DNA of 35,157 nucleotides from Gemmatimonadota bacterium (GTDB lineage: Bacteria > Gemmatimonadota > Gemmatimonadetes > Longimicrobiales > Gaopeijiaceae): assembly GCA_029863525.1 (NCBI GenBank), contig JAOTVL010000026.1:1-35157 (forward strand), written 5' to 3'. The notes under the pieces are model-generated. The model was not told the origin of the DNA. It saw nothing but the letters and a program-made list of their open reading frames with translations, and did not search any database. A program made the translations under genes and the position numbers. Every line of letters begins with the position of its first letter. The stretch's first letter is position 1. Below are positions 1 through 35,157 of the stretch, piece after piece.

Positions 1-23
1 CGGGCGGATGCGAAAATCTCGCG

Positions 24-2753
24 CTACTCCGCGGCCAAAGCCCTGACCGTGTCCACCCGTGTCGCGCGCCGGGCCGGAATCCAACCCGCCGCCGCCGCGA
101 CGATGGCGAAGATGAGCACCGACGCGGCATACGCTGACGGACTCGTCGCTTCGACACCGAAGAGGAGGGCGTCCATCCATCCGCTCGCGAGCCATGCCCC
201 GACGAGGCCGAGCCCGATGCCGGGTAGCGTGATCAGCATCGCATAGCGAAGGACCATTCGTCCGATCGACTTCGTGTCGGCGCCGAGGGCCATGCGGATG
301 CCGATCTCACGAGTCCGGGCTCCCACCGAGCCGGCCAGGACACCGTAGGTGCCGAGCACCGCAAGCAGCAGCGCCAGTCCGGCGAACGCACCCATGAGCG
401 AAAGCGCGAACCGATCCTGTGCTCGCTCCGCCGCGACGATGCTGTGCATCGTCCGCGGCTTGTAAAGCACGAGTTGGCCGTCCAACATCGCGATGGCGCG
501 CCCGAGGTCGCGGCTGACCGACGCCAGGTCTCCTCGCGCCCGTACCGTTTGGATCAGCGCCCAATTCCGGTCGTCGTGGTATTGCGCGTGCGGCATGTAG
601 AGCTTCGACGACGACTCTCCGCGAGTATTGAACGGTGTGTCCTCCACGATTCCGGCGACGCGCCGCGGCGTGCCATTCACCGAGGCATACTCACCGAGCG
701 GGTCGACCTCTCCGAAGACCTCGTGGGCGAGCGTCTCGTTCACCCAGAGCACAGCTTCGGCCTCGAGGTCCAACTCACCTGGAGCGCTTCCCCGCAGGAG
801 GTCGATGCCCAGAGCCTCGAAGTAATCGCCGGCGATGACGCGCACGTCCGAGGAGGTCCACTCGCCCGCGCCGCTCGGGTCGCCTTCCACCGGCCACTGG
901 AGGCCCCAAGTGTGGTACCGGCCCTTGACCGGTAGCCATGACGTCGCGCCCACCGCCTCGACCGACGGAATGTCACGGATCGCCCGGTGGAGCGCCCGAT
1001 GGAAGGCGTCGCGCTGCTCGCCTTCGGGGTACCGGGCTGTCGGCAGGTGGACTTCGAACGTGAGGACCCCTTCAGGCTCGATGGCCAAGGGGACATCGCT
1101 CAGCGCGTTGAAGGACCTTGTGAGGAGCGCGGCTCCCGTCACCAGCACGATCGCCGTCGCGATCTGTGCGACGACGAGGCCGTCCCGGAGGCGACGGGAC
1201 GACCGACCGATCGTCGAGGCCCTGTCCCCGGAGCGGAGGACATCCGCGGGGGAGGTGCGCGACATCCTCAGCGCGGGCACCAGCCCGAACACCAGGAGCG
1301 CGAGGGCCGTCACCCCCATCGCGAAGCCGAAGATCGGTGGTCCCATGGCGAGGTCGGTGGAGGCGGGAAGGGCACTGGGCGCGATCACGCTCAGTGCCCG
1401 CAGTCCCAACCATGCAACGCCCCATCCCAGCGTCCCTCCTGCCAGTGCGAGGATGCCGTTCTCCGCGAGGATGCCAGCGACCAAGCGCGAACGCCCGGCG
1501 CCGAGCGCCGATTGGAGGGCGAGCGGCCGGTCGAGGCTCAGCCCTCGCGCAAGAAGCAGGTTGGCGACGTTCAGGCACGCCGTCAGAAGCACGAGGATGC
1601 CCGCAGCGGTAAGGAGCCAGAGCATGCGCGCACGCGTGCCGCCGACAACATCTTCGTGGAGGGGCACGAGGTTGGGGAACGCGTCGGCCGCTTGCGGCTC
1701 CGCGTCTGCGAATCCGGCGGCCAGCATACGTGTGCGCTCGATGGCCTGATCGAGACTGATGCCGGGGCGCAGTCGTCCTACCGCGGACAGGTAGAAGTTA
1801 CCGAAGCTGTTCGAGCCGCCGAGTCGGAGGTCTTGAGGCAGCCAGACGTCGGCCGGGGTGCCGAACGGGTCGATGAAGTCGACGGGCATCACGCCCACCA
1901 CCTCGATCGCCCGATCGTCGAGGCGGACGGTACGACCCACGATGGACGGGTCGCCACCGAATTGCGTCGTCCACAGGTCGTGGCTGAGGAGGGCGACCGG
2001 TGCAGTCTGATCGGTCCGTTGTCCCGCCTCGCCGACCCCGAAGCTCTCCTCGTCTCGAAAGGTGCGGCCGAGCTCCGGTCGAGCGCCGAGCGTCTCGAAG
2101 TAGCCGGCGGAGACCCGCATGGTGTTCACCCGGAGGGGCGTATCACCATCCGTCAGGTCCGCACCCAGGTCACGGTAGGTGTAGAGCGCGCCGACCGACT
2201 CGAAGACGTCCGCCCAATTGCGGTACTCGACGAAGATTGGAGCGCGCAGGAACCAATCGGCGTCCGGATCCTCCGTGGTCGCCTCGTAGATACGCACGAG
2301 CCGGTCAGGCTCCGGATACGGGAGATCCTCGAGCAGGACCGCATGAAGGACCGTGAAGATCCCCGTGTTCGCCCCGACCCCGAGTCCCAGCGTCGCGATC
2401 ACGATGAGTGAGAAGGCGGGAGCCCGGGCGAGCCGCCTCGCCGCCCGCACGACTTCCGATCGCCATTCCGAGGTCACCCTCCACCACGCTCCGTGTTCTC
2501 CTCGATTCCGCGCTGCCGCTTTCGGTCGGCTCGCGGCGATCCTCTTCCCCGCCGCTTCCGGGTCGCCGAAGCTTCGAACCAGATCGTCCGGCGAAGCCCC
2601 CGTGGCCAGCCCGTCCTCGAAGTGTGCGCGAAGCTCGCGTTCGACCTCCTCCCGTCCGTCGGTCATGCCCAGGCGGGCACGGTCGAGCACCACCCGAATC
2701 GTCGACTCGATGAGGTCGGGTAGACGGTCCCCTCGTCTCCGGCTGCCGCTCAC
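24..2753 (-). CDS. ADOP-type MacB-like ABC transporter permease
   Basis: This is a large inner-membrane permease of the ADOP type (acidobacterial duplicated orphan permease), two MacB/FtsX-like permease halves in one chain. About 909 residues from the GTG at 2753. Residues 30-80 are a charged helical prefix typical of these proteins. The first membrane helix is near 113-140, followed by a periplasmic MacB-like domain, three central helices, a second periplasmic domain and three C-terminal helices. The start is chosen because GTG at 2753 overlaps the padR stop as GTGA; the frame stays open upstream but would run through padR. No ATPase gene is present in the window, which fits the orphan label. 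ADOPs are thought to be efflux or lipoprotein-release-like transporters, but the substrate is unknown. The TAG stop lies 23 bases from the window edge. Confidence 0.9.
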   Translation of the reverse strand: MSGSRRRGDRLPDLIESTIRVVLDRARLGMTDGREEVERELRAHFEDGLATGASPDDLVRSFGDPEAAGKRIAASRPKAAARNRGEHGAWWRVTSEWRSEVVRAARRLARAPAFSLIVIATLGLGVGANTGIFTVLHAVLLEDLPYPEPDRLVRIYEATTEDPDADWFLRAPIFVEYRNWADVFESVGALYTYRDLGADLTDGDTPLRVNTMRVSAGYFETLGARPELGRTFRDEESFGVGEAGQRTDQTAPVALLSHDLWTTQFGGDPSIVGRTVRLDDRAIEVVGVMPVDFIDPFGTPADVWLPQDLRLGGSNSFGNFYLSAVGRLRPGISLDQAIERTRMLAAGFADAEPQAADAFPNLVPLHEDVVGGTRARMLWLLTAAGILVLLTACLNVANLLLARGLSLDRPLALQSALGAGRSRLVAGILAENGILALAGGTLGWGVAWLGLRALSVIAPSALPASTDLAMGPPIFGFAMGVTALALLVFGLVPALRMSRTSPADVLRSGDRASTIGRSSRRLRDGLVVAQIATAIVLVTGAALLTRSFNALSDVPLAIEPEGVLTFEVHLPTARYPEGEQRDAFHRALHRAIRDIPSVEAVGATSWLPVKGRYHTWGLQWPVEGDPSGAGEWTSSDVRVIAGDYFEALGIDLLRGSAPGELDLEAEAVLWVNETLAHEVFGEVDPLGEYASVNGTPRRVAGIVEDTPFNTRGESSSKLYMPHAQYHDDRNWALIQTVRARGDLASVSRDLGRAIAMLDGQLVLYKPRTMHSIVAAERAQDRFALSLMGAFAGLALLLAVLGTYGVLAGSVGARTREIGIRMALGADTKSIGRMVLRYAMLITLPGIGLGLVGAWLASGWMDALLFGVEATSPSAYAASVLIFAIVAAAAGWIPARRATRVDTVRALAAE

Positions 2754-3100
2754 CGGGCGCTCCCCGACGAGCCGTCCGCGACGCCGAGGCTCGCCATTGC
2801 CTCGACCAGCTTCGCCCACTGCGACCGTTGACCCTCGAGCCACTTCCTTCCCGAGGGCGTCGCGCGGTAGTACTTGCGACGACGTCCGCTGGGAGCTTCG
2901 CGCCAGAACGCCTCCACGTGGCCCTTGCCCTCGAGGTTGTAGAGGAGCGGATAGACCGTCGATTGCCCCAAGGCCAGCGAGCCGCCGCTGTCCCGCTCGA
3001 GCGACTCGACGAGCTCGTAGCCGTACATTTCTCGGCGGTCGAGTAGCGTGAGCACCGCCAAAGGCGCCGCGCCCCGCGTCCACTCCCTTTCCAGCGTCAT
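2750..3100 (-). CDS. PadR-family transcriptional regulator
   Basis: A 116-residue winged-helix regulator of the short PadR class. Residues 14-85 carry the family pattern: a helix with MYGYELVESL, the recognition helix with STVYPLLYNLE, and a wing with GRRRKYYRAT. The ATG at 3100 is preceded by GGGAG about nine bases upstream. The stop overlaps the GTG of the downstream permease, so the two are translationally coupled. PadR proteins next to ADOP permeases are a recurring arrangement in Acidobacteriota and Gemmatimonadota, usually read as repressor plus controlled transporter. A perfect inverted repeat at 3146-3166 overlaps the predicted promoter and is the likely self-binding site. The inducer cannot be read from the sequence. 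Confidence 0.93.
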   Translation of the reverse strand: MTLEREWTRGAAPLAVLTLLDRREMYGYELVESLERDSGGSLALGQSTVYPLLYNLEGKGHVEAFWREAPSGRRRKYYRATPSGRKWLEGQRSQWAKLVEAMASLGVADGSSGSAR

Positions 3101-3145
3101 CCGGTTGTTCTCCCGAAGTGCTCGTCACGACATGCTATGCGGTAG

Positions 3146-3166
3146 ATACTATGCCATGCATAGTAT
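3146..3166. promoter_or_regulatory. Candidate PadR operator (8-5-8 inverted repeat)
   Basis: ATACTATG, five bases, then CATAGTAT forms a perfect 8-bp inverted repeat. It is AT-rich in a GC-rich neighbourhood, lies 46 bases upstream of padR, and covers the -10 element and part of the spacer of the predicted padR promoter. A partly related CATGCTATG lies at 3131-3139. The position suits autorepression; assignment to PadR is inference. Confidence 0.6.
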
Positions 3167-3175
3167 GCCAGGCAA
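3146..3175 (-). promoter_or_regulatory. Predicted padR-permease promoter
   Basis: Read on the minus strand, TTGCCT (3175-3170) and TAGTAT (3151-3146) are separated by 18 bases, a reasonable sigma-70-type match. The expected transcript start is near 3139, giving a leader of about 39 bases that contains the GGGAG ribosome site. Confidence 0.5.
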
Positions 3176-3198
3176 GACTAGGCCATGCAGCCGGTATA

Positions 3199-4703
<1,505 letters not shown>

Positions 4704-4711
4704 GCGCGACG

Positions 4712-5230
4712 GTGGCCATTCATGACATCGTCCTCCTCGGTGACCCGATCCTTCGCCGAGAAGCGGAGGAAGTGACCGTTTTCGACGACGAGCTGAGGAT
4801 GCTGGTCCGCGACATGTTCGAAACGATGTACCATGCCGAAGGCATTGGGCTCGCGGCTCCGCAGATCGGCCTCTCGAAGCGGATCATCGTGGTCGACCTA
4901 CGCCTCCAGGAGGACGAGGAGCTGCCGCAGAGCACCGCTGTCGTCAATCCGGTCGTCGTGTGGTCTAGCGACGATACCGAGAAGCAGACGGAGGGTTGCT
5001 TGAGCATCCCGGGACTCGAGGAATTCGTGTGGCGCCCCGTTTCGGTTCGGGTCGAAGGAAAGGATCCGGAGGGAAACGACGTCGTCGTGGAGGCCCATGA
5101 GCTTTTCGCCCGCGCCCTTCAGCACGAGATCGACCACGTGAACGGGATCCTCTTTCTCGACCGCGTGAGCCCGCTGAAGCGGAAGATGCTCCTCAAGAAG
5201 TGGAAGAAGATGGAGGCCGAGGGCGAATGA
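4712..5230 (+). CDS. def: Peptide deformylase
   Basis: Removes the formyl group from the N-terminal methionine of new proteins. All three motifs are intact: GIGLAAPQIG (44-53), EGCLSIP (94-100) with metal ligand C96, and QHEIDHVNG (137-145) with H138, H142 and catalytic E139. The 172-residue length is usual. The GTG start at 4712 has AAGGAAGGG about eleven bases upstream. The lysine-rich C-terminal tail is common in the family. The gene overlaps fmt by four bases (ATGA), so the enzymes that add and remove the formyl group are coupled, a widespread arrangement. Confidence 0.97.
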   Translation: MAIHDIVLLGDPILRREAEEVTVFDDELRMLVRDMFETMYHAEGIGLAAPQIGLSKRIIVVDLRLQEDEELPQSTAVVNPVVVWSSDDTEKQTEGCLSIPGLEEFVWRPVSVRVEGKDPEGNDVVVEAHELFARALQHEIDHVNGILFLDRVSPLKRKMLLKKWKKMEAEGE

Positions 5231-6219
5231 GGATCCTCTTCTGGGGGACCCCGGACTTCGCGGTGCCATCATTGCGCGCCTTGGACGAGGAGGGCTTCGA
5301 GATCGTGGGTGTCGTCACCCAACCGGATCGACCGGCGGGACGCGGTCGCAAGCTCACCCCTTCGAAGGTCAAGCGAGTTGCGGTCGACGCGGGTCTCACC
5401 GTCCTCACCCCGGACCGTCCACGGGGAGACGAGTTCGCCGCCGCGCTTCGGGCTCTCGAGCCGGATATCTCGGTCGTCGTCGCCTACGGTCACATCCTTC
5501 GACCCGAGATCTTGGAGATCCCGAGACTCGGATCGATCAACGTGCACGCGTCTCTCCTGCCCGAGCTCAGGGGTGCGGCGCCGATCAACTGGGCGATCGC
5601 GAGAGGGCACGAGATGACCGGCGTCACGATCATGCGGATGGTGGAGGCGATGGACGCAGGGCCGATCATCCATCAGGTCCCTGAGCCGATCCTCGAAGGT
5701 GAGACCGCCGGCGAGCTGACGGTTCGGCTCTCCGAGATCGGCGCCCAGGCGCTCGTGGAGGCACTGGCGCTCATGACCGGTGGAGCGGCGGAGGAGGTCG
5801 AACAGGAGGACGATCGCGCGACGTATGCGCCGAAAGTGGATCGGGAGACCGCGAAGGTCGATTGGACGCTTCCGGCGTCCGACATCGCGGCGCGCGTTCG
5901 GGCGATGGACCCCATTCCGGGTGCCTGGTCGCGACTCGAAGACGCCCCGGTGAAGCTGTACCGCCCGGTCGTGTGGTCGAGCGACGAGCTCGATGCGCTC
6001 ATGGGCGACGGCGCGTCCACGAACGGCGGCCCTCGCGCCGGTGCCTCGCATGCGCGCCCCGGCTCCGTCGTCGTGGCGACTCCCGAGACCGGGGTGCTCG
6101 TCGCGGCGGGCGAAGGAGGAGTCTCCTTCCGTGAAGTACAGCCTCCGGGCGGGCGCCGAATGGACGCGGCCGACTGGATCAACGGTAGAGGGGTCGAGGC
6201 AGGCCAGCGCTTCGAGTGA
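5227..6219 (+). CDS. fmt: Methionyl-tRNA formyltransferase
   Basis: Transfers formyl from 10-formyl-tetrahydrofolate to initiator Met-tRNA. From the ATG at 5227 the protein has 330 residues. The N-terminus MRILFWGTPDFAVPSL is typical. The formyltransferase site shows N105, H107 and D143 in INVHASLLPELRGAAPINW and MDAGPI, matching the catalytic triad positions of the family. The C-terminal tRNA-binding domain begins near AKVDWTLPASDIAARVRAM. The start is chosen for the ATGA overlap with def; an ATG nine codons upstream is less likely. The gene ends in a GTGA overlap with the tenI-like gene. Confidence 0.97.
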   Translation: MRILFWGTPDFAVPSLRALDEEGFEIVGVVTQPDRPAGRGRKLTPSKVKRVAVDAGLTVLTPDRPRGDEFAAALRALEPDISVVVAYGHILRPEILEIPRLGSINVHASLLPELRGAAPINWAIARGHEMTGVTIMRMVEAMDAGPIIHQVPEPILEGETAGELTVRLSEIGAQALVEALALMTGGAAEEVEQEDDRATYAPKVDRETAKVDWTLPASDIAARVRAMDPIPGAWSRLEDAPVKLYRPVVWSSDELDALMGDGASTNGGPRAGASHARPGSVVVATPETGVLVAAGEGGVSFREVQPPGGRRMDAADWINGRGVEAGQRFE

Positions 6220-6863
6220 CCCGGACCGAGGATCGAGTGGAGAGAGCTTCGATTCCCCGCCTCCACGTGACCACCGACGACCGAATCTTGGGGTCCTCCG
6301 ACTTCTTCGCGGCCGCGTCCTCGGTGTGTGCCGCGGGGTCCGGACGAATCGCATTTCACGTACGGGGGCCGCACACGTCCGGCCGAACGGTGTATCGACT
6401 CGTGCGAGATCTGACGCCGGTGGCGAGATCGTCCGGAACACTCCTCGTCGTCAACGATCGGATCGACGTAGCGCTGGCTGAGGGCGTGGAAGCGGTGCAT
6501 CTGGGTGACCGCTCGCTCGACGTCAGACAAGCGCGCGATCTGCTCGGTGACTCGGTGCTCATCGGCCGATCCGTGCACGCGGTCGAAGAAGCCGACGAGC
6601 TAGAGGGGGACGCCGACTACCTCTTCTTCGGCAACGTCCATGCGACTGAGTCCCATCCGGGCATGGAGGAGCAGGGTGAGCGGAGGCTGACATTGGCCGC
6701 GGCACGCGCGACGCCCGTGCTCGGGATCGGTGGCGTCACGGTCGAACGCGTACCGTCGCTTCTGTCCGCGGGCGCGTACGGGGTCGCTGTCCTCGGCGGC
6801 GTGTGGGATGCACCGGATCCCTCGGCGGCGGTGAAGCAATACATTTCGGCGCTCGGCGGGTGA
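6216..6863 (+). CDS. tenI: TenI-like thiazole tautomerase / ThiE-family protein
   Basis: A 215-residue TIM-barrel protein of the ThiE/TenI family. The stretch IGRSVHAVEEADELEGDADY followed by a FFGNVHATES segment resembles TenI of Bacillus subtilis more than ThiE. The ThiE signature VQYRDK is replaced by IAFHVRG (45-51). TenI aromatises the thiazole made by ThiG, and the genes directly downstream are thiS and thiG, which supports that role. The histidine that I recall as essential in B. subtilis TenI (in GHVFET) corresponds here to N140, with H142 two residues later. A ThiE (thiamine phosphate synthase) role is the alternative. The GTG start overlaps the fmt stop. Confidence 0.8.
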   Translation: MTRTEDRVERASIPRLHVTTDDRILGSSDFFAAASSVCAAGSGRIAFHVRGPHTSGRTVYRLVRDLTPVARSSGTLLVVNDRIDVALAEGVEAVHLGDRSLDVRQARDLLGDSVLIGRSVHAVEEADELEGDADYLFFGNVHATESHPGMEEQGERRLTLAAARATPVLGIGGVTVERVPSLLSAGAYGVAVLGGVWDAPDPSAAVKQYISALGG

Positions 6864-6895
6864 CCGCCAGGGCCGCGACGAGTCCAGGAGAACAG

Positions 6896-7114
6896 GTGAG
6901 CGAAAACGAGACGATTCGGGTTCAGGTCAATGGAAAGGAGCGCGAGATCGACCGAGGTCACACGGTGCGATCGCTGCTCGAGTCGCTCGACGTCCATCCT
7001 GGAATGGTCGTCGTCGAGCTGAATCGGGACATCCTCGAACGGGACCGTTACGCCGCTGTCGCCGTGTCGGAGGGAGACGCGCTAGAGCTCGTCCATTTCG
7101 TGGGCGGAGGCTGA
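6896..7114 (+). CDS. thiS: Sulfur carrier protein ThiS
   Basis: A 72-residue beta-grasp protein that carries sulfur as a C-terminal thiocarboxylate for ThiG. It starts with IRVQVNGKEREI, has the central VVVELNRDILERD seen in ThiS, and ends GDALELVHFVGGG, giving the required Gly-Gly tail. The GTG at 6896 is preferred because CCAGGAG lies five bases upstream. A GTG at 6860 overlapping the tenI stop is in frame but adds twelve residues without family character. No ThiF adenylyltransferase is in the window, so activation of the tail must come from elsewhere. Confidence 0.92.
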   Translation: MSENETIRVQVNGKEREIDRGHTVRSLLESLDVHPGMVVVELNRDILERDRYAAVAVSEGDALELVHFVGGG

Positions 7115-7115
7115 C

Positions 7116-7928
7116 ATGAGTGATATGGGAACGATGATCGAGGATGCCCGTGCCCTGGATGGCCCCCTCGAGATCGGCGGCGAGACGTTCGTTTCACGAC
7201 TCATCGTCGGCACGGGGAAGTACGAGACCAACGCCATCATGATCGACGCGATTCGCGCGTCGGGAGCAGAGATGGTCACGGTCGCCGTGCGACGCGTCGA
7301 TCTGGATCGAACCAAGGAGGAGGGGATCCTGCATCACCTCGATCCACAGGAGTTCTTCCTCCTCGCCAATACCGCCGGGTGCTACACCGCCGAAGACGCG
7401 ATCCGCTACGCGCGGTTGGCGCGAGCCGCGGGCTTCAACGACTTCGTGAAGCTCGAGGTGATCGGGGACGAACGGACGCTCCTTCCCGACGTGCAGGCGA
7501 CGCTCGAAGCCGCACGGACGCTTGCCGGCGAAGGCTTCAAGGTCATGGCCTACACGAACGACGACCTCGTCACGGCGATTCGCCTCGAGGACGCCGGCTG
7601 CGTCGCCGTCATGCCGCTGGCCAGCCCGATCGGAAGCGGGCTCGGAGTGGTGAACCCGTACTTCATTCGTGAGATCAAGACACGACTCGACGTTCCGGTC
7701 ATCGTCGACGCAGGCGTCGGAACCGCCTCCGATGCGTGCGTCACCATGGAGCAGGGCGTAGACGGTGTCCTCATGAATACGGCCCTCGCCGCGGCGGACG
7801 ATCCGGTCCGCATGTCGCACGCGATGAAGCACGCCATCGTCGCCGGTCGGTTGGCATACTTGGCGGGAAGAATGCCATCCAGGGAGATCGCCGTGCCGTC
7901 GTCGCCGACGAAGGGCATGCTCGACTGA
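7116..7928 (+). CDS. thiG: Thiazole synthase ThiG
   Basis: ThiG builds the thiamine thiazole ring from deoxyxylulose phosphate, dehydroglycine and the sulfur on ThiS. The 270-residue TIM barrel shows LIVGTGKYET (29-38), the NTAGCYTAEDA turn (85-95), the Schiff-base lysine K112 in FVKLEVIGD, and the phosphate-binding segments PIGSGLGVVNP and VIVDAGVGTASDA. The ATG at 7116 lies one base after the thiS stop. The dehydroglycine-forming enzyme (ThiO or ThiH) is not nearby. The stop codon overlaps the likely start of rsmB. Confidence 0.96.
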   Translation: MSDMGTMIEDARALDGPLEIGGETFVSRLIVGTGKYETNAIMIDAIRASGAEMVTVAVRRVDLDRTKEEGILHHLDPQEFFLLANTAGCYTAEDAIRYARLARAAGFNDFVKLEVIGDERTLLPDVQATLEAARTLAGEGFKVMAYTNDDLVTAIRLEDAGCVAVMPLASPIGSGLGVVNPYFIREIKTRLDVPVIVDAGVGTASDACVTMEQGVDGVLMNTALAAADDPVRMSHAMKHAIVAGRLAYLAGRMPSREIAVPSSPTKGMLD

Positions 7929-9232
7929 TCGACGCCAGGAGCGGTCGTGACGCTGCGCTCTCGGCCCGGCTCGAATGCGAACGGGGACGTCGTCTCGATC
8001 GGGCGTTCGCAGCGACCGCTCGTGGCCTCGATCCCCGCGAGCGAGCCTTCGCGCACGAGCTCTCACACGGTGTCACACGTCTGCGTGGACGGTTGGACCA
8101 CCTCATCGCGCCGCACGCGCACCGTGGACTCGATTCCATCGAGCCCCGACTGCTGGAGATTCTCCGCTTGGGGGCCTACCAGGCCTTGTATATGGACGGA
8201 GTCCCTGCCTACGCGGCCGTTTCGGAAACCGTGGAGCAGGCCCGATCCGTCGTCGATGCCAAGGTGGCGGGCTTCGCGAATGCGGTCCTGCGCAGGGTGG
8301 TTGAAGCGGGGGACGGCCCGGATCGCTTCCCGAGCTTCGGGCTCGATCCTGCCGGCTTCCTCACGACCTGGGGCTCCCACCCTCGATGGCTCGTCCAGCG
8401 GTGGCTGACGCGTTGGACGCCAGAAGAAGTGCGCTCGCTCGTGGAAGCCGATAATCGGCGCCCCACGGTTTATCTCGTGCCGCTCGATATCGCCCCGACG
8501 GACGCCGCCGAACGGCTCTCCCGGTCGGGGATCGAAGCCGCGGAGGTCGGGCAGGGTACGCGTTGCGTTCGGCTGGAATCCGCGGCGGAAGTCAGGCGCG
8601 CCTTGGACGTGATCAGTCCCGCGATCGTCCAGGATCCGGCCGCAAATCTCGTGTCTCGATACGCGGATGTTCCATCGGGCACGATGGTTGCTGATCTTTG
8701 TGCGGCGCCCGGTGGTAAGATACTCGCCCTGTCGGGTAGCCCCGCCACACTGCTTGCCGCCGACCGCTCGGAGTCTCGTATCGACATGCTCAAGGAGAAC
8801 GCACGCCGAACCGGGCGACCGCTCTTGACGGTCGTCGCGGACGCGCTGCACCCTCCCATCGCACGTTCCGACGTCGTACTCCTCGACGTTCCGTGCACGG
8901 GCACGGGGACGTTGTCGCGTCACCCCGATGCACGCTGGCGCCTCGAGCCGGGCTCGATCGTCCAGATGTCCGAGCTCCAGGGACGCATGCTCGACGCGGC
9001 GGCGCCGGTGATTCCGCCGGGGGGTCTGCTCGTGTACTCGACCTGCACGCTCGAGCCCGAAGAGAACGAACAGCGCGTACGACGCTTCCTCGATGAACAC
9101 GACGATTTTGCGATCGAGGTCACCGGTGCCGTGCCGGGCGCTTTTCTGGACGTGGCTGGTCACTTGGTCGTCACGCCGCAACACTCCGACTTTGACGGCG
9201 CGTTTGCCGCTCGCATGCGGAGGGCCGCTTGA
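7925..9232 (+). CDS. rsmB: 16S rRNA m5C967 methyltransferase RsmB (start uncertain)
   Basis: An RsmB/Sun-type SAM-dependent cytosine methyltransferase. Residues 8-130 form the NusB-like RNA-binding domain (GLDPRERAFAHELSHGVTRL), and residues 240-435 the methyltransferase domain. The SAM motif is ADLCAAPGGK (256-265); the two cysteines are C324 in DVPCTGTG and C374 in YSTCTLEPEENE. The start is a problem: homology requires it near 7925-7945, yet the frame has no ATG, GTG or TTG there. I place it at CTG 7925, overlapping the thiG stop (CTGA), with GAAGGG nine bases upstream, giving 435 residues. The nearest ordinary start is GTG 7736, deep inside thiG. fmt and rsmB are classical neighbours, separated here by thiazole genes. 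Confidence 0.9.
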   Translation: MIDARSGRDAALSARLECERGRRLDRAFAATARGLDPRERAFAHELSHGVTRLRGRLDHLIAPHAHRGLDSIEPRLLEILRLGAYQALYMDGVPAYAAVSETVEQARSVVDAKVAGFANAVLRRVVEAGDGPDRFPSFGLDPAGFLTTWGSHPRWLVQRWLTRWTPEEVRSLVEADNRRPTVYLVPLDIAPTDAAERLSRSGIEAAEVGQGTRCVRLESAAEVRRALDVISPAIVQDPAANLVSRYADVPSGTMVADLCAAPGGKILALSGSPATLLAADRSESRIDMLKENARRTGRPLLTVVADALHPPIARSDVVLLDVPCTGTGTLSRHPDARWRLEPGSIVQMSELQGRMLDAAAPVIPPGGLLVYSTCTLEPEENEQRVRRFLDEHDDFAIEVTGAVPGAFLDVAGHLVVTPQHSDFDGAFAARMRRAA

Positions 9233-10182
9233 AGCTCGGGGACTCGCTCGGGCGTAGTCGTCGGCGCCGCAAGGGCAAGGGTGATTCCGACGTCCTCGAG
9301 GACTCGACAGAGGCCGGGGCGGAAGAGCCCGGCGAGGGCTCCGGCGCGGAAGAGCCCGGCGACGGCTCGGACACGACGCGTGCTCCGTTCGGCGGATCGG
9401 GAACCGGCGCCGTGCATCCGTGGTTGCAGGGTCGCAACCTCGTGATCGGGGTTGCTTCGCTGGCCCTCATCGGTTGGATCTTCGGGTACGGCGTCGCGAC
9501 CCGTGTGCTCTTCCCGGCGCCCCCACCGCCCGGCGACCTGTTCGATGTTCCGGACCTTCGAGGGCTGGGCTTCCCCATCGCGAGCGAGCGGGTCGCCGGC
9601 GCCGGCCTGACCATCGGTGCGGTCGACTCGCTCCAACATCCGTCCGTGCCGGGGGGCCAGGTCTTGGGTCAGTCTCCTCTGCCGGGGCAGGTGCTCCTGC
9701 CCGAGAGGCCGGTCGACGTGACGATCAGCGCGGGCCCGCAGACGTTGTCTGTGCCGGACGTGACGAGCCTCGATGAGGAGCGCGCACGTATCGTGCTGGA
9801 AACCAGCGGTTTCATCGTCAGCACGCGCACGGTCGAGGCGGAGGCGCCCCGCGGTCGTGTCGTCTCGATCTCCCCCCGACCCGACAGCGCCGTGGCTTTG
9901 CCGGCCGAAGTGACGATCTTCGTCAGCGCGGGTCCGCCGGTCGTGGCGATGCCGCTGGTCCTCGGGCTGGAGCGGGCCGAGGCCGAGGCCATGCTCGACT
10001 CGCTCGGGCTCGTGGTTTCGGACGTGGAGGAGGTCTTCCGGTTCGGTCGGGACCAGGGAATCGTCGTCGAGCAGGAGCCGGCGGCGGACACGGAACTCGA
10101 GCGCGGCACGAGCGTGCGTCTCAAGGTGGGCCGTGGGGGTCGGGATGGAGGGCGGCGACGCCCAGGGGGGCACGACCCATGA
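9229..10182 (+). CDS. Membrane-anchored PASTA-domain protein without kinase
   Basis: A 317-residue protein with a cytoplasmic low-complexity N-terminus, one membrane helix (about 70-92) and three PASTA domains outside (about 104-168, 172-235, 238-302). The N-terminal part has a basic run (RSRRRRKGKG) and a duplicated acidic AEEPG(E/D)GS motif at 31-47. PASTA domains bind peptidoglycan fragments or help assembly of wall proteins. There is no kinase or penicillin-binding domain, so the enzyme partner, if any, is elsewhere. The TTG start overlaps the rsmB stop (TTGA). In Firmicutes rsmB is often followed by rlmN, prpC and the PASTA kinase prkC; this may be a kinase-less counterpart, which is inference. 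Confidence 0.88.
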   Translation: MKLGDSLGRSRRRRKGKGDSDVLEDSTEAGAEEPGEGSGAEEPGDGSDTTRAPFGGSGTGAVHPWLQGRNLVIGVASLALIGWIFGYGVATRVLFPAPPPPGDLFDVPDLRGLGFPIASERVAGAGLTIGAVDSLQHPSVPGGQVLGQSPLPGQVLLPERPVDVTISAGPQTLSVPDVTSLDEERARIVLETSGFIVSTRTVEAEAPRGRVVSISPRPDSAVALPAEVTIFVSAGPPVVAMPLVLGLERAEAEAMLDSLGLVVSDVEEVFRFGRDQGIVVEQEPAADTELERGTSVRLKVGRGGRDGGRRRPGGHDP

Positions 10183-10248
10183 GCCGGGAACAATGACCTT
10201 ACGACTTCGTAGCAGAGCGTGCAGCTCGAACTTCCCGAGAATCCCGTC

Positions 10249-10812
10249 ATGAAGCGCTCATTCGTCCGCTCGCCCTATTTGTGGGCCATCCTCGGGGTGG
10301 CCACGGTGGTGGTCATCGCGTGGGTCGGCCGAGAGAACTATCGACCGGTGATCACCGGGGCGGAGGCGCCCGCTTTCACCTTCGCATCCCTCGACGGGAC
10401 CGACGTCAGCCTCTCCGATTTTCGGGGAGAGCAGGTCGTCTTGGTGAACGTGTGGGCTACCTGGTGTGGACCGTGCGTCGTGGAGATGCCCTCGATGCAG
10501 CGACTGTACGATTCGCTCGAAGGTGAGGAGTTCGAGATCCTCGCCGTGAGCGTGGACGCCCCCTCGGGAGAGCTCGATGAGTTCGGTCGACCGGGCGGCG
10601 ATCTGCGCGCGTTTATCGAAGAGCTCGGGCTCTCGTTTCCCATTCTGCACGATCCTTCCGGCTCGATTCTCACGACCTACCAGACGACGGGTGTGCCCGA
10701 GAGCTTCGTGATCGGCAAGGACGGCTTGATCTACAAGAAAGTCGCGGGGCCCACGGAGTGGGACGCTATCGAGAACCAGGAGCTGATTCGCCGGCTCCTC
10801 GGCACAGAGTAG
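10249..10812 (+). CDS. TlpA/ResA-like membrane-anchored thioredoxin
   Basis: A 187-residue thiol-disulfide oxidoreductase held in the inner membrane by one N-terminal helix (about 10-27), with its thioredoxin domain in the periplasm. The active site is WCGPC (C73, C76) and the cis-proline is P150 in TGVPESFVI. The insert after the active site, with ILAVSVDAP, is typical of the TlpA/ResA/DsbE group, which reduce cytochrome c haem-site cysteines or other periplasmic disulfides. The ATG at 10249 gives a clean signal anchor; a GTG at 10219 would add ten residues. No cytochrome maturation gene is near. The Omp85 protein downstream has several paired cysteines, a possible but unproven link. Confidence 0.9.
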   Translation: MKRSFVRSPYLWAILGVATVVVIAWVGRENYRPVITGAEAPAFTFASLDGTDVSLSDFRGEQVVLVNVWATWCGPCVVEMPSMQRLYDSLEGEEFEILAVSVDAPSGELDEFGRPGGDLRAFIEELGLSFPILHDPSGSILTTYQTTGVPESFVIGKDGLIYKKVAGPTEWDAIENQELIRRLLGTE

Positions 10813-10819
10813 GGCACCC

Positions 10820-11800
10820 GTGTCGAGCCCGACGCAGACGCTCGTCCGCAATTGGCGTCTGAAGCTGTCGGCGCTCGGCCTCGCGGTGCTCCTCTGGGCG
10901 CTCGTCCAAACCGAGCCGACCAACCAGGAGACGTTCTCCGCCGTGCCGGTCCGGGTCCAGATCGCGGACACCGGCTGGACCACTTCGGGCGCTCCGACTC
11001 CGGCCAGGGTCGAGCTACGCCTCGGTGGTCCGGCTCGCGAGATCATCGGGCTCGCGCGAGAGGGGACCAGCATCCGGATTCCGGTGACGTCGGTCGGGTC
11101 GCGGGACACGGTGATCACCCTCCGTCGTGAGTGGGTCCAGCTCGGGGAACGATCAGGCGTCAGCGTGGAGTCGGTTTCCCCCGCGACGGTGCGGGTCTCG
11201 TTCGAGCCGGCTCAGACGCGTTTGGTGCCGGTGTCGTACCGCATTGTCGGACGCGTGAGGGACCACCTCGCGCTCGCGGCCGGGATCGATGTCAGTCCCC
11301 GGCTGGTGAGGGTCCGAGGACCGGAGAGTCGCCTGCAGGGGCTCGACTCGGTTCCGCTCGTACCGTTCGATCTCTCGGATGTCACAAGGTCCGGGGCGTT
11401 CACGGTCGCCGTAGACACCTCCGGACTTCTGGGCGCGTCCGTCGTGCCCACCTCGGCGACGCTCGACGTCCGGGTCGAGGAGTTGGTCGAACGAGTCATC
11501 ACCGACATCCCCGTGAGGGCCGAGGCCGAGCCCGGCGAGGCAGCCATCCGGGTGGAGCCGTCCTCGATCTCGGTGCGCCTGGTCGGGGCACGGTCGATCG
11601 TGACCTCACTCGACGCCGAGCGCCTGCGCGTATGGGTGCCGCCCGAGCTCCTGCAGGGGATGGAGCTGGGGCAGGAACGCATCGTTCGGCTCCTGGTGGA
11701 CGGCGTCCCGGCGTTGGTCACCGCGGTCCCCGGAACGGATCGAGTGACCGCGCGCGTCAACGAGGAAGGCGCAGACCCGGGACTCCAGTACCCGCCGTGA
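10820..11800 (+). CDS. YbbR-domain (CdaR-like) membrane protein
   Basis: A 326-residue protein with a short cytoplasmic N-terminus, one membrane helix (about 12-29, with LKLSALGLAVLLWALVQ) and repeated YbbR-like beta domains outside, visible as recurring P-V-R-V and V-R-V-R-G-P patterns (about 37-110, 120-205, 215-310). YbbR proteins include CdaR, the partner of diadenylate cyclase CdaA. Here no cdaA or glmM is adjacent; it lies between a thioredoxin and tsaD, so a c-di-AMP role cannot be assumed. The GTG start is seven bases after the preceding stop, and its end overlaps tsaD by GTGA. Confidence 0.85.
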   Translation: MSSPTQTLVRNWRLKLSALGLAVLLWALVQTEPTNQETFSAVPVRVQIADTGWTTSGAPTPARVELRLGGPAREIIGLAREGTSIRIPVTSVGSRDTVITLRREWVQLGERSGVSVESVSPATVRVSFEPAQTRLVPVSYRIVGRVRDHLALAAGIDVSPRLVRVRGPESRLQGLDSVPLVPFDLSDVTRSGAFTVAVDTSGLLGASVVPTSATLDVRVEELVERVITDIPVRAEAEPGEAAIRVEPSSISVRLVGARSIVTSLDAERLRVWVPPELLQGMELGQERIVRLLVDGVPALVTAVPGTDRVTARVNEEGADPGLQYPP

Positions 11801-12888
11801 CCGGGTCGCCGAGGAGCCCCCTGATCCTCGGACTGGAGACGTCCTGCGACGAGACCTCCGCCGCCGTGATCGACGGTGACCACCGAATTCTCGGTCATGT
11901 GATTCTCTCGCAGGACGTGCACGAAATGTTCGGGGGCGTCGTTCCGGAGTTGGCCGCGCGGGCTCACCTCCAAAAGGTCGACGGTGTCGTGTGCGAGGCG
12001 CTCGACCGGGCGGGTGTCGGCCTCGACGACATCGACGTGTTCGGGGTTACCGCCGGACCGGGCCTGATCGGGGCGCTTCTGGTTGGGGTCTGCTGGACGA
12101 AAGCCGTGGCGTACGGCCTCGATCGGCCTTGGGTCCCGGTCCACCACATGGAGGCACATCTCTTTGCTCCCTCGCTGGAGGACGAGGAGGCCGAGCCTCC
12201 ATTCGTCGCCCTCCTGGTGTCCGGCGGACACACGCTCCTACTTCACGCCACGGAGTGGGGAGTGTATGAGCGACTCGGGCAGACGAGGGACGACGCCGCC
12301 GGTGAAGCATTCGACAAAGTGGCCAAGCTCTTGGATCTGCCGTACCCGGGCGGGCCGTCCATCGAGCGCCTGGCGAAAGAGGGGGACCCGAGGCGGCATC
12401 GACTTCCGCGCCCGATGCTCAAGCGCGGCCAACGGCCGGGAGATCCGGACTACTACGACTTCTCCTTCAGTGGGCTGAAGACCGCAGCCGTGGAATTGGT
12501 CCGTTCGCTGGGCGGAGCGTCGACGGACGACCTCTCGAGCGAGGAAAAGCCGCATATCGCTGCCGCTTTCCAGGAGGCCGCAATCGACGTCTTGGTGGCC
12601 AAGACGGTTCGCGCGGTCGAGCAGACGGGGTGCTCGAGGGTACTGCTCGGTGGTGGGGTGAGCGCCAATGGCCGGCTTCGCGACGAGATGACGACTCGGC
12701 TCGCGCGAGGACGGGTCCACTTCGCGTCCCCACGCTTGTCTCTCGACAATGGGGCGATGGTGGCGCGTGCCGCCCGCTTTCGCTTCGATCGAGGCGATGT
12801 GGGAGCGCTCGACGGCTCGGCGTCGGCCGCGCTCTCGTTCCCGGGGCTCACCGACGGTTCCCGCGAAGGCGCCGTCCAACCAACTTAA
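11797..12888 (+). CDS. tsaD: tRNA t6A37 threonylcarbamoyltransferase TsaD
   Basis: The catalytic subunit that transfers threonylcarbamoyl to A37 of ANN-decoding tRNAs, working with TsaB and TsaE. 363 residues from a GTG that overlaps the previous stop. It begins with the ASKHA-fold signature ILGLETSCDETSAAV. It has GVTAGPGLIGALLVG (83-97), the metal ligands H117 and H121 in HMEAH, VSGGHT (141-146), and the late LGGGVSANGRLR and SLDNGAMVA segments that complete the nucleotide and metal site. TsaB, TsaC and TsaE genes are not in the window. The last 15 residues are not conserved in the family. Confidence 0.97.
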   Translation: MTGSPRSPLILGLETSCDETSAAVIDGDHRILGHVILSQDVHEMFGGVVPELAARAHLQKVDGVVCEALDRAGVGLDDIDVFGVTAGPGLIGALLVGVCWTKAVAYGLDRPWVPVHHMEAHLFAPSLEDEEAEPPFVALLVSGGHTLLLHATEWGVYERLGQTRDDAAGEAFDKVAKLLDLPYPGGPSIERLAKEGDPRRHRLPRPMLKRGQRPGDPDYYDFSFSGLKTAAVELVRSLGGASTDDLSSEEKPHIAAAFQEAAIDVLVAKTVRAVEQTGCSRVLLGGGVSANGRLRDEMTTRLARGRVHFASPRLSLDNGAMVARAARFRFDRGDVGALDGSASAALSFPGLTDGSREGAVQPT

Positions 12889-12894
12889 AGGGCT

Positions 12895-13746
12895 ATGTAT
12901 CCCGTATTCTTCGAGCTCCCCGACTGGTTCCCCTTCCTGGGCGGACAACCGATCACGTCGTTCGGCGTGTTCATGCTGCTCGCGTTTCTCACGGCGGGAT
13001 ACATCCTGCGGGCGGAGCTCCGGCGAACCGGAGAGGACCCCGAGAAGGCCTGGGACTTCGTCTTCATGGCGGTCATCGGAGGCATCGTCGGCGCTCGGGG
13101 CTACTACATCCTCCTGAATTTCCCGCAGCTCCTCGAGGATCCGGCCGGGCTCATCTTCTCGCGCGGCGGACTCGTGTGGTATGGGGGTTTCTTGCTCGCA
13201 ACGGCGCTCGTCATCTGGGAGATTCGGCGCCAGAAGATGTCCGTGCCCGCCACGGCGGACCTCATGGCTCCGGCCCTCGCGCTTGCCTACGCGGTGGGTC
13301 GGATCGGCTGCTTCCTCGTCGGCGATGACTGGGGCCGTCCGACCGGTTCGGTCTTCGGGGTTCGCTTCCCACGAGGTACACCGGCGACGACGGTGCAGAA
13401 CATCGAGCAGATGTTCGGGATCGAGGTCGATCCGGAGCTCATCGAGCAGTACGGGCAGGTCGTCCCCGTGCATCCGACGCAGCTCTACGAGGTGGGGATC
13501 AGCACGCTGATCTTCGCCCTCCTGTGGCGAATCCGGGAGAACGACCATCGGAAGGGGTGGCTCTTCATGCTCTGGCTCTCGCTGGCCGGATTGGAGCGGT
13601 TCGCCGTCGAGTTCTTGCGGGCGAAGGACGATCGCTTCATCGGCGTGCTGACCGTCGCGCAGATCATCAGTCTGACGATCGTAGCCGTCGGGGTCTTCGG
13701 GATGATGCGCACGCGTGGCGGTGGCGGGGAAGTGCAGGCGGCGTAG
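12895..13746 (+). CDS. lgt: Prolipoprotein diacylglyceryl transferase
   Basis: Lgt attaches diacylglycerol from phosphatidylglycerol to the lipobox cysteine of prolipoproteins. The 283-residue protein has about seven hydrophobic helices. The family signature is VGRIGCFLVGDDWG (135-148) with the conserved arginine R136, and a later essential arginine lies in LERFAVEFLR. WYGGF (95-99) replaces the HGG of E. coli, a common variant. AAAGG lies only a few bases before the ATG at 12895. Several likely substrates are encoded in this window (MBL-fold protein, M14 peptidase, NamZ, and the partial gene at the end). Confidence 0.96.
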   Translation: MYPVFFELPDWFPFLGGQPITSFGVFMLLAFLTAGYILRAELRRTGEDPEKAWDFVFMAVIGGIVGARGYYILLNFPQLLEDPAGLIFSRGGLVWYGGFLLATALVIWEIRRQKMSVPATADLMAPALALAYAVGRIGCFLVGDDWGRPTGSVFGVRFPRGTPATTVQNIEQMFGIEVDPELIEQYGQVVPVHPTQLYEVGISTLIFALLWRIRENDHRKGWLFMLWLSLAGLERFAVEFLRAKDDRFIGVLTVAQIISLTIVAVGVFGMMRTRGGGGEVQAA

Positions 13747-14613
13747 ATGTCGGCTTCCCCCTTCACGGTTCTTCACGCGTCGGACTTCCAGATCGGCCGA
13801 CCGTTCCTGCCGGAGGCAGCGGAGGCTCTGCTCCGTCTGGCCGGAGAAGTCAGGCCGGATGTCGTCGTCGCGGCGGGCGATATCACCCAGCGAGCCAAAC
13901 GGCGTGAGTTCGAGCACGCGAGGGCCCTGCTCGAACGCTTCGGCGACGTGCCCGTCGTGGTGACTCCGGGCAATCACGACGTCCCGCTGTATCGGGTATG
14001 GGAGCGGGCCGCGACGCCGTACAAGGAGTGGCGTCGCTTCGCCGACGCGACCGGTTTGGACTCGGTGACTCGGGTGCCCGGGGCGGTGTTCGTGGCGCTG
14101 AATTCGTCGGACCCTCGGGGCGCGATCGTTGCCGGTCGGATCCGCAGCCGCCAGGTAGAATTCGCCGAGCGCGCGTTCCGAGAAGCCCCCGTGAGCGACC
14201 TCCGGGTCTTGGTGGTCCATCACCACTTCCTCCCCGTGCCCGACGGCCGGGGCGGTCGGCCGCTCCGTGGGGCGAAGGGTCTGCTGGCGGCGTTCGAGTC
14301 GATGGGGGTGAGCGCGATCCTGGGCGGCCATGTGCACCAGCTCCACGTGGGCTCCTCGACCCAGCTCACCGGGAACGACGCCGGCGTTCCCGTGATCGCG
14401 ACCGGCACCGCCACGTCCCGTCGGGGTCGCGGGCCGGAGGCAGGTGCCAACAGCGTCTGCGTGCTCACTTTTCAGGCCGGGGCGCTGCGCGTTCGCCCGT
14501 ACCGCCGGGACACTGGTGGTGTGAACTTCGAGCCAGTTGATGAACGGACCTTCCCTTTACGGGGGAGGCCTACCGCAGCGGGAGAGTCGACCATGCTCCG
14601 GGTGGACGCATGA
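13747..14613 (+). CDS. Calcineurin-like metallophosphoesterase
   Basis: A 288-residue cytoplasmic metallophosphoesterase resembling class III cyclic-nucleotide phosphodiesterases (Icc/CpdA type). The motifs appear in order: SDFQIGRP (12-19), AAGDITQRA (42-50), TPGNHDVP (73-80), VVHHHF near 157 and LGGHVHQLH near 197-205. The first motif has Gln where DxH enzymes have His, which may alter metal loading. The substrate cannot be told from sequence. The start directly follows the lgt stop, and its end overlaps the next small gene by ATGA. About 45 C-terminal residues lie beyond the usual core. Confidence 0.87.
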   Translation: MSASPFTVLHASDFQIGRPFLPEAAEALLRLAGEVRPDVVVAAGDITQRAKRREFEHARALLERFGDVPVVVTPGNHDVPLYRVWERAATPYKEWRRFADATGLDSVTRVPGAVFVALNSSDPRGAIVAGRIRSRQVEFAERAFREAPVSDLRVLVVHHHFLPVPDGRGGRPLRGAKGLLAAFESMGVSAILGGHVHQLHVGSSTQLTGNDAGVPVIATGTATSRRGRGPEAGANSVCVLTFQAGALRVRPYRRDTGGVNFEPVDERTFPLRGRPTAAGESTMLRVDA

Positions 14614-14861
14614 CGCCCAGGTATCGGCAGGTGGAGCCGAGCCGGTCCGAGATCTTCGGAGCCGCAGCGGTCTCGATCGCGATCGGCGCGGGCGCCGCCG
14701 CCGTGGCGTTCTACGTGACGAGGCTCATGCTTTCCCGGGACCCGCTCCCGACGGAGCCCGACCCGGTCGCGGAGTCGCCCCATCCCACACCGTTGGCGGG
14801 CTCGCCCGCGCGTGGTCCTGTCCTCCCCGGCGCAGGGGCGACGCCGGGCCGCGAGCGCTGA
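14610..14861 (+). CDS. Small single-span membrane protein, unknown
   Basis: An 83-residue protein of unknown function. One hydrophobic helix (about 14-42, rich in Ala and Gly) is followed by a Pro-rich tail with PTEPDPVAESPHPTPL. It is supported as a gene by its ATGA overlap with the phosphoesterase, by filling the space up to the Omp85 gene six bases downstream, and by the operon pattern. It could be a small accessory protein of outer-membrane assembly, but only position suggests that. Confidence 0.6.
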   Translation: MTPRYRQVEPSRSEIFGAAAVSIAIGAGAAAVAFYVTRLMLSRDPLPTEPDPVAESPHPTPLAGSPARGPVLPGAGATPGRER

Positions 14862-14867
14862 CGGCGC

Positions 14868-17111
14868 ATGCGCCCCACCCGCTGGTCGGTCCCGATCCTC
14901 ATGGCGGTCGCGCTTGTCGGCCTGTCGCTCGCGCCGAAACCGATCGGCGCACAGATCAGGCCGCCCGAGGTCACGAATGTACGTTTCGAGGGCAACGAGA
15001 CGTTCCCGGACGATTCCCTCGCACGGGCGATCGTGACACGGGAGACCAACTGCCGGTCGACCTTCTTCTTCTTCCTGTGTCCGCTCGGGTTCGACTTTGC
15101 GCTCGATCGATCTGAGCTGCGGGAGCGTGACCTTCCGCGGGATCGCGCCCGGCTCGTGCTCTGGTACCGACAGCGCGGGTTCCGCGACGTCCAAGTCGAC
15201 CCGCCTCGCGTGGTCCGAGTCGAGGATCGCGCCGAGGTGGTTTTCCCGGTCGTGGAAGGGACGCCCGTCATTGCGGATACACTCGCGTTCGTCGGGGCCG
15301 AGGAGGTGGAGATCGAGGACCTTCTCGACGGCCTCCCGATCCGTGCCGGCGAGCGGCTGAGCACGATCACGCTCGACGCCACGCGAGACTCGATCATCGA
15401 CCGGTTGGCGAACGTGGGCTACGCGTATGCCGAGGTCTACCGGAACGCGCTCCGCCCCAGCGATGCTCCGTACCGCGCGCGGGTGACCTTCGAGATCGTG
15501 CCGGGACCGCGCTCCACGTATGGCGACGTTTCGGTGGAAGGAATCGAAAACCTCGACGTCGGGACGGTGCTCCGGACGGTGCAGATTTCCACGGGGAGCC
15601 TGTACCGGAAGCGAGAGATCGAGGAGGCGGCGACTCGTCTCTACGGCCTTCCGATCGTGCGCAGCGCGAGCGTGGTACCGGACACGCTTTCGATCGAGCG
15701 CGACTCTGTGATCGACGTCGCGATCACGATCCGGGAGGGCGACGCGTACCGAGTCCGCGCCGGTGGCGGATTGAGCACGGCGGAGTGCTTCAACGTCGAG
15801 GCGCGCTGGACGAGCCGGAACTTCGTGGGGGGAGGTCGGTCCCTCCAGCTGCGTGGGCGACTCGGCAACATCGGCGCGTCGAATCTCCGCGACCCCCTCT
15901 GCCTCCAGAGCGGTGAGGAAAGGGAGTTCACGAAGCTCACCGGCGTGGCGTCCGTCGAGTTCGTGCAGCCGTGGATCTTTTCGACCCGCAACTCCCTGTC
16001 CGCCTCGATCTTCGCCGAGCGGCAGTCGCTTCCGGACATCTTCGTCCGGTTGGCGTACGGTGCACAGTTGGCCCTTTCCCGCACGATCGCGCCTCAAACC
16101 ATTCTGACGGGCTCCCTGCGACCGGAGCTCACGGAGCTCAGGAATGCGGATGAGGCCCTCTTCTGCACCGGGTTCCTCGTTTGCGACCCGAGTGACATTC
16201 GGCAGGTTGCGGGAAGGAACCTCCTGTCCCCGGTGGGTCTCTCGCTGACCCAGGACCGAGCCGACGATCTCCTGAATCCCCGGGACGGTCACCGCTTCTT
16301 CCTCGACCTCGAGCACGCCGCCGCGTGGACCCAATCGGACTTCCGCTACGATCGTGCCGTCGCGGAAGCGTCCAAATACGTCCCAGTGGGCGGTGTGGTG
16401 CTCGCCGCCCGCATCCGGGGCGGATGGGTCGGGTCCGGCGGCTTCGAGGGGTTGGGGTCGACGGCTCCGAGCGTCGAAATCGTGCCGCCGCAGAAGCGCT
16501 TCTACACGGGCGGCGCGAACTCCGTCCGAGGCTTCGCGCAGAGTGGTCTTGGGCCTCGCGTCTTGGTCGCCACCCCGGACGTTCTCCTCTCGTTCGACGA
16601 CTCCGGCGGACGCTGCCGGCCGGAGGAGCTCGCGGCCGGATCGTGCCTGCCGGTTGGGGGGACCGGCTTCCAACCGCGGCCGACCGGAGGCACGAGGGTC
16701 CTGGAGGCGAACGCGGAACTGCGCTTTCCCGTCGGGGCGGTCTTCGAGGGCGTGGTCTTCGGAGACGTGGGGCAGGCGTGGGGTCGGACGCAGTCGGTGA
16801 ATCTAGGGAGCCTGGAAGTGACGCCTGGGATCGGCGTTCGCTTCCCGAGTCCCGTGGGACCGATTCGGGTCGATCTCGCGTATCGATTCAGGGGGGCGGA
16901 GTCCCTCTCGGTGATCACCCAGGAGATTGTCCCCTTCGATGTCGACAATGACGACCCGAGCGACCGGATCGAAATCCGCACCGGACTCGACCGGACCATG
17001 ACCATCGACTGGGTCACGACCGGCACGTTGACACCGTTGGATTCACCCTTCCTGTTCGGTGAGAACGATCGGGGGCTCCAGCTTCACGTCTCCATCGGAC
17101 AGGCGTTCTGA
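14868..17111 (+). CDS. Omp85-family outer-membrane barrel (TamA/BamA-like)
   Basis: A 747-residue outer-membrane assembly protein. A signal peptide (1-29, ending PIGAQ) is followed by about three POTRA domains (30-290; for example VTNVRFEGNETFPDDSL) and a 16-strand D15-type barrel (300-747). VRGF at about 553-556 is the conserved loop-6 motif, and the C-terminus ends in Phe as outer-membrane proteins do. Three or so POTRAs and a directly overlapping TamB gene favour a TamA-like role over BamA, which usually has five POTRAs. Cysteine pairs in the N-terminus and loops (NC...LC, FCTGFLVC, RCRPEELAAGSC) suggest disulfides. ATG at 14868. Confidence 0.9.
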   Translation: MRPTRWSVPILMAVALVGLSLAPKPIGAQIRPPEVTNVRFEGNETFPDDSLARAIVTRETNCRSTFFFFLCPLGFDFALDRSELRERDLPRDRARLVLWYRQRGFRDVQVDPPRVVRVEDRAEVVFPVVEGTPVIADTLAFVGAEEVEIEDLLDGLPIRAGERLSTITLDATRDSIIDRLANVGYAYAEVYRNALRPSDAPYRARVTFEIVPGPRSTYGDVSVEGIENLDVGTVLRTVQISTGSLYRKREIEEAATRLYGLPIVRSASVVPDTLSIERDSVIDVAITIREGDAYRVRAGGGLSTAECFNVEARWTSRNFVGGGRSLQLRGRLGNIGASNLRDPLCLQSGEEREFTKLTGVASVEFVQPWIFSTRNSLSASIFAERQSLPDIFVRLAYGAQLALSRTIAPQTILTGSLRPELTELRNADEALFCTGFLVCDPSDIRQVAGRNLLSPVGLSLTQDRADDLLNPRDGHRFFLDLEHAAAWTQSDFRYDRAVAEASKYVPVGGVVLAARIRGGWVGSGGFEGLGSTAPSVEIVPPQKRFYTGGANSVRGFAQSGLGPRVLVATPDVLLSFDDSGGRCRPEELAAGSCLPVGGTGFQPRPTGGTRVLEANAELRFPVGAVFEGVVFGDVGQAWGRTQSVNLGSLEVTPGIGVRFPSPVGPIRVDLAYRFRGAESLSVITQEIVPFDVDNDDPSDRIEIRTGLDRTMTIDWVTTGTLTPLDSPFLFGENDRGLQLHVSIGQAF

Positions 17112-20100
17112 TGGCCGACTCACCGTTGCCGGTCGATTCCGAAGTCGTCGACGGCGCGCCCATGCCGGCGGAGGAGACGCCCGCGAAGCGTCCGTGGAAC
17201 TGGCGACGAACCGTGGTGCGCGTGCGCAGATTCGTGCGCAGGAGCTTCTGGAGTCTCGTCCTCCTTCTCGTCGCGGTCGTTGCGCTCGCTTCGCAGACCG
17301 GCCGAGGGCAGGACATCGTCCTCCGGGCGGCCCTGAACGAAGTGCGCTCGTCGTTGGCGGGTGAATTGCGTATCGACGGGATCCGGAGCGGCACGCTTCT
17401 GACGGGCGCGACCCTGAGCGGTGTGCGCCTCGATGCTGCGGGCGGCAGTCCCTTCCTGCATGCGGACTCCGTCGTGCTTCGTTACTCACTTCTTTCCGCG
17501 CTCATCGGCGGTTCCCCGATTCGTTCCACCACGCTGTGGGGAGCCGAGGTGGTGGTGTCGAGGTTCTCGGACGACGAGCCGGTCAACGTGTCCTTGCTGC
17601 TGACCCAGGGAGACAGCGCCTCGTCATCGAGGAGCCGCCGCCCCATGCGTCTCGGGCACTTCGGCATTCGGGAGGGCCGCGCGCTCATTCTCTCTCCCGC
17701 GGACGCCGGCCAAGCGGCCGACACCATGGGACCCGAAGGTGAACCCCTGAAACGCCTCACGTTCGAAGAGCTCGATCTCGACGTGGAGAACGCGGTCTTG
17801 GGGCCGGGCGCGGGGGTGCTGTTCGAGGCCCGCTTGGCGTCCCTCTCGTCCCGTATCGGAATACTCGATGAGCCGATCCAGATCCGTGAGGTGTTCGGCA
17901 CGGTCACCTTCGGTGAGCAGGGCATACGGATCGACGATACGGCGTTCCGGCTCCCCGGGTCTCTGCTCGAGGGCGATCTGCGGGTCGGTCCCCGCAACCC
18001 GGGACAGGCGTGGACCTTCGAAGCCGAGCTGCGCACGCGCGGCTGGGCCGACCTGGCAGACGTCGGGTGGCTCGATCCGCGGATTCCGGAAGGGCGTTTC
18101 CGGGGCGGGGTCACCATCGGCGTGGACGACCGGGTGTCCATGGAGCTCGATGGCCTCCAGGTGGAGTTGGAGGCGAGCGACCTGATCTTCGACGGACGAG
18201 CCGCGTTCACGGACGTGATGATTCTCGACTCGATGGACGTGACGGCGAGCCCTGTCACGCTCGAGCGGCTCGAGCCGTGGCTCCAACGGGTTCTCCCGCT
18301 CGACGGGTGGCTGAGCGGTACGGCGATGTTCAGCGGCACGATGGACGACCTCGTGGCGTCTGGCCGCGTGACGCTCGTTCCCACTGGCTTCGGGGGGAGC
18401 GCGACGACCGCGGAATTCGACGGACGCGTGCGTCAGGGTGAGGACGGGGGGGCGCGCGGTTTCCGTGCTCGGTTGGATCCCCTCAACTACTCGATACTCG
18501 AGGCGTTTTGGCCCGAGCTCACCCTCGCGGGGACCGGGAGCGCGACGATCGAGCTCGACGGTAACCTCGATCGCGGAATGGAGATCGCAGCCGAGTTGAT
18601 GCATCGATCACCGGCGGCTGACTCGTCCGAGATCGACGCCCGCGGCTACCTCTGGCGCGGTACCGATCCGGGGAGCTGGATCACGGATCTGACGCTCGAC
18701 CTGCACCCTCTCTCCGTCGCTTCCTTGGCCCCGCTGGCTCCGGATCTCGGTCTGAGTGGATCGGTGGCCGGACCGGCCAGGGTGCAGGGTCGATTGAGCG
18801 ACATGAACATCGCCGGTGAGCTGGTCACGACCTTCGGCAGGGTCGACCTGGACAGTCGCTTCAATCTCCGCGCGCCGGCCTCGAACTACCGGGTCGCGCT
18901 CGCGGCCGACTCCTTCCCGCTGTCCAGGCTGTCCGAGCGACTACCCCGCCGCACGCTCTGGACTGGTGCACTCACCGTGGAAGGATCCGGGTTCTCTCTC
19001 GATTCGGCGGACGTGGCGGTCACGGTGGCCGCTCGCGATTCGCGTGTCGGCACGGTGCGCGTAGATACGGTCGCCGCCGCGGCGCGCGTCGCCGCCGGTG
19101 TGCTGATCACGGACTCGATTCGAGCCCGCGTAGGGGGCATCGACGTGGAGGGTCGGGGACGGTTCGGTCTGGCGCCGGGGCGGTGGGGGGCTTCGAATTT
19201 CGAGTTTTCGGGAGCGTCGCTCGTTGGACTTCGCGCCCTGGTCATGGGCGTGCCGGACACCATTTTGGTGAGTGACGGTCTCAGCGAGCTCGACCGCGAG
19301 CTACTGCGGGTCCAGGGCATCGACCCCGACACGTTGCCGACGAGTCGTGACGTACGCTTCGACGGTCAGATCAGTGGGTCGGCCAGCCTGAGTGGCTCCC
19401 TCGACAACGTGGACGTAGGCCTGATTGCGGATGTCGTCGGCGGCGCGTATCAGCAGAACCAGGTCGACTCGGCTCGTGTCGCGTTCATTGCCACCCGGCT
19501 TCCGGCGACGCTGGGCGAGTGGCAGATCGGCGCCACCGCCACGGGCATCGTCTTCGACGGGCGCGAGTTCGCCCGCGGCGGGTTCGAGGCCGACATGTTC
19601 GAGCGCGCAGGGGACGGTCGAATCGAGATCGTTCGACGACCGGGTGAGGAGTACCGAGCGTCGGGGGCATTCTCGCTCGACTCGATCGGCGGCACGGTTT
19701 CCCTCGTCGATGCGTCGATGCGCGTCGACGACGAGCACTGGCTGCTGACGCGCGCTGGACCCATCGAATGGGGGAACGCCTCGCTGACCGTGGACAGCGT
19801 CGAGATCGCGCGGGCTGGTGTCGATCCGATGCGGCTGGTGGTCGATGGCGATCTCGTTCGGGCGGGTCAAAGCGATTTTCGTGTGCTCGTGCGCGGACTC
19901 CACGCCGAGCAGCTGCTGCACGTCGCGCAGATCACGGACTACTCCGTGGGCGGCCACGTCGACGCCGATCTGTCCGTACGTGGCACCTCGAGGGCCCCGG
20001 TCATCGAGGGGGCCTTTTCGATTCTCGGACCACGATACGGCACGCTGGAGCTCACGCGACTCGAGGGAAGTCTCGCGTACGAAGACCAGTCGGCCGTGGT

Positions 20101-21691
20101 CGAAGTCCAGGGGTGGGACCGGGTGCGACGGGTGGTCACGGGCTCGGGCACGCTACCGCTCGATCTCGGATTCGTCGGGGTCGAGCAGCGGGTGCTGGAC
20201 AGCCCCATGGACCTCCGGTTGGCCACGGACTCGCTCGATGCTGCGATTGCGCTTTCCTACCTGAGTTCGTTTGACGGTGTGCTGGGGACGGTCTCCGGGG
20301 AGGTGGTGATCGGAGGGACTCCTCGACAGCCGGAGCCCGACGGGACGATCACGCTGCGAGACGGGGCCTGGTCGATCGAAGCGATCGGTGTGCGCCACAC
20401 GGGTGTCGGGGGAGAGCTTCGCCTCCGCCCGGATCGGACGGTGGACGTACAGCTGTCTGCCCGGGCGCCCGGGAGATCCGACGTCACCGGTACCGTGACG
20501 CTAGAGCCGGTCACGGATCCCGAGCTCGATCTGGCGTTCACCTTCGATCGGTTCCTCGCGGTTTCGCGGGCGGACATCGAGGGGTTCGTGAGCGGCGGCT
20601 TCCAACTCACGGGGACCTACACGAGGCCGGTCGCGAGCGGTGCGTTGACGGTCGACGAGGCGGCGATCTTCGTCGACGAGCTGCAGCGAGCTGCGAACGT
20701 CGTGGACCTCAGCGATCCCTTCCTCTTCGACCTGGGGCTCGCCGTCGACACGACCGCGCTCGTGTCCCAGCCGCTGTTCGCCGGTCTGCGAAATCCGTTC
20801 TTCGACAACCTCCGCGTCAACGTCGACCTGTCGGTTCCGAGGGGATCCTGGCTCCGGTCCATCGATACCAACGTCGAGATGAGCGGCGACCTTCTGGTCG
20901 TGTACGACCGTTCCGCCGGAGACTTCGTCCTCATCGGCGAGCTTCAGGCCATCCGGGGTTCACACAGGGTGCTCGGGCGCACGTTCGGACTCGACGGCGG
21001 TCGGGTCGGCTTCATCGGTCGGCCGGGACTCAACCCCGATCTCGACATCGAGGCCTCCACTCGGATCCGAAGTCCGGGCGAAGCCCCGATCCGCATCGAC
21101 GCCCGCGTCACGGGTACGCTCGTCCAACCGGTGGTGACCCTGTCGAGCGAGGAGGCCGGATTGGCGGAGGAAGATCTCATTTCGTACCTGATCTTCGGCC
21201 AACCGAGTGGAGCCCTCGGAGGGACCCGAGCGGCCGGCCGCATCCAGGACGTGAATGCGGTCTCGTCCGCCATCCAAGGGGGCGTCACCTTCATCGGGGG
21301 TGCCTTCGCCAACCAACTCGGGGCCGTGATCGCCGAGGAGTTCGCGCTCGACTATGTATCGGTCCAACAGGTGGGGGGTACACAGACCCTCGGCGCGCAG
21401 TTCGTTGCCGACGCGCAGGTCGAGCTCGGGCGTTACCTAGGCGACGACGTCTTCGTGATCGTCGTGCTGCGCCCCTTCGATGCGGGGCCCCAGGACCAGA
21501 ACAACGTGGCCGGACTGAGGGTAGAAGTCGCTCTGACGGACAATTACAACGTCGAGTTGTTCCGCGAGGATCGATTCCTCCGGAGCGGGAGCACGGGGCT
21601 CCGGAGCTCGTCGACACTCATCGACGATGAGCGGGTCCTCGGCGTCTTCCTGTTCCGCGAGTGGGGGTACAGTCCCACTCGGGACCGGTAG
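17111..21691 (+). CDS. tamB: TamB-like translocation/assembly or lipid-transport protein
   Basis: A 1526-residue AsmA/TamB-type protein that likely spans the periplasm. A basic cytoplasmic start is followed by one membrane anchor (about 44-61, FWSLVLLLVAVVALAS). A very long run of beta-rich repeats follows, expected to fold as a hydrophobic groove. The TamB (DUF490) domain is at the C-terminus, with the characteristic EEDLISYLIFGQPSG near 1351-1365 and a final barrel-like segment. The ATG overlaps the stop of the Omp85 gene (TGATG), a strong sign of a functional TamA-TamB pair. Family members are implicated in autotransporter assembly and bulk phospholipid transport; which applies here is open. 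It ends the long operon. Confidence 0.93.
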   Translation: MADSPLPVDSEVVDGAPMPAEETPAKRPWNWRRTVVRVRRFVRRSFWSLVLLLVAVVALASQTGRGQDIVLRAALNEVRSSLAGELRIDGIRSGTLLTGATLSGVRLDAAGGSPFLHADSVVLRYSLLSALIGGSPIRSTTLWGAEVVVSRFSDDEPVNVSLLLTQGDSASSSRSRRPMRLGHFGIREGRALILSPADAGQAADTMGPEGEPLKRLTFEELDLDVENAVLGPGAGVLFEARLASLSSRIGILDEPIQIREVFGTVTFGEQGIRIDDTAFRLPGSLLEGDLRVGPRNPGQAWTFEAELRTRGWADLADVGWLDPRIPEGRFRGGVTIGVDDRVSMELDGLQVELEASDLIFDGRAAFTDVMILDSMDVTASPVTLERLEPWLQRVLPLDGWLSGTAMFSGTMDDLVASGRVTLVPTGFGGSATTAEFDGRVRQGEDGGARGFRARLDPLNYSILEAFWPELTLAGTGSATIELDGNLDRGMEIAAELMHRSPAADSSEIDARGYLWRGTDPGSWITDLTLDLHPLSVASLAPLAPDLGLSGSVAGPARVQGRLSDMNIAGELVTTFGRVDLDSRFNLRAPASNYRVALAADSFPLSRLSERLPRRTLWTGALTVEGSGFSLDSADVAVTVAARDSRVGTVRVDTVAAAARVAAGVLITDSIRARVGGIDVEGRGRFGLAPGRWGASNFEFSGASLVGLRALVMGVPDTILVSDGLSELDRELLRVQGIDPDTLPTSRDVRFDGQISGSASLSGSLDNVDVGLIADVVGGAYQQNQVDSARVAFIATRLPATLGEWQIGATATGIVFDGREFARGGFEADMFERAGDGRIEIVRRPGEEYRASGAFSLDSIGGTVSLVDASMRVDDEHWLLTRAGPIEWGNASLTVDSVEIARAGVDPMRLVVDGDLVRAGQSDFRVLVRGLHAEQLLHVAQITDYSVGGHVDADLSVRGTSRAPVIEGAFSILGPRYGTLELTRLEGSLAYEDQSAVVEVQGWDRVRRVVTGSGTLPLDLGFVGVEQRVLDSPMDLRLATDSLDAAIALSYLSSFDGVLGTVSGEVVIGGTPRQPEPDGTITLRDGAWSIEAIGVRHTGVGGELRLRPDRTVDVQLSARAPGRSDVTGTVTLEPVTDPELDLAFTFDRFLAVSRADIEGFVSGGFQLTGTYTRPVASGALTVDEAAIFVDELQRAANVVDLSDPFLFDLGLAVDTTALVSQPLFAGLRNPFFDNLRVNVDLSVPRGSWLRSIDTNVEMSGDLLVVYDRSAGDFVLIGELQAIRGSHRVLGRTFGLDGGRVGFIGRPGLNPDLDIEASTRIRSPGEAPIRIDARVTGTLVQPVVTLSSEEAGLAEEDLISYLIFGQPSGALGGTRAAGRIQDVNAVSSAIQGGVTFIGGAFANQLGAVIAEEFALDYVSVQQVGGTQTLGAQFVADAQVELGRYLGDDVFVIVVLRPFDAGPQDQNNVAGLRVEVALTDNYNVELFREDRFLRSGSTGLRSSSTLIDDERVLGVFLFREWGYSPTRDR

Positions 21692-21755
21692 TCGTCTCGG
21701 ATCGGCCCAACCGGTCGACAGCAAAACAACACCACTCCTGTAAGGGGTTTGAACG

Positions 21756-22601
21756 ATGCAGATCGCCAAGGTCTTTGGACTCATGACCGCCATGACGCTG
21801 ATGCTCGTCGCGTTCGGGCAGTACATGGGAGGCTCGGCCGGCGCCGCCTTCGCTTTCGTCATCGCGATGGCGATGAATTTCGGTACGTACTGGTTCAGCG
21901 ATCGTGCGGTCCTGCGAATGTACAAGGCACAGATCATCGGACCGGAGGATGCGCCCGACCTGCATGGAATGGTGGACCGGCTGCGGCAGAACGCCGGCCT
22001 TCCCATGCCCACGGTCGCGATCGCTCCCCAGCAGCAGCCCAACGCGTTCGCAACGGGGCGCAACGCGGAGCACGCGGTGGTGTGCGTCACGCTCGGGCTC
22101 ATGAATACGTTGGACACGCGGGAGCTCGAAGGCGTAATCGCTCACGAGTTGGCACACATCAAGCACCGGCACATGCTCGTCGGGACGCTGGCCGCCGCCA
22201 TGGCAGGTGCGATTGGTCTGTTCGCTTCGATCGTGCGGTGGGGGTTCATTCTGGGCACCGGCCGTGACGACGACCGTGGGAACCCGATCGCGCTCCTCGC
22301 CATGGCGCTCGTCGCGCCCATCGCGGCCATGATCGTTCAGATGGCGATCAGCCGGCAAAACGAATTCCAGGCCGACGCCACGGCCGCGCGCATCGCGGGT
22401 GACAAGCAGGGTCTCGCGAGCGCGCTACGCCGGATCGAGGCCGTCGCGCAGCGCGTTCCGATGGCCGTGAACCCGGCCGGCGCCCACATGGCGATCATCA
22501 ACCCGTTCTCGGGTGGGTCTCGGGTTCCGTTTGCGAAGCTCTTCTCGACGCACCCACCGACGGAAGAACGCATCGCCAGGTTGGCTGAGGTTGAGCTCTG
22601 A
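21756..22601 (+). CDS. htpX: M48 membrane protease HtpX
   Basis: A 281-residue zinc protease of the inner membrane that degrades misfolded membrane proteins. Two N-terminal helices (about 7-22, 28-45), then the catalytic HELAH (H130, E131, H134), two further helices (about 143-165, 178-198), and the third zinc ligand E203 in NEFQADATAA. The ending STHPPTEERIARL is the family C-terminus. AAGGGG lies ten bases before the ATG. It follows TamB after 64 bases with no clear terminator, so it may be read through or have its own promoter. A terminator follows at 22635. Confidence 0.96.
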   Translation: MQIAKVFGLMTAMTLMLVAFGQYMGGSAGAAFAFVIAMAMNFGTYWFSDRAVLRMYKAQIIGPEDAPDLHGMVDRLRQNAGLPMPTVAIAPQQQPNAFATGRNAEHAVVCVTLGLMNTLDTRELEGVIAHELAHIKHRHMLVGTLAAAMAGAIGLFASIVRWGFILGTGRDDDRGNPIALLAMALVAPIAAMIVQMAISRQNEFQADATAARIAGDKQGLASALRRIEAVAQRVPMAVNPAGAHMAIINPFSGGSRVPFAKLFSTHPPTEERIARLAEVEL

Positions 22602-22634
22602 CGGTCTCGGAGTTCACTGCCGTTCCGCGTGTGA

Positions 22635-22664
22635 CGGGTCGGGCGAGCTCGCCCGGCCCGTTTT
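22635..22664 (+). terminator. Rho-independent terminator after htpX
   Basis: A 26-base GC-rich stem-loop at 22635-22660 pairs over about ten positions with one G-T wobble around a GAGCTC loop, followed directly by TTTT and a T-rich CGTTTC. It lies 34 bases after the htpX stop and before the uvrA promoter. Confidence 0.8.
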
Positions 22665-22681
22665 CGTTTCCACCCGCGGGT

Positions 22682-22711
22682 TTGAGCCCTACGTGCTTCT
22701 CTGATTAGAAT
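22682..22711 (+). promoter_or_regulatory. uvrA promoter with near-leaderless start
   Basis: TTGAGC (22682-22687), an 18-base spacer and TAGAAT (22706-22711) make a good sigma-70-like promoter. The -10 ends eight bases before the uvrA ATG, so the mRNA would start about two bases before the codon. No Shine-Dalgarno sequence fits. Confidence 0.6.
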
Positions 22712-22719
22712 TCCGGGCT

Positions 22720-25700
22720 ATGCCTACACCCAGCACCACTTCGTCCGAGAAGACGGCCCCGAAGAGCGGTTCGTCCTCCCGCCTGCCCGCTGACACAGGC
22801 GGTCAGCACGAGAGGCTGGTCGTGCACGGAGCGCGCGAGCACAATCTGAAGAACGTGCACGTGGAGCTTCCGCGGGAACGGCTCGTGGTGATCACGGGGC
22901 TCTCAGGCTCGGGGAAGTCGTCGCTCGCGTTCGACACGATCTACGCGGAAGGACAGCGTCGATACGTCGAATCGCTGTCGGCCTACGCGCGCCAGTTCCT
23001 CGGGCTCATGGAGAAACCGGACGTCGACTCGATCGAGGGTCTATCGCCGGCGATCTCGATCGAGCAAAAGACCGTCAGCCGGAATCCGCGCTCGACCGTG
23101 GGCACGGTCACCGAGATCTACGATTACCTCCGGCTCCTGTGGGCCCGGGTCGGCACCCCCCACTGTCCGTCGTGCGGTGAGCCCGTCATACGCCAGTCGG
23201 CGACCCAGATTGTCGATCGCCTGCTCCTCATCGGCGAAGACACCCGCGTCGAAATCCTCGCGCCGTTGGTTCGGGGCCGAAAAGGGGAGTTCCGCGACCT
23301 GTTCGAGAAGTCGAGGAAAGAAGGGTTCATCCGGGCTCGAGTAGACGGGGAGACGTACGACCTTACCGAGCCACCTTCACTGAATCGCTACGAGAACCAC
23401 GACATCGCCGTCGTGGTTGATCGACTGGTGATCCGGGAGAAGGACCGGGACCGGCTCGCCGACTCGGTGGAGACCGCACTCCGTGCCGGCGACGGCGTGA
23501 TCGAAGTGCTCGAGCACGGGAGGGGAAAGACCAAAGACGACCCGGTGCCACACGTCTTCAGCGAGCACTATGCCTGCACGAACTGTGGCACCAACCTCGC
23601 CGAGCTCGAGCCGCGGCAGTTCTCCTTCAACTCGCCGTATGGGGCGTGTGAGGAGTGCGACGGACTCGGGACGCGGAAGGAGGTCAACCCTCAGCTCCTG
23701 ACGGCGGACCCCAGCGTCTCGATTCTCGAGGGTGTGATCCTGCCCTGGGGCGACCCGTCCGGACACCTGCGGAAGTCCGTGATCGCGGGCCTGGCAGAGG
23801 CGTACGAGTTCGACGCCAACACGCCTTGGGGGGAGCTCGACGAAGACGTTCGCCACGCCATTCTTCACGGCTCCCAGGGGATGAAGATCCGCTTCCCCTA
23901 CAAGGCGGGAAAGGCCGGCGGACACTACGAAGACCACTGGGAGGGTGTGCTCGCCAACGTGCAACGTCGATACCGAGAGACTGGCTCCGAGCGCGTGCGG
24001 ACCCAGCTCGAGGAGTACATGTCGACGCTCCCGTGCACGGCGTGCAGCGGGAGCCGTCTCAACGACTCGTCGCGCGCGGTCACGATCGCGGGATTGTCGT
24101 TGGGCGACATCGTCGAGATGTCGATTGCCGAGGCAACCGGATTCTTCCAGTCGCTCGCGATCGACGACACGATGGTATCGATCGACCTGGCGGTCGGCTC
24201 CGGAGACGGCGACGATGGCGGAAGCGGGCACTCGACCAACGGGTCGCGCGGGATCCACCACGCTCCGCTCCCCGCCAAGATCGCCGGGCCGATCCTCAAG
24301 GAGGTCGGAGAGCGACTTCGCTTCCTGCGCGACGTCGGTCTCGACTATCTGACGCTCGGTCGCTCAGCGGGCTCGCTTTCGGGCGGTGAGGCCCAGCGGA
24401 TTCGGCTGGCGACGCAGATTGGAAGCCGGTTGGTCGGGGTCCTCTACATTCTCGACGAACCTTCGATCGGGCTCCACCAGCGCGACAACGGCCGGCTCCT
24501 TTCTACGCTCGAGCGTCTGCGCGACCTGGGCAACACGGTCCTCGTCGTGGAGCACGACGAAGACACCATCCGCATGGCCGACTACGTCGTCGATCTCGGC
24601 CCCGGTGCTGGAAGACACGGCGGCGAGGTGGTGGTGGCGGGCACGTACGAAGACGTCGTGGCGTCGGAGCGGTCCCTGACCGGGGCGTACCTCAGGGGGG
24701 ATCGAGAGATCGTGGTGCCTCAGGAACGGCGTCCGGTCGACCCCGACCGCGCGGTGGTCGTCCGGGGCGCGACGGGCCACAACCTGCAAAGGGTCGAGGC
24801 GCGCTTTCCGCTCGGTGTGTTCCTCTGTGTGACCGGTGTGAGCGGGTCGGGCAAGTCGACGCTCGTGAACTCGACGCTCTATCACCAATTGGCCCGGCAC
24901 TTCTACCGGAGCAAGGTCGTGGCGGCGCCCCACGAGGCGATCGAGGGCTTGGAGCATCTCGACAAGGTGATCGACGTCGACCAGTCGCCGATCGGGCGGA
25001 CACCACGCTCCAACCCGGCGACGTATACGGGCCTCTTCACGCCGATCCGCGACCTCTTCGCCAACCTGCCCGAGTCGCAGATGCGCGGATACGACCCGGG
25101 CCGCTTCTCATTCAACGTGAAGGGTGGTCGGTGCGAGGCATGCTCCGGCGACGGGCTCGTGAAGATCGAGATGCACTTCCTCCCGGACGTCTACGTGCCC
25201 TGCGACGTGTGCCGAGGCCGTCGATATAATCGTGAAACGCTCGACGTCTACTACAAGGGCAAGAACATCGCCGACGTCTTGGACATGACCGTCGAAGACG
25301 CGCTCGACTTTTTCGACGCCGTCCCGCGGATCAAGGCGAAGCTCCAGACCCTCCACGACGTCGGGCTCGGCTACATCCACCTCGGGCAGTCGGCGACGAC
25401 CCTTTCGGGCGGTGAAGCACAGCGAGTAAAGCTCGCGACCGAGCTTTCGAAGCGCTCCACGGGCAACACCATCTACATCCTCGACGAGCCCACGACCGGG
25501 TTGCACTTCGAGGACGTACGGGTCCTGCTGGACGTGCTGCACCGACTCGTCGACCTCGGCAACACAGTGGTCGTGATCGAGCACAACCTGCACGTCGTGA
25601 AGACGGCGGACTGGGTCATCGATCTCGGGCCGGAGGGCGGTGCGGAGGGCGGACGTATCGTCGTGGAGGGAACGCCCGAGACGGTCGCGGCGTTCGAAGG

Positions 25701-25740
25701 ATCGTACACAGGTGAGCACCTCGCGACCCTATTGCGCTGA
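22720..25740 (+). CDS. uvrA: Excinuclease ABC subunit UvrA
   Basis: The damage-recognition ATPase of nucleotide excision repair, 1006 residues. Both ABC modules are complete. The first has Walker [10 protein letters not shown] (60-68), [12 protein letters not shown] and [15 protein letters not shown]; the second has [21 protein letters not shown] and [15 protein letters not shown]. Zinc sites are CTNCG...CEECDGLG and CEACSGDG...CDVCRGRR. The protein is longer than the usual 940 residues because of a Ser/Thr/Pro-rich N-terminal extension (about 1-28) and a Gly/Asp/Ser-rich insertion after SIDLAVG (about 491-511) before the first signature motif. ATG at 22720. It is the only DNA repair gene in the window. 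Confidence 0.98.
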
Positions 25741-25803
25741 ACGCCGCGACGCCCGAAGGTGGCCGTCCGGTAGTGCAAGGCATCCGCCGAAGCGTTTACC
25801 TTT

Positions 25804-25873
25804 GGTTTCTGCTGGGAAACCGTGATTCCACGGTGCACGTAGGGACCTCGAAGACGTTGGCATCAAGCTGCCA
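25804..25873 (+). promoter_or_regulatory. Intergenic region with three small inverted repeats
   Basis: The 161 bases between uvrA and the YbjN-like gene hold three perfect short inverted repeats: GGTTTC/GAAACC (25804-25821), CGTG/CACG (25821-25832) and TGGCA/TGCCA (25858-25873). None has a T-run, so they are not clear terminators. They may be operator-like sites or leader structure for the YbjN-pspA pair. No convincing promoter hexamers were found. Confidence 0.3.
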
Positions 25874-25901
25874 CGCAGCCTCACAGATAACGGAGACGGC
25901 C

Positions 25902-26315
25902 ATGGTTAGCCGAGAGGATCTCGAGAGCTTCCTCATCCGAATGGACTTGGACTACGAAGAGATCAAAGAGGGGATGTTCTTGGTTCGGGGACGGAACCAC
26001 GGATTCCCGTTCGTCGTGCACCACGACGAGGCACTCTTGCTCATTCGTATGAAGCTCATGGACATGTCCGACACGAACGAGAGCAAGGAGCTCTACCGGA
26101 CACTGCTCGAGCTCAACGCCGCCGAAATCGTGCACGGCGCGTACGGAATCGAAGAGGGTGAGCTCATTCTCTCCGATACCCTCGAGCTCGAGACGCTCGA
26201 CTTTCTCGAGCTGCAGGCCTCGATGGAATCGATCGAGCTCGCGGCTGCGACTCACATGGAAACGATCCGTGACCTCGCCGGGGTGCAACCCGCGGTGAGA
26301 GGAGCGGAGGGCTAG
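25902..26315 (+). CDS. YbjN / DUF2170-like (CesT-fold) protein next to PspA
   Basis: A 137-residue acidic cytoplasmic protein. The pattern of an N-terminal helix (REDLESFLIRMDLDY), two or three strands (MFLVRGRNHGFPFVVHHDE, ALLLIRMKL) and a long helical second half fits the YbjN/type III chaperone-like fold, including the DUF2170 (YjfI) group. In E. coli YjfI sits beside the PspA paralogue YjfJ, and here pspA follows four bases after this stop, which supports the link. The ATG at 25902 has GGAG six bases upstream. A longer frame upstream exists but lacks family features. The molecular role is unknown; a regulator or chaperone of PspA is the best guess. Confidence 0.7.
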   Translation: MVSREDLESFLIRMDLDYEEIKEGMFLVRGRNHGFPFVVHHDEALLLIRMKLMDMSDTNESKELYRTLLELNAAEIVHGAYGIEEGELILSDTLELETLDFLELQASMESIELAAATHMETIRDLAGVQPAVRGAEG

Positions 26316-26318
26316 GTA

Positions 26319-27164
26319 ATGGGCATCTTCACGAAGCTGTCGACGGTCATCAAGTCGAACATCAACGACCTCATCTCTCGGGCCGAGAACCCCGAGAAGA
26401 TGCTGAACCAGATCATCCTGGACATGCGCGACCAGCTCGCGAAAGCGAAGCGAGAGGTCGCCGCGGCAATCGCCGACGAGCGCAAGCTCAAGTCGCAGTT
26501 GGACACCGAGGTCAAGCAGGCCCGGGACTGGCAGCACCGCGCGATGCTCGCGGTGAAAGAGGGTCGTGACGACCTGGCCAAGCAGGCGCTGCTACGGCAG
26601 AAGGAGCATACGGAGCGCGCTCATGTGTTGCAGTCGACCTGGGAGGCGCAGGCCGGCGAAACCGAGAAACTCAAGGGATCGCTGCGGCAGCTCAACGACA
26701 AGATCGAAGAGGCCAAGCGCAAGCGGAATCTGCTCATCGCGAAGCAGAAGCGGGCGCAGGCTCAGCGGCGCATCCACGAGACGATGTCCGGTCTGTCGGA
26801 TACATCGGCCTTCGAGGCGTTCAACCGGATGGCCGACAAGATCGAGGAAGAGGAGCGCAAGAGCATCGCGCACGCCGAGGTCAACGCGGAGCTCGGTGGC
26901 GACACGCTCGAATCGGAGTTCCTCCGCCTGGAGGCGGGCCCGGGTGGGGCGGACGTCGAGGATCAGCTTCTCGCGCTCAAGGCCGAGATGGGCCTCATCG
27001 AGGCGCCCTCGTCCGAAGCCCCTCGCCAGCTCGAGTCCGGGGAGGACGACGGCGTGGTCCAAGAGGCCGACGTCGAGGAGGCGTCGGAGGAAGACGAGCA
27101 GATCCCCGAAGCTCAGCTGCTTTCCGAGTTCGAGGAGTTGGAGGAAAAACAAGCAGAAGGCTAG
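26319..27164 (+). CDS. pspA: PspA/IM30 (ESCRT-III-like) membrane-stress protein
   Basis: A 281-residue peripheral inner-membrane protein that coats and remodels stressed membranes. It begins MGIFTKLSTVIKSNINDLI, the amphipathic helix, then ENPEKMLNQIILDM (residues 24-37), followed by a long coiled coil to about 190, the normal PspA plan. A C-terminal acidic tail (about 236-281, with many Glu and Asp) goes beyond the usual 220-230 residues and may tune polymerisation. GGAGGG lies about ten bases before the ATG. PspF, PspB and PspC are absent. The YbjN-like gene is its only operon partner here. Confidence 0.95.
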   Translation: MGIFTKLSTVIKSNINDLISRAENPEKMLNQIILDMRDQLAKAKREVAAAIADERKLKSQLDTEVKQARDWQHRAMLAVKEGRDDLAKQALLRQKEHTERAHVLQSTWEAQAGETEKLKGSLRQLNDKIEEAKRKRNLLIAKQKRAQAQRRIHETMSGLSDTSAFEAFNRMADKIEEEERKSIAHAEVNAELGGDTLESEFLRLEAGPGGADVEDQLLALKAEMGLIEAPSSEAPRQLESGEDDGVVQEADVEEASEEDEQIPEAQLLSEFEELEEKQAEG

Positions 27165-27180
27165 CGTACCTTGTAGGACT

Positions 27181-27275
27181 CGGGGACACGACGAAGTCCC
27201 TCTCGCGACTCGGCGCTTCGCTACGGAGCCTGCGGCTCCGATCCTCGCTGCGAGAGGGACTTCGTCGCGTCCCCG
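27181..27275. repeat. 26-bp inverted repeat with nested hairpin after pspA
   Basis: Arms at 27181-27206 and 27250-27275 match in 25 of 26 positions. The 43-base interior holds a second hairpin, CGGAGCC-TGC-GGCTCCG (27224-27240). The interior is an inverted copy of the core of the 99-bp repeat just downstream (GCGAGGATCGGAGCC and GGCTCCG are shared). It starts 17 bases after pspA. There is no T-run, so it is not a standard terminator, though it would form a very stable RNA stem. Confidence 0.85.
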
Positions 27276-27322
27276 ACGCACAGGGTATGACCAGCCTAGG
27301 GGCAAAGGGTGGCGCCCGAGCC

Positions 27323-27717
27323 TTGCCTGGCCGCGCGATTGCGACGAGCCGTGGCTTTTGGACGACACGGCCTCGGGGGCGAGGATCGGAGCCGGAGGCT
27401 CCGCAGCGTAGCGCCGAGCCCTTGCCTGGCCGCGCGATTGCGACGAGCCGTGGCTTTTGGACGACACGGCCTCGGGGGCGAGGATCGGAGCCGCAGGCTC
27501 CGCAGCGCAGCGTCGAGCCTTCCCTGGCCGCGCGATTTGCGTCGAGCCGTGGCTTTTGGACGACACGGCCTCGGGGGCGAGGATCGGAGCCGGAGGCTCC
27601 GCAGCGCAGCGTCGAGCCTTCCCTGGCCGCGCGATTTGCGTCGAGCCGTGGCTTTTGGACGACACGGCCTCGGGGGCGAGGATCGGAGCCGGAGGCTCCG
27701 CAGCGCAGCGCCGAGCT
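27323..27717. repeat. Four tandem copies of a 99-bp unit
   Basis: Four head-to-tail units start at about 27323, 27422, 27520 and 27619; the landmark GTGGCTTTTGG recurs at 27351, 27450, 27549 and 27648, exactly 99 bases apart. Units three and four are almost identical over their length; units one and two differ from them mainly near CTGGCC and GCGACGAGCC. Each unit has two hairpins, CTCG-GGGG-CGAG and GGAGCC-GSA-GGCTCC. Because 99 is divisible by three, frames stay open across the array on both strands. I take it as non-coding. The rest of 27165-27784 outside the repeats shows nothing recognisable except a weak promoter. Confidence 0.9.
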
Positions 27718-27743
27718 CGCGAGGCCGTGTCGTCCAAAAGCCA
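27649..27743. repeat. 24-bp perfect inverted repeat closing the 99-bp array
   Basis: The segment at 27649-27672 inside the fourth unit (begins TGGCTTTTGGACG) is repeated perfectly in inverse orientation at 27720-27743. The 47-base interior contains the unit's own GGAGCC/GGCTCC hairpin. The same plan, long arms around the common core, is seen at 27181-27275 with unrelated arms. Confidence 0.88.
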
Positions 27744-27747
27744 TGTC

Positions 27748-27776
27748 TTCCCGCACACCCCTCGCGCGCGCATACT
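27748..27776 (+). promoter_or_regulatory. Weak candidate promoter for aminotransferase operon
   Basis: TTCCCG (27748-27753), 17 bases, then CATACT (27771-27776, part of CATACTAT) is the only promoter-like pair before the ATG at 27785. The spacing again implies an almost leaderless mRNA, and no Shine-Dalgarno sequence is present. Confidence 0.35.
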
Positions 27777-27784
27777 ATCCACCC

Positions 27785-28660
27785 ATGAGCACTGTTTATC
27801 TCAACGGGGCATACATGCCCAAGGCCCAAGCCTCGATCTCTCCCGATGATCGGGGCTTCTTGCTCGGCGACGGTCTCTACGAGGTGACGCCCTTCTACCA
27901 GGGCGTGCCGTTCGCGCTCGATCTACACCTGAAGCGCCTCCTGAAGGGACTCTGCTACCTGCGCATCGATTACGACGTCTCGGGCTTGGTCGCCATGCAT
28001 CACGAGCTGATCAGCCGAAACGGACTCGCGGGTGCCGAGAGGTCCATGGTGTACATGCAGATCACGCGCGGAGCCGCGCCGCGGACGCACTACTTCCCCG
28101 AGATTCCCGTCACACCCACCGTGTATGCCTTCGCGAAGGAATGGAGCCGGCCCGCGGACGAAGTTTGGAACCTCGGCTTTTCGGCGGCTACGGTGCCCGA
28201 CCGTCGCTGGAGTCGCGTCGACATCAAGACGATCTGCCTGCTGCCGAATGCCCTCGCGTTCCAGGCCGCCAAGGACAAGGGGGCGGACGACGCGATTCTG
28301 GTCCGCGACGGCGTGGCAATCGAGGGAGCCCACCAGAACTTCTGGGCCGTGTTCGGGGATACGGCCGTGACACACCCGGTCACCGGTCACATCCTCCCGG
28401 GCATCACGCGCGGCATTCTCCTGGAAGAGGCACGCGAGGCGGGCGTCTCGGTCGAAGAGCGACCGATTCAGGTCGAGGAGTTGGAGTTCGCGACCGAGTG
28501 CTTCTTCTCCGGCACGACCGGAGAGGTGCGGCCGGTCGTGGAGGTCGATGGCCGGCCGATCGGAGACGGAACCGTGGGCCCTGTGACCCGCCGACTGTCG
28601 GACATCTTCCTGGCGAGGGTCGAGGCCACGAAGAAGGCGGAGTGGGTTGCCGCGTCCTGA
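27785..28660 (+). CDS. D-amino-acid aminotransferase (PLP fold type IV)
   Basis: A 291-residue class IV aminotransferase. DRGFLLGDGLYEV (22-34) and the PLP lysine K148 in RVDIKTICLLPN are clear, as is E180 in AIEGAHQNFWAV. The segment QITRGAAPRTHYFP (92-105) holds R100 and H102, the RxH carboxylate trap known from D-amino-acid transaminases, which favours DAAT over branched-chain aminotransferase or aminodeoxychorismate lyase. DAAT interconverts D-alanine and D-glutamate with their keto acids, feeding peptidoglycan or recovering D-amino acids. The ATG at 27785 gives the normal N-terminus; the frame is open far upstream through the repeats, but that extension is not protein-like. An asparaginase gene follows with a 14-base overlap. 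Confidence 0.87.
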   Translation: MSTVYLNGAYMPKAQASISPDDRGFLLGDGLYEVTPFYQGVPFALDLHLKRLLKGLCYLRIDYDVSGLVAMHHELISRNGLAGAERSMVYMQITRGAAPRTHYFPEIPVTPTVYAFAKEWSRPADEVWNLGFSAATVPDRRWSRVDIKTICLLPNALAFQAAKDKGADDAILVRDGVAIEGAHQNFWAVFGDTAVTHPVTGHILPGITRGILLEEAREAGVSVEERPIQVEELEFATECFFSGTTGEVRPVVEVDGRPIGDGTVGPVTRRLSDIFLARVEATKKAEWVAAS

Positions 28661-29732
28661 ACCTCGTCGACGCATCCGCGGACTCTGGGGTAGTCGCAGC
28701 CTCGTAGCGGTCGTCGCGACGGCAGCGCTCGGGGCAGGTGCGATCCGCGCTCCCCTGGAGGCTCAGAGCCGTCCGCGCGTCCGCGTTATCGCCACGGGTG
28801 GCACGATCGCTGGGCAGGCAACGGGGGGGCAGCTCACCGGTGGGCAACTGGTGGAGGCGGTGCCTGAGCTCGACGAGGTCGCGATCATCGAGGTCGAGGA
28901 GTTCAGCCGGATCGGATCGTCGGCGATGACACCGGATCACTGGCTACGTCTTTCTCGTAGGATCAACGAATTGCTGACGGACGATTCCGCGCTCGCGGGT
29001 GTCATCGTGACGCATGGGACGGATACGATGGAGGAAACCGCCTACTTCCTCCACCTGACGGTCGACTCGGAACGACCGGTCGTGATGGTCGGGTCGATGC
29101 GCAATGCGAGCGCGGTGTCCGCCGACGGCCCCGCGAATCTTCTTTCGGGCGTCCGCGTCGCGGTCGATCCGCAAGCGCGTGGGCGAGGCGTGCTGGTCGT
29201 TCTGAATGACGAGATCCACTCGGCCCGAGACGTCCGCAAGACGGACAACAATCGCGTCGACACCTTCGTCTCCGCCGAATGGGGTACGCTCGGCATCGTC
29301 GACGCCGACCGAATCGTGTTTCGGCGCTCGCTCGCGACACGCCACACTACGGACTCGGACCTTCGTGTCGACGCTTCCGTGACGAGCCTTCCGATGGTCC
29401 CGATCGTGGCCGATTTCGCAGGAAACGACGGATCGGTCCTTCGCGCATGGGCCACCCAGGGCGCCCGCGCGGTGGTTGTGCAGGCCTTCGGAGGTGGGCG
29501 CGCGAGTCCCGGAATGCGTAGAGCCGCAACCGACGTGGCGGCGGAGGGCGTCCCCGTCGTGATGGCGTCGCGTGTCCCGGAAGGCAGGATCCTCGCGAGT
29601 ATCGGCTCGATCGAGGACGGGATCTTGGTGGCCGGCGACCTGCCCCCGCACAAGGCGCGCGTTCTCTTGATGCTCGCTGCACTTCAGGGTCGGGGTGCCG
29701 CGGATATCCAGCGCCTTCTCGATACACACTGA
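28647..29732 (+). CDS. Exported type II-like L-asparaginase
   Basis: Hydrolyses L-asparagine (and perhaps glutamine) to the acid and ammonia, probably in the periplasm. 361 residues from TTG 28647, which overlaps the aminotransferase gene by 14 bases and has GGAG just upstream. A signal peptide covers 1-40 (ends LEAQ). Catalytic residues visible: T53 in ATGGTIAG, T125-D126 in THGTDTMEETAYFL, K198 in ARDVRKTDNN. The mobile loop after ATGGTIAG appears shorter than in E. coli AnsB, without an obvious equivalent of its Tyr25, so kinetics may differ. Late segments VVQAFGGGRAS and MASRVPEGRI are family-like. Confidence 0.92.
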   Translation: MPRPEPRRRIRGLWGSRSLVAVVATAALGAGAIRAPLEAQSRPRVRVIATGGTIAGQATGGQLTGGQLVEAVPELDEVAIIEVEEFSRIGSSAMTPDHWLRLSRRINELLTDDSALAGVIVTHGTDTMEETAYFLHLTVDSERPVVMVGSMRNASAVSADGPANLLSGVRVAVDPQARGRGVLVVLNDEIHSARDVRKTDNNRVDTFVSAEWGTLGIVDADRIVFRRSLATRHTTDSDLRVDASVTSLPMVPIVADFAGNDGSVLRAWATQGARAVVVQAFGGGRASPGMRRAATDVAAEGVPVVMASRVPEGRILASIGSIEDGILVAGDLPPHKARVLLMLAALQGRGAADIQRLLDTH

Positions 29733-29736
29733 TCCG

Positions 29737-30777
29737 ATGACGGGCGGGACCAAGACGACGGCGCCGCGAAGTGGAGCCGTCGCGGGCGCACTGCTGTGCC
29801 TCTGTCTGACGGCGCTCGGCGCCGTGGGTTGTACTCGAGTCGGGCCTTCTGTCGATGGCACGGTCGACCTCGCACCACCCGGTGACGATGCTCTGGAGTT
29901 GACCTATCTCGGCACCGGCGGCTGGATCATGTCCCACGGGGACGATCAGATTCTCACGGCGCCACTGTTCTCGAACCCCGGGTTCTTTCAAACCGGCCTG
30001 TGGACGATCTCGGCCGATACCTCCGAGATCGATCGGTGGATGTCCGGCTACGACGTGCGCAATGCGCGGGTCATCCTGTCGGGGCATGCGCATTACGATC
30101 ATCTGATGGATGTGCCGCATGTGGCGAAGCGGTACGCCACGAACGCTCGCATCCTCGGCAATCGTACAGCCGCGAATACGCTGAGCGCCTGGTCGGGCGT
30201 CGAAGACCGGGTGGAGTCGATCGAGGAATACGTTGGCGACCAGGAGACGGTCGGCACATGGCTACGCTACGGAGACGTCCGGATCATGCCCCTCCGGTCC
30301 CGTCACGCGCCCCACTTCGACGGATACACGCTGTATCAGGGCTCGGTGGATCATCCGTTGGAGCGGGAGCCACGCTATGCATCGGAGTGGCTCGACGGGA
30401 ACACGCTCGCGTACCTAATCGACTTCCTCGACGCCGCCGACTCGGTCGCGTTTCGCATCTACTATCAAGATGCCGTGGTCGCTCCCCCGTATGGATTCGC
30501 CCCCGACGCGCTCATCGAGGTGCGTCCGGTCGACGTGGCGATCTTCGTGCCGGCGACGTTCGATCAGGTCGACTGGCACCCCGAAGCGTTCGTGGCGAAC
30601 CTGCAACCGAAGCGCGTCCTGCTCGGGCACTGGGAGGATTTCTTCGTCCCCGTCCACGCCGAGACTCGCTCGATCTTCCTGAGCGACATCCGCCACTTCG
30701 AAAAGCGCCTCGAACGGGTGTTCGCTGGCGACGTGTGGCGACCCGAGATCGGTACGGTGTTCCGCTTCCCTAGATAA
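29737..30777 (+). CDS. Lipoprotein metallo-beta-lactamase-fold hydrolase
   Basis: A 346-residue secreted MBL-fold protein. The signal peptide ends in a lipobox-like AVGC with C32, so it is probably an Lgt substrate. The metal motif HAHYDH (117-122) is complete, and later conserved residues are seen in LRSRHAPH and LLGHWEDFF. The overall plan resembles the UlaG/NAPE-PLD-like branch (LTYLGTGGWIM near 55-65). The substrate is unknown; position after aminotransferase and asparaginase genes suggests amino-acid or amide-related nutrient processing in the envelope. ATG at 29737, five bases after the asparaginase stop, gives a good lipoprotein signal; upstream starts in frame are less likely. Confidence 0.85.
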   Translation: MTGGTKTTAPRSGAVAGALLCLCLTALGAVGCTRVGPSVDGTVDLAPPGDDALELTYLGTGGWIMSHGDDQILTAPLFSNPGFFQTGLWTISADTSEIDRWMSGYDVRNARVILSGHAHYDHLMDVPHVAKRYATNARILGNRTAANTLSAWSGVEDRVESIEEYVGDQETVGTWLRYGDVRIMPLRSRHAPHFDGYTLYQGSVDHPLEREPRYASEWLDGNTLAYLIDFLDAADSVAFRIYYQDAVVAPPYGFAPDALIEVRPVDVAIFVPATFDQVDWHPEAFVANLQPKRVLLGHWEDFFVPVHAETRSIFLSDIRHFEKRLERVFAGDVWRPEIGTVFRFPR

Positions 30778-30837
30778 GCTGACGGGGCCCGACCGGGTCC
30801 GGGACCACCGTAGTGGCGGGGCCTCCCACCGCGCCCC

Positions 30838-30843
30838 TAGAAT
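30838..30843 (+). promoter_or_regulatory. Possible -10 element for BNR/MoaD-like pair
   Basis: TAGAAT, identical to the uvrA -10, lies 36 bases before the ATG at 30880 in the 102-base gap after the MBL-fold gene. No convincing -35 is seen. The gap also has GC-rich inverted repeats (for example CCAC-CGTA-GTGG) that could end the upstream transcript, but without a T-run. Confidence 0.3.
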
Positions 30844-30879
30844 GTCTCCCCTGATAGGCTCACGACGATGGAGGGGGAC

Positions 30880-32004
30880 ATGCCGCAGACTCCTTCGGGT
30901 AGCCCGGCGCGCACGGGCGACGTCCTGCTGATGGTCGGGACGACCAAGGGCGCCTTCCTGTTCAGCTCGCGGTCGGGTCGAGGAAGCTGGGAGGCCGACG
31001 GACCGCATTTCCCGGGCGAAGAAGTATACGCCTTGGCCCTCGATCAAAGAGGCGGTGCCCCCACGCTCTGGGCGGCCCCGGGCAGTCCCTTCTTCGGAGC
31101 CACCCTCAGACGTTCCGACGACCTCGGAGCCACGTGGTCGGACAAGGACGCACGCTCCGTGCGCTTCGAGGAGGACTCGGGCCTGTCACTCCAGCGCATC
31201 TGGCAGATCAGACCGGGACCGGCGGACGAGCCCGACTTGATGTGGCTCGGTGTGGAGCCGACCTGCCTCTTCGAGAGCAGAGACGGTGGGGACAGTTGGG
31301 CGCCGGTGCGGGGCTTCCTCGAGCACGAGCATCGCCAATACTGGCAGCCGGGCAACGGGGGGCTGTGCATGCACACGATCGTGCCTCACGCCCGAGATCG
31401 CGACCGGATGCTCGTCGCCTTCTCGACTGGGGGTGTCTACGGTACCGACGATGGGGGCGCATCATGGACCCCGCGTAACAACGGGGTGCGCGCCGAGTTC
31501 ATGCCGGACAAGCACCCGGAGTTCGGCCAGTGCGTCCACAAGGTGGTGCATCATCCGGAGAGGCCCGAGCGACTGTTCTTGCAGAATCATTGGGGACTCT
31601 ACCGAAGCGAGGATTGGGCGGCGTCGTGGGACGACATCGCCAACGGCGTGCCCTCCGACTTCGGTTTCGCGATGGCGATGCACCCGCACGATCCCGACAC
31701 GGTGTACATCGTGCCACTCGAGTCCGATGAGTTTCGGTGCACACCCGAGGCGAAGCTGAGGGTCTACAGGACCCGCGACGCGGGAGCGTCGTGGCAGGCT
31801 CTGAGCAAGGGACTTCCCCAGGAAGACGCGTACGAGACCGTGCTGCGTGACGGCCTGGACACGGACTCACTCGAGCCCGCGGGCATCTACTTCGGGACGC
31901 GTAGCGGGCACGTGTACGCATCGGCCGACGACGGTGACTCGTGGACGACCGTGGCCGACGGCCTGCCGCCCGTCGTGTGCGTCAAGGCGGCCGTGGTTGC
32001 ATGA
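30880..32004 (+). CDS. BNR/Asp-box beta-propeller protein
   Basis: A 374-residue protein with no signal peptide, so probably cytoplasmic. It has six Asp-box (S/T-x-D-x-G-x-x-W-like) motifs, about 54 residues apart, at 79-86, 133-140, 189-196, 243-250, 298-305 and 348-355; the spacing predicts a six- or seven-bladed sialidase/YVTN-like propeller. The fourth box is degenerate (SEDWAASW). Sialidase catalytic features are not evident, and a binding or scaffold role is equally possible. ATG 30880 is preferred over ATG 30868 because GGAGGGGG stands just before it. The gene overlaps the MoaD-like gene by ATGA. Confidence 0.87.
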   Translation: MPQTPSGSPARTGDVLLMVGTTKGAFLFSSRSGRGSWEADGPHFPGEEVYALALDQRGGAPTLWAAPGSPFFGATLRRSDDLGATWSDKDARSVRFEEDSGLSLQRIWQIRPGPADEPDLMWLGVEPTCLFESRDGGDSWAPVRGFLEHEHRQYWQPGNGGLCMHTIVPHARDRDRMLVAFSTGGVYGTDDGGASWTPRNNGVRAEFMPDKHPEFGQCVHKVVHHPERPERLFLQNHWGLYRSEDWAASWDDIANGVPSDFGFAMAMHPHDPDTVYIVPLESDEFRCTPEAKLRVYRTRDAGASWQALSKGLPQEDAYETVLRDGLDTDSLEPAGIYFGTRSGHVYASADDGDSWTTVADGLPPVVCVKAAVVA

Positions 32005-32318
32005 GCCGAGCGACCGAGGTCCCGCGGGTGCGCATCGTCCTCCCGAGCCAGCTCCGAGATCTCACCGGAGAAAGGCCGGTCGTTACGGTTGCCGCGGGGG
32101 TGTCGGTCGCCACCGAAGCCAGCGTTGCCGAGACGTTCCAATCGTTGCGAGCCGAGTACCCGGGTGTCTACGAGCGGATCTTCACCGAGACGCGGGAGGT
32201 GCGACCCCACATCAACATCTTCGTGGACGGGGCGGATATCCGCTGGAGCGGGGGACTGGAGACGCCGGTCGCCCCGGGAAGCGAGATCGTCGTCTTGCCC
32301 GCGGTCAGCGGCGGCTGA
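32001..32318 (+). CDS. MoaD/ThiS-like ubiquitin-fold protein
   Basis: A 105-residue beta-grasp protein. It starts with a strand VRIVLPSQLRDLTGE, has the helix SVAETFQSLRAEYPGVYERI and a strand INIFVDGADIRW, and ends GSEIVVLPAVSGG, giving the C-terminal Gly-Gly of MoaD, ThiS and SAMP-type carriers. It is distinct from the true ThiS at 6896. No MoaE, MoeB or other E1-like enzyme is in the window. Translation is coupled to the BNR protein by ATGA, suggesting joint function. It could be a sulfur carrier or a protein modifier. Confidence 0.87.
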   Translation: MSRATEVPRVRIVLPSQLRDLTGERPVVTVAAGVSVATEASVAETFQSLRAEYPGVYERIFTETREVRPHINIFVDGADIRWSGGLETPVAPGSEIVVLPAVSGG

Positions 32319-32341
32319 GTCCGCGGACCGACGGACCCGCC
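32310..32341. terminator. Possible bidirectional stem-loop between convergent genes
   Basis: GGCGG...GTCCG...CGGAC-CCGCC forms a nested stem with a four-base bulge and an eight-base loop between the convergent ends of the MoaD-like and M14 genes. It has no T-tract, so termination is only a suggestion. Confidence 0.3.
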
Positions 32342-32345
32342 ACGG

Positions 32346-33641
32346 CTACCTCCGCGCCGGGCCGCCCTCGAAGAGGAAGCGGACACGACGGCCCTCTGCG
32401 TCCTCCGCGACGATGAAGTGCGCCGGCCCGCCGACGTCCAACCCTCCACCCGCGTCGAGCACGCTCGTCATGGGGATGAGGTAGAGGCCCTCGACGTTCA
32501 GGGTGTCCTGAGCCTCCGACTCACCCATGTCTCCGATGTCGGAGATGATTCCGTCTCGCTTCATGAGCGGCAGCTCGTATTCGACCAGCATGTCGGCGGC
32601 GAGTGGAGGGAGCCCGGGCACCGCGATCGTCCCACCGGCGATGAGCAAGTCGGGGACCCGCCGACCGTTGTAGGCCAGTCTCTCGTAGATCGACGGATCG
32701 TACTGGGCGTATCGACCGGTCGCGATCGCGTCGAGTGCGGTGAGGATCCCAACGAAGTTGGCCTTTCTCAGATGCTGCTTCTGCGGGTCGTCTTCCCACG
32801 CGCCGGACTCGATGAGCACGGTGCTGGCTCCCCACGCCCCCATCAGGTCGCCGAACGCCCGCGGATTGAACGTGTCGTCGTACTTGGCTATGTGGTCCTG
32901 GACCAGCGGCTCCATGGCCTCGATCAGCAGCGTCGCCACCTGCATGGCGCGGCGCCGCTTGTCGTCGACGTCGCGCGCTTCGTTGAAGGCCGGCGCCAGG
33001 AGCGCGATCGCGACCCCACGGCTCGAATTCCCGACCCGGACCGCGGCGCTCTGGTCGTGAAGGTTGAAGCCGAAGTTCGGCTGGAGCTCGTCGTTGACCG
33101 CCTTGAGCAGCCGACCCTCCGGCGTCTGGAGACGTCGCGCGTCGCGGTTCACGTCGATCCCCTGAGCGTTTCGGCGCCGGAAGCGCTCTGCTCCATCCGG
33201 ATTGAGCATGGGGATCATGTGGACCGTCGAGCCCTCGGCGATCCGCCGGGCCAGCGGGTGGTCCGGCGAATCATGGAAGAAGCGGACGATGTCTGCGAGC
33301 GACATCGAGGCCGTGCTCTCGTTCCCGTGCATCTGCGACCAGAGCAGCACGGTGGTGGGTCCGCTCCCGAAGGTCAGGTGGCGGATCTCCCGGCCTTCTG
33401 CGCTCTCCCCCGCGGCCCGCGACCGGACAGAGCCGCCCAGGTACGGCTCGACCACCCGCCAATACGTTTCGTGATCGAAGCGACGGTCCTCGAGCCCGGG
33501 TACCCTGGCGGCGTCGTAGACTTCGACGAGCTCGGCGGGCGTCGTCGGCGCCGGGGTGACCGGCCCGTACGACATGGCGCCGCCACAGGCGACGACCATG
33601 AGGGCTGCGAAGGGCAGGGCACGGCGCGTCGGATGCGTCAT
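32346..33641 (-). CDS. Lipoprotein M14-family zinc carboxypeptidase
   Basis: A 431-residue exported peptidase. The signal peptide ends MVVAC (C19), a lipobox-like site. The M14 zinc ligands are H105 and E108 in MHGNES and H195 in FNLHDQS; the catalytic glutamate is E278 in VLIESGAW. NPDG (148-151) and DVNRDARRLQTPEG (163-176) are family substrate-site segments. About 130 residues follow the catalytic domain and probably form a beta domain. The start ATG at 33641 overlaps the NamZ stop (ATGA). With NamZ it may act on peptidoglycan peptides, although ordinary peptide digestion is equally plausible. Confidence 0.88.
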   Translation of the reverse strand: MTHPTRRALPFAALMVVACGGAMSYGPVTPAPTTPAELVEVYDAARVPGLEDRRFDHETYWRVVEPYLGGSVRSRAAGESAEGREIRHLTFGSGPTTVLLWSQMHGNESTASMSLADIVRFFHDSPDHPLARRIAEGSTVHMIPMLNPDGAERFRRRNAQGIDVNRDARRLQTPEGRLLKAVNDELQPNFGFNLHDQSAAVRVGNSSRGVAIALLAPAFNEARDVDDKRRRAMQVATLLIEAMEPLVQDHIAKYDDTFNPRAFGDLMGAWGASTVLIESGAWEDDPQKQHLRKANFVGILTALDAIATGRYAQYDPSIYERLAYNGRRVPDLLIAGGTIAVPGLPPLAADMLVEYELPLMKRDGIISDIGDMGESEAQDTLNVEGLYLIPMTSVLDAGGGLDVGGPAHFIVAEDAEGRRVRFLFEGGPARR

Positions 33642-34966
33642 TCGTAGATCAGGTAAGGGGTTCTCATCGAGTCGAAGGCGGCCAGCGCCTCCGCCCAGGT
33701 CGCGGTCAGCTCGTCGACGCTTTGCCCCGCCTCGATCCCGCGGCGCAGCGCGTCCGTCCCGGCGAGCCGGTCGAAGTGCCCTTCGCGCCACGCCCATCGA
33801 TCGCCGGAGGCGCGGTACGTTTCGACCAGGAGCGCGACGGCGACTCTCGGCGCGTCGTAGGCGCTCGATTCCGCGACGAGTCGCACACCCTCGATCTCCT
33901 GTCCGTCGAACTTTCCGTCCCCGGGAGCGTTCGGCATGAAGCGAACGGCTTGGAACGACACGCCCTCGAAGTCATACGCCTCGAGAGCTGACGCGAGCGC
34001 CGCGCCATCGAGCCACGGAGCTCCGATCCACTGAAAAGCACGATCCGTGCCGCGTCCGACCGAAAGCGGCGTTCCCTCGAAGAGGCACGTGCCCGGGTAT
34101 GCGAGCGCGCTCTCCACCGACGGCATGTTGGGCGAGGGCGCCACCCAAGGGAGTCCGGTCTCGTCGAAGGTCATGTCACGCCGCCATCCCTCCGCGGGTA
34201 TCACGTGCAGCTCCACGTCGATCCCGAAGGCGCCGACGAACATCCGGGCCAGCTCGCCAGGGGTCATGCCGTGGCGCATGGGGACGGGGTACAGCCCCAC
34301 GAAGGTGGCGTATTCAGGGTCCAGAACGTTGCCTTGGACGACGTCGCCTCGGATGGGGTTGGGCCGATCGAGCACGATGAACGGGATCCCCTGCGCGCCC
34401 GCCGCCTCCATGGCGTACGCCATGGTCGAGACGTACGTGTAGTACCGCGCGCCGACGTCCTGCATGTCGAAGACCAGGACCTCGACGCCGTCGAGCATCT
34501 CCGGGGTCGGGCGCAATGTCTCTCCGTAGAGCGAGTGCACGGTCACCCCCGTCTGCTCGTCGACGGCCGTGGCGATCCGGGCCCCGGCTTCTTCCGTGCC
34601 CCGAATTCCGTGCTCCGGGCCGTACAGCGCCACGAGCTCGATGTCCGGTGCCTCCACGAACGCATCGATGACGTGACCCACCTCGGCCGACCCGGTCGCG
34701 TCGGCCCCAGGGTCGACCAGGTAGACGCCCGTATGGTTCGTGACCAATCCGACGGAACGTCCACGGACGAGATGAGCCGAGTCGGTCAGTAGCACCTCCA
34801 CGCCGGCCCGCACTCTGACTGCGCTGGCGTCGGCCACCACTTCGCCACGAGGGCCCGGCGCATCGCTACACGCGGTGGTCCCGAGAGCCACGAGTGCCGC
34901 GAACACGGGCGTTTGTCGGGGTACGAGGCTACGAAAACCTTGGCGCGTGCCGGAGATGCATTGCAT
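33638..34966 (-). CDS. namZ: NamZ-type exo-beta-N-acetylmuramidase (DUF1343, GH171)
   Basis: A 442-residue exported protein of the DUF1343 family, whose B. subtilis member NamZ removes N-acetylmuramic acid from the non-reducing end of peptidoglycan fragments. Conserved segments: GLVTNHTGV, LYGPEHGIRG, VEVLVFDMQDVGARYYTY, FIVLDRPNPI, and GTPLSVGRGTDRAFQWIGAPW. The N-terminus has a hydrophobic signal followed by C33 (LGTTAC), so a lipoprotein is likely. The ATG at 34966 is chosen because GGGAG lies nine bases upstream; two ATGs further up are in frame. It is coupled to the M14 peptidase, giving a glycan-plus-peptide enzyme pair. Confidence 0.88.
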   Translation of the reverse strand: MQCISGTRQGFRSLVPRQTPVFAALVALGTTACSDAPGPRGEVVADASAVRVRAGVEVLLTDSAHLVRGRSVGLVTNHTGVYLVDPGADATGSAEVGHVIDAFVEAPDIELVALYGPEHGIRGTEEAGARIATAVDEQTGVTVHSLYGETLRPTPEMLDGVEVLVFDMQDVGARYYTYVSTMAYAMEAAGAQGIPFIVLDRPNPIRGDVVQGNVLDPEYATFVGLYPVPMRHGMTPGELARMFVGAFGIDVELHVIPAEGWRRDMTFDETGLPWVAPSPNMPSVESALAYPGTCLFEGTPLSVGRGTDRAFQWIGAPWLDGAALASALEAYDFEGVSFQAVRFMPNAPGDGKFDGQEIEGVRLVAESSAYDAPRVAVALLVETYRASGDRWAWREGHFDRLAGTDALRRGIEAGQSVDELTATWAEALAAFDSMRTPYLIYE

Positions 34967-35062
34967 CGTGTGCTCCCACGTAGTTCGTGACATGCGGCAA
35001 GCTTCGGTACCACATTGGATTACGTCAACGTCCATCGCACTCGCAGAGTCCACCGCAATCGC

Positions 35063-35157
35063 ATGAGGCACGGATCCCCCCGCCCGCCCGTGAGCCCCAC
35101 CCGCGCCCTCGGGATGCTCCTGCTCATGCTCGTCACGTCTTCGTGCGGCCCCTTCGG
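35063..35157 (+). CDS. Start of a lipoprotein gene, cut by window edge
   Basis: An open frame from ATG 35063 (or GTG 35090) runs off the window. The translation reads as a basic start, a hydrophobic stretch with GMLLLMLVTSSC and then GPF, a clear lipoprotein signal with lipobox TSSC. It is divergent from namZ with about 96 bases between them. The function of the mature protein cannot be seen. Confidence 0.55.
   Translation, partial: MRHGSPRPPVSPTRALGMLLLMLVTSSCGPF

Follow-up and report, generated by a model that had tools for sequence, protein, structure and literature searches.

What is the 99-bp tandem array in the longest non-coding gap of this contig, and how did it come to be there? The window, the whole stretch of 35,157 nt analyzed here, belongs to a draft genome of the Longimicrobiales, an order which we take to be placed in Gemmatimonadota. 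Tandem Repeats Finder reported the array at 27316–27716 (plus strand), with a period of 99, 4.1 copies, 96% matches and a score of 723, and unit-to-unit spacings were 99, 99 and 99; the array noticed in the earlier note is thus real. Compared in register, units 1 and 2 have 7 differences in 99 positions. Between units 3 and 4 there is a single difference in 99, close to identity as that note had stated. Unit 3 falls out of step with unit 2 at about positions 7–23 and then returns, with one base lost and one gained. The entire element lies in a 620-nt gap (27165–27784). On one side is a PspA/IM30-family gene (26319–27164, plus strand; Pfam PF04012, E 1.7e-46), whose stop codon at 27164 borders the gap, and on the other a class IV aminotransferase gene (27785–28660, plus strand; Pfam PF01063 on the 291-aa form, E 4.4e-43), with the start taken as 27785. 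By a rough gene call the next largest gap in the window is 437 nt, so this is indeed its longest non-coding stretch. Elsewhere (9314–9368), inside a predicted ORF, the window has a 27-bp unit in two copies with 92% matches (Tandem Repeats Finder).

Might the array be translated? An open frame spans it and runs on, in frame, into the aminotransferase gene, which would fit an N-terminal repeat extension of that enzyme. However, the compensating single-base loss and gain between units 2 and 3 shift the reading frame between them, and hence the unit length being a multiple of three, a point raised in the earlier note, carries no weight. Moreover, at 13 loci in relatives the aminotransferase match begins at M or V, the presumed start residue, and Pfam finds no added domain in the array-containing upstream extension. 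On these grounds a coding repeat was rejected, which bears out the description of the array as non-coding; an N-terminal extension is practically out of the question. All 14 aminotransferase loci of relatives come from drafts under Gemmatimonadota names.

Folding of the whole gap gave z = –5.3, with 0 of 20 shuffles as good. Within it are two complete long hairpins that converge, H1 (27180–27276) and H2 (27649–27743). Both H1, with its 27-nt arms, and the right arm of H2, 3' of the array, had been overlooked in the earlier note. In H1 (plus strand), the 27-nt left arm (27180–27206) pairs with the right arm (27250–27276) with 1 mismatch. The 43-nt structured loop between them (27207–27249) contains CGCTTCGCT at 27214–27222, a 7-bp stem with triloop at 27224–27240, and GATCCTCGCT. 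H2 is on the minus strand. Its arm within unit 4 (27649–27672) makes 24 of 24 pairs with a second arm immediately beyond the array (27720–27743), and pairing reaches 27644/27748 with 2 mismatches. The 47-nt loop of H2 (27673–27719) has the core inverted, with AGCGCAGCG at 27702–27710 on the plus strand and the 7-bp stem at 27684–27700. The loops thus have the same core (93% over 40 nt), inverted in one relative to the other, and the arms differ. Fold z-scores were –9.0 for H1, and –9.1 and –7.8 for H2 on the plus and minus strands, with 0 of 200 shuffles as good in each case. Covariance-model matches cover H1 (27193–27263, plus strand), H2 (27661–27731, minus strand) and three half-copy units of the array (27364–27436, 27463–27534 and 27562–27633, minus strand). 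Elsewhere in the window (7927–8033), an inverted repeat begins at the end of the 7116–7928 ORF, with 21-nt arms, 2 mismatches and a loop of 65 nt; it lacks the conserved cap.

These coordinates reveal what the array is made of. Three of its units consist of the spacer, left arm and core of H2 and lack the right arm. Unit 4 supplies the left part of a whole H2, which 27720–27743 completes. Rather than an independent element, the array is half of a large hairpin multiplied in place. Passive tandem duplication explains it most simply; it needs no function of its own, and none of the observations speaks for selection on it as an array. The left half of H2 would have been duplicated in tandem. The probable cause is slippage across the hairpin from one to the other of two near-identical GCGC(C)CGAGC stretches, which bound the duplicated half as GGCGCCCGAGCC at its start and AGCGCCGAGCTC at its end. 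The earlier note had assigned two hairpins to each unit. One of these, the 7-bp triloop stem, is exact in all four units (CGGAGCC-NNN-GGCTCCG, which occurs once more upstream, at 27224–27240). The other, GCCGTG/CACGGC, can be read by eye in each unit, but in unit 4 that stretch pairs with 27720–27743 in a perfect 24-bp stem. Neither the 99-bp unit nor the exact triloop-stem motif has any further copy in the draft source genome (83% complete, 221 contigs). In plasmid and phage collections, blastn of the gap gave no match in either, and a plasmid or phage origin was rejected.

Does the hairpin belong to a known family? Over the window, Rfam gave 0 matches at gathering score. Relaxing the E-value brought up nothing but miRNA-precursor models and a single sRNA model, all far below cut-offs, and a known Rfam RNA family was therefore rejected. 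Among the top-ranked results of longer lists from the open-licence literature, we found no description of such a hairpin family in Gemmatimonadota. The family is apparently undescribed, and, within the scope of these searches, the remark in the earlier note that the layout matches no named family stands.

Relatives, in turn, do carry the hairpin. Outside its own genome, blastn of the gap against 59 genomes gave a good match in G005 and weak ones in G053 and G058; the weak ones, which by eye resemble coding sequence, were discarded. The G005 match comprises two hairpins whose arms are unlike those of H1 and once more complementary, closely so in the first copy and poorly in the other. A covariance model from four hairpins (R1) matched further copies in other genera. 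A 13-row model (R2), run on 295 class genomes, gave matches in 16 at E ≤ 0.001, 14 of these in the taxonomic family of the window; the other two, G050 and G164, have weak matches without a long inverted repeat. A 33-row model (R3), run on 395 phylum genomes, gave matches in 15 at E ≤ 1e-4, all within the window's own taxonomic family. G050, G164, G048 and G042, in which no long stem of this kind was seen, were left out of the models. In total, covariance-model matches fall at 55 places in 42 loci. The earlier note had listed a structured RNA, a protein-binding array and a REP/MITE-like element as candidates. The array itself is only a local duplication, its unit having no other copy in the draft genome, but the hairpin inside it belongs to a dispersed, covarying REP/BIME-like family.

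Copy numbers are low. In the 13 genomes positive with R3 at E ≤ 0.001 there are 1–13 copies each: 5 in the window's genome, G000 (three of them half copies), 13 in G016, 8 in G305, 7 in G207, 5 in G018, 3 each in G077 and G075, 2 each in G005, G017 and G296, and 1 each in G092, G073 and G078. These numbers are probably undercounts, since about ten copies lie a few hundred bases or less from contig ends (G016, G305, G073, G071 and G075), where hairpins may break assemblies. In the window's genus, R3 matches 3 of 14 genomes at E ≤ 0.01, namely G000, G005 and G009. G009 has two complete hairpins, on C253 and C359, of which R3 finds only that on C253. The C359 hairpin (L086, 15–101), with 21 perfectly paired bases and GTAG just 5', was missed, so the models overlook true members. 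Absences from the large genome searches are soft, because only the best first-look candidates were scored. On C173 of G009 (L089, ∼1501–1532), we also saw what looks like the core without long arms; this match was kept out of the models.

All these hairpins share a design: a long outer stem of variable sequence and a conserved cap, in which the CGCTNCGCT mini-hairpin and a 7-bp triloop stem sit at a three-way junction. In our alignment (A6; 55 rows, 54 distinct), 88.9% of 1284 cells pair, compared with 36–50% when partners are slid. Both-sided changes occur in 333 cells; shuffles average 99, and none of 500 rose as high. Such changes affect every one of the 14 pairs in the outer stem and 6 of 7 in the triloop stem; this count of 20 pairs was reached by 5 of 500 shuffles, and the copies counted are not independent. 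Covariation among aligned units had been proposed as a check in the earlier note; in the aligned hairpins, outer stem and triloop stem covary beyond controls. None of the three mini-hairpin pairs has changed on both sides (54 rows), and in 14 of 54 rows the first of them does not pair. In the outer stem, the two pairs nearest the cap fail to form in 28 and 19 of 54 rows. Among 52 rows (half copies excluded) the CGCTNCGCT motif has two single-base exceptions, a conservation due partly to the choice of rows, since the alignments were fitted to the model and the members themselves found by it. Both G009 hairpins, which lie outside those 52 rows, have CTTCGCC at the end of this motif.

Arm lengths were obtained with a model-free stem measure. 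Dropping the three half-copy units from the 55 rows left 52, of which 48 were measurable and 4 had no measured stem and were left out of the arm statistics. Arms of at least 20 nt were found in 40 copies, 16 of them mismatch-free. Spans are 79–106 nt in 43 of the 48 copies and 63–73 nt in the other 5, and loop length across copies is 21–70 nt. At orthologous sites the arms turn over. Across 182 outer pairs in 13 comparisons, which are not independent because three are at secA, 105 pairs are unchanged. Compensation on both sides accounts for 43 and a one-sided change for 7; another 26 include a non-pair and 1 a gap. Non-pairs thus figure in 26 of the 76 changed pairs. Between G207 and G017, 8 of 14 outer pairs are compensated. 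At secA, the G075 and G305 copies differ at 9 of 14 outer pairs, with 4 compensated.

A survey of long inverted repeats (score ≥ 17, loop 12–110) yielded 12 in 1.16 Mb, 11 of them of the family; the stretches of G018, G005 and, in part, G207 had been chosen around known copies. The source genome (344,931 bases) gave 2, both in the gap. Two match-bearing contigs of G018 (380,000 bases) gave 3, two of them of the family, and G005 (31,001 bases) gave 1. The 6 from G207 (400,000 bases) are all of the family, one assigned via its model match. The survey is incomplete, recovering 1 of 2 hairpins in G005 and 2 of 5 in G018.

Where do the hairpins lie with respect to genes? The neighbours of 52 copies are convergent for 17, codirectional for 21 (15 sense, 6 antisense) and divergent for 1, and 13 copies, H2 of the window among them, lacked a call for at least one neighbour and were omitted from the orientation test. 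For comparison, we used gaps of 60–1500 nt from samples of three genomes, with genes here and around the copies called by a simple script, in which convergent, codirectional and divergent cases number 36, 180 and 62. The remaining 39 copies, which are not independent, show an excess of convergent gaps (p 2e-6) and a deficit of divergent ones (p 6e-4). The sense preference in codirectional gaps gave p 0.08 and becomes 15 versus 7 when H2 is counted. The copy starts at most 100 nt past the stop codon in 33 of 37 cases with an upstream gene pointing at it. Placement thus favors gene ends, and convergent over divergent gaps.

Particular sites are kept as well. A hairpin follows the same pspA gene in G000, G005 and G009; in G005 both copies come after its stop codon. 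The corresponding places in G010 and G011 were left out of the models; that in G011 has a weaker R3 match (E 0.0039), and that in G010 none. No match (E up to 0.5) was seen at eleven aminotransferase loci that contain pspA (L028, L029, L031–L038 and L040), nor at L030 and L027, where pspA lies beyond the locus or elsewhere. Several hairpin-less relatives have, by eye, a short G+C stem and then CCTTTC or similar after pspA. Other neighbors, named from translations and flank similarity, include secA (in two genera), rpoC and rpsL, and the position after pspA, secA and rpoC is conserved across species. In G005 (L071), the aminotransferase gene is ∼9 kb from pspA, with several other ORFs intervening. 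At L075 and L134 (G018 and G077), a converging pair lies between rpoC and rpsL, its second hairpin just 5' of an A+T-rich stretch that looks promoter-like by eye, upstream of rpsL.

Signals around the stem were also counted. Of 51 copies, 14 have a GTAG no more than ∼25 nt 5' of the stem; the figures are 3 of 52 for the 3' side (p 0.003) and 4 of 50 for sequence farther upstream (p 0.018), with orthologues kept in. It stands 6–28 nt from the stem and is not universal. CGTC is not enriched 5' of the stem (3 of 51 copies). Preceding genes stop with TAG in 18 of 32 cases versus 239 of 824 background genes (p 0.001), and 13 of the 32 end in GTAG. On the 3' side there is no U-tract: the 12 nt after the 3' arm have a mean of 2.5 T (range 1–6; 55 rows). 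A terminator scan of the gap gave no terminator-like match. Several genus g4 copies have, by eye, a T-rich stretch resembling a terminator directly before the hairpin, so transcripts might end upstream of it.

Dispersal is seen in G016, where two converging hairpins form a composite that recurs at three sites. Its copies on C63 and C80 are 71% identical over 532 bp, and shorter pieces shared with the C88 copy are 85–89% identical. The C63 site lies between two convergent genes. At the matching site in G075 the element is absent and the gap nearly so; G305 has a short palindrome there, and G296 arm remnants. The composite is lacking in G075 and G305, so presence varies within the genus. No target duplication was seen by eye at this site. 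Converging pairs also occur in the window's genome, G018, G077 and G207, and single copies are common too. Between the converging hairpins at L163 (G016:C88, 4388–5594) are ∼700 extra bases with an ORF that looks lipoprotein-like from its translation. At L182 (G018:C5, 1093–2868), downstream of secA, a gene with an ATPase-like translation lies between them. The Y1/RAYT transposase domain PF01797 was found in 2 of 16 genomes tested, that is, in 2 of 13 carriers (G305 and G018), on contigs without a hairpin match; it was not found in the window's genome, G005, G016, G207 or G017. A RAYT-driven REP was rejected because so few carriers have this domain.

How do these hairpins compare with described palindromic repeats? 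REPs, with their GTAG- and CGTC-tagged families (PMC3733652, PMC12306157), are likewise extragenic, palindromic, dispersed and placed near the 3' end of the upstream gene in convergent or codirectional gaps. GTAG REPs are reported to supply the stop codon of the preceding gene (PMC3733652), and here too GTAG stands 5' of part of the copies and preceding genes end in it. In contrast to REPs, which measure ∼20–50 nt, the Gemmatimonadota hairpins mostly span 79–106 nt, their stem sequence is not conserved and their cap is branched. They number 1–13 per genome, as opposed to usually >100 (PMC2817692); few carriers have a RAYT, and GTAG is neither universal nor closer than 6 nt to the stem. A BIME or REPIN joins two REPs, inverted relative to each other, through a linker and often occurs in tandem (PMC8266576). 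The converging pair with its linker, the tandem expansion in the window and the composite at three G016 sites resemble this layout. Yet the window's two hairpins have the cap in common but different arms, half a hairpin and a spacer make up the tandem unit, and copy number is low. Because size, copy number and transposase all depart from REPs and the U-tract is absent, we call this a new REP/BIME-like family rather than a described one.

Taken together, we think it fairly probable that the gap holds two converging hairpins of a low-copy, lineage-specific REP/BIME-like family that act at transcript 3' ends, with the array a passive duplication. H1 lies in sense orientation after pspA, and H2 in antisense orientation before the aminotransferase gene. 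Assuming transcription, placement and covariation suggest that the stem-loop works as RNA at transcript 3' ends, through end protection or help with termination, in convergent gaps for both directions. The conserved cap may be a protein-binding or folding signal, and its mini-hairpin presumably pairs.

Other readings assign the same features differently. Were the hairpins simply unusually long intrinsic terminators, their start shortly past stop codons would be expected, as would the short stem with a T-rich tail seen by eye after pspA in relatives without the hairpin. Intrinsic terminators differ, however, in their U-tract, which is absent here as is any terminator-like match in the gap, and arms of at least 20 nt in 40 of 48 copies, loops of 21–70 nt and just 1–13 copies per genome also argue against this reading, which we regard as very unlikely. 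Alternatively, the hairpins could be the ends or recombination sites of a mobile unit, either MITE-like or cassette-like with a gene between, in which a putative enzyme would read the folded cap in single-stranded DNA and gene ends would merely be where insertions are tolerated. The converging composites at three G016 sites (71–89% identical over aligned pieces), the presence or absence at one matching site, and the lipoprotein-like ORF and ATPase-like gene between hairpin pairs all point this way. GTAG 5' of part of the copies, as in RAYT-moved REPs, speaks equally for this and for the REP-like reading. Integron attC sites offer a partial parallel. They carry GTTRRRY/RYYYAAC boxes and are used by the IntI integrase; a gene is followed by a hairpin more conserved in structure than in sequence, and sometimes a gene lies between two sites. 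The same arrangement is seen here, except that the conserved letters of the hairpin family sit in the loop. On the other hand, PF01797 is present in only 2 of 13 carriers, on contigs without a hairpin match, neither defined ends nor a target duplication was found, and a fixed place after pspA, secA and rpoC across species is unlike drifting insertions. A mobile unit is therefore unlikely, if worth keeping in mind.

A further possibility concerns the matched arms themselves. Template switching at the cap during replication could make quasi-palindromes perfect with no selected function, and such a mutational process, keeping palindromes matched, could yield much of the covariation without selection. 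Arms that change much between orthologues with pairing mostly kept (G207/G017, and G075/G305 at secA) fit this, as does the half hairpin duplicated in tandem in the window. Template switching leaves unexplained, however, the conserved cap (a conservation in part ascertainment), the covariation of 6 of 7 triloop-stem pairs and the placement at 3' ends; we regard it as unlikely. There is also a slender chance that both processes belong to one self-renewing hairpin element, whose branched cap would be read as folded single-stranded DNA by a putative enzyme, one arm being rewritten from the other, and which would move as converging pairs into post-gene gaps, sometimes with a gene between. If true, this would be a new class of element.

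On the favored reading, a REP/BIME-like family at transcript 3' ends, the array in the window is a snapshot of a partly tandem-duplicated hairpin. The family adds a palindromic repeat design unlike that of GTAG/CGTC REPs, with variable arms, a conserved branched cap and few RAYTs. The turnover of matched arms at orthologous sites provides a natural test of selection versus template switching in long hairpins.
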